A stretch of 52,052 bases of DNA from Candidatus Cloacimonadota bacterium (lineage in GTDB: Bacteria > Cloacimonadota > Cloacimonadia > Cloacimonadales > GCA-2742885). The DNA is taken from NCBI GenBank assembly GCA_002742885.1, contig PDOO01000039.1, positions 1 through 52,052 of the forward strand, in the 5' to 3' direction. Shown here in pieces: positions 1 to 52,052 of this stretch. The notes beneath the pieces are model-generated. The model did not search any database and was not told where the DNA came from. It saw only the letters and a program-made list of their open reading frames with translations. Position 1 is the first letter of the stretch. Each line of letters begins with the position of its first letter. A program made the translations under genes and the position numbers.

Positions 1-1
1 T

Positions 2-400
2 TTCCAGATAAAACAAGAAATGATTTTACCGAAAAATGAAGAATATACAATTAGTTCAAATGATATATGCGAAAGAAAAGTTCTTTCTGAATCTGATAAG
101 GTTTATTTGCTTTGGCCTGACATGGAATCAGTTTTATTCAGACACATTGTTAATGACGAGCATATTGAAATTGAAAATAACGTGTCAGCAATAAAAGATA
201 AAATCTGTTCAATAGCATTAACGTCTGATGCTAAAACAATTTGCCTCGATGATTATGAGTGGTTTACTGATCATCCTGAGTATTGTAAGCAGGTTAAGCC
301 CGGTTTTTTTATATTTTCTGAGACCGGTGAGTTTGAAGTTGTTGTTAAATCAAAATTTAATAATCAAGTTATTAAAAAAAGAATATTAGTCAGAGAATAG
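2..400 (+). CDS. 3' end of an unrecognised protein (partial at left edge)
   Basis: The reading frame is open to the left edge of the window, so this is probably the C-terminal part of a longer gene. The first in-frame ATG is at base 20, but no Shine-Dalgarno sequence precedes it, so I do not take it as the true start. The visible 133 residues have no signal peptide or membrane segment. The last 40 residues look beta-rich (FFIFSETGEFEVVVKSKF), like the end of an Ig-like or sandwich domain. I do not recognise the family. It ends three bases before the CapA-like gene, so it belongs to the same polysaccharide operon. Confidence 0.6.
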   Translation, partial: FQIKQEMILPKNEEYTISSNDICERKVLSESDKVYLLWPDMESVLFRHIVNDEHIEIENNVSAIKDKICSIALTSDAKTICLDDYEWFTDHPEYCKQVKPGFFIFSETGEFEVVVKSKFNNQVIKKRILVRE

Positions 401-403
401 CAG

Positions 404-1474
404 ATGAAATTAATTTTGACAGGCGATATATCTTTATCAAGCATTGATATAAAGTCTTTTGCCATAGATAAAAAAATTTTAGATGTATTTGCAAATTCCG
501 ATGTTGTTTTCGGCAATCAAGAAAACCCTGTTACATCTGAAACAAAAAGAAACGGTTCCTTAGTCGTAAATTTAAAATCAGGAAAAGACTCTATAGATAT
601 TTTAAAAAATTTTGACGTATTGTCCTTATGCAATAATCATATATTTGATTATGGCGAAAAAGGAATGTCCGATACAATTAACTATTTAAAACTGAATAAT
701 ATTGCTTGCTACGGAACGGGAAAAAATATTAAAGAGGCAGTAAAGCCTTATTTTGATCATAAAAATAAATTATGCTTTTTCTCTGCTACAAGGTGGTTTA
801 ACGCAAAGAAGAATAAAGCCGGAACAGCAAGTTTTAAAGCCATAGAGAAAGAATTTAATAAATTTAAAAAGGACGGATATTTTAATATTTATACGCCGCA
901 TTGGGGGTATGAATATATTACGACTCCGCCTCCTGATGTCAGAAGGCATGCTAAAAAAATGATTGATATCGGAGTTGATCTTATTGCAGGCACCCATCCT
1001 CATATTTTACAAGGATTTGAGAAATATAAAGATAAATATATTTTTTACAGTTTGGGAAATCTTATATTTCATGATAAGCATATGAAGCCTCGGCAAAATA
1101 AAGAACTTATTGATAAAACTGTTATTTTAATCCTGAATATAACTGACAATAAGGTTGATAAAGCAGATTTTTTGCCCGTAAATATTACAAATAGCGGGTT
1201 GAGTGAAGCAGGAGATCAATTTAATGCAAAAGATTTGCTTGATAAGCTTTCCTCTCCGTTATTGAGACCTTACAAGGAATATTTAAAAATTTACTATGAT
1301 TCTACTCTTATTTCATCAAAGCAAAATGACGGTGTTCGAGCAAGATTAATTAAAGAAAAAAAAGGAGCTGACAGGATTAAGTCTTTATATTTAAATATTA
1401 AACAAGCTACTGTGCAAGATATATTCAATAAATTTTATGCTTTATTCTTTTATCGGATTATGAATAAATTATGA
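404..1474 (+). CDS. CapA-family metallophosphatase-like polysaccharide protein
   Basis: This 356-residue protein belongs to the CapA/PgsA (PGA_cap) family of calcineurin-fold proteins found in capsule and poly-gamma-glutamate clusters. Visible family blocks are LTGDISLS at the N-terminus, the NNHIFDYGEKGMSDT block near residue 78, HWGYEY near residue 166, and the GTHPHILQGFEKY...YSLGNLIF block near residues 195-220. These histidines and aspartates are the expected metal ligands. There is no signal peptide, so it probably acts in the cytoplasm or on the inner face of the membrane. CapA homologues have poorly defined substrates, and in a Wzx/Wzy cluster the protein may be a hydrolase acting on a side group. 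Its stop overlaps the start of the flippase gene by four bases (ATGA), implying translational coupling. Confidence 0.85.
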   Translation: MKLILTGDISLSSIDIKSFAIDKKILDVFANSDVVFGNQENPVTSETKRNGSLVVNLKSGKDSIDILKNFDVLSLCNNHIFDYGEKGMSDTINYLKLNNIACYGTGKNIKEAVKPYFDHKNKLCFFSATRWFNAKKNKAGTASFKAIEKEFNKFKKDGYFNIYTPHWGYEYITTPPPDVRRHAKKMIDIGVDLIAGTHPHILQGFEKYKDKYIFYSLGNLIFHDKHMKPRQNKELIDKTVILILNITDNKVDKADFLPVNITNSGLSEAGDQFNAKDLLDKLSSPLLRPYKEYLKIYYDSTLISSKQNDGVRARLIKEKKGADRIKSLYLNIKQATVQDIFNKFYALFFYRIMNKL

Positions 1475-2928
1475 AAAATGATTTCTCGAAAAACGTATTG
1501 ATTGTTTCTTCCGGTCCCATAATTGCTTCTCTTTTTTCTTTTTTGTCCGAACCGTTCTTAGCTCGTTTGTGGGATCCTTTGCTTTTCGGGCAGGTATCAT
1601 TTTTCAATTCGTTAATTTTGATAATCAGTCCTACTGTATTTTTGAGATACAATTTTCCTGTTGTGCAAAGCAAAGATGATGAGGAAGCTTCTAATTTATT
1701 GGGATTATCATTCATAATTCAATTTTTAATTATGGCGGTAATCTTTTTTTGCTATCCTTTTTTCGATGCATTGTTTGCTAACCGTTTCAATTTCGTTAAG
1801 TTTAAATTTTTATTTATGTCAGCTTTGCTTTTTAATTCATTAAACGTATTTTTCAGACAATGGGCAGCTTATAATAAGAGGTTTGCTCAAATACCTGTTT
1901 CAACCATTATTTTACAAGTTTCCTTTACAGTTTTATTGCTTATATTCGGAATCATGGGGGCATCTAATGAAGTGAATATTATCAGAATCAGAACAATTTC
2001 TTATGTCCTGTGTCCTTTACTTATGGTAATATCGTTTTTCAGAAATGATTTCAGAAAGACCTTAAGTCTTTTAAATTTCAGAAAAATATTGTTTGTCTCT
2101 GAAAAATATAAAAAATTTCCTTTGATTGAGTTTTGGGGATTTTTGGCAAGCCTATGTACAGTCAATGTCGTTATATTGCTTATTGCAAATTTTTGGGGAA
2201 TAGAAATAAACGGTCAGTTTTCCAAAGCTTTTTATATAATATATGTAGTTGTTCTTTTGTTGGGAGATTCGCTAAACCGAGTTTTGCATAAAGAAGCGGC
2301 AGATCAGGCAAGAATGAATAAACCGATAAATAATTTATTGGAAAAGATTGTTTTAAATATTCATTATCTTATATTTCTTCCTTTTGTCTTTTTGGGGGTT
2401 GCCGGCAAGGAAATTTTTATTTTGCTTTTAGGAGAGAGGTGGAGTATTGCGGGTGTTTTTTCTCAACTCATATCGATTTGGTTATATAATATGTTAATCG
2501 CTTTAGCTTTTTTGCCTGTTTTTTCTGTTTTAAATAAACAAAAAGCGTATTCTGGATTTAAGTTTCTTCTGCTTTTTTCTCAGATTGCTATTCTCGGTTT
2601 GATGTATTTTTTTAAACAAAATATATATATATCAATATTTATTTTTTCGGCTGTGAGCAGTTTGATTCTTATTTTACAAACTAATTATATTTTGTTCAAA
2701 GCTGATGTCAGAATGACAGAAATATATAAGAAAATCGGAATTACGGTCTTACAGACGGTTCCTTTTTTATTCTTTATAATATTTATTAAAGTATTTTTTA
2801 ATCTTAGACCTGTTGCATTTGTCTGCATTGCATTTACGGCATTGTTGCCTAATATATACTTATTATATATCAGGAATAAAGATTTTACGAATTTTGTGAA
2901 ATTATTTATAAACTCAAGGAGACGGTAA
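1471..2928 (+). CDS. Wzx-type polysaccharide flippase (copy 1)
   Basis: This 485-residue integral membrane protein has about 12 hydrophobic segments and fits the MATE/MVF-fold polysaccharide export family (RfbX/Wzx). It starts with the typical sequence of a first helix followed by a basic loop (SEPFLARLWDP). Members move undecaprenyl-diphosphate-linked oligosaccharide units across the inner membrane. It lies between a CapA-like gene and a polyprenyl-phosphate glycosyltransferase. A second, unrelated-looking flippase of similar size is at 11521, so the two may export different repeat units. Substrate specificity cannot be read from sequence. Confidence 0.85.
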   Translation: MKNDFSKNVLIVSSGPIIASLFSFLSEPFLARLWDPLLFGQVSFFNSLILIISPTVFLRYNFPVVQSKDDEEASNLLGLSFIIQFLIMAVIFFCYPFFDALFANRFNFVKFKFLFMSALLFNSLNVFFRQWAAYNKRFAQIPVSTIILQVSFTVLLLIFGIMGASNEVNIIRIRTISYVLCPLLMVISFFRNDFRKTLSLLNFRKILFVSEKYKKFPLIEFWGFLASLCTVNVVILLIANFWGIEINGQFSKAFYIIYVVVLLLGDSLNRVLHKEAADQARMNKPINNLLEKIVLNIHYLIFLPFVFLGVAGKEIFILLLGERWSIAGVFSQLISIWLYNMLIALAFLPVFSVLNKQKAYSGFKFLLLFSQIAILGLMYFFKQNIYISIFIFSAVSSLILILQTNYILFKADVRMTEIYKKIGITVLQTVPFLFFIIFIKVFFNLRPVAFVCIAFTALLPNIYLLYIRNKDFTNFVKLFINSRRR

Positions 2929-2929
2929 A

Positions 2930-3862
2930 TTGTATTCTCTTTCCGCAGTAATTCCTGTTTATTATGACGAAGAAGTTTTATCCGAACTGTATAAACGTTT
3001 GAAACCGGTTGTCGAGAGATTGACATCCGATTATGAAATAATCTTTGTTGAGGACGGCAGTAAAGACAGATCTTTTGAAATCCTGAAATGTTTATACAAC
3101 GAAAATGCAAAAATAAAAGTTTTGAAACAGTCTCGTAATTTCGGTCAGGCAAACAGTATCCTTGCCGGCTTAAGATATGCGTCAAAAGATTATATCGTAA
3201 TTATGGATTCCGATTTGCAAGATAAACCGGAAGATATAGAAGAGTTAATAACTGCTATGGAAGAAAATAACGTTTCCATGGCAATAGCAAAATGGGAAAC
3301 TCGAAAAGATACTTTAAAAAAGAAATTGGCAAGCTGGGTGTTTTATTCTTTTTCGCAAAGAATAACCGATATGAAATATGAGCAGGGATTGGGAGTTTTT
3401 AGAGTAATAAAACGCAAAGCAATAGAAAAATTGTTGGATGTTCCTGAAATAACGGGAAGCATTTTAAGCTTACTTTATTGGTCAGGCATCAGTTATGTTC
3501 CTGTTCCTCTTAAAAGAGATGCAAGATTTGCCGGCACAAGCGGATATAATCTTAATAAAATGTTAAAATTGGCTTCTGACAGAATATTTTCTTACAGTCT
3601 TTTACCTATGAAATTAATGATAAATACGGGATTAATTGTTGCCGTATTGAGTTTTTTGTTCGTTGCTTATATCGTTATCCGAAAGCTTGCCGGATTACCT
3701 GTCCAAACCGGTTGGTCCAGCATAATAGCATTGCTATCTTTTTTATTCGGAGTAAATTTTATTTTTTTAGGACTTCTCGGGGAATATATAGGGCGAATCT
3801 ATTTAGAATCTAAAAAGAGACCGAAATATGTCACTGAAATAATTTTAGACAGAGATGTTTAA
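2930..3862 (+). CDS. GT2 glycosyltransferase, polyprenyl-phosphate type (GtrB/ArnC-like)
   Basis: This 310-residue family 2 glycosyltransferase has the classic start SLSAVIPVYYDEE, the nucleotide-binding region FVEDGSKD and the metal-binding motif MDSDLQDKPED near residue 90. Two transmembrane helices follow at about residues 225-250 and 262-290. This architecture matches GtrB/ArnC/DPM1-like enzymes, which load one sugar onto undecaprenyl phosphate on the cytoplasmic side. The loaded sugar is then used outside the membrane by a GT-C enzyme, and one is present at 8854. The start is TTG at 2930, supported by AAGGAG at 2917-2922, and the first in-frame ATG would delete the start of the GT-A fold. 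The gene begins two bases after the flippase stop. Confidence 0.88.
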   Translation: MYSLSAVIPVYYDEEVLSELYKRLKPVVERLTSDYEIIFVEDGSKDRSFEILKCLYNENAKIKVLKQSRNFGQANSILAGLRYASKDYIVIMDSDLQDKPEDIEELITAMEENNVSMAIAKWETRKDTLKKKLASWVFYSFSQRITDMKYEQGLGVFRVIKRKAIEKLLDVPEITGSILSLLYWSGISYVPVPLKRDARFAGTSGYNLNKMLKLASDRIFSYSLLPMKLMINTGLIVAVLSFLFVAYIVIRKLAGLPVQTGWSSIIALLSFLFGVNFIFLGLLGEYIGRIYLESKKRPKYVTEIILDRDV

Positions 3863-3939
3863 GAAAAATTACCTTGATAAATTAATATCTTATTATAAAA
3901 TTGTTCTTTTATTTGAAAGTTTAACTCTAAAATAAATTG

Positions 3940-3969
3940 CTGACGCATTTTAAATTTACGGATTATAAT
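3940..3969 (+). promoter_or_regulatory. possible sigma-70-like promoter in the 129-base gap before neuD-like gene
   Basis: This is the only gap longer than 100 bases inside the first 29 kb of the cluster (3863-3991). It contains CTGACG (3940-3945), an 18-base spacer, and a perfect TATAAT (3964-3969) about 22 bases upstream of the ATG at 3992. The -35 box matches consensus at four of six positions. In DNA this AT-rich a chance match is quite likely. Confidence 0.3.
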
Positions 3970-3991
3970 TTGTAACATAAAGGAATTGATA

Positions 3992-4642
3992 ATGAAAAAA
4001 ATTATTATATTAGGCGGTTTGGGAAACGGCAGCGTTATTGCCAATGCAATTGAACATGCAAAGCAATATCCGAATGCCGAGTATGAGTTTGCCGGATATT
4101 TAAATGACAGAGAAGAAGGAGAAATTCAAGGTTTTCCGGTATTGGGCAAGTTGTCTGACGTACAAAAATTTATTGATGAAGGATATTATTTTATTAATAC
4201 GATCTTCAGGATAGACGGACAGCAGGAACGAATAGATTTGTTTGAAAATTTAAATATTCCCGAAAAACAGATGGCAGTTTTTGTTCATCCGGCTTCCTAT
4301 ATTGCTCCCAATGTCGTTATCGGAGCCGGAACCGTTATTATGCCTAATGTTTCCGTTTCAAGCGGGGCTGTTTTCGGTAAAGGATGTTTGATTATGGTTG
4401 CTGCAACAATCGGACACGATACAACGTTGGGCGATTATTGTCATGTCGCTGCTCAAGCTTGCGCAGGAGCTTATCTGAATATTGAAAGCGGAGTTCATAT
4501 CGGTTTAAATTCAACAATTAGAGAAAATATTACAATGGGTAAAAATTCGACATTGGGAATGGGAGCTGTTTTAACGAAAAATGTCGGCGAAAATGAAATT
4601 TGGGTCGGAAATCCCGCAAAATTCTTGAGAATGGTTGAGTAA
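3992..4642 (+). CDS. NeuD/PglD-like sugar O- or N-acyltransferase
   Basis: The 216-residue protein has an N-terminal Rossmann-like PglD_N domain (KKIIILGGLGNGSVIANAI). A left-handed beta-helix of hexapeptide repeats follows from about residue 100 (YIAPNVVIGAGTVIMPNVSV) and ends in the family's VGNPAKFLR. Such enzymes acetylate sialic-acid-like sugars (NeuD) or 4-amino-4,6-dideoxy sugars (PglD) using acetyl-CoA. The histidine in ATIGHDT is the expected catalytic base. The start is the ATG at 3992, eight bases after AAAGGA. A TTG six bases earlier is in frame but poorly placed. It sits directly before an ATP-grasp gene and a WecE-like aminotransferase, so the amino group made by WecE is a plausible acceptor. 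Confidence 0.85.
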   Translation: MKKIIILGGLGNGSVIANAIEHAKQYPNAEYEFAGYLNDREEGEIQGFPVLGKLSDVQKFIDEGYYFINTIFRIDGQQERIDLFENLNIPEKQMAVFVHPASYIAPNVVIGAGTVIMPNVSVSSGAVFGKGCLIMVAATIGHDTTLGDYCHVAAQACAGAYLNIESGVHIGLNSTIRENITMGKNSTLGMGAVLTKNVGENEIWVGNPAKFLRMVE

Positions 4643-5815
4643 GTGGAAAAGCTGATTATTATCGGGGCAAGCTATTTGCAGTTGCCTTTGGTTGAAAAAG
4701 CAAAAGAAATGGGAATAGAAACTCATGTTTTTGCTTGGGAAGAAGGAGCTGTTGCCAAAGATACGGCTGATTTCTTTTATCCCGTATCGATTATCGAAAA
4801 AGAAATTATTCTTGAAAAAGCAAAAGAGATAAAGCCTGACGGAATCATTTCAATCGCTTCTGATTTAGCGATGTTGACGGTTAATTATATTGCCGATAAA
4901 TTGGGTCTTGCAGGAAACTCTCCGGAATGTACGGAGATTACGACAAATAAATATAAAATGAGAAGGGCTTTTTTAAAAGCCGGAATACTTTGTCCGAAAT
5001 TTTGCTCGGTAAAAAAAGAAATTGAGGCAGATTTAACAAAATTTAAGTTTCCCGTTATCGTAAAACCCACGGACAGATCCGGTTCGCGAGGAGTAACAAA
5101 AGTTGATTGCATAAGAGACATTCAAGAAGCTGTCGATAATGCCATGAGTTATTCATTGGCAAAAGAAGTCATCATAGAAGAATATATTGTCGGCGATGAA
5201 TTAAGCATAGAAACAATTTCATTTAAGGGAAATCACTATTTTTTGGCATCAACAGATAAGGAAACTTCGGGGGCTCCGCATTTTGTGGAAACTGCTCACC
5301 ACCAACCTTCAATTTTTAATAAAACCAAAAGAAAACTATTGGAAGATACGACTGTCCGTACATTGGATGCTTTAAGTATAAAAAACGGGGCTTCTCATAC
5401 GGAATTGAAAATTACTCCTGAAGGAGAGATATATATAATTGAAACAGGAGCAAGAATGGGAGGAGATTTTATCGGGTCTCATTTGGTTGAATTATCTTCC
5501 GGATATGATTTTCTTAAAGGCGTAATTGAAGTAAGTTTAGGACGTTTCAGCAATCCTGTTTTATCTGAGAATGATTATTCGGGAGTTTATTACATTGTTC
5601 CCGATAAATGCGGAAAAATAAGTAAAATAATCAATAATTGCAGTAAATACGGTGAAATAGTAAAGTCGGAAGTCAATATTTCTGAAAATGAAACAATTGA
5701 TACCGTAAAACAGAGTAATGACAGAAAAGCTTATTATATTTATCAAAGCAACAAAAAGTTTAAAAACAGCAAAGTTATAGAATTTATTGTGAGCGAACAT
5801 GAAAATACCTTTTAA
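4643..5815 (+). CDS. ATP-grasp ligase of a sugar-modification type
   Basis: The 390-residue protein has the ATP-grasp fold of the carbamoyl-phosphate synthase/biotin carboxylase group. Evidence is an N-terminal pre-ATP domain (IIGASYLQLPLVEKA), the phosphate-binding loop FPVIVKPTDRSGSRG near residues 136-150, EEYIVGDELSIE near 175, and the metal-binding IETGARMGGDF near 265. Family members join a carboxylate to an amine with ATP. Next to a NeuD-like acyltransferase and a WecE aminotransferase, it may attach an amino acid or other acid to an amino sugar, which is inference. The start is GTG, immediately after the stop of the previous gene, with no clear Shine-Dalgarno, so translation is probably coupled. 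Its 3' end overlaps the next gene by 17 bases. Confidence 0.82.
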   Translation: MEKLIIIGASYLQLPLVEKAKEMGIETHVFAWEEGAVAKDTADFFYPVSIIEKEIILEKAKEIKPDGIISIASDLAMLTVNYIADKLGLAGNSPECTEITTNKYKMRRAFLKAGILCPKFCSVKKEIEADLTKFKFPVIVKPTDRSGSRGVTKVDCIRDIQEAVDNAMSYSLAKEVIIEEYIVGDELSIETISFKGNHYFLASTDKETSGAPHFVETAHHQPSIFNKTKRKLLEDTTVRTLDALSIKNGASHTELKITPEGEIYIIETGARMGGDFIGSHLVELSSGYDFLKGVIEVSLGRFSNPVLSENDYSGVYYIVPDKCGKISKIINNCSKYGEIVKSEVNISENETIDTVKQSNDRKAYYIYQSNKKFKNSKVIEFIVSEHENTF

Positions 5816-6926
5816 TAAACCTTTGATTACAGGTTCCGAAAACAAATATTTAGACGAGGTTTTTGCTAATGATCGTTTCTCCGGAAACGGTAAATTAACC
5901 GAACGTTGCAATTCCCTTTTAGAAGAAAAAATCGGATGTAAAAAGTCAATAATGACTTCCTCATGCACAGATGCTTTGGAAATGGCAGGCTTACTCTCAT
6001 TTATTGAGCCGGGCGATGAAGTGATTATGCCTTCGTTTACATTTGTTTCTACTGCAAGCGCCTTTGAGTTAAGGAAAGCTGAAATTGTTTGGTGCGATAT
6101 CAGAAAAGATACTAAAAATATTGATGAAGAAAAAATAGAATCCTTGATTACGTCAAAAACAAAAGCAATTGTTGTCGTGCATTATGCGGGGGTTGCTTGC
6201 GAAATGGATAAAATTAAGGAAATATGCGATACGTATAAACTTTTTCTGATTGAGGATGCGGCTCAAGCAATAGATTGCTCATACAAAGGAAAACCTTTGG
6301 GCAGTATTGGAGATTTGGCGACGTTAAGTTTCCATGAAACAAAAAATATTCATTGCGGGGAGGGCGGAGCTTTGCTTGTCAATAATCCGGGAATGACAGA
6401 AAGAGCTCAATTTATAAGAGATAAGGGAACAAACAGAATTCATTTCAATCAAGGTAAAGTTGATAAATATACTTGGGTTGAACTCGGGTCCAGTTATTTG
6501 ATGTCAGAATTGCAGGCAGCTTTTTTGTTTTCTCAACTGCAATCTTCTGAAAGCATAAATCTGAGTCGAGTAGAAAGCTGGAATTATTATTACAAATTGC
6601 TTTCAGAGTTTATTCCGAAAGAAAGATTGCCTTTGGCCCCTGATTATTGCAAACACAATGCTCATATGTTTTATATTATGTGTTCTTCTTTTGAAGAAAG
6701 GAAATCTTTAACAGCATTCTTATCCGAGCACGATATTTCTGCAATTTTCCATTATGTGCCTCTTCATAAAGCTCCTTATTGGAAAGGAAAATACAGTCAG
6801 ATTCATTTGCCTGTTACGAATGAAGTAAGTGAAACTTTATTGCGGTTGCCTTTATATTACGGTATTTCAAAAGAAGAAATTGAACTTGTTGCAGAAAAAA
6901 TAAAAGAATTTTTCCATGATAAATAA
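5799..6926 (+). CDS. wecE: dTDP-4-amino-4,6-dideoxygalactose transaminase (WecE/RffA-like)
   Basis: This 375-residue PLP-dependent sugar aminotransferase of the DegT/DnrJ/EryC1/StrS family matches the WecE subgroup in length and signature. It has SSCTDALEMAGLL near residue 50, IEDAAQAIDCSYKG near 155, FHETKNIHCGEGGAL with the PLP lysine at K182, and RDKGTNR...DKYTWVELGSSY near 205-230. WecE converts dTDP-4-keto-6-deoxy-D-glucose to dTDP-4-amino-4,6-dideoxygalactose using glutamate. RmlA, which makes dTDP-glucose, is encoded just downstream, but the intervening dehydratase RmlB is not in this window. The gene overlaps the ATP-grasp gene before it and, by 11 bases, the acyltransferase gene after it. 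Confidence 0.88.
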   Translation: MKIPFNKPLITGSENKYLDEVFANDRFSGNGKLTERCNSLLEEKIGCKKSIMTSSCTDALEMAGLLSFIEPGDEVIMPSFTFVSTASAFELRKAEIVWCDIRKDTKNIDEEKIESLITSKTKAIVVVHYAGVACEMDKIKEICDTYKLFLIEDAAQAIDCSYKGKPLGSIGDLATLSFHETKNIHCGEGGALLVNNPGMTERAQFIRDKGTNRIHFNQGKVDKYTWVELGSSYLMSELQAAFLFSQLQSSESINLSRVESWNYYYKLLSEFIPKERLPLAPDYCKHNAHMFYIMCSSFEERKSLTAFLSEHDISAIFHYVPLHKAPYWKGKYSQIHLPVTNEVSETLLRLPLYYGISKEEIELVAEKIKEFFHDK

Positions 6927-7971
6927 ATTTACCCGTGAACATACTCTTGCTAACAAAGGAGTTGCTCTGATTTTACTGCTTTGGCATCATCTCTTCGGTA
7001 CAACTGCTGCTTTCGGAGAAAATATAAAATATTCTGCGGGGCTTGCTAAGGTGTGTGTGGCAATATTTTTAATATTGAGCGGTTACGGTTTAAACGAATC
7101 TACCCAAAAAAGCGTGCCGCTCTTAAAATTTTATTTTAAGAGACTGATTAACATTTATTATAAGTATTGGATAATTTGGATTCTGTTTGTTCCTGTCGGA
7201 GTTTTATGCTTTAATAGAAGTTTTATTGCTGTATACGGAGATCCGTTTTATTTTAAGCTGTTTATAAATTTTATGGGATTACAGAAATTAATGGCATTTA
7301 ACGGTTATAATCCGACCTGGTGGTTTATTACATTAATTATCGGTTTATATGTGATTTTTCCTTTTTTGAAGATTTTGACTATGCGTTATAGATCTTTTTT
7401 TCTTGGTGGCATTTTTATTCTGACCTTACTTTGTCGGCATTCATCGAGGTTTGAAATTCCTCTTATCATGCCTTGGATTTTCCCGTTTACCGTCGGTATT
7501 TTTTTGTCTCAGATTGACGGATTTGTTATTGTTTCAAAAAATAGGTTTTTAAGAGGGATTAAAATATTGATCTATCCTTTATTATTGGCTGTTCTTATTT
7601 TTTTGAGAAAATACGGAGTTTTTGTTACCGGAACCGATATGGACGGAATATTGGGAACAGTTATTATTCTGACTGTTTCGGAACTTATTGAGATGTCGTC
7701 TATTTTAAGTAAAATATTGCAATTTACGGGTAAGCACTCTTTTAATATTTTTTTGTTCCATACATTTATTTATCTTTATTATTTCAAAAATTTTATATAC
7801 ATATCAAAAAATCCGCTTATCATATTAATTACTCTTTTGCTTATATGTTTGTTTATATCAATTATAATGGAATTTATATTGAAAAAAATTAAGCTTAATG
7901 ATTTATTGAGATCATTTATTGAAATTGCAGAAAAAAGCGCATTGGCAAAATCTGTTAACATGAAAGTATAA
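6916..7971 (+). CDS. acyltransferase 3 family membrane O-acyltransferase
   Basis: The 351-residue protein has about ten hydrophobic segments and the acyltransferase-3 (OafA/NodX-like) layout. The N-terminal motif NKGVALILLLWHHLFG carries the expected histidine pair in the first helix, and a conserved-type NPTWWFI segment lies near residue 135. These enzymes transfer acetyl or other acyl groups to sugars at the inner membrane. The start at 6916 overlaps the wecE 3' end by 11 bases. The basic C-terminal tail is short and there is no SGNH domain, so it belongs to the single-domain group. The acceptor sugar is unknown. Confidence 0.82.
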   Translation: MINKFTREHTLANKGVALILLLWHHLFGTTAAFGENIKYSAGLAKVCVAIFLILSGYGLNESTQKSVPLLKFYFKRLINIYYKYWIIWILFVPVGVLCFNRSFIAVYGDPFYFKLFINFMGLQKLMAFNGYNPTWWFITLIIGLYVIFPFLKILTMRYRSFFLGGIFILTLLCRHSSRFEIPLIMPWIFPFTVGIFLSQIDGFVIVSKNRFLRGIKILIYPLLLAVLIFLRKYGVFVTGTDMDGILGTVIILTVSELIEMSSILSKILQFTGKHSFNIFLFHTFIYLYYFKNFIYISKNPLIILITLLLICLFISIIMEFILKKIKLNDLLRSFIEIAEKSALAKSVNMKV

Positions 7972-7991
7972 TTAAGGTTATTGAGGTAAAT

Positions 7992-8861
7992 ATGAAAAAG
8001 ACAAAAGGCATTATTTTAGCCGGCGGTTCCGGCACCAGAATGTATCCGATGACGAAAATTTACAGTAAACAATTAATTACCATTTATGATAAACCTATGA
8101 TTTATTATCCTTTATCAACTCTTATTATGGCTGGGATAAAAGATGTCTTAGTTATTTCAAATGAAGAAACTGTTCCTTTTTACGCTAAACTTTTCGGTGA
8201 CGGCTCTAAGCTCGGCATGAACATTTCTTATGCGTTGCAACCGGAACCTAAAGGAATAGCGGAAGCTTTTATCATCGGAGAAGATTTTATCGGAGATGAT
8301 AATGTTGTTCTTATTCTGGGGGACAATATTTTTTACGGTTATCTCAATTTTTTAAGAGAAGCTATCAAAGAAAATAAGGGAGCAACCGTTTTCGGATATT
8401 ACGTAAAAGATCCGGAAAGATACGGCGTTGTGGAGTTTGATGAAAAAGGCAAAGCGATCTCTTTAGAGGAAAAACCGAAAAATCCTAAATCTTATTATGC
8501 CGTTCCGGGAATTTACGTGTATGACTCCTCGGTGGTTGATGCAGCCAAGAATATTGCTCCTTCGGCAAGAGGCGAATTAGAGATTACGGATGTAAATAAG
8601 GAATACCTCAAAAATGACCGTCTTAGAGTAAAGAAACTGGGAAGGGGCATTGCATGGTTAGACAGCGGAACTCCCGAATCTCTCTTGGATGCAAGTAATT
8701 TTATAGCTTCTATTGAACAGAGACAAGGTTTGAAGATCGGTTGTATAGAAGAAGCCGCTTATCGGGCAGGATTTATTTCCAAGGAAGAGTTGAAGAAAAA
8801 CTTTGAAGATTTAAGTAAATCACAATACGGAGAGTATCTCAGAGGCATAATAAATGAATAA
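7992..8861 (+). CDS. rmlA: glucose-1-phosphate thymidylyltransferase
   Basis: At 289 residues this matches RmlA/RfbA along its length. It shows the nucleotide-binding loop GGSGTRMYPMT at residues 11-21, KQLITIYDKPMIYYPLS, LGDNIFYG near 110, the VEFDEKGKAISLEEKPKNPKS block, and the C-terminal WLDSGTPESLLDAS. The enzyme makes dTDP-glucose from dTTP and glucose-1-phosphate, the first step to all dTDP-deoxysugars. RmlB, RmlC and RmlD are absent here. The WecE-like transaminase upstream indicates that the pathway leads to a 4-amino-4,6-dideoxyhexose rather than rhamnose. A ribosome site (GAGGT) precedes the ATG, and the 3' end overlaps the next gene by eight bases. Confidence 0.95.
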   Translation: MKKTKGIILAGGSGTRMYPMTKIYSKQLITIYDKPMIYYPLSTLIMAGIKDVLVISNEETVPFYAKLFGDGSKLGMNISYALQPEPKGIAEAFIIGEDFIGDDNVVLILGDNIFYGYLNFLREAIKENKGATVFGYYVKDPERYGVVEFDEKGKAISLEEKPKNPKSYYAVPGIYVYDSSVVDAAKNIAPSARGELEITDVNKEYLKNDRLRVKKLGRGIAWLDSGTPESLLDASNFIASIEQRQGLKIGCIEEAAYRAGFISKEELKKNFEDLSKSQYGEYLRGIINE

Positions 8862-10281
8862 TTTTTGGGAAAAAAATAAAGAAACTTTAATTATTTTCGG
8901 AATACTTCTTTTCCAATTTATTCTCAGGATCGTCATATATTTTAACACAAGTTTATTCTATTTTCATGATTATAAATCATATTTGTCGGCAGTTGACTTG
9001 ATTGAAGAAACCGGAAATATCCCCTTAATAAGAGGTAATTTCCTCTTTCTTAATTCTTATATAGGATATTTCTTTAAATATATTCTGGGAAGTATTCATT
9101 ATTATTTTATTTTTAACAGTTTTCTGGCAGTTGCTGCTTCTTATATTGTTGCTGAAACGGCAAATATTATTTTTAATGATAAAAAAGTATTTGTTGTCTC
9201 TTTGGCATTGCATTCCGTTTATACTGAATTTCTTTGTTGGAGTTCCATTTTTTATACTCCTGTTTTGGGAATCTTTTTATTGAGTTTAGTTTTTTATTCG
9301 ACTGTACGATTAATAAAATCAGATAAATTGTCTGCTGATTTAATTTTCGGTTTTTTCATAATTCTTTTGGTTAACTTCTCTTTTTATATAAAATCAGAAA
9401 TGAAGTACTTATATTTATTGTTTATAATATTCGGATTAATTAATTATAAATATAAGAATATCTTAATGAAATTTTTATTGTTGGGCATTTTACTCAATTT
9501 ATCTTCTTCAGCTTTCAGATCTTCGGTTTTATATCCTAAATTGAAAGGGAATGTACCCGTAAATGATTTTGTTTTTTTTGGACATACTTTATATGGCGGA
9601 GACGGCGGAGACGGCTCTTTTATTTACGAAGAGAATGAAAAAAAATATTACAGAGAGCTTGATAAATATTGTTTAGACAATAATATTCCCGACAGTTTGA
9701 AATACTCTCATATTGTAAGGAATAAATTTCAATCAAGCGAAATAAAAAAGTTTATCAAAAATCATCCTTTTCAATGGTTAAAATTACAAGGATATAAATT
9801 TTTCCGTTTTTTCGGAATTGTTCCGGAAGGAGATTCTGCCAAGATTTTGATAACAGGTTTATTTTATAATAATATTTACGGAACAGCTGTTTTTTTGGTT
9901 TTTCCTTTTTCGATTATGATTTTATTGATCTTATTTTTAAGCGATTTTAGAAATATTTTGAAAATATTTAACAATCCGTTTTATATCTTGATATTTTTCT
10001 TATCGGGTTATTATATTATGGGGTCTGTTTTTTACGGTCAATATCAAGAAAGATACAGAATGCCTCTTATGGTATGTTTTTTGATTCCGTATTTAGGATT
10101 TTTATTGAGTTCCGTAAAGTCAGAAAAAGGATTTATGAAAAAAAAGATTTTAAATATATTGATTATTCTTGTTTTTATAGGTATTTGGAGCAGTCAATTA
10201 TATCATGTTGTTGTTAAAAACAGAGTCAGATACATGAAAACAATAGAAGAAACTCATCATAAAACAGATAAGGAAAATTAA
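8854..10281 (+). CDS. GT-C fold membrane glycosyltransferase (GT39/ArnT-like)
   Basis: The 475-residue protein has about ten transmembrane segments. The first extracytoplasmic loop after helix 1 carries an acidic motif (YFHDYKSYLSAVDL near residues 34-47), as in GT-C enzymes, where this aspartate is catalytic. A hydrophilic stretch near residues 240-310 forms a large periplasmic loop. GT-C enzymes take a sugar from polyprenyl phosphate and add it outside the membrane. The GtrB-like gene at 2930 could supply that donor, so the two may form a side-chain addition system. The family assignment rests on topology and one motif, and a polymerase-like role is possible. Confidence 0.6.
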   Translation: MNNFWEKNKETLIIFGILLFQFILRIVIYFNTSLFYFHDYKSYLSAVDLIEETGNIPLIRGNFLFLNSYIGYFFKYILGSIHYYFIFNSFLAVAASYIVAETANIIFNDKKVFVVSLALHSVYTEFLCWSSIFYTPVLGIFLLSLVFYSTVRLIKSDKLSADLIFGFFIILLVNFSFYIKSEMKYLYLLFIIFGLINYKYKNILMKFLLLGILLNLSSSAFRSSVLYPKLKGNVPVNDFVFFGHTLYGGDGGDGSFIYEENEKKYYRELDKYCLDNNIPDSLKYSHIVRNKFQSSEIKKFIKNHPFQWLKLQGYKFFRFFGIVPEGDSAKILITGLFYNNIYGTAVFLVFPFSIMILLILFLSDFRNILKIFNNPFYILIFFLSGYYIMGSVFYGQYQERYRMPLMVCFLIPYLGFLLSSVKSEKGFMKKKILNILIILVFIGIWSSQLYHVVVKNRVRYMKTIEETHHKTDKEN

Positions 10282-10283
10282 AA

Positions 10284-11546
10284 TTGAATATAATTCTTAA
10301 ATATCTGGTCTACTTTTTTATTACTTATCCTCTTTGGGGATTTTTTATTACTGAGGGATTAGGTGTTTCTCACAGTAATTTTGTTTCATTTCTTTTTCCT
10401 TTTATAAGTTTGGGGATAGTTTTGAAAAAAAAGGGAAAGGTTTTTTTTCCCAGATATATGATATTTTATTTTTTATTCATTATTTTTTATATTTTAATGT
10501 ACTTTATTAAATTAGAAAGCTTTTATATCATTACTCATTGGTATAACTACTCGGTAATAAGCTCAATATTTTTATTTTTTATCATAGAAAACAGTAAATT
10601 GGATAAAGAAACTGTCAAAAACGGTTTATTATTAATGAAGATCATGTTAATTGTTTCCTTTGCGGTTATCTTATATCAATACGTTGTTGACAGAACTTTT
10701 TGGGTTAATTATGATGATTATGAGATGGAACGTTATCTGTCTCAAAAGAATTATTTGGTCAGATTGGTATCTGTTTACAGCTGGGCTCATAATTTATCAT
10801 GGGGGTATTTTCCTTTAATTGCGTTTGGTCTGATATATGACGACAATTTGAGACGAAATAGGATTAAAAACAATGTTTTTTGGGGAGCCTTGATTTTTAT
10901 TTATTCTGTTTTATCAAAGGCAAGATGGATAATGTTGTCTTTTTTTGTTGTTTTAGCGGTAGAATTTAAATTTTCAAAAGGAACCCGATTTAAAAAACAA
11001 TGGTGGCTTACCATAAAATTAGTTTTAGCTTTGCTGTTAGCTGTAAATCTTCTCAGTTATTGGGGAATAGATTTTATTAATATTTATAAATTCAGGGTGT
11101 TGGAGTTGGATAAAGGAACCGGTATTGAAGGAAAATCAGCCTCAACCAGATTGCTTGCCTTTAGACTTTTTGTTAATAATTTTGTTGATAATCCTTTTCT
11201 CGGAACAGCGGGAGTAAAATCACAATCATTGCTTGATGATTTGCAGGGAAATACTTCTCAAATACATGTCGGCTGGTTATCTCTATTGTATTACTTTGGT
11301 ATCCTTGGCGGATCTCTTTATATGTTTTTTCTTTATTTTCTTTTCAAAAAGATTAAATTTATATCCCGAAGAACTCAATTCCAAGGAGGATTTATAGGGA
11401 TGGTAATTTTTGCGGTAAGTAATTTGACATTGGTTAATTTCAGCTTTTTTGAAATGGGAATGATTACGGCTCTTTATTTTTCAAAGTATTACGAACAGAT
11501 TGCCCTGACGGAAAATTTATATGAAAATAAGCCGTATAAAAAGTAA
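10284..11546 (+). CDS. O-antigen polymerase/ligase-like membrane protein (Wzy-like)
   Basis: The 420-residue protein has 10-12 predicted transmembrane segments and a large periplasmic loop (about residues 270-330). That loop contains the Wzy/WaaL-type region TRLLAFRLFVNNFVDNPFLG followed by HVGWLSLLYYFGILG. Proteins of this shape polymerise repeat units at the periplasmic face or ligate them to lipid A. With a flippase directly downstream, a Wzy role is the simplest reading. The start is TTG at 10284 with AAGGA ten bases upstream. No other good start precedes the first helix. Confidence 0.75.
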   Translation: MNIILKYLVYFFITYPLWGFFITEGLGVSHSNFVSFLFPFISLGIVLKKKGKVFFPRYMIFYFLFIIFYILMYFIKLESFYIITHWYNYSVISSIFLFFIIENSKLDKETVKNGLLLMKIMLIVSFAVILYQYVVDRTFWVNYDDYEMERYLSQKNYLVRLVSVYSWAHNLSWGYFPLIAFGLIYDDNLRRNRIKNNVFWGALIFIYSVLSKARWIMLSFFVVLAVEFKFSKGTRFKKQWWLTIKLVLALLLAVNLLSYWGIDFINIYKFRVLELDKGTGIEGKSASTRLLAFRLFVNNFVDNPFLGTAGVKSQSLLDDLQGNTSQIHVGWLSLLYYFGILGGSLYMFFLYFLFKKIKFISRRTQFQGGFIGMVIFAVSNLTLVNFSFFEMGMITALYFSKYYEQIALTENLYENKPYKK

Positions 11547-12885
11547 ACTGTTATCATTTTCAGATAATCAAAGAAGCAGGAAAATTCTTGCTAATATTCT
11601 TCTTTCTTTCGGAGTAAAAGGCGGAAGCATTGTCATCGGATTTCTCATGGTTCCTTTGTGTCTTGATTATTTGGATTCTGTGAGATACGGAATATGGGTA
11701 ACAATGTCCTCTTTTTTAAGTTGGTTTACGTTTTTTGAGATAGGATTAGGTTCAGGACTTAGAAATAAATTATCTGAATCTTTAGCTCTGAAAGATTATG
11801 AAAAGGGTAAAATATACGTAAGTACAACATACGGTATTTTAAGTTTAGTTGTTGCCGGAATGGCATTTTTATTTGCCTTCATAAATCCTTTTTTAAATTG
11901 GGTAAAAATAATAAATACTGATGCATATCTCAGAAGTGAACTTAATGCTCTTGCTCTAATTGTTTTTAATTTCTTTTTTCTGAGATTTATACTTAAACTT
12001 ATATCTGTTGTTCTTTATGCTGATCAAAAACCCGCATTTGCCAATGCAATCGGTCCCATAGGCAATTTTCTTTCAATTGCGGTTATTTTTATTCTTACCA
12101 AAACAACCCAAGGCTCTTTAATATATTTGGGGCTTACTTTGAGCATTGCTCCTGTCTTGGTAATGTTAGTTGCAAGCATTGTTTTATTTTGCGGAAAGTA
12201 TAAGAATATTGCTCCGTCAATCAAATTTGTAAGATTCAAGTATGCTAAAGATTTATTGTCTTTGGGCATAAAATTCTTTATAATTCAGGTATCTGCTCTT
12301 GTTTTATTCCAAACAAGCAATATTATTATAGCTCAGTTTTTCGGACCTGCGCAGGTTACGCCTTATACTGTTGCTCATAAATTATTCTCTACAATGAATA
12401 TGATTTTTGCAATTGTAATGATGCCTTTTTGGTCAGCTTTTACTGATGCTTGGACGGTAAAGGACATTCAATGGATAAGAAAAAGTGTCAGTAAATTGTT
12501 AAAATTCTGGGTTCTTGTATTTATTTTCGGATTAACGGTTCTCATATTGTCTCCTTTCATTTTTAAAGTATGGGTAGGAGAAAAAGTTAAAATATCGTTT
12601 TTGCTTTCAACATTATTGTTTATTTATTTTTCTCTGTTTACTTTTGGCGGTATATTTAATATGTTTATTAACGGAGTAGGAAAAATAAAGTTGCAACTTG
12701 TTTCTTTGTTGGCGGGATCATTGATATTTTTCCCTTTGTCGTATATATTTATTAAGTATCTTAATTTCGGTATAGAAGGATTGGTTTTGGCTACTATTAT
12801 CGCAAATATTTATTTACCTGTTATCGCTCCTGTGCAGTACTATAAAATAATAAACAATAAAGCTTCGGGCATTTGGAATAAATGA
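11521..12885 (+). CDS. Wzx-type polysaccharide flippase (copy 2)
   Basis: This 454-residue membrane protein has about 12-14 helices and the N-terminal pattern of Wzx/PST transporters ([32 protein letters not shown], here split by the expected glycines). It overlaps the Wzy-like gene by 26 bases and the acetyltransferase gene after it by four. Its pairing with the polymerase suggests it is the exporter for the main repeat unit. The flippase at 1471 may serve another unit or be redundant. Confidence 0.87.
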
Positions 12886-13559
12886 TGAAATATTTTGTAA
12901 AATATATCTTTGAGCCTTCTTTGCTGTTATCAGAGTTAAAGAGAAAGAGACTTGAACATAAATTTAAGTCCAACAAAGTAATTATCGGTAATAAATGTTC
13001 TGTTTGTAATTCTAATCTCGGTTGGAAAGTTTATCTTTCTAATAATGTTTCATTGTCAAACGTATCGATAGGTTCTTATTCATATATAAACGCAAATTCT
13101 TCAGTGTCGAATTGCAAAATAGGTAAATTTTGTTCAATAGCTTCGTCTGTTAATATAGGTTTGAGTACTCATCCGATAAATCTTGTCAGTACTCACCCCG
13201 CTTTTTATTCAAATAATAAAGGATTTGAAACATTTGCCGAAAAAGATTATTTTGAAGAACATCAAGACGTAATTATTGAGCATGATGTTTGGATCGGAAA
13301 CGGAGCAACTGTAATGGGCGGGGTAAAAATCGGCACGGGAGCAATTGTTGCGGCGGGAGCAATTGTTACAAAAGACGTAAGACCGTATTCAATAGTCGGA
13401 GGAATACCCGCTAAACACATAAAATTCAGGATTTCGGAAGAGTTGACGGATGAATTATTGAAAACCGAATGGTGGAATAATTCCGAAGAATGGTTCCGAG
13501 CTAATTATAAGAAACTGCATGATTCGGAAGAATTTATCAAATTTTACCGTAATAAATAG
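12882..13559 (+). CDS. hexapeptide-repeat O-acetyltransferase (CatB/Vat-like)
   Basis: The 225-residue protein is a left-handed beta-helix acyltransferase. Hexapeptide repeats run from about residue 33 to 175, interrupted by the loop [16 protein letters not shown], which carries the catalytic-type histidines. The C-terminal coils [20 protein letters not shown] and [14 protein letters not shown] match the xenobiotic/sugar acetyltransferase subgroup. It probably acetylates a sugar with acetyl-CoA in the cytoplasm. Its ATG overlaps the flippase stop (ATGATG). Confidence 0.85.
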
Positions 13560-14391
13560 TCTTTGTTTTGCAACGGTATTTATTTTATTGATTTTTATTT
13601 ATCATAAGTTTTTTGAGAGTAAAATTTCAAAATTTATTTATATGAAAAAAATTCTATCGCAACGAAAATCTGAAGTTGATGTTAATAAGTTTTCTATAAA
13701 GAAAACTATGGTTCTCTTAGCATTCGGACAATCAAACTCTGCAAATTACGGAGAAGATTTATTCTCTGCCGGACATAACGTTTATAACTTTTTCGAAGGT
13801 GAATTATATAAAGCTGAAGATCCTTTATTGGGAGCATCCGGAAGAAAAGGAAGCATTTGGTGTCTTTTTGCGGATATGGTCATAGAAAGAAGCAGCTTTG
13901 AGAATGTAATCATTGTTCCTGCGGGAGAAGGCAGCTCTAAAGCAGAGGATTGGAGTTACGGAGGGAAGTATCACTCTAAACTTAAAAAAACTTTGGACGA
14001 TATACATAAATTAAATTTGGAAATATCTCATATTGTTTGGCATCAGGGAGAGTCAGATAATTTCAAGGGAACTGATCCTGAAATCTATATTCAACGGTTT
14101 TCGGAGATATTGAAATTTTTAAGATCTGAAAATATATATGCTCCCGTTTATATGTCAATTGCAACATTTCATCCTCTTGCCGAGAAAAAAATTAATTCGG
14201 GGTTGCAGGAAGCTCAATTTAAAATAATTAAAAACAACAATAATGTTTTTGAAGGTATAAATTCAGATATTTATACTGATCAAATATATCGATATGATAA
14301 TATTCATTTTTCAGGTAAAGCGCAATATAAGCTCGCTTTGGATTTATTCAATAAAATTATAACAGAAAATAAAAAAAATAAAAGGTTGTGA
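13519..14391 (+). CDS. membrane-anchored SGNH esterase (sialate O-acetylesterase/CE6-like)
   Basis: The 290-residue protein has one N-terminal transmembrane helix (about residues 15-30), then a SASA/CE6-type SGNH domain facing outward. The block I nucleophile is Ser72 in [10 protein letters not shown], the WHQGESDN block is near residue 173, and the Asp260/His263 pair lies in DNIHFSG. Such enzymes remove O-acetyl groups from sugars. Beside an acetyltransferase gene, this suggests acetylation is edited after export. The start lies 41 bases inside the upstream gene. A TTG at codon 24 is the next alternative but would remove half of the anchor. Confidence 0.8.
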
Positions 14392-15407
14392 ATATGTTTA
14401 CCAATAAAACTTTACTTATAACCGGCGGAACCGGGTCTTTCGGAAATGCTGTTCTTAAAAGGTTTATAAATACGGATTTAAAAGAAGTTCGTATATTTTC
14501 AAGAGATGAAAAAAAACAAGATGATATGAGAAAGAAGTATAATAATCCCAAAATAAAATTTTATATCGGAGACGTAAGAGACAGAGAAAGCGTAGATATT
14601 GCCATGAAAGGAGTTGACTATGTTTTTCATGCTGCGGCTTTAAAGCAAGTTCCGTCTTGTGAGTTTTTTCCCGTTCAAGCCGTAAAGACCAATATTTTGG
14701 GATCTTGTAATGTTATGGAATCAGCTATTGCCAACAATGTAAAAAAAGTTATTGTGCTCAGTACGGATAAAGCTGTTTATCCTATAAATGCAATGGGTAT
14801 GTCCAAGGCAATGATGGAACTTGTCATGGTGGCAAAAGCAAGAGAAGTTGCTGGAAACGGAACTGTTTTTTGCGGAACAAGATACGGTAATGTTATGGCA
14901 TCAAGAGGCTCTGTTATTCCTCTTTTTGTCGATTTTATTAAGAATAAGAAACCTCTTACTGTTACTGACCCCAATATGACTCGTTTTATGATGACTTTGG
15001 ATGATGCGGTTGATTTGGTTATATATGCATTTAAAAACGGTGTTCAAGGAGACAGATTTGTTCAAAAATCTCCGGCTTCGACCGTCGGTGATCTGGCGCA
15101 AGCTTTGAAAGAATTATATGATTCTGAAGTTGAGACTAAAATTATCGGAACAAGGCACGGCGAAAAACTTTTTGAATCTTTGGTAAACAGAGAAGAAATG
15201 GTAAAAGCTGAAGATTTAGGGGATTATTACAGGATACCTTCCGATAACAGAGATCTTAATTATAACAGATATTTTTCCGAAGGAGACGATAAAATAGCTG
15301 AAGCAAAAGAATATACTTCTCACAACACATACAGATTAAATGTGGAAGAGACTAAGAAATTATTGCTGAAACTTGATTTTATAAAAGAAGATATTTTAAA
15401 GGGATAA
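14388..15407 (+). CDS. capE: UDP-GlcNAc 4,6-dehydratase/5-epimerase (CapE/FnlA/WbjB)
   Basis: This 339-residue short-chain dehydrogenase-fold enzyme catalyses the first step to UDP-N-acetyl-L-fucosamine. The NAD loop is TGGTGSFGNAVL (residues 11-22). The active-site tyrosine of ordinary SDRs is replaced by methionine in MGMSKAMMEL (MxxxK), which is diagnostic of the inverting 4,6-dehydratases PseB/FlaA1/CapE. ATRYGNVMASRGSV-type and GTRHGEKLFESL blocks are present. Length and the genes that follow (capF, capG) identify it as CapE rather than PseB. Its start overlaps the esterase gene by four bases. Confidence 0.93.
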   Translation: MNMFTNKTLLITGGTGSFGNAVLKRFINTDLKEVRIFSRDEKKQDDMRKKYNNPKIKFYIGDVRDRESVDIAMKGVDYVFHAAALKQVPSCEFFPVQAVKTNILGSCNVMESAIANNVKKVIVLSTDKAVYPINAMGMSKAMMELVMVAKAREVAGNGTVFCGTRYGNVMASRGSVIPLFVDFIKNKKPLTVTDPNMTRFMMTLDDAVDLVIYAFKNGVQGDRFVQKSPASTVGDLAQALKELYDSEVETKIIGTRHGEKLFESLVNREEMVKAEDLGDYYRIPSDNRDLNYNRYFSEGDDKIAEAKEYTSHNTYRLNVEETKKLLLKLDFIKEDILKG

Positions 15408-15416
15408 GAGGATATA

Positions 15417-16526
15417 ATGAAAGCAGGCATCACCGGACAATCAGGATTTATCGGTTCTCATTTATATAATTTTTTGAGCTTGCAAAAAAACATTGAGATG
15501 ATTGATTTTGAGGACGGATTCTTCAATAATCGAGAAGATTTGGATAATTTTACGGCTAAATGCGATGTTATAATCCATTTAGCTGCCATGAATCGGCACA
15601 ATAATCCTGAGAAATTATATAATACCAATATTGAGCTGACGAAAAAATTGATCTCATCACTGGAAAGAACAGGTTCAAAAGCTCATGTTTTGGTTTCTTC
15701 AAGTACTCAGGAAAATAGAGATAATCTTTACGGAAAATCAAAGAAAGAGAGCCGAAAATTGTTGTTGGAGTGGTCAAAGAAGAATAACTCCAAATTTACG
15801 GGTTTTATCATACCAAACGTTTTCGGACCTTTTGGAAATCCTTATTATAATTCTTTTATTGCTACTTTTTCTTATAGAATAGTTAACAATGAAGAACCGG
15901 AGATTCAATCAGATTCCGAAATTGATTTAATATATGTTTATGATTTGGCGCAAATAATTTATAAGCATGCAGCCGAAGGTATTGCAACTGATAAATTTGT
16001 TGTTCCGCATATTGCTTCAAGAAAAGTATCTGATGTTCTTGAAACGCTTTATAAATTCAAAAATGAATATGTCGATAACGGTATCTTTCCTAATTTGGAA
16101 TCATATTTTGATTTATGTCTTTTTAACACATTCCGTTCTTATTTGCCTAAGGATTTTTTCCCGAAAAAGTTAGCTCTTCATAAGGATAATCGAGGCTCTT
16201 TTGTTGAAACTGTAAAGAGTTTGTCGCAAGGTCAGTTTTCTTTTTCAACTACAAAGCCGGGAATAACAAGAGGAAATCACTTTCATATCAGAAAGGTTGA
16301 ACGTTTTGCCGTTATTAAGGGAAAAGCAGAGATTAAATTAAGGCGAATAGGGACAGATGAATCAAGATCATATATTCTTGACGGAAATGAACCGGGATTT
16401 GTTGATATGCCGGTTTGGTTTACTCATAATATTAAAAATATCGGAGATGAAGATCTGATTACTCTTTTCTGGATAAACGAGTTTTTTGACCTCGAAGATC
16501 CGGACACTTATTATGAAGAAGTATGA
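15417..16526 (+). CDS. capF: bifunctional reductase/cupin in UDP-L-FucNAc synthesis (CapF/FnlB/WbjC)
   Basis: The protein has 369 residues, typical of CapF. The N-terminal half is an SDR reductase with GITGQSGFIGSHL and YGKSK (YxxxK) near residue 105. The C-terminal 120 residues form a cupin with the metal-binding HFHIRKVERFAVIKG region near residue 285. CapF epimerises C3 and reduces C4 of the CapE product to give UDP-N-acetyl-L-talosamine. A ribosome site (AAGAGGATATA) precedes the ATG. The gene is flanked by capE and capG in the same order as in Staphylococcus aureus and Pseudomonas O11-type clusters. Confidence 0.93.
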   Translation: MKAGITGQSGFIGSHLYNFLSLQKNIEMIDFEDGFFNNREDLDNFTAKCDVIIHLAAMNRHNNPEKLYNTNIELTKKLISSLERTGSKAHVLVSSSTQENRDNLYGKSKKESRKLLLEWSKKNNSKFTGFIIPNVFGPFGNPYYNSFIATFSYRIVNNEEPEIQSDSEIDLIYVYDLAQIIYKHAAEGIATDKFVVPHIASRKVSDVLETLYKFKNEYVDNGIFPNLESYFDLCLFNTFRSYLPKDFFPKKLALHKDNRGSFVETVKSLSQGQFSFSTTKPGITRGNHFHIRKVERFAVIKGKAEIKLRRIGTDESRSYILDGNEPGFVDMPVWFTHNIKNIGDEDLITLFWINEFFDLEDPDTYYEEV

Positions 16527-16545
16527 TGAAACTCAAGGGGATGAT

Positions 16546-17682
16546 ATGAAAAAAAATAAATTAAAAGTAATTACTGTTGCAGGAACAAGACCGGAAATAA
16601 TAAGGCTTGCTTGCGTAATGCCTTTGTTAGATAAATATGTGAATCATATTACTGTGCATACAGGGCAAAATTATGATTATGAATTAAATGAAGTCTTTTA
16701 TAATGATTTAGAATTAAGAAAACCTGACTATTATTTGGGCGTTGATACAAGCTCATTGGGGCATGTTCTCGGGGAAACTTTGATAAAAATTGAAGAAATT
16801 TTTAAAAAGGAACAACCTGACGCTTGTTTGATTTTAGGGGATACGAATGCCTCAATTGCCGCAATTATGGCAAAAAGGATGAAGATACCTATTTATCATA
16901 TGGAAGCCGGAAACAGAAGCTTTGATTTTAATGTTCCTGAAGAAATAAACAGAAGAATAATAGATCATACTGCAGATTTTAATTTGGTATATACGGAAAA
17001 CTCAAGAAGACATCTGCTTGCAGAGGGCTTGCCTCACAGAAGGGTTTATGTAACCGGTTCGCCCATGTTTGAAGTTCTTAACTTTTATAAAGAAAAAATA
17101 AATTCATCAAATATTCTTGATGAATTAAATCTTAAAGAAAAAGAGTATTTTATTGTAAGCGCGCATAGAGAAGAAAACGTAGACAATAAAGAAAATTTAA
17201 AAAAAATTGTTGAAATACTTAATAATTTGGCTGAAAAATATGATTTGCCTGTAATTGTTTCAACTCATCCGAGAACTCGCAAGAGACTTGAAATGGCAGA
17301 AGGAATTACAATTGATGAAAGAGTAAAATACCTTAAGCCTTTCGGTTTCATGGATTATAACTGTTTGCAATTGAAATCAAAATGCGCAATTTCTGACAGC
17401 GGAACTATCAGTGAAGAATCATCTATTTTAAATTTCCCTGCCGTTACTGTAAGAAATTCCATGGAGAGACCGGAGGCGATTGATGCGGGAACTATTATAA
17501 TTACCGGACTGATTCCGGAAATAGTTTTGAATTCAGTAGAGCTGGTTATTAATGAATTTGAACAAAGACCGGAATATCAGCATATTTGTCCTGAATATCA
17601 AATACATAATACCTCTTGGAGAGTTCTAAAAACTATTGTCGGAACAGCTAAGCTTAGCAATAAATGGTGGGGGATAAACTGA
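16546..17682 (+). CDS. capG: UDP-N-acetyl-L-talosamine 2-epimerase (CapG/FnlC/WbjD), gives UDP-L-FucNAc
   Basis: This protein of the non-hydrolysing UDP-GlcNAc 2-epimerase family has 378 residues. It shows VAGTRPEIIRLA, HTGQNYDYELNE, GDTNASIAAI, HMEAGNRSFDFNVPEEINRRIIDHTAD, AHREENVDNKENL and SDSGTISEESS. It converts UDP-N-acetyl-L-talosamine to UDP-N-acetyl-L-fucosamine and completes the CapEFG route. I chose ATG 16546 because AAGGGG sits six bases upstream. The frame extends to 16486, but that would overlap capF by 41 bases and add 20 residues not found in the family. The stop directly abuts the next gene's start. Confidence 0.93.
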   Translation: MKKNKLKVITVAGTRPEIIRLACVMPLLDKYVNHITVHTGQNYDYELNEVFYNDLELRKPDYYLGVDTSSLGHVLGETLIKIEEIFKKEQPDACLILGDTNASIAAIMAKRMKIPIYHMEAGNRSFDFNVPEEINRRIIDHTADFNLVYTENSRRHLLAEGLPHRRVYVTGSPMFEVLNFYKEKINSSNILDELNLKEKEYFIVSAHREENVDNKENLKKIVEILNNLAEKYDLPVIVSTHPRTRKRLEMAEGITIDERVKYLKPFGFMDYNCLQLKSKCAISDSGTISEESSILNFPAVTVRNSMERPEAIDAGTIIITGLIPEIVLNSVELVINEFEQRPEYQHICPEYQIHNTSWRVLKTIVGTAKLSNKWWGIN

Positions 17683-18879
17683 TTGTTGGATTTTGATAAT
17701 CTTAAGCTTGTCGTAATCGGGAACTTACATTACCCTCAAGGAGCCGCTTCAACAAATAGAATTCACGCTTATTTAAAAGGGATTAAACAAAATGGGTTTG
17801 ATTCTCTTGTGATATGCACCGGAATTCCTTTTCGAGAAAAAGTTAATTTTGAAGCAAGCGGCAGTTATGAAGGAATAAATTACCTTTACTCATCAGGTAA
17901 TCATTATAGAGACAGCAGATTTATAATGAGAAACTTAAACAAAATATTTGCGTTTTGGAAAAGTATAATTATTCTGGTAAAATTGAAAAAGAATAATAAA
18001 AACTTTGCGATTTTAGAATATTCAACTTCATTTATTGATGAGGTAGTTCTATTTATTATTTGTAAATGGTTAAAGATTCCTGTTATTCGTGAATCAAATG
18101 AACTCCCGGATGTTATTATTTATAACAGAAAAAATATTATAGAAAAATTTATCAGTTTGGTTGTCAGACCTAAATTATATGACGGTGTTATTGTTATTTC
18201 TAAATTTTTGGAAGTTTTCTTTGCCGATAAGATAAGGAAAAATGCCAAGTCTTTATTTATTCCTATATTAGTTGATTTTGACAGATTTAATTGTATTTTG
18301 GAAGAATCTGAAGAAAAATATATTGCATACTGCGGATTTATGGGCGGAAATAAAGACGGTGTTGATTTTTTGATTAAATCCTATGCAAAAAGTCAACTTT
18401 ATAAACAAAATATAAAGTTGTACCTTATAGGATACGGACCTGAAGAAGACATAAAAAGGTTAAAAAAAATATCAGAGAATTTTTTAATATCCGATTATGT
18501 TAATTTTATCGGTAAAGTTGATAGAGATGATATGCCTAAATACTTGAAAAATTCTGTTGCTCTGGTTCTTGCGCGTCCAAATTCAAAACAGGCGGAAGCC
18601 GGATTCCCTACCAAATTAGGAGAATATCTTGCAACCGGGAAACCGGTTATTGTTACTGATGTAGGTGAAATAAGCAGTTTTTTAAAAGATAATGAGTCAG
18701 CTTTTATTGCTGTGCCAAATAATATAGATGATTTTTCCGACAAATTAATTAAAATGAATGATAATTATTCAAAATCACTTTTAATTGGTGAAGCAGGAAA
18801 AAAAACAGCTTTAAATAATTTTCAAATAAATTCAAACTCTAAAAAACTTTTAGAGTTTATAGAGAATATTTTAGGATGA
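17683..18879 (+). CDS. GT4 glycosyltransferase (WbuB-like, candidate FucNAc transferase)
   Basis: The 398-residue GT-B fold protein opens with LVVIGNLHYPQGAASTNRIHAYLKG and has a C-terminal donor-binding region, GFPTKLGEYLATGKPVIVTDVGEI, near residues 305-330. Its position right after capEFG mirrors WbuB-type genes next to fnlABC in enteric O-antigen clusters, so FucNAc is a reasonable donor. That is inference from context. The start is TTG-TTG at 17683/17686, with the GGTGGGGGA region just upstream as ribosome site. Either TTG could be used. Confidence 0.78.
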   Translation: MLDFDNLKLVVIGNLHYPQGAASTNRIHAYLKGIKQNGFDSLVICTGIPFREKVNFEASGSYEGINYLYSSGNHYRDSRFIMRNLNKIFAFWKSIIILVKLKKNNKNFAILEYSTSFIDEVVLFIICKWLKIPVIRESNELPDVIIYNRKNIIEKFISLVVRPKLYDGVIVISKFLEVFFADKIRKNAKSLFIPILVDFDRFNCILEESEEKYIAYCGFMGGNKDGVDFLIKSYAKSQLYKQNIKLYLIGYGPEEDIKRLKKISENFLISDYVNFIGKVDRDDMPKYLKNSVALVLARPNSKQAEAGFPTKLGEYLATGKPVIVTDVGEISSFLKDNESAFIAVPNNIDDFSDKLIKMNDNYSKSLLIGEAGKKTALNNFQINSNSKKLLEFIENILG

Positions 18880-18886
18880 AGCAATT

Positions 18887-19828
18887 ATGATAAAAATACT
18901 TAAACGATTATACAGAAGGTCATCTCTTATTTATATGCTGTTACATCCAATTAAAATAAGTTATAACTTTTTGTATTATCGCATAATGCCGAATAAAATC
19001 ATTATCAAGAGAAACTATAAGAAAGTTTTCGGTACAAAGATAAATCTGGATAATCCCGTAACATTAAATGAAAAAATAAATTGGCTGAAATTACATGATA
19101 GGTCTGACTTGCATACTTTATGTGCAGATAAGTTTGCAGTTAGAGAGCATATTAAAAATAAGATTGGCAAGGAGTTTCTTGTTCCTCTTATTTTACAGAC
19201 TGAAGATGTAAAAGATATTACCGAAGACAATATTCCTGATTATCCTGTTATTATCAAAACAAATCATGACAGTTCAGGAGGAATTATTATTCGAAATAAA
19301 GAAAACATTGATTTTTTTTATGTAAGAAAGAAGTTAAATAAATTAATGAAGAGGAATTACTATACATATTCCTTAGAATGGCAGTATAAAAATATAAAAC
19401 CTTGTGTGATCGTTGAAAAGTTATTAATCGATAAAAATGGCGGCATACCTTTTGATTATAAAGTTCATTGTTTTAACGGTAAGGCAATTACTGTACAAGT
19501 TGATTTAAACAGAGGAACAGAAAACCATGCAAGAAATTGGTATGATTTAAATTGGAAACGCGAGCCTTTTTGGTGGTCATCCGTAAAGAAGTGCGGTACT
19601 GTTACGGATCCTTCTGATAAAGATGTAAAAAAACCGGAAAACTTTGAATTGATGCTTAAACTTTCCGAGAAACTTGCCGGTGATTTTATTTATGTTCGAG
19701 TTGATTGGTATGAAGTTAACGGTTTTTTATATTTTGGTGAATTAACTTTTCATCATGACAGCGGGATGCGACCGATTTATCCTAGAAAATGGGATAAAAT
19801 ATTAGGAGAAAAACTGAGATTATCATGA
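18887..19828 (+). CDS. TupA-like ATP-grasp protein
   Basis: The 313-residue protein matches the ATPgrasp_TupA family, named after the teichuronopeptide gene tupA. Visible blocks are NEKINWLKLHDRSDLHTLCADKFAVR (about residues 63-88, split here by expected loops), the nucleotide-binding VIIKTNHDSSGGIII near 125, PFDYKVHCFNGK near 195, and the metal-binding VRVDWYEVNGFLYFGELTFHH region near 270-290. Family members are thought to make an amide or peptide link on polysaccharides or to act in glycan transfer. In this cluster it is the second ATP-grasp gene. It overlaps the next gene by four bases. Confidence 0.85.
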   Translation: MIKILKRLYRRSSLIYMLLHPIKISYNFLYYRIMPNKIIIKRNYKKVFGTKINLDNPVTLNEKINWLKLHDRSDLHTLCADKFAVREHIKNKIGKEFLVPLILQTEDVKDITEDNIPDYPVIIKTNHDSSGGIIIRNKENIDFFYVRKKLNKLMKRNYYTYSLEWQYKNIKPCVIVEKLLIDKNGGIPFDYKVHCFNGKAITVQVDLNRGTENHARNWYDLNWKREPFWWSSVKKCGTVTDPSDKDVKKPENFELMLKLSEKLAGDFIYVRVDWYEVNGFLYFGELTFHHDSGMRPIYPRKWDKILGEKLRLS

Positions 19829-20928
19829 AAATTTTGTTTTTTATTGAATCGCTCCAATCGGGAGGAAAAGAAAGACGTTTGGTTGAACTTTTGAAAGGAT
19901 TATCGAAGTATTCTGATTTGAAATGCGATATTCTTTTAAATGAAAATAAAATTGATTATAAGGAGGTTTTGGAGCTTGATGCGAATATACATTGTATTGC
20001 AAAAAAGAGTAAATATGATTTAGGATTATTTTTAAGGATTTTTCAGATTATAAAAAAAATAAATCCTGATATAATATACAGTTGGGGGCATTTACAGTCT
20101 GTTTATTCCGTCTTGCCTAAAATACTTTTGAATAAAAAATTGATAAACGGTATGGTTACGACAGCTCCCGGAAAAGTCCGTAAATTCAGTAAAACTTGGA
20201 CTTATTGTAAACTTACTTTCCCTTTTTCAGATGTTATTATTTCTAATTCTAAAGCCGGATTGATTTCTCACAATGTTCCTGTTGCCAAAAGGCATTGTAT
20301 TTATAACGGATTCAATTTCAAAAGATTGGAAAAAATTAAGACAAAAGATGCGATGAGAAAAGAACTCGGCATTTCTTCAAAATATACAGTCGGAATGGTC
20401 GGAGCATTTGCAGAAAGAAAAGATTTTGATACATTTGCAATTGTTGCAAATCATCTTCTTGAAACAAGATATGATATAACTTTTATTGCTGTAGGAGACG
20501 GGTATAATCTTGAAAACGTAAAAGGAAAAGTTAAGGAAAAAATTAAAGAAAGATTTATTTTTACGGGGAAAAGAAATGATGTCGAATCCATTGTTAATAT
20601 TTTTGATGTCGCTGTTCTTTTAACGAAACAAAATGATAATTTCGGAGAAGGAATATCAAATTCCATTATGGAATATATGGCTCTCGGAAAAGCTGTTATT
20701 GCTTCTGATAACGGCGGCAATAAAGAGATTATAATTAACAATAAGACAGGATTTCTTACCGATAATAACCCCAAAACAGTTATAAAGTTAATTTCAGATA
20801 TTATTGATAATGAAGAAAAAAAAGAAGAAATGGGAAAAAAAGGATTAAAAGTAATCAAAGACAGTTTTTCTATTGATAAGATGGTTGCAAACCATGTTGA
20901 ACTGTTTATCGAAACAAAAAAGGATTAA
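19825..20928 (+). CDS. GT4 glycosyltransferase
   Basis: This 367-residue GT-B enzyme has the glycine-rich acceptor loop SLQSGGKERRLVELLKGL at the N-terminus. A GT4 C-terminal domain begins at YTVGMVGAFAERKDF (near residue 190) and contains NSIMEYMALGKAVIASDNGGNKEII near 275-300. It transfers a sugar from a nucleotide donor, probably to the growing lipid-linked repeat unit. The donor cannot be told from sequence. It starts within the stop region of the TupA-like gene and ends three bases before the lipoprotein gene. Confidence 0.88.
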   Translation: MKILFFIESLQSGGKERRLVELLKGLSKYSDLKCDILLNENKIDYKEVLELDANIHCIAKKSKYDLGLFLRIFQIIKKINPDIIYSWGHLQSVYSVLPKILLNKKLINGMVTTAPGKVRKFSKTWTYCKLTFPFSDVIISNSKAGLISHNVPVAKRHCIYNGFNFKRLEKIKTKDAMRKELGISSKYTVGMVGAFAERKDFDTFAIVANHLLETRYDITFIAVGDGYNLENVKGKVKEKIKERFIFTGKRNDVESIVNIFDVAVLLTKQNDNFGEGISNSIMEYMALGKAVIASDNGGNKEIIINNKTGFLTDNNPKTVIKLISDIIDNEEKKEEMGKKGLKVIKDSFSIDKMVANHVELFIETKKD

Positions 20929-20931
20929 GTT

Positions 20932-22335
20932 ATGAAAAAAATATTATTGTTAATTGCCGTTTTAATGATTCTTTCCTGCTCGGAAAATCCTGCGAGGGAT
21001 AAAGAATTTTCGCTTTCCGGGAAAGTAACATCGGTTTTAGCCGGATCAGAAGATATTATTGAAAATAATATCGTTAAAATAGAATTATTTCTCATAGGAA
21101 ATGAATATGACGAAATAACTGCCATAAAAAGTAATTACGATTTTTTAGGCGCGGATTATGATGAAAAATTATTTATAGAACACAGAAATTCAGGGATTCC
21201 TTATAAATCAATTAACACTGATTCATCCGGTAACTTTGAATTTAATGACGTTGCGGAAGGCGTTTATATTTTAGTTTATTCTGCCGAAGGATTCGGATGG
21301 CATAAAGATATTATTAAAATAAATGAAGATACGGAAGTAAATTTGAGAATGCGTAAAACACGCATAATCAGCGGACAAATAGATGAAGATACTTCTTGGG
21401 CGGCAGACAGCCATATATTAATTGATAATGATTTTTTTATCAGACAAGGAGTTACATTGGAAATAGGAAAAAATACGGTAATTGAGGTTGATAATTCAAA
21501 AATAATATTATTCGGAAATATGAATATTGTTAAAGATGATCATAATCCGGTTATTTTTACGTCATGCGAGACAAATCCCGATAAAGGCGATTGGAACGGA
21601 ATAACCAATTATTCCGAAACGGGAGAAATAGAAAATTGCATTATACAATGGAGTTCTTTCGGGATAAAAAACGAGAATAATCTTACTGCAAACAATATTG
21701 CTGTTTTAAATTGTTCGCAATACGGAGTTATTTTTAACTATAAAAGCGGAATAATTTCCAACTCTTTTGTCGGGCATTGCAATGAAGGGCTATATGGTTT
21801 TTGGACTAAAGCAGACGAAAGCGAAATGGTTGCAGATAAATCTATTTTTTTTGATAATAAATCAGGAATTGATCTTTACGAATCATCGCCTTCGATTTCC
21901 GACAGTTATTTTATAAATAACGGAATTCATATCCGTTCTCAATATAACTCATATCCTTCTCTTGCCTCTTCTGTATTTGACTCGTCGGAAAATTATGCTG
22001 TCTATTCGGAAAAGGAATATGACTATGACGGCTTAATCTTAATAACAGAATGTGAATTTATCAATAATAATATTGCTGTCAGATGCAACAGAAGCGCTGA
22101 TATCACAGCAAAGAATAATAATATTTCAGCTGATACTTACGGATTTTATTTATCTTACTATTACGGCGTCAATAATGTCTCTGCTCAAAATAATTGGTGG
22201 GGAACATCCGATGAGAATGAAATACAAAATTTAATTTATGATGAATCAGATGAACCGGGCGGAGATAATTCCGGAGAAGTAGATTATTCAAATTGGAAGA
22301 GCAGTGAAATAAAGAATATCGGTCCGAAAAGATAA
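20932..22335 (+). CDS. lipoprotein with carboxypeptidase-regulatory-like and parallel beta-helix domains
   Basis: The 467-residue protein starts with a lipoprotein signal, MKKILLLIAVLMILSCSENP, with lipobox LMILSC and the lipidated cysteine at residue 17. Residues 24-140 look like a carboxypeptidase regulatory-type beta-sandwich (SSGNFEFNDVAEGVYILVYSAEGF). From about residue 150 to 440 there are repeated short strands rich in Asn and Ile, with IENCII, NNIAVLNCSQYGV and DSYFINNGIHI, as in right-handed parallel beta-helix proteins. Beta-helix proteins often bind or cleave polysaccharides, but no lyase residues can be named here. Its place between two glycan-assembly genes suggests it handles the exported polymer at the cell surface or in the periplasm. 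Confidence 0.75.
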   Translation: MKKILLLIAVLMILSCSENPARDKEFSLSGKVTSVLAGSEDIIENNIVKIELFLIGNEYDEITAIKSNYDFLGADYDEKLFIEHRNSGIPYKSINTDSSGNFEFNDVAEGVYILVYSAEGFGWHKDIIKINEDTEVNLRMRKTRIISGQIDEDTSWAADSHILIDNDFFIRQGVTLEIGKNTVIEVDNSKIILFGNMNIVKDDHNPVIFTSCETNPDKGDWNGITNYSETGEIENCIIQWSSFGIKNENNLTANNIAVLNCSQYGVIFNYKSGIISNSFVGHCNEGLYGFWTKADESEMVADKSIFFDNKSGIDLYESSPSISDSYFINNGIHIRSQYNSYPSLASSVFDSSENYAVYSEKEYDYDGLILITECEFINNNIAVRCNRSADITAKNNNISADTYGFYLSYYYGVNNVSAQNNWWGTSDENEIQNLIYDESDEPGGDNSGEVDYSNWKSSEIKNIGPKR

Positions 22336-22349
22336 CTGCGAGAATAAAA

Positions 22350-23351
22350 ATGATAAAAATTGATTTAAAAATAAATAATGACGAATGGAAACGTTTTTTA
22401 AGCGAGCATAAGAATGCAAATCCGTTTCAAAGTCCTGAGATGTTGAAAGTTTTAAAAGAATGTAAACTCTATGATTTTATTCTTGTCGGAGCCAGAAACG
22501 AAAATAATGATTTGGTTGGAGTTTTATTGTCTCAAGTTCAAAAAGATTATAAATCTGTTTTGGGTAATTTTACGGCCAGATCCATTATTTGGGGAGGTCC
22601 TGTTGTCAAAGATAACAGGTCGGAAATTGTTTTTGAAATTTTAAAAGAATATGACAAAATTGCTTCTAAAAAAGCAATATATACCCAATTCAGAAACCTT
22701 TGGGATATACATTACGGTGACGGTTTTGAAAAATCAGGATTTTACTTTGATGATCATTTAAATATTTTGATAGATTTGTCTGTCGGCGAAGAAGAACTTT
22801 GGAAAAATATTAAAAAGTCGAGAAAAGAAGGAATAAGAAAAGCCAAAAGGAATGATTTGGTTTTTGAAGTAAACAATTGTTCCGGCAGAATCGGCACGTT
22901 TTACAAGCTTCTTAAAAATACCTTTGATAATGTAAAAAAACCTTTCCCGAAGATTGATTTTTTTGAAGCAATTGCAAAAAACTTCGATGAATCTGAAGTG
23001 AAATTGTTTGAACTTAAAAAAGACAATGAAGTTATTGTCTCTTTGTTGGCTTTTACCTGTAATAAATGTATTTATGCATATTATATCGGAACGAACAGAG
23101 AACATAAATATTTTCTAATGCGTCCGATAGATCTTCTTTATTGGGAAACAATACGCTGGGGAGCTCTTAACGGAATGGAATTATTTGATTGGATGGGAGC
23201 CGGAAAACCCGATATAGAATACGGCGTTAGAAAATTCAAGTTACAATATGGAGGCGAAATGTCCAATCTGGGAAGATTTGAAAAAACGCATAAACCTAAT
23301 TTGATGAAGTTAGGAAAGTTAGGTCTTAAATTATATCAAAAAATTAAGTAG
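22350..23351 (+). CDS. FemAB-like peptidyl/aminoacyl transferase (GNAT fold)
   Basis: The 333-residue protein has the FemAB/BioF2-like double-GNAT layout. The N-terminal block is NPFQSPEMLKVLKECKLYDFILVGA, with WDIHYG..FEKSGF in the middle. The second half holds LWKNIKKSRKEGIRKAKRND and the closing YYIGTNREHKYFLMRPIDLLYWETIRWGALNG region. Fem proteins use aminoacyl-tRNA to add amino acids to peptidoglycan. Relatives in polysaccharide clusters are less well defined. Together with two ATP-grasp ligases, it suggests an amino-acid-decorated polymer. The ribosome site before the ATG is weak. Confidence 0.78.
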   Translation: MIKIDLKINNDEWKRFLSEHKNANPFQSPEMLKVLKECKLYDFILVGARNENNDLVGVLLSQVQKDYKSVLGNFTARSIIWGGPVVKDNRSEIVFEILKEYDKIASKKAIYTQFRNLWDIHYGDGFEKSGFYFDDHLNILIDLSVGEEELWKNIKKSRKEGIRKAKRNDLVFEVNNCSGRIGTFYKLLKNTFDNVKKPFPKIDFFEAIAKNFDESEVKLFELKKDNEVIVSLLAFTCNKCIYAYYIGTNREHKYFLMRPIDLLYWETIRWGALNGMELFDWMGAGKPDIEYGVRKFKLQYGGEMSNLGRFEKTHKPNLMKLGKLGLKLYQKIK

Positions 23352-23359
23352 TCGGTTAT

Positions 23360-24391
23360 ATGAATATATTATTTGATTTTCAACATCCTGTTGACGTGAA
23401 CTTTTTTAAGAATACGATAAATACTTTGAAGAATGATAATCATAATATCTTTTTGGCATTTCGTCCCAGAGGAAGTTTGGAACGAATACTGAGATATGAA
23501 CTTCCCGGATTTCCTGTATTTTCTTTCGGTAAACACGGGAAGAATATTGTTTCCAAATTATGTTTTAATCTTCTTAGAGAAAAAGAACTTCTGAAATTTT
23601 ATAAGGATAATAAAATAGAGCTTACTTGCGGGTTTGGGCCTCTTACGACAATTTCATCTAAAGTTTTCGGTATTCCTTCTTTGGCTTTTGAAGATGATTA
23701 CGAATACAAAATAAACTTTTATTATGCAAAATTATTTGCGACAAGGCATATTATGCCGAAAATTTTCCCCGCAAACGGTAAAAATGTTCATTTTTTTAAC
23801 GGTTTTAAAGAGTTGGCATATTTGCATCCGAATTATTATAAACCTGATCCGGGAGCATTGGAAGAATACGGATTAGCTCCGGATGAGTATGTCTTTGTCA
23901 GGGAAGTAGCAAACATCAGTTTGAATTATCAAAATAAAAAGAATAATATTTTTGAGTTAATTGAAATGATTAAATCTTTAGGATTGAAAACAGTTCTTTC
24001 ATTAGAAGATAAATCATTGAAGAATAAGTTAGAAAAAGATTGTATTATTCTTAAGGAACCCGTTAAAGACATTAATTCTATTCTTGCTTTTGCAAAGATG
24101 GCAATTACTTCGGGAGATACAATGGCAAGAGAAGCAAGTTTATTGGGAACATATACAATTTATACCGGTAATCGAGAAATGTTGATTCATGAAGATTTTT
24201 ATAAAATAGGAATAATGTTCAATGAAATCAGCAGAGAGGAAATTATCGGAAGAGTTAAATCGGTTTTAGAAGATAAAAATGATAAGCAGGCAATGAAAGA
24301 TAAGATAGACAGTATGATTATTAACAAATGGGATGACATGACGAAGGTTATTCTTAAACATATAAATGATTTTACAGGAAATAAAAAGTGA
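23360..24391 (+). CDS. DUF354 family GT-B-like protein
   Basis: At 343 residues this matches the DUF354 family of GT-B-like proteins common in archaeal and bacterial glycan clusters. It shows the start NILFDFQHPVDVNFFKN, FGPLTTISSKVFGIPSLAFEDDYEY near residue 95, PGALEEYGLAPDEYVFVRE near 165, and a GDTMAREASLLGTYTIYTG motif near 253 (the counterpart of the donor site in MurG-like enzymes). Its reaction is not established. It could be a glycosyltransferase or an epimerase-like protein. The gene overlaps the next by four bases (GTGA). Confidence 0.8.
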   Translation: MNILFDFQHPVDVNFFKNTINTLKNDNHNIFLAFRPRGSLERILRYELPGFPVFSFGKHGKNIVSKLCFNLLREKELLKFYKDNKIELTCGFGPLTTISSKVFGIPSLAFEDDYEYKINFYYAKLFATRHIMPKIFPANGKNVHFFNGFKELAYLHPNYYKPDPGALEEYGLAPDEYVFVREVANISLNYQNKKNNIFELIEMIKSLGLKTVLSLEDKSLKNKLEKDCIILKEPVKDINSILAFAKMAITSGDTMAREASLLGTYTIYTGNREMLIHEDFYKIGIMFNEISREEIIGRVKSVLEDKNDKQAMKDKIDSMIINKWDDMTKVILKHINDFTGNKK

Positions 24392-25509
24392 AGATTTTTT
24401 TTATAGAAAATGAAAATCCCGCCAGAAACTCTTCAGGCGGAATTATGTCGTATTTGGTAAATTTATCAAAATTTCTTATGAATAGAAAAATAAAAACGGT
24501 TCTGGCAGGAAACGGCAATTATGATCCGGATAAATCCGATAAATTATTTTCTGAATTTATTCCGGTAACCGACAAAGAAGATATTTCCAATTATAAGTAT
24601 CTTTTTAATCTTCCGAAAATTAAAAATAAAATTACTCCCTATTCTGTAATTCATGTTCAAAGACCCGATATGGCAATTCCGTTAATTTGGTCGTCAAAAA
24701 TAAAAAAAAATAAGATTATATGCAGTTTGCACGGCTCTCACGATATTGCTGTTTTTGATAAGAAAGGATTTTTGCAAGGAGTTATTTATTTCATAATGCA
24801 AACAATTGCTTTTATGTTTGCCGATAAGTTAATAGCGGTTGATGAAGGAAGCAGAGATCATTATTTAAAGAAATATCCTTGGATAAAAAATAAAATTTGC
24901 GTTATTCCTATTGCTGTTGATTTAGAAAAATTTTATGTGAAAAATAAACCGGAACTCCGAAAAAAATTCGGATTTGATAAAGAAGATCAAATTTTGATTT
25001 TTGTCGGAAGACTTGAAAAAGAAAAGAACGTTAAGTTTTTAATAGACAGTTTTTACATTTTAAGAAAATCAAATCCCGTAATTAAATTACTCCTGGTAGG
25101 TTCAGGAAGAGATTCTGAGCAGCTTAAAAATTATGTTTCTGAAAATAAAATACCGGATGTAATCTTTTGGGGCGAAGTATCAAATACGGAAATTCCCGAT
25201 CTTCTTAATTGCGCCGATGTTTTTGTTTTCGGATCTTTATATGAAGGCAGCCCTACGGTGATTAAGGAGGCTCTTGCCTGCAATTTGCCTGTAGTGTCAA
25301 CGGATGCGGGAGACGTAAAAAGCGTTATATCAGACATAGAAAATTGCTATATTTCAGAAAGAAATTGTGATGAATTTGCCTGTAAGGTTGATCTTGCTTT
25401 GAATAATAAAAACGATAAAATCAGGGATGCTGCGCTGAAATACAGCAATGAAAATATTTGCGCCAAAACCTTAGAAATATATAATTCTTTTAAAAAGGAA
25501 GAAAAATGA
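24388..25509 (+). CDS. GT4 glycosyltransferase
   Basis: This 373-residue GT-B enzyme has the N-terminal acceptor loop ENPARNSSGGIMSYLVNLSKFL and HGSHDIAVFDKKG. Its C-terminal domain runs from LIFVGRLEKEKNVKFLIDSF (near residue 197) to the EX7E motif in YEGSPTVIKEALACNLPVVSTDAG (near residues 285-308). That motif is typical of retaining GT4 enzymes. The start is GTG at 24388, overlapping the stop of the previous gene. No upstream ATG is available. The donor sugar is unknown. Confidence 0.88.
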   Translation: MKIFFIENENPARNSSGGIMSYLVNLSKFLMNRKIKTVLAGNGNYDPDKSDKLFSEFIPVTDKEDISNYKYLFNLPKIKNKITPYSVIHVQRPDMAIPLIWSSKIKKNKIICSLHGSHDIAVFDKKGFLQGVIYFIMQTIAFMFADKLIAVDEGSRDHYLKKYPWIKNKICVIPIAVDLEKFYVKNKPELRKKFGFDKEDQILIFVGRLEKEKNVKFLIDSFYILRKSNPVIKLLLVGSGRDSEQLKNYVSENKIPDVIFWGEVSNTEIPDLLNCADVFVFGSLYEGSPTVIKEALACNLPVVSTDAGDVKSVISDIENCYISERNCDEFACKVDLALNNKNDKIRDAALKYSNENICAKTLEIYNSFKKEEK

Positions 25510-27254
25510 ATAACATTCAAAAATTTGCGATTTCAGTTTTTAAAAATGAAGAAGTTGTTTGCGATAACATTAATTATGAAAGCGTATTGGATTATTATAA
25601 AAGAAACAGCATTTCGTTAATAGAACTTGCAAATAAAAATACTGCGAGGATAAATAAAGATTTTTTCGAATCGGAACATTTTAAAAAAGCTTATTCGGAA
25701 GAAGAAAATTTATATAAAAAATGGGCAACTGAATTTACTGTAATTAAGGAAAAATGGGATGCTGAAAAAATTGATTACATCTTTCATAAATCAATAAACG
25801 ATTTTCCCTATTTGAGCGGTAATTTGGATATCCTTGTCAGAGAAAAAGATTTTACTCGCGCCGGAGAAATTCTTAAAGAAATCGGTTATATAGATTTAAG
25901 AAGCATTCAGGAAGCTCATAAAGAATATTATCGTAAGTTTGAGGGAGAAAAAGAAATAATTCCTATTCATCTTCATAAAAGAGTTTGTTGGGTTGTTCCG
26001 TTTTGCGACATAGATCATATTTGGGAAAATTACAAAATTTCGGAAGATGATCCGCTTGTTCATTATCCGGGAAATGATGATGCTGCTTTAATAATTTGCG
26101 CTCATCATTTTTTAGAAGATCATCAACTGAGTTTATTTGATCTTAAAGTAATAAGAGAATGTATAAAAAGAGAAAATATTGATTGGAATTTTGTAATAAA
26201 AACTGCTGAAAATATGAGGTGGGATCACAGTTTATATACTGTTCTTATTATTTTTGAACATCTGGCTAATACTCTTCTTGGAGAAAAACTTATTCCTGAT
26301 AAAATTCTTAAAAAATCTAAAAGATATGTGCGAAGCCGTAATTGGATTAGAATGATTCTCCATACGAAAATTCTGAAAAAAAATATAAAACTTCCTATGA
26401 AAATTTCTCATCTTTGGACAAGGATTCATACAACCTTGCGAGAATTTAAAGATCCTTCTTTCGGGACACCTTCGGACAGATTTATTCAGGTTTTCGGCGG
26501 ACTTGCGGATAGATTTATTCAGCTTAAATTAAAAGTTGCCGCTCATCCCAATTTAGTTGTCTCTTTCAGCGGAGTTGACGGATCCGGAAAGAGTACGCAT
26601 ATAAATAACTTGCGAAAAGCATTTGATAAATGCGGAGTAAAAACCGAATATTATTGGAACAGAGCAGGATCAATGCCTTTTACGACTGCGGCTCTGAAAT
26701 TATACCGATTTCTTAAATACGGAAAAACCGAGAAAAAGGATATTATTAAGTCTGAAAATACTGATGCATCTGTAATGCCCAAAAATAATACAACTTCCGG
26801 ACTTTGGAGATTTTTAACGATTCTTGATATGATAGTATGGTATAATATAAAGTTAAGGTTTTTTTCTTACAAAGGAAGAGTTATAATTACGGATCGTTAC
26901 ATTATGGATAATATAATCGATATTGAAATGGCTGCCAATAATCCTGATATAAACAGATTTATATATAAAATCGTTAGAAAACTTATTCCGGAACTTGATC
27001 GCCAAATTTTTATTTCTCTTTCTCCCCAAACAATTATTGATCGAGGCTGTGACGAAAGAAGGGAAGAAATTGAACTTAAACATAAACTTTATTCGGAACT
27101 TATAAAAAAAGATGAAAATATTCTTATTATCGATAATGAGAAAGATATTTCTGATGCAAGCAGCGAGATAATCAACAAAGTTATAACATCGTTTTTTGAT
27201 AAATATCCTGATAAGTTTGACGGCTACAAAGTAAAATCATGGCGGTATAAATAG
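25506..27254 (+). CDS. NTP_transf_5 nucleotidyltransferase-like domain fused to thymidylate kinase-like domain
   Basis: The 582-residue protein joins two modules. Residues 1-300 resemble the uncharacterised nucleotidyltransferase family (NTP_transf_5), with YLSGNLDILVREKDF near 102-116 (Asp108) and the HHFLEDHQLSLFDLKVIREC block near 200. Residues 345-560 are a thymidylate-kinase-like P-loop domain with Walker A FSGVDGSGKST (the GVDGSGKST run at 356-364) and the DRYIMDNIIDIE segment near 463. A DR(G/Y)-type catalytic region is present, but a bona fide Tmk is about 210 residues and stands alone. The protein is unlikely to be the cell's dTMP kinase. In a glycan cluster it may phosphorylate a sugar or lipid intermediate. 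Function is unproven. Confidence 0.75.
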   Translation: MNNIQKFAISVFKNEEVVCDNINYESVLDYYKRNSISLIELANKNTARINKDFFESEHFKKAYSEEENLYKKWATEFTVIKEKWDAEKIDYIFHKSINDFPYLSGNLDILVREKDFTRAGEILKEIGYIDLRSIQEAHKEYYRKFEGEKEIIPIHLHKRVCWVVPFCDIDHIWENYKISEDDPLVHYPGNDDAALIICAHHFLEDHQLSLFDLKVIRECIKRENIDWNFVIKTAENMRWDHSLYTVLIIFEHLANTLLGEKLIPDKILKKSKRYVRSRNWIRMILHTKILKKNIKLPMKISHLWTRIHTTLREFKDPSFGTPSDRFIQVFGGLADRFIQLKLKVAAHPNLVVSFSGVDGSGKSTHINNLRKAFDKCGVKTEYYWNRAGSMPFTTAALKLYRFLKYGKTEKKDIIKSENTDASVMPKNNTTSGLWRFLTILDMIVWYNIKLRFFSYKGRVIITDRYIMDNIIDIEMAANNPDINRFIYKIVRKLIPELDRQIFISLSPQTIIDRGCDERREEIELKHKLYSELIKKDENILIIDNEKDISDASSEIINKVITSFFDKYPDKFDGYKVKSWRYK

Positions 27255-28304
27255 ATGAAAATTTTTTATTTTTCGGAAGATTTATCATATCCGTTTGATG
27301 AAGGCATTAAGAAAACTGCCAGAAATATTTTGCAGCAATTGCTTAAATATCATCAAGTTGCTGCATGTTCTAAGTTCGGAAAAGATAACAACGAATGGAA
27401 CTTGAAGAATATCGAAACGAATAAACTTTTGCTTTCTTCTGAATTAAAAAAAACAATTCAATATTTTAAACCTGATACGATTGTTTATCTCTCTTCTGCT
27501 TCAGCCACTTTTGCGAGTTTTTTAAGAATGAAAATACTTAGCTCATATTATACGGAAGCTAGAACCGTTATGATAAATCTTCAACCGAAATATCTGAGTT
27601 CCTTAAAAAAGAGGATGGTCTCATTAATAAAACCCGATGTCGTTTTAACTCCCTCTGTTGCAGTAGAGAGCCAAATGAAAAATATGGGAATTAAAACAGA
27701 GTTTTTCCCTTTATACACGAAATTATCAAAATTTAATAAAAAAGATGAAAATACGGATAAAAATGTTTTACGAAAGAAATACGGAATACCGAAAGATAAA
27801 TTTGTAATTACGCATGTCGGGCATATTAATTACGGAAGAAATCTTGAAGCTCTTATACCTTTGCAAAAATCAGATAATCAAGTTGTTGTTGTAGGAAGCA
27901 GTTCTACTCCGGAAGATGCTCCTAAAGAACAGGCTCTAAAAGAAAAATTGAAGAAAAAAGGCATGATCATTATTGACGGTTACGTTGAAGATATTCAGGA
28001 AATTTATAAATTGAGCGATGTCTATATATTTCCTGTGGTTTATGAGGGCGGATGTATCGGTGTTCCTTTAACGATTTTAGAAGCGAGAGCTTGCGGAACA
28101 ACCGTTTTAACAACTGATTATGCTTCCGTAAAACGTGTTATTGCGAAAAAAGATCCTTCCGTTATTATATCCGATTGCGATAATTTTGAAGCGGAAATAG
28201 CAAATATAAAAAATAAAAAATATCCGGAATCTGACGGATTTAACGCAGTAAAAAAACTCAATGAAGAATTTTTGCTTAAACTTAATAACGTTATTGCGGG
28301 TTAA
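27255..28304 (+). CDS. GT4 glycosyltransferase
   Basis: This 349-residue GT-B protein begins MKIFYFSEDLSYPFDEGIKKTARN. Its GT4 domain starts at DKFVITHVGHINYGRNLEALIPL (near 178) and includes DVYIFPVVYEGGCIGVPLTI and LEARACGTTVLTTDYASV near 255-290. It abuts the fusion gene with no gap (the stop is followed directly by the ATG). It is shorter at the C-terminus than its neighbours but has all the usual blocks. The acceptor and donor are unknown. Confidence 0.82.
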   Translation: MKIFYFSEDLSYPFDEGIKKTARNILQQLLKYHQVAACSKFGKDNNEWNLKNIETNKLLLSSELKKTIQYFKPDTIVYLSSASATFASFLRMKILSSYYTEARTVMINLQPKYLSSLKKRMVSLIKPDVVLTPSVAVESQMKNMGIKTEFFPLYTKLSKFNKKDENTDKNVLRKKYGIPKDKFVITHVGHINYGRNLEALIPLQKSDNQVVVVGSSSTPEDAPKEQALKEKLKKKGMIIIDGYVEDIQEIYKLSDVYIFPVVYEGGCIGVPLTILEARACGTTVLTTDYASVKRVIAKKDPSVIISDCDNFEAEIANIKNKKYPESDGFNAVKKLNEEFLLKLNNVIAG

Positions 28305-28317
28305 ATAAGGAAAAGTT

Positions 28318-29073
28318 ATGGATTTTTCATTTAAATCGTATAAACTGTTATTAAACAGTATTCTTAAATCTGAACGGAAAATTATTCCCCAAAAAGAATT
28401 TAAAGCTTCCCTTGATAATATTGTATTGCTTAGGCATGACGTAGACAGAAATCCGATAAATGCTTTAAAAATGGCTGAAACAGAGCATGATTCAGGCATA
28501 AAAGCAACGTATTATTTCAGAATAGTAAATGAGAGTTTTAATCCTGAAATTATTGTTAAAATTGCCGATTTGGGTCATGAAATAGGTTATCATTATGAAG
28601 ACCTGAGTTTATCAAACGGCGATTATGGCAGAGCAATAGAACTTTTTGAAAAAAATCTTAAAAAAATAAGAGAATATTATCCTGTTGAATCTATGTGTAT
28701 GCATGGAAGTCCTATGTCAAAGTACGATAACAGGGACTTATGGAAAAAATATGATTATAAAAAATACGGTATAAAGTTTGAGCCTTATTTTGATATGGAT
28801 TTTAATAAAATGTTTTACATCACCGATGCCGGGCGCTCTTGGAACAATGAGAAAGTATCGGTTAGAGATAAAGTGAAATCTTGCTTTAACATAAACATAT
28901 ATTCAACTGAAAATATTATTAATTTGTTAAATACCGACGATTCTCCTGAGCAAATTATGATAAGTACTCATCCTCACAATTGGGCAAAAAATAATCTTGA
29001 ATGGCTTAAGATATTTTTATGGCAGAGTTTTAAAAATACGGCTAAAAGGATTTTGATAATTTCAAAAAAATGA
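28318..29073 (+). CDS. polysaccharide deacetylase-like protein (divergent NodB/CE4 fold)
   Basis: The 251-residue protein has NodB-like motifs. RHDVDR at residues 39-44 supplies the Asp pair of motif 1. GHEIGYHYEDLS at 86-97 carries two histidines (87 and 92) that replace the usual HxxxH spacing. MCMHGSPMSKYDN is near 127, and STHPHNW near 222 closes the fold. Members remove N- or O-acetyl groups from glycans with a divalent metal. There is no signal peptide, so any action would be cytoplasmic, on a lipid-linked intermediate. It could also be an inactive or hydrolase variant. Confidence 0.75.
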   Translation: MDFSFKSYKLLLNSILKSERKIIPQKEFKASLDNIVLLRHDVDRNPINALKMAETEHDSGIKATYYFRIVNESFNPEIIVKIADLGHEIGYHYEDLSLSNGDYGRAIELFEKNLKKIREYYPVESMCMHGSPMSKYDNRDLWKKYDYKKYGIKFEPYFDMDFNKMFYITDAGRSWNNEKVSVRDKVKSCFNINIYSTENIINLLNTDDSPEQIMISTHPHNWAKNNLEWLKIFLWQSFKNTAKRILIISKK

Positions 29074-29111
29074 ATGTTTGTTTATAATATTTTTGTGATT
29101 TAAGAGGTTAT

Positions 29112-31121
29112 ATGAAAAGAAAAGAAACGTATCTGTTATTTTTTATTGATATTTTCATTGTCGCATTATCATATATTTTTATGTCGTGGATTAAGAGCGA
29201 TGATTTGGCTTATCGTATTTACGGTTATAAAACCGAATTATCGGTATTTATTTTGGTTTGGCTTTTTATTTCTTCTGTTTCTTCCAAATACACTTTATAT
29301 AAATACCATTCGATAAAAAATATTTTATCTAAAGCGATTGAAATAAATTTTTCTATTGTGGCTTTGTTTACTGTTTTCTTCTTCCTTTTTAAACAATTTG
29401 ATTACTCCAGAATTTTATTTTTCGGATCTGTTTCTTTTATAACTGTTTTAGAATGCCTTGTTTTGGTCTTTTTAGGGAAAAATTATAATAAGAAAAATAA
29501 ATGTACTTTAAAGCCTGTTGCGAGAAAACAGAGATTTATGAGAAGCAGGAAAACTTTGGGATTTATGATAGTTAATATTTTTTCCTTTGTTCTGTCTTTT
29601 CTTTTGGTTGCCTGGTATAAACCGGCTACCGTAAATCGAATTATACCGCAATACAGGTCTATAATTTTTATTATGTCTCTTATTTGGGTTTTTATTTCTT
29701 TGCTGACCAAAAAATATCATCCTCTCAAGGGGGATAAGTTCGGTGAAGCGGTTCAAAAAATATTCATTGCAGATATTGTTGCCTCTGCTGTTTTTTGTAT
29801 TTTGATTTTCGGATTTAAATTATTTAATTTATCTCGACTGATTATTTTCGGTACTTCTCTTATTACTTTATTTTTGGAGTTTATTTTTGCCTTTTTTTAT
29901 ATCCTCTCCAACAGATTCAGAGCAATTGATCCGATAGATTCTCATTTTGATCTGGTAACTCATTCCGATAAATTGGAAAATATAGAAGAGGAAACGGTGA
30001 CGACTCCGGTGTATGTTCCGGACAGATATGATCCAAAATTTGAGCCTGATATAGCAGTTGAAAAATCTTTTTTGCGTACTTTGATAAATGAACAATACCA
30101 TTATCCGGATGAATTATTTGAATTCATATATGAATTTATTGCCATTGAAAATATCGGGAAATCAAAATGTTTTGTGTTTAATACCGGAAATTCCGATAAC
30201 CTTGATAACTTTGAATCGTCTCAATTGGAAATGTTTTTGAATTTACGCAAGTTAAATGATATGAGACGCATTAATAAATATCTTATAAAATTAAACGAGA
30301 TTCTGACGCCGGGCGGTATCTTTGTGGGTTGCGGAGAAACCATTGCTCAGAGAAGATCCCGTTTCGTTAAAAAATCGTTTAAGTTATTAGGTGAAACTTT
30401 TTACGTTTTTGATTTTATTTTTAATCGCGTATTTCCTAAATTAAATTTATTGCAGGGTTTATATTTTTCAGTTACCAAAGGCATGAATCGTCCTTTGTCA
30501 AAATGTGAGATTTTGGGAAGACTTTATTTTTGCGGGTTTGAAGTAATCGAGACAAAAGAGTTGAACGGTAAATTATTTTTCTTGGCAAAAAAATCCGGCA
30601 AACCGTCTCAAGACACCAATCCTTCTTACGGACCTTTGTTTAAAATGAAAAGGCACGGAAAAGGCGGTAAAATTATTCATGTTTACAAGTTTCGCACCAT
30701 GCATCCTTATGCTGAATATCTTCAACATTATATGGTGGAGAGATACGGTTACGGAAATAAAGGAAAGATTGAAAATGATTTTCGAACCGCAGAATGGGGA
30801 AGATGGATGCGCCGTTTATGGTTGGATGAATTACCTCAATTAATTAACTTTCTGAAAGGAGATATGGCGCTTGTCGGAGTAAGACCTTTGAGTAACAGGT
30901 TTTTGAATGAATATCCCCCGGAACTTAAAGAAAAAAGATTTAAATATAAACCGGGTTGCATTCCTCCTTACGTGGCTTTAAAAATGCAAGAAGTTGAAGA
31001 ATATCTGGAATCTGAGCGCATTTATCTGAATATGAAAGAAGAGCATCCTGTTTGGACTGATATAAAGATTTTCTTCATTGCAGTTTACAATATTTTGGCA
31101 AATAAAATACGAAGCGAGTAG
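29112..31121 (+). CDS. polyprenyl-phosphate sugar-1-phosphate transferase with duplicated membrane module and methyltransferase-like middle domain
   Basis: The 669-residue protein has an unusual layout. Residues 1-125 and about 143-270 are two copies of a four-helix membrane module (FKQFDYSRILFFG in the first, FKLFNLSRLIIFG in the second). Residues about 310-500 resemble the back half of a class I methyltransferase (LIKLNEILTPGGIFVG), but no clear SAM-binding glycine loop is seen. The last 160 residues are a bacterial sugar transferase domain, with VYKFRTMHPYAEY and LWLDELPQLINFLKGDMALVGVRPLS containing the catalytic Asp-Glu pair. This enzyme class starts repeat-unit synthesis on undecaprenyl phosphate. 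The re-entrant helix that normally precedes the catalytic domain is not apparent. Confidence 0.8.
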   Translation: MKRKETYLLFFIDIFIVALSYIFMSWIKSDDLAYRIYGYKTELSVFILVWLFISSVSSKYTLYKYHSIKNILSKAIEINFSIVALFTVFFFLFKQFDYSRILFFGSVSFITVLECLVLVFLGKNYNKKNKCTLKPVARKQRFMRSRKTLGFMIVNIFSFVLSFLLVAWYKPATVNRIIPQYRSIIFIMSLIWVFISLLTKKYHPLKGDKFGEAVQKIFIADIVASAVFCILIFGFKLFNLSRLIIFGTSLITLFLEFIFAFFYILSNRFRAIDPIDSHFDLVTHSDKLENIEEETVTTPVYVPDRYDPKFEPDIAVEKSFLRTLINEQYHYPDELFEFIYEFIAIENIGKSKCFVFNTGNSDNLDNFESSQLEMFLNLRKLNDMRRINKYLIKLNEILTPGGIFVGCGETIAQRRSRFVKKSFKLLGETFYVFDFIFNRVFPKLNLLQGLYFSVTKGMNRPLSKCEILGRLYFCGFEVIETKELNGKLFFLAKKSGKPSQDTNPSYGPLFKMKRHGKGGKIIHVYKFRTMHPYAEYLQHYMVERYGYGNKGKIENDFRTAEWGRWMRRLWLDELPQLINFLKGDMALVGVRPLSNRFLNEYPPELKEKRFKYKPGCIPPYVALKMQEVEEYLESERIYLNMKEEHPVWTDIKIFFIAVYNILANKIRSE

Positions 31122-31282
31122 AAGAATTGACAATAAAATGGTCGGAAAATATTTATTCTGTCTTTGGTATCAGAGGAGAAATTTATTTCTGTAAAACGTT
31201 CAGATCAGGAATTTATCTAAGCAAAAATTGTCGCAAATAAAGTCAGTAAATTTTTTTGATGAAATAATATTTAACTGCAATC

Positions 31283-31315
31283 CGGCTCGGGAATATTCTC
31301 GGGCTGTTTTTTTTA
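31283..31315 (+). terminator. intrinsic terminator ending the main polysaccharide cluster
   Basis: The arms GCTCGGG and CTCGGGC (two G-T wobbles) flank an AATATT loop and are followed by TGTTTTTTTT. It lies about 160 bases after the sugar transferase stop, with no gene in between. Confidence 0.8.
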
Positions 31316-31737
31316 TGCTCGCTGTATGTTATTTGCCTAATATTATCATTTGTGTAAATAACATAATAGGTAAAAAGGATTGTTTTTTGTTTCTAAAAGA
31401 TGATAAATCGTAAAATAAAAACTTAAGTTAAATATCTGAATTTTAAATTTAATTGATTTTTCCCTGAACAGAAAAATAAGGGAATGAGATAATTCAAAAT
31501 GCGATTTACATGTTTTAAAAGATTATTGTTTTTAGATTAAATAATTGCGGTTATTTCTTCTTTAATCATTTTAGGATAATAATTATTTTTTATTTAGTAT
31601 GTAATTAAAGGCTTGATGTATCCGTTATAAAAAAATCTTAATAATATAAAAAATATTATGACAAAATATTCTTATTTTTTAAAAGTGTCTTCAGGATTCT
31701 TGGCTATGTAAACTTTAATTGCATAAAGGAGTAGAGT
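31316..31737. other. gene-free AT-rich gap between the two sugar operons
   Basis: No coding pattern is visible on either strand in this stretch, which is the largest gene-free interval in the window when joined with 31122-31282. A weak hairpin (TTCCCT at 31460-31465 with AGGGAA at 31479-31484) is present. The promoter of the wbpB operon must lie here or further upstream. TTGATG at 31613 with CTTAAT 18 bases later is the best candidate I can see, but it is weak. The last bases hold the AAAGGAG ribosome site of the next gene. Confidence 0.6.
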
Positions 31738-32811
31738 ATGAATAAAAAAGTTAATTTTGCATTAGTAGGTTGCGGAAGAATTTCCAAAAAACATGCGGAA
31801 ACTATAAAATTTTCCTTGAGAGACAGGGCAAATCTTATCGCTGTTTGCGATGTTCAATACGACAGAGCCGAAAAAGTCGGTAAGGAATACGATGTTCCTT
31901 ATTACAATAATTATGATGAAATGTTAAAAAATCATCCCGAAACGGATGTTGTGAATATTTTGTCTGAAAGCGGTAAACATGCAGAACACACGATTGATAT
32001 AGTTAAAAAATATAAAAAACATATTGTTACCGAGAAGCCTATGGCATTAACTCTTAAGGATGCCGATGAAATGATCAGAGCTTGTGATGAAGAGGGGGTA
32101 AAGCTTTTTGTCGTGAAGCAAAATCGTTACAATCTTCCTGTTATGAAAACCAGAGAAGCATTGGAAGACGGACGTTTCGGAAAAATGGTAATGGGAACGG
32201 TTCGGGTGCGCTGGTGCCGTCCTCAACATTATTATGATCAGGATGCTTGGCGCGGTACTTGGGCTATGGACGGGGGAGTTTTTACTAATCAGGCATCGCA
32301 TCACATTGATCTTTTGGAGTGGATGTTGGGAGAACCTGTTTCCGTTTTTGCCAAATCCAGAACCGCATTGGTTGATATTGAAACAGAAGATACCGGAGTT
32401 GCCGTTATTCAATTTGCCGGCGGAGCAATAGGCGTGGTGGAAGCTACAACTGCAACTCGTCCCAAAGATTTGGAAGGATCTTTATCTTTATTGGGTGAAA
32501 AAGGAACTGTGGAAATAAGCGGATTTGCCGTAAACGAGATGAAAATTTGGAATTTTACCGATGCTAATGACGATAAAGAAGAAGTTTTAAGTCAGTATAA
32601 AGAAAACCCGTCCAATGTTTACGGATTCGGCCATGTTCGTTATTTGGAAAATGTAATAGATTCTTTGGTTGAGAATAAAAAAGCTCTTGTCGGCGGTTTG
32701 GAGGGAAGAAAGTCTTTGGAATTAATCAGCGCCATTTATGAATCTATTGAGACCGGCAAAGAAGTTTTCTTAAGATTCCAACCTCAAAAATGTAAACTCG
32801 GTCGTAAATAA
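31738..32811 (+). CDS. UDP-N-acetyl-2-amino-2-deoxyglucuronate 3-dehydrogenase (WbpB/WlbA-like, Gfo/Idh/MocA)
   Basis: This 357-residue NAD-dependent oxidoreductase shows the N-terminal loop FALVGCGRISKKHAE, the VTEKPMALTLKDAD motif (near residue 97) with the catalytic Lys-Pro, and VRVRWCRPQHYYDQDAWRGTW followed by NQASHHIDLLEWM near 160-200. The last two match WlbA-type enzymes that oxidise C3 of UDP-GlcNAc-uronic acid. It is followed by a WbpD-like acetyltransferase and a WbpE-like aminotransferase, the next two steps toward UDP-2,3-diacetamido-2,3-dideoxy-glucuronic acid. WbpA, which makes the uronic acid substrate, is not in this window. An AAAGGAG ribosome site precedes the ATG. Confidence 0.88.
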   Translation: MNKKVNFALVGCGRISKKHAETIKFSLRDRANLIAVCDVQYDRAEKVGKEYDVPYYNNYDEMLKNHPETDVVNILSESGKHAEHTIDIVKKYKKHIVTEKPMALTLKDADEMIRACDEEGVKLFVVKQNRYNLPVMKTREALEDGRFGKMVMGTVRVRWCRPQHYYDQDAWRGTWAMDGGVFTNQASHHIDLLEWMLGEPVSVFAKSRTALVDIETEDTGVAVIQFAGGAIGVVEATTATRPKDLEGSLSLLGEKGTVEISGFAVNEMKIWNFTDANDDKEEVLSQYKENPSNVYGFGHVRYLENVIDSLVENKKALVGGLEGRKSLELISAIYESIETGKEVFLRFQPQKCKLGRK

Positions 32812-32823
32812 GGTTTTAAATAT

Positions 32824-33279
32824 ATGAGAAAATTACAAGTCGGAATAAAAGATGTTGCGTTTGGAGAAAACGTAACTGTTGTTGAACCCGTAAATTTATA
32901 CGGATGCCGAATAGGCGACAATAGTTTTGTGGGACCTTTTGTCGAAATACAGCGTAACGTCAATATCGGTAAAAGATGCAAAGTGCAGTCGCATTCTTTT
33001 ATTTGCGAATTGGTTGATATCGGAGACGATTGTTTTATCGGACACGGCGTAATGTTTATAAACGATTTGTTCAGCGACGGGGGACCTGCCGGCGGAGATC
33101 AATCAAAATGGAAATCGACTAAAATAGGAAATCGTGTTTCAATAGGATCCAATGCAACGGTCTTACCGGTTGAAATTTGCGATAATGTTGTTATAGGAGC
33201 CGGCTCAACGGTTACTAAATCTATCACTGAACCGGGAATTTATGCCGGAAATCCGGCTCGCAAGATAAGGAGTTTATAA
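32824..33279 (+). CDS. WbpD-like UDP-3-amino-uronate N-acetyltransferase
   Basis: This 151-residue hexapeptide-repeat acetyltransferase has the WbpD/WlbB pattern: VNLYGCRIGDNSFVGPFVEIQ, then CKVQSHSFICELVDIGDDCFIGHGVMFIND, and the end VVIGAGSTVTKSITEPGIYAGNPARKI. It would acetylate the 3-amino group after the aminotransferase has acted. It is shorter than the roughly 190 residues of Pseudomonas WbpD, lacking the C-terminal extension. Gene order places it between the dehydrogenase and aminotransferase genes, as in known wbp/wlb clusters, but here a small antitoxin-like gene has been inserted after it. Confidence 0.85.
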   Translation: MRKLQVGIKDVAFGENVTVVEPVNLYGCRIGDNSFVGPFVEIQRNVNIGKRCKVQSHSFICELVDIGDDCFIGHGVMFINDLFSDGGPAGGDQSKWKSTKIGNRVSIGSNATVLPVEICDNVVIGAGSTVTKSITEPGIYAGNPARKIRSL

Positions 33280-33289
33280 AGAGGTAATT

Positions 33290-33580
33290 ATGCAGGTAAA
33301 AGCGGTTAAAACGGATGACGGTATTTTGATCCCTCAATTCAAAAATTTTGATGACATTAAGAATAATGTTGTCGAAGTTGATATAAATTTGTCAAGAAAT
33401 GAAGCGAGAAGTTTGGATTATAAAGAGTTGAGAGGAGACATCGTCTTGGAACGATTTCAAGAAAAAGATAAAAGACGCATTGCTTATTGCTCATCCGATT
33501 ACGAATCTTATTTATTAAAAAATGAAAAAATAAAATCGTTCAGAGAGCTTCTTCTTGCGGTTCATAAAGGAGATTTTTAA
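33290..33580 (+). CDS. small antitoxin-like protein upstream of PIN-aminotransferase fusion
   Basis: This 96-residue protein is of no firmly recognised family. The first 30 residues (KAVKTDDGILIPQFKNFDD) resemble the short beta-strand start of antitoxins paired with PIN toxins. The remainder is charged and helical (NEARSLDYKELRGD, SFRELLLAVHKGDF). A good ribosome site (AGAGG) precedes the ATG. Its TAA shares a base with the ATG of the next gene (TAATG), the coupling typical of antitoxin-toxin pairs, and the next gene begins with a PIN domain. The antitoxin role is inferred from position and size, not proven by sequence. Confidence 0.6.
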   Translation: MQVKAVKTDDGILIPQFKNFDDIKNNVVEVDINLSRNEARSLDYKELRGDIVLERFQEKDKRRIAYCSSDYESYLLKNEKIKSFRELLLAVHKGDF

Positions 33581-35088
33581 TGTTAAACTTAATTTTTGAC
33601 AATAATGTGATTATTGATATCATAACTGAACGTTTCGGGAAAAATTCTCCGGAAAGTGATCTTTTTGTTAAAGCTGTTTTGAATAAAAAGGCTTATCTCA
33701 GTGTCTCTCAGATACATAATTTAAGATATGTCATAAAAAAGAATTTTCCCGAATATTACCAAGATTTTCTGGCTCTTGAAGCAAAGTTGAAATTAGTAAA
33801 AACACCTTCTTACGCTGATTTAAATTCTTCTTTGGCAAAAGCCGATATTGAAGATTATTTGATTGAGTTGTCGGCTAAAACCTTAAAAGGAAAAGTTATA
33901 ACAAGAGATAACAGGTTTTTGACTTTATCTGATTGCGCTGCTACCGCCGAAAACTATATTGAAGAGCTTAAAAAAGAAAAAAATACAATTCCTTTTCTTG
34001 ATTTGAAAGTTCAATATTGTTCTTTTAACGCTGAAATGGATAAAGCAATAGAAAATATTATAAGCAACACCGCTTTTATCGGCGGAGAAGCTGTGAATAA
34101 TTTTAATTCTGAGTTTGCTGAATTTGTAGGTACAAAATATGCCGTAGGAGTCGGAAACGGAACGGATGCTTTAATTATAGCCCTAAAAGCTTTGGGAATT
34201 TCCGAAGGTGATGAGGTTATTGTTCCCGCCAACAGTTTTATTGCTACTTCGGAGGCGGTAACTGCTGCCGGAGGCAAGGTTGTTTTTGTTGATTGTCATC
34301 CCGATTACTATACCTTGGATGTTGAAAAGATTGAAGAGAAAATAACCGATAGGACAAAAGTTATTATTCCCGTTCATTTGTACGGTCAGCCTGCTGAAAC
34401 GGATAAGGTTACGGAGCTTGCGAAAAAATATAATTTAAAGATTTTGGAAGATTGCGCTCAGGCTCACGGAGCGGAATATAAAGGAAGATCAGTAGGAACG
34501 ATCGGTGATATTGCGACTTTCAGTTTTTATCCCGGTAAAAACCTCGGAGCTTACGGAGACGGGGGAGCAATTACTACAAATGATCCCGAACTTTTCAAAT
34601 TGAGTAAGATGTATGCCAATCACGGAAGGATTGATAAATACAATCATGAATTTGAAGGCGTTAATTCAAGATTGGACGGAATTCAGGCAGCTGTTTTAAA
34701 TGTTAAGCTTAAAAAAATAAGAGAGTGGAATTCTTTGAGAAACAAAGCTGCAAAATATTATACCGAAAAATTGAAAAACATAAAAGATTTGGCGCTTCCT
34801 GTCGAACTTGCCGGTACCTTCCCCGTATATCATCTTTTTGTTGTAAGGGCTGAAAAAAGAGAAGCTCTTCAAGCTTTCTTAAAAGAAAACGGTGTTTCTA
34901 CCGGAGTTCATTATCCTATCGGCTTGCCTTTTCTGAAAGCTTACGACAGCATGAATCATAAAAGCGAAGATTTTCCGGTAACTTATAATTATCAGAACAA
35001 ACTTCTTTCTTTGCCGATTTTTCCTGAAATTACCGAAGAGATGATGGATCATGTCGCAGAAAAGATAGAAGAGTTTTACCGTCTCTGA
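33580..35088 (+). CDS. PIN domain fused to WbpE-like UDP-sugar aminotransferase
   Basis: This 502-residue protein has two parts. Residues 1-130 form a complete PIN (VapC-like, PIN_3-type) domain, with NLIFDNNVIIDIITER (Asp7), the acidic helix ADIEDYLIELSAK (Asp89, Glu91, Asp92) and GKVITRDNRFL (Asp110). The second conserved acidic position appears to be His46/Asn47, so activity may be reduced. After a short charged linker, residues 137-502 are a full DegT/DnrJ aminotransferase from IPFLDLKVQY on. It has GVGNGTDALIIALKA, EDCAQAHGAEYKG and FYPGKNLGAYGDGGA, with the PLP lysine at K320. The neighbours identify it as WbpE-like. No good internal start exists at the junction, so the fusion is real unless there is a sequencing error. 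Confidence 0.88.
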   Translation: MLNLIFDNNVIIDIITERFGKNSPESDLFVKAVLNKKAYLSVSQIHNLRYVIKKNFPEYYQDFLALEAKLKLVKTPSYADLNSSLAKADIEDYLIELSAKTLKGKVITRDNRFLTLSDCAATAENYIEELKKEKNTIPFLDLKVQYCSFNAEMDKAIENIISNTAFIGGEAVNNFNSEFAEFVGTKYAVGVGNGTDALIIALKALGISEGDEVIVPANSFIATSEAVTAAGGKVVFVDCHPDYYTLDVEKIEEKITDRTKVIIPVHLYGQPAETDKVTELAKKYNLKILEDCAQAHGAEYKGRSVGTIGDIATFSFYPGKNLGAYGDGGAITTNDPELFKLSKMYANHGRIDKYNHEFEGVNSRLDGIQAAVLNVKLKKIREWNSLRNKAAKYYTEKLKNIKDLALPVELAGTFPVYHLFVVRAEKREALQAFLKENGVSTGVHYPIGLPFLKAYDSMNHKSEDFPVTYNYQNKLLSLPIFPEITEEMMDHVAEKIEEFYRL

Positions 35089-35143
35089 TTTACCTTTTTA
35101 TTATGTTTGTAAATTATAACCAGATATTTGTTAAGGAGATAAT

Positions 35144-36202
35144 ATGAAAATACTCATTACCGGGGCTGCCGGTTTTATCGGTTTTCATTTAGCGCAATTA
35201 TTGAAAGACGATAAAAATTATGAAATATTCGGACTTGATATCGTAAATGATTATTATGATTTAAGAATTAAATACGGACGTTTGGAAGAATTGGGTTTTC
35301 CTATTCAAAATATAAGGAAAGATGAGGCGTTGGTAAGTTCTAAATATGAAAATCTTAAATTTATAAAAACCGATATTTCCGAACAGCAAAAAGTATATGA
35401 GTTGTTTGAAAAAGAAAAATTTGATGTTGTCGTTAATCTGGCGGCTCAGGCGGGCGTTCGATACAGTATAACCAATCCCGATGCTTATTTGGAATCAAAT
35501 GTTATAGGATTTTATAATATATTGGAAGCAAGCAGACATAATAATGTTAAGCATTTGTTGTATGCCAGCAGTTCCAGCGTTTACGGTTGGAATGAGTCTA
35601 TGCCTTTTTCGACAAGAGATAATGTGGATCATCCCATAAGTCTTTATGCTGCGACCAAGAAATCAAATGAATTATTGGCTCACACATACAGCGCCTTGTA
35701 TAATATACCTACTACGGGACTTAGATTCTTTACGGTTTACGGACCGTGGGGAAGACCTGATATGGCATTGTTTCTTTTTGCAGAGAGAATTTGGAAAGGA
35801 GAACCTATAGATGTTTACAATTACGGAAAAATGAAACGTGATTTTACTTATGTTGACGATATTATTAAGGGTATTCAATTGATGATTTCCAAGCCTCCCA
35901 AACCTAATCCCTATTGGACGGGGATGAATCCTGATCCGGGATCTTCAAAAGCGCCTTACAGAATTTATAATATCGGAAACAATTCACCCGTTTTATTGAT
36001 GGATTTCATCCATGAAATCGAAAATGCTTTTGGGAAAAAGGCAGAAATGAATATGTTGCCTATGCAACCCGGAGATGTTTTGGCTTCTCATGCCGATGTA
36101 AGCGATTTAATTGCTGATTTCGGTTATAAACCGCAAACGCCTATTGGAGAAGGTGTGAAGAAATTTGCCTCTTGGTATCTGGAATTTTACAAATACAAAT
36201 AA
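35144..36202 (+). CDS. UDP-glucuronate 4-epimerase-like SDR enzyme
   Basis: The 352-residue extended SDR has GAAGFIGFHLAQLL (NAD loop), LAAQAGVRYSITNPDAYLESN near residue 105, ASSSSVYG, the YAATK catalytic motif near 170, and RFFTVYGPWGRPDMALFLF near 198. These match UDP-glucuronate/UDP-galacturonate 4-epimerases (CapI/LpsL/GAE). As the last gene of the wbp-like operon, it could act on UDP-glucuronate or on the diacetamido-uronate made by the upstream genes to yield a galacto isomer. It is followed by an intrinsic terminator. Confidence 0.9.
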   Translation: MKILITGAAGFIGFHLAQLLKDDKNYEIFGLDIVNDYYDLRIKYGRLEELGFPIQNIRKDEALVSSKYENLKFIKTDISEQQKVYELFEKEKFDVVVNLAAQAGVRYSITNPDAYLESNVIGFYNILEASRHNNVKHLLYASSSSVYGWNESMPFSTRDNVDHPISLYAATKKSNELLAHTYSALYNIPTTGLRFFTVYGPWGRPDMALFLFAERIWKGEPIDVYNYGKMKRDFTYVDDIIKGIQLMISKPPKPNPYWTGMNPDPGSSKAPYRIYNIGNNSPVLLMDFIHEIENAFGKKAEMNMLPMQPGDVLASHADVSDLIADFGYKPQTPIGEGVKKFASWYLEFYKYK

Positions 36203-36209
36203 ATTGTTT

Positions 36210-36239
36210 TCCCGGTTTTTAGGAATCGGGATTTTTTTT
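36210..36239 (+). terminator. intrinsic terminator after the wbp-like operon
   Basis: The arms TCCCGGTT and AATCGGGA (one G-T pair) around a six-base loop are followed by eight T residues. It lies eight bases after the epimerase stop codon. Confidence 0.8.
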
Positions 36240-36263
36240 GTTTTCATGCTCGGCAAGGATTAA

Positions 36264-36286
36264 GAAAAAGGGAGAGAACTCCCTTT
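36264..36286 (-). terminator. intrinsic terminator for the nfn operon (minus strand)
   Basis: A perfect eight-base-pair inverted repeat (AAAGGGAG at 36267-36274 and CTCCCTTT at 36279-36286) with a four-base loop reads into TTTTTCTTAA on the minus strand. It lies about 40 bases after the nfnB stop. Confidence 0.72.
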
Positions 36287-36323
36287 GATTTAAATCATTT
36301 GCGATTTTTTGAAAATTATTGTC

Positions 36324-37712
36324 TTATTCAGCGTTTAATTTTTCATGAATTGATTTTGCGGCAACTTTACCGGCGCCCATAGCCAAGATAACCGTGGCGG
36401 CTCCCGTTACGGCATCGCCTCCGGCATAAACATTCGGTATGTCCGTTTCCATGGTTTCTTCATTAACGACCAAGCAACCCCATTTGTTTGTTGATAAACC
36501 TTTTGTCGTATTGCTGAGAAGAGGATTCGGAGTTTGTCCGATAGCTATAATAACGTTATTTACCGGAATGATTGATTTGCTGTTTTCAATAGGTACGGGT
36601 CTTCTTCTGCCTGAACTGTCAGGTTCGCCCAGCTTCATTTTAATTGTTTTTATACCTTTAACTTCATAGTTCTCTCCGATTATTTCAACGGGATTTTCCA
36701 GAAGTTTAAAAATAATTCCTTCTTCTTTAGCATGATGAACTTCTTCTGCTCTGGCAGGCAATTCTTCCATGCTTCTTCTGTAAACTATGTAAACTTCTTC
36801 CGCTCCGAGACGCTTAGCAGTTCTTGCTGCATCCATGGCAACGTTGCCTCCGCCTACAACGGCAACTTTTTTACCGACTTTTACGGGAGTGTCATTATGT
36901 CTTCTGTCAAAAGATTTCATGAGATTTACTCTTGTCAAAAACTCGTTTGATGAATAAACTCCGTTGAAATTTTCTCCTTTCAGCCCCATAAATTTAGGCA
37001 GTCCGGCTCCGCTTCCTATAAATACGGCATCATATCCGTCATCAAAAAGATCGGATATGTTTAAAGATTGTCCTATGATTACATTTTTTTTCATTTTAAC
37101 GCCGAGATCAATCAGAGAATTAATTTCTTCTTTAACCAGTGATTTAGGCAACCTGAATTCCGGAATGCCGTAAACCAATACGCCGCCGAAAGCATGCAAT
37201 GCTTCAAAAACAGTAACTTCGTAACCGAGTTTTGCCAAATCAGAAGCACAGCTTAATCCGGCCGGACCGCTTCCGACTACGGCTATTCTCATGTGATTGT
37301 TTTTTATTTCTCGTTTTAGCGGTTTCTTATTTTTCAGGCGCCAATCGGCAACAAATCTTTCCAATCTTCCGATACCTACGGCTTCGCCTTGCTTGGATCT
37401 TACGCATTTCCCTTCGCATTGAGTTTCCTGAGGACATACCCTTCCGCAAATAGCCGGAAAAGAGTTATCTTCGGTTATAATCTCGTATGCTTTTTCTATA
37501 TTTCTCTCTTTAATTTGATGAATAAATTCCGGTATTTGAATATTGACGGGACATCCGCTTTTACACGGAGCATGCTTACATTCCAGGCATCTTTGGGCTT
37601 CTTCAACGGCTTCTTCCAAAGTATAACCGAAAGCAACTTCCCCAAAATTTTTATTTCTTATCTCAGGATTTTGCTCTGACATTTTTACTTTAGTTTTACT
37701 TCTGTTCAGCAT
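36324..37712 (-). CDS. nfnB: NfnB-like large subunit, NAD(P)H:ferredoxin oxidoreductase (GltD-like)
   Basis: This 462-residue flavoprotein has an N-terminal two-[4Fe-4S] domain with CLECKHAPCKSGCPVNIQIP and CGRVCPQETQCEGKC. FAD- and NAD(P)-binding Rossmann domains follow, with VVGSGPAGLSCASDLAKLG near residue 146 and VVGGGNVAMDAARTAKRLG near 285. The C-terminal ends with NVYAGGDAVTGAATVILAMGAGK. Length and partner gene fit the NfnAB complex, which couples NADH, NADPH and ferredoxin in anaerobes by electron bifurcation. It also resembles glutamate synthase small chain, but no GltB is present. It lies 34 bases after nfnA with its own AAGGAAA ribosome site. Confidence 0.88.
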   Translation of the reverse strand: MLNRSKTKVKMSEQNPEIRNKNFGEVAFGYTLEEAVEEAQRCLECKHAPCKSGCPVNIQIPEFIHQIKERNIEKAYEIITEDNSFPAICGRVCPQETQCEGKCVRSKQGEAVGIGRLERFVADWRLKNKKPLKREIKNNHMRIAVVGSGPAGLSCASDLAKLGYEVTVFEALHAFGGVLVYGIPEFRLPKSLVKEEINSLIDLGVKMKKNVIIGQSLNISDLFDDGYDAVFIGSGAGLPKFMGLKGENFNGVYSSNEFLTRVNLMKSFDRRHNDTPVKVGKKVAVVGGGNVAMDAARTAKRLGAEEVYIVYRRSMEELPARAEEVHHAKEEGIIFKLLENPVEIIGENYEVKGIKTIKMKLGEPDSSGRRRPVPIENSKSIIPVNNVIIAIGQTPNPLLSNTTKGLSTNKWGCLVVNEETMETDIPNVYAGGDAVTGAATVILAMGAGKVAAKSIHEKLNAE

Positions 37713-37746
37713 TTTATTTCCTTACTTGATTAAGTGTCGCAACGGT

Positions 37747-38577
37747 TTATTTATAATTGTCCAAGTTACAGCGATGAGATTTTTGTTCTTCGTCTTTATA
37801 ATAAGTTTGTCGAACCATAGCTTCGTCAAAGTCCACTGAGAATCCGTCGAAATCAGGACCGTCAACACAGGCAAATTTAGTCTCTCCGTTTACGGTAACT
37901 CGGCAACAACCGCACATTCCGGTGCCGTCAATCATTAACGGATTCAAGGAAACGCTTGTCGGGATATTTAATTTTTTGGTGATCTCAACGACTGCTTTCA
38001 TCATGATCAGCGGACCTATGGCAAATATTTCATCGTATTGTTTTCCTTCAGAGATAAGCCTGTTCAGTACATCTGTTACAAAGCCTTTCTCGCCCAAAGA
38101 ACCGTCATTTGTGGCATAATAAATATTTTTTGCGAAGACTTTAAAATCATCGCCCAATATACAAAATTCTTTCGTTTTTCCTCCGATGATAATATCAACT
38201 TCAGTTCCGTTTTCCGCCAAAGCTTTCATTTGCGGATAAAGAGGAGCTGCGCCTACTCCTCCTCCTATACCCAGGACTTTTTTGTGTTTTGAGAGATGAG
38301 TCGGCACTCCTAACGGACCGACAAAATCGGGAACGGTATCGCCTGCTTTCAGAGTACCGAGAAATCTTGTGGATTCTCCCAGCATTTGGAAGATTACGGT
38401 TACAAGTTCTTTTTCTCTGTCAAAATCCGTGACAGTTAAAGGTATTCTTTCTCCGCCTTCTCTCGGGATAATAATTATGAATTGCCCCGGTTGACATTTG
38501 CGGGCAACGAACGGAGCTTTGATCACCATCTTTTGAACTAAATCGTTAATAATTTCTTTTGCGATGATTTTATACAT
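37747..38577 (-). CDS. nfnA: NfnA-like small subunit, FAD/[2Fe-2S] ferredoxin-NAD(P) reductase
   Basis: This 276-residue ferredoxin-NADP-reductase-fold protein has the FAD domain motif PGQFIIIIPREGGERIPLTV near residue 31, the NAD-binding GIGGGVGAAPLYPQMKAL near 103, and the C-terminal iron-sulfur region GTGMCGCCRVTVNGETKFACVDGP with four cysteines. It is the partner of the adjacent NfnB-like subunit, with the order nfnA-nfnB on the minus strand. A GAGAGGAAA ribosome site precedes the ATG. The 200-base divergent gap to the MBOAT gene must hold promoters for both directions, but I could not resolve convincing ones. Confidence 0.88.
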   Translation of the reverse strand: MYKIIAKEIINDLVQKMVIKAPFVARKCQPGQFIIIIPREGGERIPLTVTDFDREKELVTVIFQMLGESTRFLGTLKAGDTVPDFVGPLGVPTHLSKHKKVLGIGGGVGAAPLYPQMKALAENGTEVDIIIGGKTKEFCILGDDFKVFAKNIYYATNDGSLGEKGFVTDVLNRLISEGKQYDEIFAIGPLIMMKAVVEITKKLNIPTSVSLNPLMIDGTGMCGCCRVTVNGETKFACVDGPDFDGFSVDFDEAMVRQTYYKDEEQKSHRCNLDNYK

Positions 38578-38777
38578 TATTTTCCTCTCTCAGTTGTTAA
38601 GTCAGATTATTCCGATTATTTCCTTTAAAATTTTCTGAATGATTTCTTAGTCAACTTATTTATAGTCAATTTTCTTAAAATTAAAATATTTGACAAATTG
38701 AATTTACTTTAATTTTTGTAAATATTTTATTGCTCAAATATCCATATTAAAAATAAGAAAAAAGGTTAAGGTGTCTT

Positions 38778-40226
38778 ATGCTTTTTAACTCTATTGATTT
38801 TGCCTTTTTTTTACCTGTTTTTTTCATTTTTTATTGGTTTTTTTCCGGTAATAATCTTAAATTTCAAAACTTTTTAATCCTTACGGCAAGTTATATCTTC
38901 TACGGTTGGTGGGATTGGAGATTTTTATCCTTGATTTTATTAAGTACTTCCGTTGATTTTTTTATAGGAATAAAGTTGAAATCGGAGAAAGAATTAACAA
39001 AACGCAATATTCTGCTTTATATAAGCTTAGCGGTTAATATAGGGTTACTGGCAATATTTAAATATTATAACTTTTTTGTTGATAACTTTATTGTAGCATT
39101 TTCGTTTTTCGGAATAAGCGTAAAACCGAATAATCTTAATATTATCTTACCGGTCGGAATAAGTTTTTACACTTTCCAAACTTTAAGTTATACGATTGAC
39201 GTTTACAAACGAAAACTTGAGCCTGCGAAAGATTTTATCGCTTTTGCGTCTTTTGTAAGTTTTTTCCCTCAACTTGTTGCAGGTCCCATAGAAAGAGCAA
39301 CTCATCTTTTACCGCAATTTTATAAAAAGCGTAATTTTGATTACGCAAAAGCCGTCGACGGAATGAGACAAATGTTGTGGGGATTCTTCAAGAAAATCGT
39401 TATTGCCGACGGTTGCGCTCCTTTCTCTGCTCAGGCATTTAATCATTCATCCGAAATGAACGGGATCACTCTTGTTTGGGGAGTGATATTTTTCACTTTT
39501 CAAATTTACGGAGATTTTTCCGGCTATTCGGATATTGCGATCGGTACGGCAAAGCTGTTCGGTTTTGATTTAACGCAAAATTTTGCTTTCCCTTATTTTT
39601 CTAGGGATATTGCCGAATTTTGGAGACGCTGGCATATTTCTTTTTCGACTTGGTTAAGAGATTATTTATACATCCCTTTGGGCGGAGGCAAAGGCGGAAT
39701 GATGATGAAAATCCGCAATATTATCATTATTTTTATTGTCAGCGGTTTCTGGCACGGAGCAGCTTGGAAATTTGTGTTTTGGGGAGCATTAAACGCTTTT
39801 TATTTTTTACCTCTTTTGTTTATGAAGAATAATCGTAAAAACTTGGATATTGTTGCCGACGGAAAGCTGTTTCCGTCCTTAAAAGAAATTTTTCAAATGA
39901 GTATGACTTTTTCTCTGATTGTTTTCGCATTCATATTTTTCAGAGCAGATAACATGGCTCATGCTTTTCGTTATATTGCCGGAATTTTTTCAGGTTCTCT
40001 GTTGACGTATCCTGAATTTGAGAGTTTGAAAAGATTCTTTATGATGATATTTATTCTTGTTGTTTTTATGCTTACGGAATGGAGGGGCAGAAAAGACAAA
40101 TATGCCTTGCAAAAGTTGGGACTGAATTGGAAAGAACCCGTAAGATTCGGTTTGTATTATTTTATTGTTTTAGTGATTTTGTATTTCAGCGGTGAAGAAC
40201 AACAATTTATTTATTTTCAATTTTAG
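38778..40226 (+). CDS. MBOAT family O-acyltransferase (AlgI/PatA-like)
   Basis: This 482-residue membrane protein has about 12 helices and full MBOAT motifs. The N-terminal NSIDFAFFLPVFFIFYW precedes SYIFYGWWDWRFL. FFPQLVAGPIERA lies near residue 170, EFWRRWHISFSTWLRDYLYIPLGG has His286, and VSGFWHGAAWKFVFWGALNA has the catalytic His326. AlgI-type proteins pass an acetyl group across the inner membrane for O-acetylation of an exported polysaccharide. The next gene encodes an SGNH-like partner, so the two form a typical acetylation pair. The pair is transcribed apart from the main cluster. Confidence 0.92.
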   Translation: MLFNSIDFAFFLPVFFIFYWFFSGNNLKFQNFLILTASYIFYGWWDWRFLSLILLSTSVDFFIGIKLKSEKELTKRNILLYISLAVNIGLLAIFKYYNFFVDNFIVAFSFFGISVKPNNLNIILPVGISFYTFQTLSYTIDVYKRKLEPAKDFIAFASFVSFFPQLVAGPIERATHLLPQFYKKRNFDYAKAVDGMRQMLWGFFKKIVIADGCAPFSAQAFNHSSEMNGITLVWGVIFFTFQIYGDFSGYSDIAIGTAKLFGFDLTQNFAFPYFSRDIAEFWRRWHISFSTWLRDYLYIPLGGGKGGMMMKIRNIIIIFIVSGFWHGAAWKFVFWGALNAFYFLPLLFMKNNRKNLDIVADGKLFPSLKEIFQMSMTFSLIVFAFIFFRADNMAHAFRYIAGIFSGSLLTYPEFESLKRFFMMIFILVVFMLTEWRGRKDKYALQKLGLNWKEPVRFGLYYFIVLVILYFSGEEQQFIYFQF

Positions 40227-40234
40227 AGACGGTT

Positions 40235-41239
40235 ATGAAAAAATTTTTATTAAAAATATTGGCGGCTTTTACTCCTTTTTTTATTTTTACGGGTGTTGTA
40301 ATATACATGGATTTTTTTAAAGTTCTCGGTTTCCGGGATTATTACGGTGATGAACAAATTGTCGGATTAAACAGAGAGATGATTACGACAACAACCTATA
40401 ATACGTTTAGGGACAGTGAACATTTTGACTCTTTCATATTCGGAAATTCCCGTTCCGAGGCATATAAATGCGACAGTTGGAAAAAACATCTTCCGGAAAA
40501 GTCCGTTCCTTTTCATTTTGATGCCTCAGGGGAAGGAATTTGGGGAATTTCCAGGAAAATAAGCTATATTGACGAAAATAAAGATTCTCTGAGAAATGCC
40601 CTGATTATAATTGACGGAAAATCTTTAGTTAAAACCGAAATCAGGTATAAACATTTATTTGTCAGTATGCCCTGTGTTTCCAAAGAGTCTTCCGTTAAGT
40701 ATTATCTTACTTTTTTGAAAGCGTCTCTTAATTTGCATTTTTTGACAGCTTACGCCGATTACAGGATATTCGGAAAATATCGAAACTACATGGGATATTT
40801 TATTCGGGAAAAGAAATTTAATGATGTTGTTGATAAAAAAAACTGCAATATTATTTACGGAGCTGATTTTGAAATAGAAGAGGATTCCGTCGGTTATTAT
40901 GAAAACAGAATAAAACAGGGAATATTTTATGAAAGACCCGTCAAGAATCATGAAATTTACCCTGTTACCGATAAAGAAACAGAGCAATTGAGATTAATTA
41001 AAAAAATTTTTTTAAAACATAAAACAAATTATAAGATTGTCATATCTCCTTTGTATGATCAAATCCCGTTAGAAAAAGAGCAACTTAATTTGCTTTATGA
41101 TATTTTCGGTAAGGAAAATGTTTATGATTTTTCCGGTAAAAACGAATTTACCGAGTCAGTATTCAACTACTACGAAAACTCACATTACAGACCTCATGTC
41201 GCCGCTGAAATAATGGATATAATTTATGAGGATGATTAA
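40235..41239 (+). CDS. SGNH-hydrolase-like partner of the MBOAT protein
   Basis: The 334-residue protein has a single N-terminal membrane anchor (residues 5-27) and a periplasmic domain. That domain resembles the AlgX/AlgJ/DltD-like SGNH group. The nucleophile candidate is Ser72 in FIFGNSRSEAYK, and the histidine candidate is His317 in YENSHYRPHVAAEIM near the C-terminus. Such proteins take the acetyl group from the MBOAT and place it on the polymer. The overall similarity to named families is low, so the assignment rests on these two motifs and on the adjacent gene. It starts nine bases after the MBOAT stop. Confidence 0.7.
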   Translation: MKKFLLKILAAFTPFFIFTGVVIYMDFFKVLGFRDYYGDEQIVGLNREMITTTTYNTFRDSEHFDSFIFGNSRSEAYKCDSWKKHLPEKSVPFHFDASGEGIWGISRKISYIDENKDSLRNALIIIDGKSLVKTEIRYKHLFVSMPCVSKESSVKYYLTFLKASLNLHFLTAYADYRIFGKYRNYMGYFIREKKFNDVVDKKNCNIIYGADFEIEEDSVGYYENRIKQGIFYERPVKNHEIYPVTDKETEQLRLIKKIFLKHKTNYKIVISPLYDQIPLEKEQLNLLYDIFGKENVYDFSGKNEFTESVFNYYENSHYRPHVAAEIMDIIYEDD

Positions 41240-41268
41240 TAAAAATTTTTATTGCGGAGGATAAATAT

Positions 41269-41300
41269 AAAGGCGATACGATGAGTACCGCCTTTTTTTT
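41269..41300 (+). terminator. intrinsic terminator between convergent genes
   Basis: The arms AAAGGCG and CGCCTTT are separated by a 13-base loop and followed by a T-run on the plus strand. The minus-strand run (TTTATATTTAT) is weaker but could also serve the converging phosphomannomutase operon. Confidence 0.75.
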
Positions 41301-41305
41301 GAATT

Positions 41306-42658
41306 TTACCGTAAAGATTCTATTCTTTCAGTTACGAGTTTTTGTATTTCAGCCAGTCTTTCTTCGCTTTCGGCTTCGAATCTCAATACCAAAACGGGAG
41401 TGGTGTTTGAAGCCCGGCAAAGTCCCCAGCCGTCTTTAAAAGTTATTCTCATACCGTCTGTATCTATAACGTCGTAACCTTCTTTTTCAAAGGATGTTTT
41501 TACTTTTTCAACCAAATTGAATTTATCTTCGTCGGTTGATTTGACATGAATTTCAGGCGTATTAAACATGACGGGTTGATCGGCTAAGAAGTTGCTTGCT
41601 TTTTCTTTCGTTTTTGACATAATTTCAACAAAACGGCAACAGGCATAGATTGCGTCGTCAAAGCCCAAGTATCTGTCTTTAAAGAAAATATGACCGCTCA
41701 TCTCTCCGGCGAAAAGTATTCCTTCATCAAACATTTTATTTTTTATATTGGCGTGTCCGGTTTTGTACATTACAGCTTTTCCGCCTTGTTTTTCTATATC
41801 GTCGAAAAGATTTTTAGAGCATTTAACGTCAGCTATAACGGTTTGTCCGGGATTTTGTTTGAGAAAATCTCGGGCAAAGATGTTTAAAATTTGATCTCCG
41901 TAAAGCATTTTTCCGTTTTCGGTAATTATGCCTATTCTGTCGGCATCTCCGTCCAAGCCGAGTCCGACTTCCGCTTTTTCTTCAAGCACGGCTTTTTTGA
42001 GGTCAACCATGTTTTTTTCTACTGTAGGATCGGGATGATGGTTGGGGAAAGTTCCGTCCGGTTCGCAATACATTTCGGTAACTTCACAACCCAAGCGACG
42101 AAGAATTTTGGGGAGATAAGGACCTCCGGCTCCGTTACCGGCATCGACTATGACTTTGACCGGTCTTTCCGGTTTAATGTTTTCTGCGATGTAATCCATG
42201 TATTCGCTGTCAATCCCGGTGTATTTTTTCAGGCTTCCTTCTCCGGATTCAAAGTCTTCTTTTTGGATTAATTTAAGAATATCCTGAATCATTTCTCCGT
42301 AAACGCTTTGCAAACCGATATTCATTTTTATTCCGTTGTATTCTGCCGGATTATGGCTTGCCGTAATCATTACTCCGCCGTCGGTTTTAAGATGATGGAT
42401 GGAAAAATAGAGAACCGGAGTGGCAACCATTCCTATATCGGTAATTTCAATTCCGGTTTCTTTCATGCCTTTGATAAAAGCTTTTTTAAACTCGGGTGTA
42501 CTCAAACGAGCGTCTCCGCCGATAACAGCGGTTTTCAGTTTTTTTCTTCTTAAAAAAGTTCCGTATCCTTTGCCTATTAAATAAAGCGATTCCGGCGTAA
42601 GGTCTTGCCCCGTAATTCCTCTTATGTCGTATTGTCTGAAAATTTTAGGATTTACCAT
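41306..42658 (-). CDS. phosphomannomutase/phosphoglucomutase (ManB/AlgC type)
   Basis: The 450-residue protein is an alpha-D-phosphohexomutase. It shows the start FRQYDIRGITGQDLTPES, the phosphoserine loop GGVMITASHNPAEYNGIKM near residues 93-111, the metal-binding DGDADRIGI near 235, GEMSGHIFF near 315, and a C-terminal phosphate-binding RASNTTPVLVLRFEAE. It interconverts hexose-6-phosphate and hexose-1-phosphate and so supplies glucose-1-phosphate or mannose-1-phosphate for the polysaccharide genes in this window, including RmlA. It is the last gene of a minus-strand era-rdgB-phosphohexomutase run. AAGGAG precedes the ATG. Confidence 0.93.
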   Translation of the reverse strand: MVNPKIFRQYDIRGITGQDLTPESLYLIGKGYGTFLRRKKLKTAVIGGDARLSTPEFKKAFIKGMKETGIEITDIGMVATPVLYFSIHHLKTDGGVMITASHNPAEYNGIKMNIGLQSVYGEMIQDILKLIQKEDFESGEGSLKKYTGIDSEYMDYIAENIKPERPVKVIVDAGNGAGGPYLPKILRRLGCEVTEMYCEPDGTFPNHHPDPTVEKNMVDLKKAVLEEKAEVGLGLDGDADRIGIITENGKMLYGDQILNIFARDFLKQNPGQTVIADVKCSKNLFDDIEKQGGKAVMYKTGHANIKNKMFDEGILFAGEMSGHIFFKDRYLGFDDAIYACCRFVEIMSKTKEKASNFLADQPVMFNTPEIHVKSTDEDKFNLVEKVKTSFEKEGYDVIDTDGMRITFKDGWGLCRASNTTPVLVLRFEAESEERLAEIQKLVTERIESLR

Positions 42659-42687
42659 TTTTCTCTCCTTTTTATCTGCCGATAAAT

Positions 42688-43284
42688 TTATGTTAGGTTC
42701 TGTAAGTATTTTTTTATTTCGGGAAGCATGTTGCGAAAAGCTCTTCCTCGATGAGATATTTTGTGTTTTTCTTCGTTGCTCATTTCTCCGAAAGTTTTTC
42801 CCGATTCATCTGCCGAGAATATTGCATCATAACCGAATCCGTTTTCTCCTGTTTCTTTTTCGGTGATTTGACCTTCGACTTTTCCTTCGGCAATGGCAAT
42901 CATTCCTTCCGGAGACGCAAAAGCGACAGCTGTTTTGAAACGAGCTTTACGATTTTCTTTTCCCTTCATTTCTTGAAGCATTTTTTTTCTGTTGTCTTCA
43001 TAGGAACAATTTTCTCCGGCGTATCTTGCCGAATAAACTCCGGGACGTCCGTCCAGCGAATCGACGAAAAGTCCGGTATCATCGGCTAAAGTATGCATAT
43101 TTGCCGAAATTGCGGTTTCAACCGCTTTTTTTATGGCATTTTCCTGAATTGTTTCTTTATTTTCGATAACATCCGGAACGGGAGGGATATCGTCAATTGA
43201 TAAGATTTCAAGTTCCGTTTCCGCCAAAATTTCTTTAATTTCCGCAATTTTATCTTTATTTTTTGATGCAATAAGCAATTTCAT
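42688..43284 (-). CDS. rdgB: XTP/dITP diphosphatase (RdgB/HAM1)
   Basis: The 198-residue protein has the full HAM1 pattern: LLIASKNKDKIAEIKEIL at the N-terminus, ADDTGLFVDSLDGRPGVYSARYAG near residues 65-88, GQITEKETGENGFGYDAIF near 135, and SHRGRAFRNMLPEIKKYL at the end. The enzyme hydrolyses non-canonical purine nucleoside triphosphates to keep them out of DNA. The ribosome site AAAGAGG precedes the ATG. It lies 12 bases after era in the same transcription unit. Confidence 0.95.
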   Translation of the reverse strand: MKLLIASKNKDKIAEIKEILAETELEILSIDDIPPVPDVIENKETIQENAIKKAVETAISANMHTLADDTGLFVDSLDGRPGVYSARYAGENCSYEDNRKKMLQEMKGKENRKARFKTAVAFASPEGMIAIAEGKVEGQITEKETGENGFGYDAIFSADESGKTFGEMSNEEKHKISHRGRAFRNMLPEIKKYLQNLT

Positions 43285-43296
43285 GATAACCTCTTT

Positions 43297-44184
43297 TTAT
43301 TTGTAACCGAATTCTTTTAAGGCATTCTTTTTTTTGCGCCAGTCATTTTTAATTTTCACCCACAATTCCAGCTTAACTCTTTTACCGGTCATGCCGTGAA
43401 TTTCTTTTTCCGCTTCAAGGCGGATTTTTTTTATCATACTGCCGTTTTTTCCGATAAGGATAGGTTTTTGAGATTTTCGTTCAATCCAAATATTGGCATG
43501 AATAATGCTTTTATTGGGAAAATCTTTGTATGATTCCACCACTGCCGTCGAAGAATAAGGAATTTCATCCGAGTAATTGAGAAATATTTTTTCTCTGATT
43601 ATCTCCTGAACAAAAAATCTCATGGGTAAATCGGAAAGTTCGTCCGGGTTGTAATACGGCGGATTCAAGGGCATAAATGAAGTAACGGCTTCTTCCAGTT
43701 CAAGCAAGTTTGTTTTATGCTTAGCCGAAATCGGAATAATTTTGTCAAATTGCGAATTTTCGGAAATTTTATCCGTCTGCTCTTTTAAAAAGTCATCTTC
43801 GACAAGATCAATTTTATTTAATAAAGCAAATTTCGGAATTTTTATTTTATCGATAATTTTTAAAACTTCATTGTCGTAATCAGTCGGAAAAGTTCTTACA
43901 TCCGTAATAAAAAGAATTAAATCGGTATCAAGAAGAGATTCTCTGATATAATACAACATTTTTTCGTGCAACTCGTAACGGGGTTTGACGTATCCCGGCG
44001 TGTCCAAAAAAATGATTTGCTTATTTTCGTCCGACAAAATGCCTTTTACGCTTTGTCTGGTTGTTTGCGGTTTGGGGGAAATAATGGAAAGTTTTTCGCC
44101 CAAAAAACTGTTCATAAGCGTTGATTTACCGACGTTCGGTCGTCCTGTTATGGAAACAAATCCGCATCTGAAATTAATATTCAT
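43297..44184 (-). CDS. era: GTPase Era
   Basis: The 295-residue protein has the usual Era length. G-motifs are GRPNVGKSTLMNSFLG (G1), QTTRQ (G2), LDTPGYVKPRYELHEKM (G3) and LNKIDLVEDD (G4). A C-terminal KH domain follows, with WIERKSQKPILIGKNGSMIKKI and EKEIHGMTGKRVKLELWVKI (split at the expected loop). Era binds the 3' end of 16S rRNA during assembly of the small ribosomal subunit. The gene has a strong ribosome site (AAGAGG) and is separated from the endonuclease gene upstream by 67 bases. Confidence 0.97.
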   Translation of the reverse strand: MNINFRCGFVSITGRPNVGKSTLMNSFLGEKLSIISPKPQTTRQSVKGILSDENKQIIFLDTPGYVKPRYELHEKMLYYIRESLLDTDLILFITDVRTFPTDYDNEVLKIIDKIKIPKFALLNKIDLVEDDFLKEQTDKISENSQFDKIIPISAKHKTNLLELEEAVTSFMPLNPPYYNPDELSDLPMRFFVQEIIREKIFLNYSDEIPYSSTAVVESYKDFPNKSIIHANIWIERKSQKPILIGKNGSMIKKIRLEAEKEIHGMTGKRVKLELWVKIKNDWRKKKNALKEFGYK

Positions 44185-44251
44185 TTTACCTCTTAAAATT
44201 ATATTTAATTGTCAAAATATTTATTCTCGATTAATTGTAAAATGCGTATCC

Positions 44252-46714
44252 TTACTTAATGATACACATCTTTCGGGTAACTGTTCCTCTTCCGGTAACC
44301 AATTTGCAGAAATAAATTCCCGAACCCGAATATTTACCCGAATCTGATTTTCCGTCCCAGTTGATCTCATGGTTTCCCGGTTTTATGTTTTGATTCAAAA
44401 GAGTTTTTATTTTGGCGCCTTTCACGTTGTAAATGCTCAAATTTGCATGTGTTTCTTCATGCGTCGTAAATCTTACGGAAGTTAAATTGCCTCTTGACCC
44501 GGTTCCGAAAGGATTGGGATAATTGGTAAGATTAAACTCGGGAGGCAAGATTAAATCATCTTTTCCCTGAACGGGCGAAACGGTTATGAAGCTCTGTTTG
44601 GTTGCCGAATCGTTTTGTTCTCCGTCATAAACGGTTAACGTTACGGAATAAGTTCCTTCATTTTCAAAAGTGTAAACAGGATCTCTTTCTTCGCTGTCGG
44701 CAACTCCGTCATTATCGAAATCCCAAGAGTATCCGGTAATATTTCCCCGGGATAAATCAATAAATCTTATTGCTTCTCCCGCAACACAATTTGTGTAAAT
44801 TGCTCCGAAGTCGGCAATAATTTCCGCTTCCTGCGAATCGTTGAAAATACTGAAATTATCAATAATCAGGTGTCCGGGCTGGTTATCCGCCGTAATTTTT
44901 ATTTTGGCATCGGAGAGGGGATGATTAAAACTGTAAGTATATTCTGTATAATCGTTTCCGCCGTAATTACCCGAGGTTAATTCTTCAAAATCTCCGCCGT
45001 TTTCGGAGACGGAAACAGTAAATTCACCGCCGCCCTGATTTAATTCCCGATGATAAAATCTGATTGAAGTAACGGACGGAAATTCCGGAGTGGCAATAAA
45101 CGCATTTGAGGTATCGTCGTTCAGGCGAGGAGAGACTTCTCCTTCATAAACATTTACTCCCGTTTCCGGGTAAACTTCGTTAAAGTTCCAGGTTCCCGTG
45201 GGGAAATTAATCTCTCCGGACAGGTAACTTTCCCAATTTTGGTATTCTTCAAAATATTCCGTAACTTCGGTAAATTCAGGTTGAATAATGAAATTTTGAG
45301 TTATCTCTTCCGCAATATTCTGATGTAAATCTTCGATATTATTTATTGAAATTTGGTAATTTACCTGTATTTCAAGAGTCGATATTTTCAATAAAACCTT
45401 GGATGAATCGGAATTAACCGGATAAATCGCTTCCTCGGGATTGCCTGTGTCGGAAATGAAGTAATTATTTATGTCCGAGGCGGAGGATTCCGTTATTTTT
45501 TCGTTAAAATCCAGCAAAAGACGATCTTTGTTTATTATTCCCAAAGAAACCAGTTCCGGAGGATCAATATCATAGCCGTCGTTATCTTCAATCGTAACAA
45601 CGGTTTGATCGTTGGTGCCGATAATGACGTTCTCGTTCTGCGAAGATAATTCCAAAATAAATGTTTCGTTCTCTTCCGGAACGGAATCGTCGTTTACGGG
45701 AATTTCTATAAATTGAGGTTGATTGCTGTTCGGCGGAAAGATAATTTCCCGGTTTACAAAGGTAAAATCTTCTCCCGGAACCGCATTTCCTCCTGCAAGA
45801 CTGCAAGTTACGACAGTTTCCTCATTGCCGGCTCCCGAAATATTTATCTGTACCGAAAACATATTGCAATCTTCATTGATTTCGTAAGAAGCGGCATTAA
45901 ATTGAATAATTGCGCCGGGAATTTGATCTTCCCAAATATAAGAAACGTATTCCGGATGATCTATGAAAGGATTTCGGTTTTCCTGAATTTCATAAACGGC
46001 ATCGTTTCTGTCCGTTTCTTTTTGCGAAACCGGATCTTGATTATGCCATTCGATCAGCATGTTTAATGCCCAGGGTTTGAGATCGGCTCCGTTAACCATG
46101 CCGTTATTCTGCCAATTTCCGTCTTCTCCGTAATATCTTGTGCACATATAAAAATAGGTTCTGGCAAAATCTCCTTTGTATTCGTCAATCGGCTCAAAAA
46201 CCTGTCCTGAATATCCCGGATACGAGCAGGGACCTTTTTTTGAACCGTTCATGGAAGTCCAAACGGGATTATCCACTTCCCCGAAAGGAAGGTTGCTTCT
46301 TTGTCCGTTTACGTAAGCATCGGTCGGATAGATATGAAAAAGATCCGTTTTCATGGGGGCATCGTTGTTGAACCAGCTTTTCGGCCAGGAATGCTCGCGA
46401 TTGTAACAATCTCCCTCGCTGTTGTAATTGCCGGCTTGATCTGTTCCGAAATGATAAACGTAAGGAGGAGTTCCTCCCGGTACGTCCGAATACATATCCC
46501 AAACAGTTCCGTTCGGTTTTGCGTCCGTTTCTTCAAAATGCGTCCAAAGCGAGCCGTAGCTTTGAGCATGGTGGTTGTCTGTAATGTCGTGCAGTCCGGC
46601 GCGCAGTATTTCTCCGTATAATCCGTTTACGTCATCGTAATAGCCGTCAGGAATTTCGGCATAAAACACCGAGTAAATTAAAAGACATAAAAATAAAATA
46701 CTGATCTTTTTCAT
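44252..46714 (-). CDS. secreted endonuclease I with Calx-beta, PKD and C-terminal sorting domains
   Basis: The 820-residue protein has a signal peptide (ISILFLCLLIYSVFYA, cut near residue 19). An endonuclease I (NucM/EndA-type) domain follows to about residue 270, with the DNase motif NREHSWPKSWF near 83 and a zinc/calcium-binding HIYPTDAYVN near 107. Next come a Calx-beta domain (about 285-375), a bacterial Ig-like region, a jelly-roll stretch (about 485-620), a PKD domain (GYSWDFDNDGVAD near 670), and a FlgD-like C-terminal domain with NLTNYPNPFG...GSGIYFCKLVTG. The last part is the sorting signal common in FCB-group secreted proteins. The enzyme probably degrades extracellular DNA or RNA for nutrients. 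Several long open frames on the opposite strand are shadows. Confidence 0.9.
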   Translation of the reverse strand: MKKISILFLCLLIYSVFYAEIPDGYYDDVNGLYGEILRAGLHDITDNHHAQSYGSLWTHFEETDAKPNGTVWDMYSDVPGGTPPYVYHFGTDQAGNYNSEGDCYNREHSWPKSWFNNDAPMKTDLFHIYPTDAYVNGQRSNLPFGEVDNPVWTSMNGSKKGPCSYPGYSGQVFEPIDEYKGDFARTYFYMCTRYYGEDGNWQNNGMVNGADLKPWALNMLIEWHNQDPVSQKETDRNDAVYEIQENRNPFIDHPEYVSYIWEDQIPGAIIQFNAASYEINEDCNMFSVQINISGAGNEETVVTCSLAGGNAVPGEDFTFVNREIIFPPNSNQPQFIEIPVNDDSVPEENETFILELSSQNENVIIGTNDQTVVTIEDNDGYDIDPPELVSLGIINKDRLLLDFNEKITESSASDINNYFISDTGNPEEAIYPVNSDSSKVLLKISTLEIQVNYQISINNIEDLHQNIAEEITQNFIIQPEFTEVTEYFEEYQNWESYLSGEINFPTGTWNFNEVYPETGVNVYEGEVSPRLNDDTSNAFIATPEFPSVTSIRFYHRELNQGGGEFTVSVSENGGDFEELTSGNYGGNDYTEYTYSFNHPLSDAKIKITADNQPGHLIIDNFSIFNDSQEAEIIADFGAIYTNCVAGEAIRFIDLSRGNITGYSWDFDNDGVADSEERDPVYTFENEGTYSVTLTVYDGEQNDSATKQSFITVSPVQGKDDLILPPEFNLTNYPNPFGTGSRGNLTSVRFTTHEETHANLSIYNVKGAKIKTLLNQNIKPGNHEINWDGKSDSGKYSGSGIYFCKLVTGRGTVTRKMCIIK

Positions 46715-46988
46715 TAATCATCTCCAACGTTTTTATAAAAATTTACTAATTTCAGAAAAAGAGTTTATTTGTCAAATTAAAGAGGAGAGGCGCATGATTT
46801 TTTTTTATACCTTAATAAATATATTTATTATATTTTGAAAAGGGCAACGGGGTCAATTATTTACCGGACAGAATTTTGCAAAAATTAAATTTGACTGTGA
46901 GCTTTCGCGCATTCTTTTTTTACCTGATTAAGTAAATACTAAAACCATGTGTGGGATGTGGGGAGCATAATTTATTACAGGAGAAGAG

Positions 46989-48704
46989 ATGTTACTGGAA
47001 AGTGAAATTAAAACGGGATTTGAGCAATTTAATCTGGATGACCGAATTTTGGATGCTCTTGAGCATGTCGGCTATGAAACGCCTACCCCCATTCAGAAAG
47101 AGACAATTCCGTATATGTTGGAAGGAAGAGATTTGGTCGGTCAGGCTCAAACCGGTACAGGTAAGACGGCGGCGTTCGCCTTACCGCTTTTAAACAATAT
47201 TGACGTTACGGCGGACAGTCCGCAAGTATTGGTGCTTTGTCCCACGAGAGAACTGGCTATTCAAGTTGCGGAAGCTTTTCAAAAATATTCCATGAATATG
47301 GATAATTTCCGGGTTTTGCCGGTTTACGGCGGTCAAGATATTGCAAAACAGCTTAAGCATTTAAAAAGAGGCGTACATGCGGTGGTCGGAACTCCCGGAC
47401 GGATAATGGATCATATTCGCAGAAAAACGCTGAACACCGCAAACCTTAAATGTCTTATTTTGGATGAAGCTGACGAAATGCTCAGAATGGGATTTATAGA
47501 AGACGTTGAATGGATTTTGTCGCATCTTCCGGAACAACATCAAACCGCATTATTTTCGGCAACCATGCCCAAAGAGATCAGAAAAATTGCCCAAGAATAT
47601 CTTAATGATCCGCAAGAAATTACCATAAAAACCGAGACGGCAACCGTTGATACGATTAATCAGCGTTTTATTCTGGTGAGCGGTTTTCGAAAAATGGATG
47701 CTTTGACCAGAATTTTGGATACGGAAGATTTTGACGGCATGCTTATATTTGCCCGAACCAGAGAAACGACAAGAACCGTAGCCGAGAAACTTAAAGCCAG
47801 AGGTTATGATGCCGCGCCTTTAAACGGCGATATGGCTCAATTGAAGCGTGAAAAAACGGTGGCTCAATTTGTCGGAGGAAAAATAAACGTGCTTGTTGCC
47901 ACGGATGTTGCCGCCAGAGGATTGGACATAGACAGAATTTCTCACGTTATTAACTATGATATTCCCATGGATATTGAATTTTATGTTCACAGAGTGGGAA
48001 GAACCGGGCGAGCAGGTAAAAAAGGCGAAGCTATTTTGTTGGTAACTCCTCGCGAAAGAGCAATGATGCGAGCTATCGAAAAAGCGACAAATCAACCGAT
48101 GTTAAGGATGGAACTTCCCTCAGCTCAAGCTGTTACCGATAAAAGAGTTTCAAAATTCAAACAGGAAATAATTGACGGAGTCGACAGCAGAGCAGACAGT
48201 TATAAAGAACTTTTGGAAGAATTGGCTGCCGAACACGAATTGAGCTTTTTGGATATAGCGGCTTCTCTCGCCAATTTATATCGAGGTCATAAATCTCTTT
48301 GGGAAAAGGAAATTGACGTAAAGCCGGCAAAAAGCGGCAGAAAAGATTCGAGGGAAAGCATAAAAGAAGCTAAGGAACGAAGAGCTGCCGAAGGAATGGA
48401 ACGTTACCGATTAAGTATAGGAAGAGCCGTCAACGTAGAAGCCCGCAACATTGTGGGAGCTTTGGTCAACGAGTTAAAGATTCACAAACGTCATATCGGT
48501 AAAATCGATATTTACGAAGATAAAAGTTTTGTCGATTTACCGCTTGGAATGCCGAAAGAGATTTTCAATAAAATGAAAAGACTTAAGATCAACGGTAAGC
48601 GTTTTTCCGTAGAATTGGACAATGAGAATTTTTCTCCCAAGCCTAAGACTCACAAGAAAAAGAAACTTATGGTTTCCAGATTAAGAAAAAACAAGAAAAA
48701 ATAA
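46989..48704 (+). CDS. deaD: DEAD-box RNA helicase with DbpA-type RNA-binding domain (DeaD/CsdA-like)
   Basis: The 571-residue protein has all helicase motifs in order: the Q motif (TPTPIQKETIPYMLEGRDLVGQAQ, split here by expected spacing), AQTGTGKT, PTRELAIQV, TPGRIMDH, DEAD (in LILDEADEMLRMG), SATMP, and the C-terminal VATDVAARGLDIDRI and YVHRVGRTGRAGK. Residues about 480-550 are a DbpA-type RNA-binding fold (VGALVNELKIHKRHIGKI), and the tail is very lysine-rich. Such helicases unwind RNA in ribosome assembly and cold adaptation. The ribosome site AGGAGA precedes ATG 46989. The 274-base gap to the endonuclease gene is divergent and AT-rich, and no promoter was resolved there. Confidence 0.95.
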   Translation: MLLESEIKTGFEQFNLDDRILDALEHVGYETPTPIQKETIPYMLEGRDLVGQAQTGTGKTAAFALPLLNNIDVTADSPQVLVLCPTRELAIQVAEAFQKYSMNMDNFRVLPVYGGQDIAKQLKHLKRGVHAVVGTPGRIMDHIRRKTLNTANLKCLILDEADEMLRMGFIEDVEWILSHLPEQHQTALFSATMPKEIRKIAQEYLNDPQEITIKTETATVDTINQRFILVSGFRKMDALTRILDTEDFDGMLIFARTRETTRTVAEKLKARGYDAAPLNGDMAQLKREKTVAQFVGGKINVLVATDVAARGLDIDRISHVINYDIPMDIEFYVHRVGRTGRAGKKGEAILLVTPRERAMMRAIEKATNQPMLRMELPSAQAVTDKRVSKFKQEIIDGVDSRADSYKELLEELAAEHELSFLDIAASLANLYRGHKSLWEKEIDVKPAKSGRKDSRESIKEAKERRAAEGMERYRLSIGRAVNVEARNIVGALVNELKIHKRHIGKIDIYEDKSFVDLPLGMPKEIFNKMKRLKINGKRFSVELDNENFSPKPKTHKKKKLMVSRLRKNKKK

Positions 48705-48723
48705 TTTTTAAACTGACGGACTT

Positions 48724-48755
48724 AAGCCTGATATTAAATCGGGCTTTTCTTTTTC
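48724..48755 (+). terminator. intrinsic terminator after the RNA helicase gene
   Basis: The arms AAGCCTGAT and ATCGGGCTT (one G-T pair) with a five-base loop are followed by TTCTTTTTC. It lies 20 bases after the stop. Confidence 0.8.
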
Positions 48756-48832
48756 GGTTGATATATGGTCAGAAATGTATCTTTACTTATTCTAATTGAT
48801 TAAATTTATGAGAATCTTTGGCAGGAGATTTT

Positions 48833-49600
48833 ATGAATACTTTTTTTTGTTTTGATTTTTCGGAACCGATTTTGATGACTTCCATTCATTCCGGACATGA
48901 TATTCCCTCTTTTATTTTGCAGGGAACAAAAGTTGAGGAAGAAATACGTCTGCGAGAAGAAGATCCCTATACTGATTTTTTTACCGAAATTTCTTCTAAT
49001 CGGGTAAATGTGAGAAACAGCCGGTTTTATTGCGATTTAAATCGGTCTTTTGAAAATTGTGTTTACGTAAATCCCGAAGATGCGTGGGGACTGGAAGTAA
49101 GAAATAAGAATTTCAATTCCGCCATGCTGGAGAAATGTCGGGAAGAATATTTGAAGTTTTACCGGCAAATTACGGTTTTTATCAATGAAATGCTTCTTCA
49201 TCATAACAGAATTGCGCTTTTTGACATTCATTCTTACAATCATCATCGCTTGGGAAGCGACAAACCTTTCGATAATCCCGAACTTAATCCTGATATTATT
49301 TTGGCAACTCACGTTTTACCGGAATCGGAAGTAAAATTTATCGGAGAAATAAAAAATATCCTCGAAAAAGAATTACCGGATTTAAATATAAAAATAAACG
49401 TTAAATTCGACGGAGGCTATTTTGTCCGTTGGGTTTATCGTACTTACGGTAAAAGAGTTATCCCTTTCTCAATTGAGTTCAAAAAAATATTCATGGATGA
49501 GTGGACGGGAAAAGTCGATTACGAAAAACAAAATATTTTTAGAAATGCTTTACAAGAAATACTGTATTTTACAAAAGTTCATCTGATTAATGAAAAATAA
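48833..49600 (+). CDS. N-formylglutamate amidohydrolase family protein
   Basis: The 255-residue protein shows FGase-family metal ligands: TSIHSGHDIPSF at the N-terminus, CDLNRSFENCVY near residue 67, LFDIHSYNHHR near 133, and VRWVYRTYGKRVIPFSIEFKK near 200. Enzymes of this family hydrolyse N-formylglutamate in histidine breakdown, or related N-acyl amino acids. The start is ATG 48833 with AGGAG at 48823-48827. A TTG 15 bases earlier is in frame but has no ribosome site. No other histidine-degradation gene is nearby, so the actual substrate is open. Confidence 0.8.
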   Translation: MNTFFCFDFSEPILMTSIHSGHDIPSFILQGTKVEEEIRLREEDPYTDFFTEISSNRVNVRNSRFYCDLNRSFENCVYVNPEDAWGLEVRNKNFNSAMLEKCREEYLKFYRQITVFINEMLLHHNRIALFDIHSYNHHRLGSDKPFDNPELNPDIILATHVLPESEVKFIGEIKNILEKELPDLNIKINVKFDGGYFVRWVYRTYGKRVIPFSIEFKKIFMDEWTGKVDYEKQNIFRNALQEILYFTKVHLINEK

Positions 49601-49641
49601 TATTTTTTCTTGATAAAAATTAATTATAAGGGGAAAAAATA

Positions 49642-50394
49642 ATGTCCGAATCAATAGATAAATCCGCAAAAATCGGTAAAGGAACCGAAATAGGTTTTAA
49701 CGTTGTAATTTTACGGGATGTCGTTATTGGCGAAGGCTGCATGATAGGAAATAACGTTATTATTTACGAGGGAACCGAGATTGGAAATCATGTCAGAATA
49801 GACGATAATACGATTTTAGGGAAGAAACCGCTTTGCTCACCGAGAAGTATTTTTAAATTACCGAAAGATTTAAAACCTGCCAAAATCGGAGATTTTTGTC
49901 AAATCGGAGCAAACGTAATTATCTATGCCCAAGCGGAAATCGGGGAAAGAAATTTGATTGCCGATATGGCTGCGATAAGAGAAAATGTCAAAATCGGAGA
50001 CTTGAATATAATCGGACGGGCAGTCTATGCGGAAAACTTTTGTGAGATAGGAAACAGGAATAAATTAGAAAGTAATTGTTATATAACGGCTTATTCCAAA
50101 ATTGAAGATTATTGTTTTATCGCTCCGGGCGTTAATACAAGCAACGATAATTTTATGGCTCGCGACAAAGAGCGTTTTAATCATTTCAAGGGCGTAACCC
50201 TGAAAACAGGAGCTCGCCTGGGCGTTAATTGTACGATTCTTCCTGGAAAAACAATAGGCAAAGATGTTTGCGTTGCGGGCGGAGCTTTGGTAACAAAAGA
50301 TTTGGAAGGAGAAAAAATATTTGCGGGAGTTCCCGCCAAAGAATTCCGAGATGTTCCGGATGCTCAATTGTTAAAAAATAATTTGGATAAATAA
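49642..50394 (+). CDS. left-handed beta-helix acyltransferase (sugar N-acyltransferase-like)
   Basis: The 250-residue protein is almost entirely hexapeptide repeats (SAKIGKGTEIGFNVVILRDV onward). The repeats run in two blocks separated by a loop of about 20 residues (LGKKPLCSPRSIFKLPKDL), and the protein ends with FAGVPAKEFRDVP. It resembles the LpxD/WbbJ-like acetyltransferase group. It is followed by a polyprenol-phosphate mannose synthase gene, so a role in envelope glycan decoration is reasonable. The acceptor is unknown. A GGGG-type ribosome site precedes the ATG. Confidence 0.8.
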   Translation: MSESIDKSAKIGKGTEIGFNVVILRDVVIGEGCMIGNNVIIYEGTEIGNHVRIDDNTILGKKPLCSPRSIFKLPKDLKPAKIGDFCQIGANVIIYAQAEIGERNLIADMAAIRENVKIGDLNIIGRAVYAENFCEIGNRNKLESNCYITAYSKIEDYCFIAPGVNTSNDNFMARDKERFNHFKGVTLKTGARLGVNCTILPGKTIGKDVCVAGGALVTKDLEGEKIFAGVPAKEFRDVPDAQLLKNNLDK

Positions 50395-50412
50395 AATGTT
50401 AAGAGAGGTTTT

Positions 50413-51126
50413 ATGAAAAATCTTGTTATAATTCCCACTTACAATGAAGCAGACAACATCGTAAAGATTATTCCGGAAGTATTAAAACAGGATGAATCTG
50501 TTCATGTTTTGGTCGTTGATGATAATTCGCCTGACGGAACAGCTTATTTAACGGAACAGATGTCTTTGAACGAGTCGAGAATTCATCTTTTGAAACGCGA
50601 TAAAAAACTCGGTTTGGGGTCGGCTTACGTTGCCGGTTTTCGTTATGCTCTTGAAAACGGTTTTGATTATATTATAGAAATGGACGCTGATTTTTCGCAT
50701 AATCCCGATGTTTTGCCAAGAATGTTGAAAGAAGCCGAAAATAATGATTTGGTTATCGGCTCGCGTTATGTGGAAGGCATAAACGTTGTTAATTGGCCTT
50801 TATCTCGTTTGATTTTGAGTTACGGAGCTGCTCAATACGTTAAAATAATTACCGGAATGGGGGTTAAAGATCCTACCGGAGGTTTTAAATGTTTTAAAAG
50901 AAAAGTATTGGAATCCATTAATCTGGATGAGATTATTTCAGACGGTTATTCTTTCCAGGTAGAGATGAATTACCGGGCTTGGAATAAAAAATTCAAAATT
51001 AAGGAGATTCCGATAATTTTTGAGGACAGACGCAGCGGACAATCCAAAATGTCCAAAAAAATAGTTCGGGAAGCTCTTGTTGTTGTTTGGAAACTTCGCT
51101 ATTTGCAATTAACCGGAAAATTATAA
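50413..51126 (+). CDS. polyprenol-phosphate mannose synthase-like GT2 (DPM1 family)
   Basis: This 237-residue soluble GT2 enzyme has IIPTYNEADNIVKIIPEVLK, VVDDNSPDGTAYLTEQM, the metal-binding EMDADFSHNPDVLPRML near residues 94-110, SRYVEGINVVNWPLSR, and the DPM1 block DPTGGFKCFKRKVLE near 158. The closing FEDRRSGQSKMSKKIVREA is diagnostic of the family. It makes polyprenyl-phospho-mannose or a similar lipid-linked sugar, used by GT-C enzymes outside the membrane. It has no C-terminal membrane helices, unlike the GT2 at 2930. The gene is followed by a hairpin terminator. Confidence 0.92.
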   Translation: MKNLVIIPTYNEADNIVKIIPEVLKQDESVHVLVVDDNSPDGTAYLTEQMSLNESRIHLLKRDKKLGLGSAYVAGFRYALENGFDYIIEMDADFSHNPDVLPRMLKEAENNDLVIGSRYVEGINVVNWPLSRLILSYGAAQYVKIITGMGVKDPTGGFKCFKRKVLESINLDEIISDGYSFQVEMNYRAWNKKFKIKEIPIIFEDRRSGQSKMSKKIVREALVVVWKLRYLQLTGKL

Positions 51127-51159
51127 TCCTATTTTTATTTTAAAATTATTTTAACGGAT

Positions 51160-51196
51160 GACGGGGAGTTAAATTACTTCCCGCCATTATTTTTTC
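51160..51196 (+). terminator. probable (bidirectional) terminator between convergent genes
   Basis: The arms GACGGGGAGT and ACTTCCCGCC (one mismatch, one wobble) with a six-base loop are followed by ATTATTTTTTC. The T-run overlaps the last codons of the minus-strand gene. Confidence 0.55.
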
Positions 51197-51705
51197 TTTA
51201 TGATTCTTTCCAATTTTCTGAATAAATTTTTATCTAAAAACAGTTCTGCCAAATTGATTATTTTTTGAATATGTTCAAGCATATTGTAAGAACCGCTCCA
51301 ATTGTCCAAAAGAGTATTGGAACCTATTTGGTTAAGAATCATGTTTAATCCCGTTACAACCAAAAGAAGATCATCCGTATAGCCGACAAACGGAATAAAA
51401 TCAGGTAAAAAATCAAGCGGCATCATTACGTAAGCAAGTATTGCGACAACCTTTAATTTTATAGATTTATCAACTCTTTTGTCGGCGTAAACTCTTAGAA
51501 GCAGAATAAAGAAATCAGGCAACAAAAACAAATATTCCGTTAATCCCGACATTCCTGTTTTATTGCTTCCGTCCAATTTTTTTCTCAATTTATCATAAAA
51601 TTTAAGGAATTTTTTTTCTTCATCCGTTATTGTGTTATTATTCACGTAATCCGGAGCGCCGTCCGGAAATTCTTCCGTCTCCAATTGTTCGTCATATTCT
51701 TTCAT
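51187..51705 (-). CDS. DUF1232 (YkvA-like) membrane protein
   Basis: The 172-residue protein has an acidic N-terminus and a DUF1232 core. That core is DKSIKLKVVAILAYVMMPLDFLPDFIPFVGYTDD (read in two parts around the loop), with the family's P-x-D-x-(I/L)-P-D-x-(I/L)-P motif near residues 95-112. DUF1232 proteins are small membrane-associated proteins with no known biochemical activity. I chose the ATG at 51705 because GAGGAG lies seven bases upstream of it on the minus strand. The upstream ATG at 51723 would place that site inside the coding region. Confidence 0.85.
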   Translation of the reverse strand: MKEYDEQLETEEFPDGAPDYVNNNTITDEEKKFLKFYDKLRKKLDGSNKTGMSGLTEYLFLLPDFFILLLRVYADKRVDKSIKLKVVAILAYVMMPLDFLPDFIPFVGYTDDLLLVVTGLNMILNQIGSNTLLDNWSGSYNMLEHIQKIINLAELFLDKNLFRKLERIIKKK

Positions 51706-51742
51706 TTTTGCTCTCCTCAGCATATTTATGTTTTATTATTGT

Positions 51743-51771
51743 ATTTTATGCTTTAATGTTATCCCGGTAAA
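51743..51771 (-). promoter_or_regulatory. putative sigma-70-like promoter for the DUF1232 gene
   Basis: On the minus strand, TTTACC (-35, at 51766-51771) and TAAAAT (-10, at 51743-51748) are 17 bases apart. This would give a leader of about 30 bases before the chosen start. Matches to consensus are four and five of six. Confidence 0.4.
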
Positions 51772-51934
51772 ATCAAAACTTAGATGTTTATCGGAATCGC
51801 CCGTTATTCTGTTTCAGAGTTTGATAGCAGTTTACGCGAAATTATTTTTTTGAAAGCAGTCAATAACTTTTTCAGTAATTATCGTCAATGTTTTACAATG
51901 TTTGAAAGGATACAATAAGTTGTCGCGATAATCA

Positions 51935-52052
51935 TTATTTTATTTTCTCCCACTCAAATCCGCTTATATTTCTTTTTTCTTCGTCAAAATTTATGCCGAT
52001 AAGATAAATGCTGCTTTCTTCATCAAGAAATTTTTCGTAATATTTTTTGTCT
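51935..52052 (-). CDS. C-terminus of an AAA-ATPase-like / PD-(D/E)XK protein (partial at right edge)
   Basis: The minus strand has an open frame from the window edge to a TAA at 51935-51937. It encodes about 38 residues ending YEKFLDEESSIYLIGINFDE and then a short charged tail. This matches the conserved C-terminal strand (YYEKY...IYLIGINFD) of the large family with an AAA-ATPase-like domain followed by PDDEXK_9, which is common in anaerobic FCB bacteria. Only the end is visible. It lies 229 bases upstream of the DUF1232 gene on the same strand. The gap holds only the putative promoter at 51743. Confidence 0.65.
   Translation of the reverse strand, partial: DKKYYEKFLDEESSIYLIGINFDEEKRNISGFEWEKIK

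What the first reader, a model, noticed from the sequence alone, without database searches (positions are those of the whole stretch)
33580..35088. PIN (VapC-type) toxin domain fused in frame to a WbpE-like sugar aminotransferase
The sequence shows a full PIN domain (Asp7, DIED at 89-92, ITRD at 107-110, and the usual C-terminal end ENYIEEL). A six-residue linker then leads into a complete aminotransferase beginning at its normal first residues (IPFLDLK), with PLP lysine K320. No in-frame ATG, GTG or plausibly placed TTG lies at the junction, so the aminotransferase cannot easily be made alone. PIN domains are RNases, usually toxins, and I know of no described case in which one is joined to a nucleotide-sugar enzyme. 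Possible meanings are a toxin captured by a biosynthetic operon, an addiction device that punishes loss of the O-antigen locus, or an RNase that tunes the operon's own mRNA. The second acidic PIN position looks replaced (His46/Asn47), so activity may be weak or absent.
Basis: partly seen in the sequence, partly recalled or inferred. Interest (0 to 1): 0.88.

Follow-up and report, generated by a model that had tools for sequence, protein, structure and literature searches.

The report
Toxin cassette locked onto sugar enzyme
A bacterial gene pair that looks like a toxin and its antidote is welded in one reading frame to an enzyme that makes surface sugars, and related bacteria carry the same welded toxin on several different sugar enzymes, as if it were a swappable lock on the sugar-coat genes.

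Summary
The fusion is real and recurs. The window ORF (33580-35088, 502 aa) is a PIN domain joined in frame to a DegT sugar aminotransferase (AT). I found 21 such copies in 20 genomes: Cloacimonadota, Campylobacterota, one Bacteroidales bin and Thermodesulfobacteriota. The 21 fused PINs form one clade (100/100) apart from 24 standalone PIN_3/VapC-type toxins, while 20 full ATs are interleaved with 25 unfused ATs (at least 6 changes). In 17 of 21 a small ORF (68-129 aa; window 33290-33580) lies directly upstream. It tracks the PIN, not the AT (partial Mantel r 0.77, p 0.0001; reverse 0.23, p 0.016). Cassettes are exchanged, with breakpoints at the PIN/AT junction: L077 and L074 share 88% AT but 30% PIN. 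Two loci keep a second small ORF of the other cassette's type. Empty sites exist. Best reading: a VapBC-like toxin-antitoxin cassette whose toxin is translationally locked to an O-antigen-type aminotransferase, plausibly an addiction or exclusion device for the sugar locus. Toxicity, neutralisation and function are inferred. Against it: 7 of 21 PINs lost a catalytic Asp yet stay full length, and the small ORFs match no known antitoxin family.

The parts
33290..33580 (+). small ORF, 96 aa, antitoxin-like partner; its stop overlaps the fusion's ATG by 1 nt
   Evidence: homologue in L005/L026 (47% identity, E 4.6e-24); weaker likeness to the L027 ORF in an alignment; small ORFs co-vary with PIN; no Pfam or NCBIfam match
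33580..33969 (+). PIN domain (residues 1-130)
33598..33600 (+). Asp7, first acid of the PIN site
   Evidence: D in 21 of 21 fused and 24 of 24 standalone
33799..33813 (+). KTPSY motif (74-78), hallmark of the fused clade
   Evidence: K, T and P in 21 of 21 fused; no T at 75 or P at 76 in the 24 standalone
33853..33855 (+). Asp92, third acid (DIED)
   Evidence: D in 14 of 21 fused, 24 of 24 standalone
33907..33909 (+). Asp110, fourth acid (ITRD)
   Evidence: D 17, N 4 of 21 fused; D 10, N 14 of 24 standalone
33970..33987 (+). linker KKEKNT (131-136) between the domains
33988..35088 (+). DegT-family PLP aminotransferase (residues 137-502 and stop)
34537..34539 (+). Lys320, PLP lysine by position (motif recalled)
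   Evidence: invariant in the 3 rows of A1 and the 6 rows of A5
31738..32811 (+). Gfo/Idh/MocA oxidoreductase (WbpB-like position)
32824..33279 (+). hexapeptide acetyltransferase (WbpD-like position), directly before the cassette
35144..36202 (+). NAD-dependent sugar epimerase after the fusion
29112..31121 (+). sugar transferase (Bac_transf), part of the surface-sugar locus

Best explanation
The 96-aa ORF and the PIN domain together are a VapBC-like toxin-antitoxin cassette that sits between a sugar acetyltransferase gene and a DegT sugar aminotransferase gene. The toxin has no stop codon of its own and is read straight into the aminotransferase. Shown: one ORF; PIN homology; a single fused-PIN clade; several aminotransferase hosts; empty sites; small ORF and PIN inherited as a unit; exchange with breakpoints at the junction; no good separate start for the aminotransferase. 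Inferred: the small protein binds and silences the PIN RNase; the cell needs the aminotransferase, so it must also make the toxin, and frameshift or nonsense loss of the toxin would cost it the enzyme; a cell that loses or swaps the sugar locus loses the antitoxin and is poisoned by residual fusion protein. The cassette would thus hold the O-antigen-type locus in place and exclude others, and replacing one cassette by another is tolerated when the old antitoxin is kept.
For: Recurrence as 21 copies in 20 genomes. Fused PINs one clade, 100/100; AT hosts need at least 6 fused/unfused changes on a tree of 45 rows. Small ORF in 17 of 21, overlapping the fusion start by 1-20 nt in 16 and 2 nt short of it in one. 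Partial Mantel over those 17: small~PIN with AT held r 0.77 p 0.0001; small~AT with PIN held r 0.23 p 0.016. L077 vs L074/76/80: AT 88-90%, PIN 29-30%; L027 vs L072: AT 82%, PIN 30% (by local alignment 82% and 40%). DNA likeness of L027 and L072 covers the WbpB and WbpD genes, is absent over small ORF and PIN, and resumes at the junction. L077 carries an uninterrupted L074-type small ORF before its own, L076 a shorter L077-type one. PIN dN/dS 0.15-0.20 against 0.13-0.15 for AT in three close copies. Empty sites L008 and L009, L084, L085, L087. Precedent: a VapC1-eGFP C-terminal fusion stays toxic and is neutralised by VapB1 (PMC4229260, section 10).
Against: Asp92 is lost in 7 of 21 copies while the PIN stays full length and K-T-P is kept; frame-locking explains the length but not the motif. 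Two of the three copies behind the dN/dS figures are themselves altered at the site (L076 at 92, L080 at 110). The link between an intact Asp92 and the small ORF (14 of 17 against 0 of 4, Fisher p 0.006) rests on only 2 changes of small-ORF state on the PIN tree and does not survive correction for kinship; three of the four ORF-less loci lie in one class of 6 genomes. The small ORFs show no likeness above shuffled controls to 20 standalone PINs' partners; 17 of 17 match no Pfam family and one gives a stray weak NCBIfam match; PADLOC was tried with 3 of 17, none matched; the 3 tried in the plasmid collection found nothing. No structure model (switched off) and no experiment.
Confidence: 0.58

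Rival explanations
1. Domesticated PIN: the domain is a specialised RNase or regulator of its own operon's mRNA or of sugar flux, with the small protein as its control subunit; no killing is involved.
For: On a DegT-type sugar aminotransferase in 21 of 21 copies; by my reading of the ORFs 11 of 21 stand beside Gfo/Idh oxidoreductase and/or hexapeptide acetyltransferase genes and L063, L066, L074 and L076 beside FdtA-type cupin genes (Pfam run on neighbours only in the window and L027).
Against: Repeated cassette exchange and small ORFs of the other cassette's type left without their PIN look like toxin-antitoxin turnover; the state of Asp92 changes 5 times on the PIN tree without loss of the gene.
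Confidence: 0.2
2. Scaffold: the PIN fold no longer needs catalysis and serves as a docking or oligomerisation module for the aminotransferase, through the KTPSY motif.
For: K-T-P in 21 of 21 fused and not in the 24 standalone; kept in the 7 copies that lost Asp92; L030 and L067 have neither a small ORF nor Asp92 but keep the domain.
Against: 14 of 21 keep D7, D89, E91 and D92; the small ORF is co-inherited with the PIN rather than the AT.
Confidence: 0.13
3. Phage-defence guard: a phage that shuts down synthesis or attacks the surface-sugar pathway lets the antitoxin decay and frees the fused RNase.
For: O-antigen-type locus; toxin-antitoxin logic; two PDDEXK_3 nuclease-family genes also sit in the L026 locus.
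Against: No PADLOC match for 3 PINs and 3 small ORFs; no relative of the PIN found in viral contigs or, for two PINs, in phages; nothing here tests it directly.
Confidence: 0.07
4. Assembly or sequencing artefact, or a one-off read-through.
For: Many relatives sit on short metagenome contigs.
Against: 21 copies in 20 genomes, one PIN clade, no stop inside the matched stretches.
Confidence: 0.02

Closest known systems
VapBC type II toxin-antitoxin systems (PIN toxin, Pfam PIN_3/PIN)
   Same: PIN with D7, D89-x-E91-D92, T-x-D110; small ORF directly upstream, overlapping or nearly so; 20 of the 24 standalone relatives in the tree also have such an ORF
   Different: toxin is not a free small protein but the N-terminus of a metabolic enzyme; KTPSY motif; partner ORF matches no curated antitoxin family
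DegT/DnrJ/EryC1/StrS sugar aminotransferases (WbpE and FdtB/QdtB kinds; function names recalled)
   Same: complete fold, PLP lysine, operon context with oxidoreductase and acetyltransferase or FdtA-type cupin genes
   Different: start codon replaced by the toxin domain; unfused relatives such as L008 and L009 start at the equivalent of residue 137
VapC1-eGFP laboratory fusion (PMC4229260, section 10)
   Same: a C-terminal fusion on a VapC toxin stays toxic and is still neutralised by VapB1
   Different: artificial; eGFP is an unrelated reporter
Orphan antitoxins and anti-addiction (PMC7354431, passages)
   Same: antitoxin genes kept without their toxin, proposed to protect against a rival toxin
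   Different: here they would lie in the same locus, next to a different fused toxin

Membership tests
PIN domain superfamily (PIN_3/VapC type) | sequence-profile homology | tested here: met
   hhalign of 14 fused vs 16 standalone PINs: 99.0%, E 2.3e-18; the standalone 16 of 16 match PIN_3 and PIN at E 0.01 or better. The window alone is below the Pfam cut-offs
PIN domain superfamily (PIN_3/VapC type) | conserved acidic active site | tested here: met
   window D7, D92, D110 present; the second acid (position 47 by alignment) is N, a position variable in standalone relatives too; 7 of 21 fused copies lack D92
VapBC toxin-antitoxin system | small partner ORF directly upstream of the toxin | tested here: met
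   window, 1-nt overlap; 17 of 21 fused loci
VapBC toxin-antitoxin system | toxin is a free single-domain protein | tested here: not met
   fused to an aminotransferase in 21 of 21; no Shine-Dalgarno-like start near the junction
VapBC toxin-antitoxin system | antitoxin of a recognised family | tested here: not met
   17 of 17 small ORFs without a Pfam match, one weak NCBIfam match to MecA at E 0.0025; PADLOC tried with 3 of 17; no likeness to 20 standalone partners above shuffles
VapBC toxin-antitoxin system | toxicity neutralised by the partner | not testable with these tools
   needs expression tests
DegT aminotransferase | family profile over the full length | tested here: met
   PF01041 E 4.7e-115, residues 151-496
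WbpE (UDP-sugar C3 aminotransferase) | falls in the clade of the wbp-type loci | tested here: not met
   window AT groups with L005-L009, apart from the clade holding the loci L084 and L085

The most novel reading that the evidence does not exclude
A hitherto undescribed class of genetic lock: toxin-antitoxin cassettes that insert at the start codon of surface-sugar aminotransferases, turn the enzyme into the toxin's C-terminus so that the toxin cannot easily be lost, and compete with one another by replacement, each leaving its antitoxin behind. They would police which O-antigen locus a cell may carry.
Probability: 0.4. Interest if true: 0.9.

Novelty: new variant of a known kind. Interest (0 to 1): 0.82.

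Why it matters
If true, it gives a concrete way in which a chromosomal toxin becomes hard to lose: fusion to an enzyme the cell needs. It makes the old question of what chromosomal toxin-antitoxin modules are for testable at a locus where loss or swap of the cargo (serotype change) can be scored. It would also suggest why some surface-sugar loci resist replacement. Even if the PIN proves domesticated, a PIN clade found here only on sugar aminotransferases, with its own motif and a co-inherited partner, is a new domain architecture as far as my searches reach.

Tried and rejected
Artefact: rejected by recurrence. Plasmid or phage carriage: three PINs in plasmids, two in phages, one PIN profile in viral contigs and three small ORFs in plasmids: no match. 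The full 502-aa protein matches 1017 plasmid records through its AT; of the 30 listed rows none reaches left of residue 98 of the query, the other 987 were not seen. Likeness of the small ORFs to standalone PIN partners: scores no better than shuffles. An association of intact Asp92 with the small ORF looked good by Fisher (p 0.006) but not after allowing for kinship, so it is not a main argument. Direct match of the six-PIN profile to solved structures: best VapC 7by2, E 0.13; the standalone profile reaches it at 3.1e-5. The first AT tree took only 4 unfused rows because my filter was too strict; replaced. L065 (partial, contig edge) and a weak hit in G114 were left out of all counts. For L066 a 77-aa ORF does overlap the PIN start but reads like chance in G+C-rich DNA; I counted it as having no small ORF, a judgement. 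L075's AT is cut short; it was kept in the PIN counts and left out of the AT tree. The 24 standalone PINs were found with fused profiles, so they are nearest kin, not a random sample; L054, a near-copy of L053, was left out, and L037 and L039 were missed by my filter and not examined. Four of the 24 (L035, L048, L051, L055) showed no ORF of fitting size upstream and were not's set of 20.

Full report
What is there. Window 33580-35088 is one ORF of 502 codons: a PIN domain (1-130), six linker residues (131-136) and a DegT aminotransferase from its usual first residues. A 96-aa ORF, 33290-33580, ends on the fusion's ATG with 1 nt of overlap. Before it lie an oxidoreductase (31738-32811) and a hexapeptide acetyltransferase (32824-33279), after it an epimerase. 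Of the 20 further window proteins that I scanned, several are glycosyltransferases, a sugar transferase, acyltransferases and polysaccharide-synthesis membrane proteins, so this is an O-antigen or capsule-type locus. Its genome is in the same order as G007, whose contig is titled Candidatus Cloacimonadota.

It recurs. Within the order the PIN part is found in 3 of 106 genomes, all three fused; in the phylum a three-PIN profile matched 9 of 124, of which the same 3 are fused, the rest standalone-length or, in G114, weak and not looked at. A genome-contig scan with three PINs confirmed 5 loci, 5 of 5 fused, two being the same Cloacimonadota copies; the other three are titled Campylobacteraceae, Bacteroidales and Candidatus Desulfofervidaceae. 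Profile searches around those three then gave fused genes in 5 of 397 genomes of the Campylobacteraceae bin's phylum, 1 of 393 of the Bacteroidales bin's order and 5 of 395 of the Desulfofervidaceae bin's phylum, plus one cut by a contig edge; these sets were drawn from larger groups and in many genomes only 10 candidates were scored, so the counts are lower bounds. Further searches gave 5 of 169 (two new), 5 of 170 (four new; one has two copies, one an AT cut short) and 3 of 6 (none new). In all 21 copies in 20 genomes. Several lie on short contigs of metagenome bins, and the Bacteroidales copy's AT nests among Campylobacterota ones, so that bin's label is uncertain.

The first domain is a PIN. 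Of six copies whose Pfam bits I saw, one (L028) passes the PIN cut-off; of 14 scanned, 10 match PIN and 7 PIN_3 at E 0.1 or better. Profile to profile the match is clear: 99.0%, E 2.3e-18, 131 columns. D7 is kept in 21 of 21, D89 in 19, E91 in 17, D92 in 14; position 110 is D in 17 and N in 4. N at the fourth acid is a natural variant in some VapC toxins, there together with a nearby Glu (PMC4229260, section 13). Position 47 varies in standalone relatives too. K-T-P at 74-76 is in 21 of 21 fused and in none of 24 standalone.

A unit that moves. The 21 fused PINs form one clade with 100/100 support against 24 standalone ones. The 20 full ATs do not: on a tree with 25 unfused ATs the fused label needs at least 6 changes. 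By my reading of neighbouring ORFs the contexts include wbpB-wbpD-wbpE-type sets, FdtA-type cupin sets and the window's type; three copies are elsewhere (L030 and L067 beside protease-like genes, L064 beside an epimerase-like and a methyltransferase-like gene). Gene names by function are recalled. PIN and AT identities criss-cross: L077 has the AT of L074/L076/L080 (88-90%) but a PIN 29-30% like theirs and 43-48% like those of L044, L047, L071 and L072, whose ATs are 34-37% like its own. L027 has L072's AT (82%) and a PIN 30% like it (40% by local alignment), but 46-48% like the window's and L005's, whose ATs are 39-41% like its own. DNA likeness of L027 and L072 runs through the WbpB and WbpD genes, is absent over small ORF plus PIN, and resumes within 5 bases of the junction; L074 and L077 resume within 6 bases of it (junctions). 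So the 5' cassette is exchanged while the AT stays.

The small ORF belongs to the PIN. Of 21 loci 17 have an ORF of 68-129 aa directly upstream, 16 overlapping the fusion's start by 1-20 nt and one ending 2 nt before it. Over those 17, similarity of small ORFs follows that of PINs with the AT held constant (r 0.77, p 0.0001) far more than that of ATs with the PIN held constant (r 0.23, p 0.016); without two near-copies 0.70 (p 0.0001) and 0.19 (p 0.043). In L077 an uninterrupted ORF of the L074 type (66-71% identical over 95 residues to the three copies of that type) precedes the cognate small ORF, with no PIN of that type between; in L076 a shorter L077-type ORF (79% over 73 residues) precedes its own; L074 and L080 have fragments. 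Small ORFs kept without their PIN are what toxin-antitoxin turnover would leave (compare orphan antitoxins, PMC7354431, passages read).

Empty sites. In L008 and L009 the acetyltransferase is followed after 15 and 19 bases by an AT that starts where the window's AT part starts; L007 has the same genes in another order. In plasmid records L084 and L085 (oxidoreductase, acyltransferase, AT) and L087 (FdtA-type cupin, AT) there is no cassette.

Selection and locking. In three close copies the PIN has dN/dS 0.15-0.20, the AT 0.13-0.15; two of the three are altered at an acid position. No copy has a start codon with a Shine-Dalgarno-like 4-mer from 25 codons before to 6 after the junction; 6 of 21 have no start codon there at all. 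L067 has an ATG at the junction and L077 one 3 codons after it, both without such a 4-mer. The AT therefore seems to be made chiefly as the toxin's C-terminus. All seven copies without D92 (L030, L046, L064, L066, L067, L076, L077) lost it by substitution in a full-length domain, as expected if truncating changes would cost the enzyme.

How it most likely works, and what is inferred. See Best explanation. A published precedent shows that a VapC toxin with a large C-terminal fusion stays toxic and neutralisable (PMC4229260, section 10). No call shows that this PIN cuts RNA, that the small protein is its antitoxin, or that the locus is retained. The KTPSY motif and the inactive-looking but conserved copies leave room for a structural or regulatory role.

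Is it known? In ten searches of the paper library no listed title or abstract start describes a PIN or VapC fused to a DegT or other sugar enzyme; five of the lists were capped, so further papers were not seen. Makarova 2009 (PMC2701414, passages) lists PIN neighbours, among them a class I/II aminotransferase marked as part of larger gene associations, not this. In PMC10853773 and PMC5379612 the term 'DegT' hit only an author name in the references. The library lacks most subscription papers; the PIN classification paper that I tried by a recalled DOI is not held.

Noticed in passing
L026 1304-1687 and 3167-3535: Two PDDEXK_3 (PF13366) nuclease-family genes sit within the same sugar operon, on either side of the Gfo/Idh gene, upstream of the fused gene.
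   Followed up: partly
L027 2863-3108: A gene matching 23S_rRNA_IVP (PF05635) lies between the WbpB-like and WbpD-like genes.
   Followed up: partly
L072 (reverse strand, just before the PIN/AT junction), L027: The linker DNA of L072 is a short repeat (CCTTCAACCTTCTCC kind) that also occurs elsewhere in the locus (25 of 30 bases on the other strand; best of 40 control pieces 20), and like pieces lie inside the AT and WbpD genes of L027. In nine other copies tested the linker was not above its controls. Such repeats could help join toxin and enzyme.
   Followed up: partly
L075, reverse strand: The fused gene's aminotransferase part ends early (301-codon frame) and another ORF overlaps the end, without a Pfam match; a separate 146-aa ORF that reads like another PIN protein lies upstream. 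Described only.
   Followed up: partly
L074 and L080 (one genome, G1390): Two near-identical fused genes (PIN 93%, AT 92%) at two places in one genome, one with D110 and one with N110.
   Followed up: no
L030 7896-9464 and L067 1486-3048: Fused genes without small ORF, with lost acids, standing beside rhomboid-like and serine-protease-like genes (by reading) rather than sugar genes.
   Followed up: partly
G000:C50:103433-104113 (L004): A DegT-like stretch in a 755-codon frame with one stop inside, in the window's own genome; a 709-codon frame of this kind is in G054.
   Followed up: no
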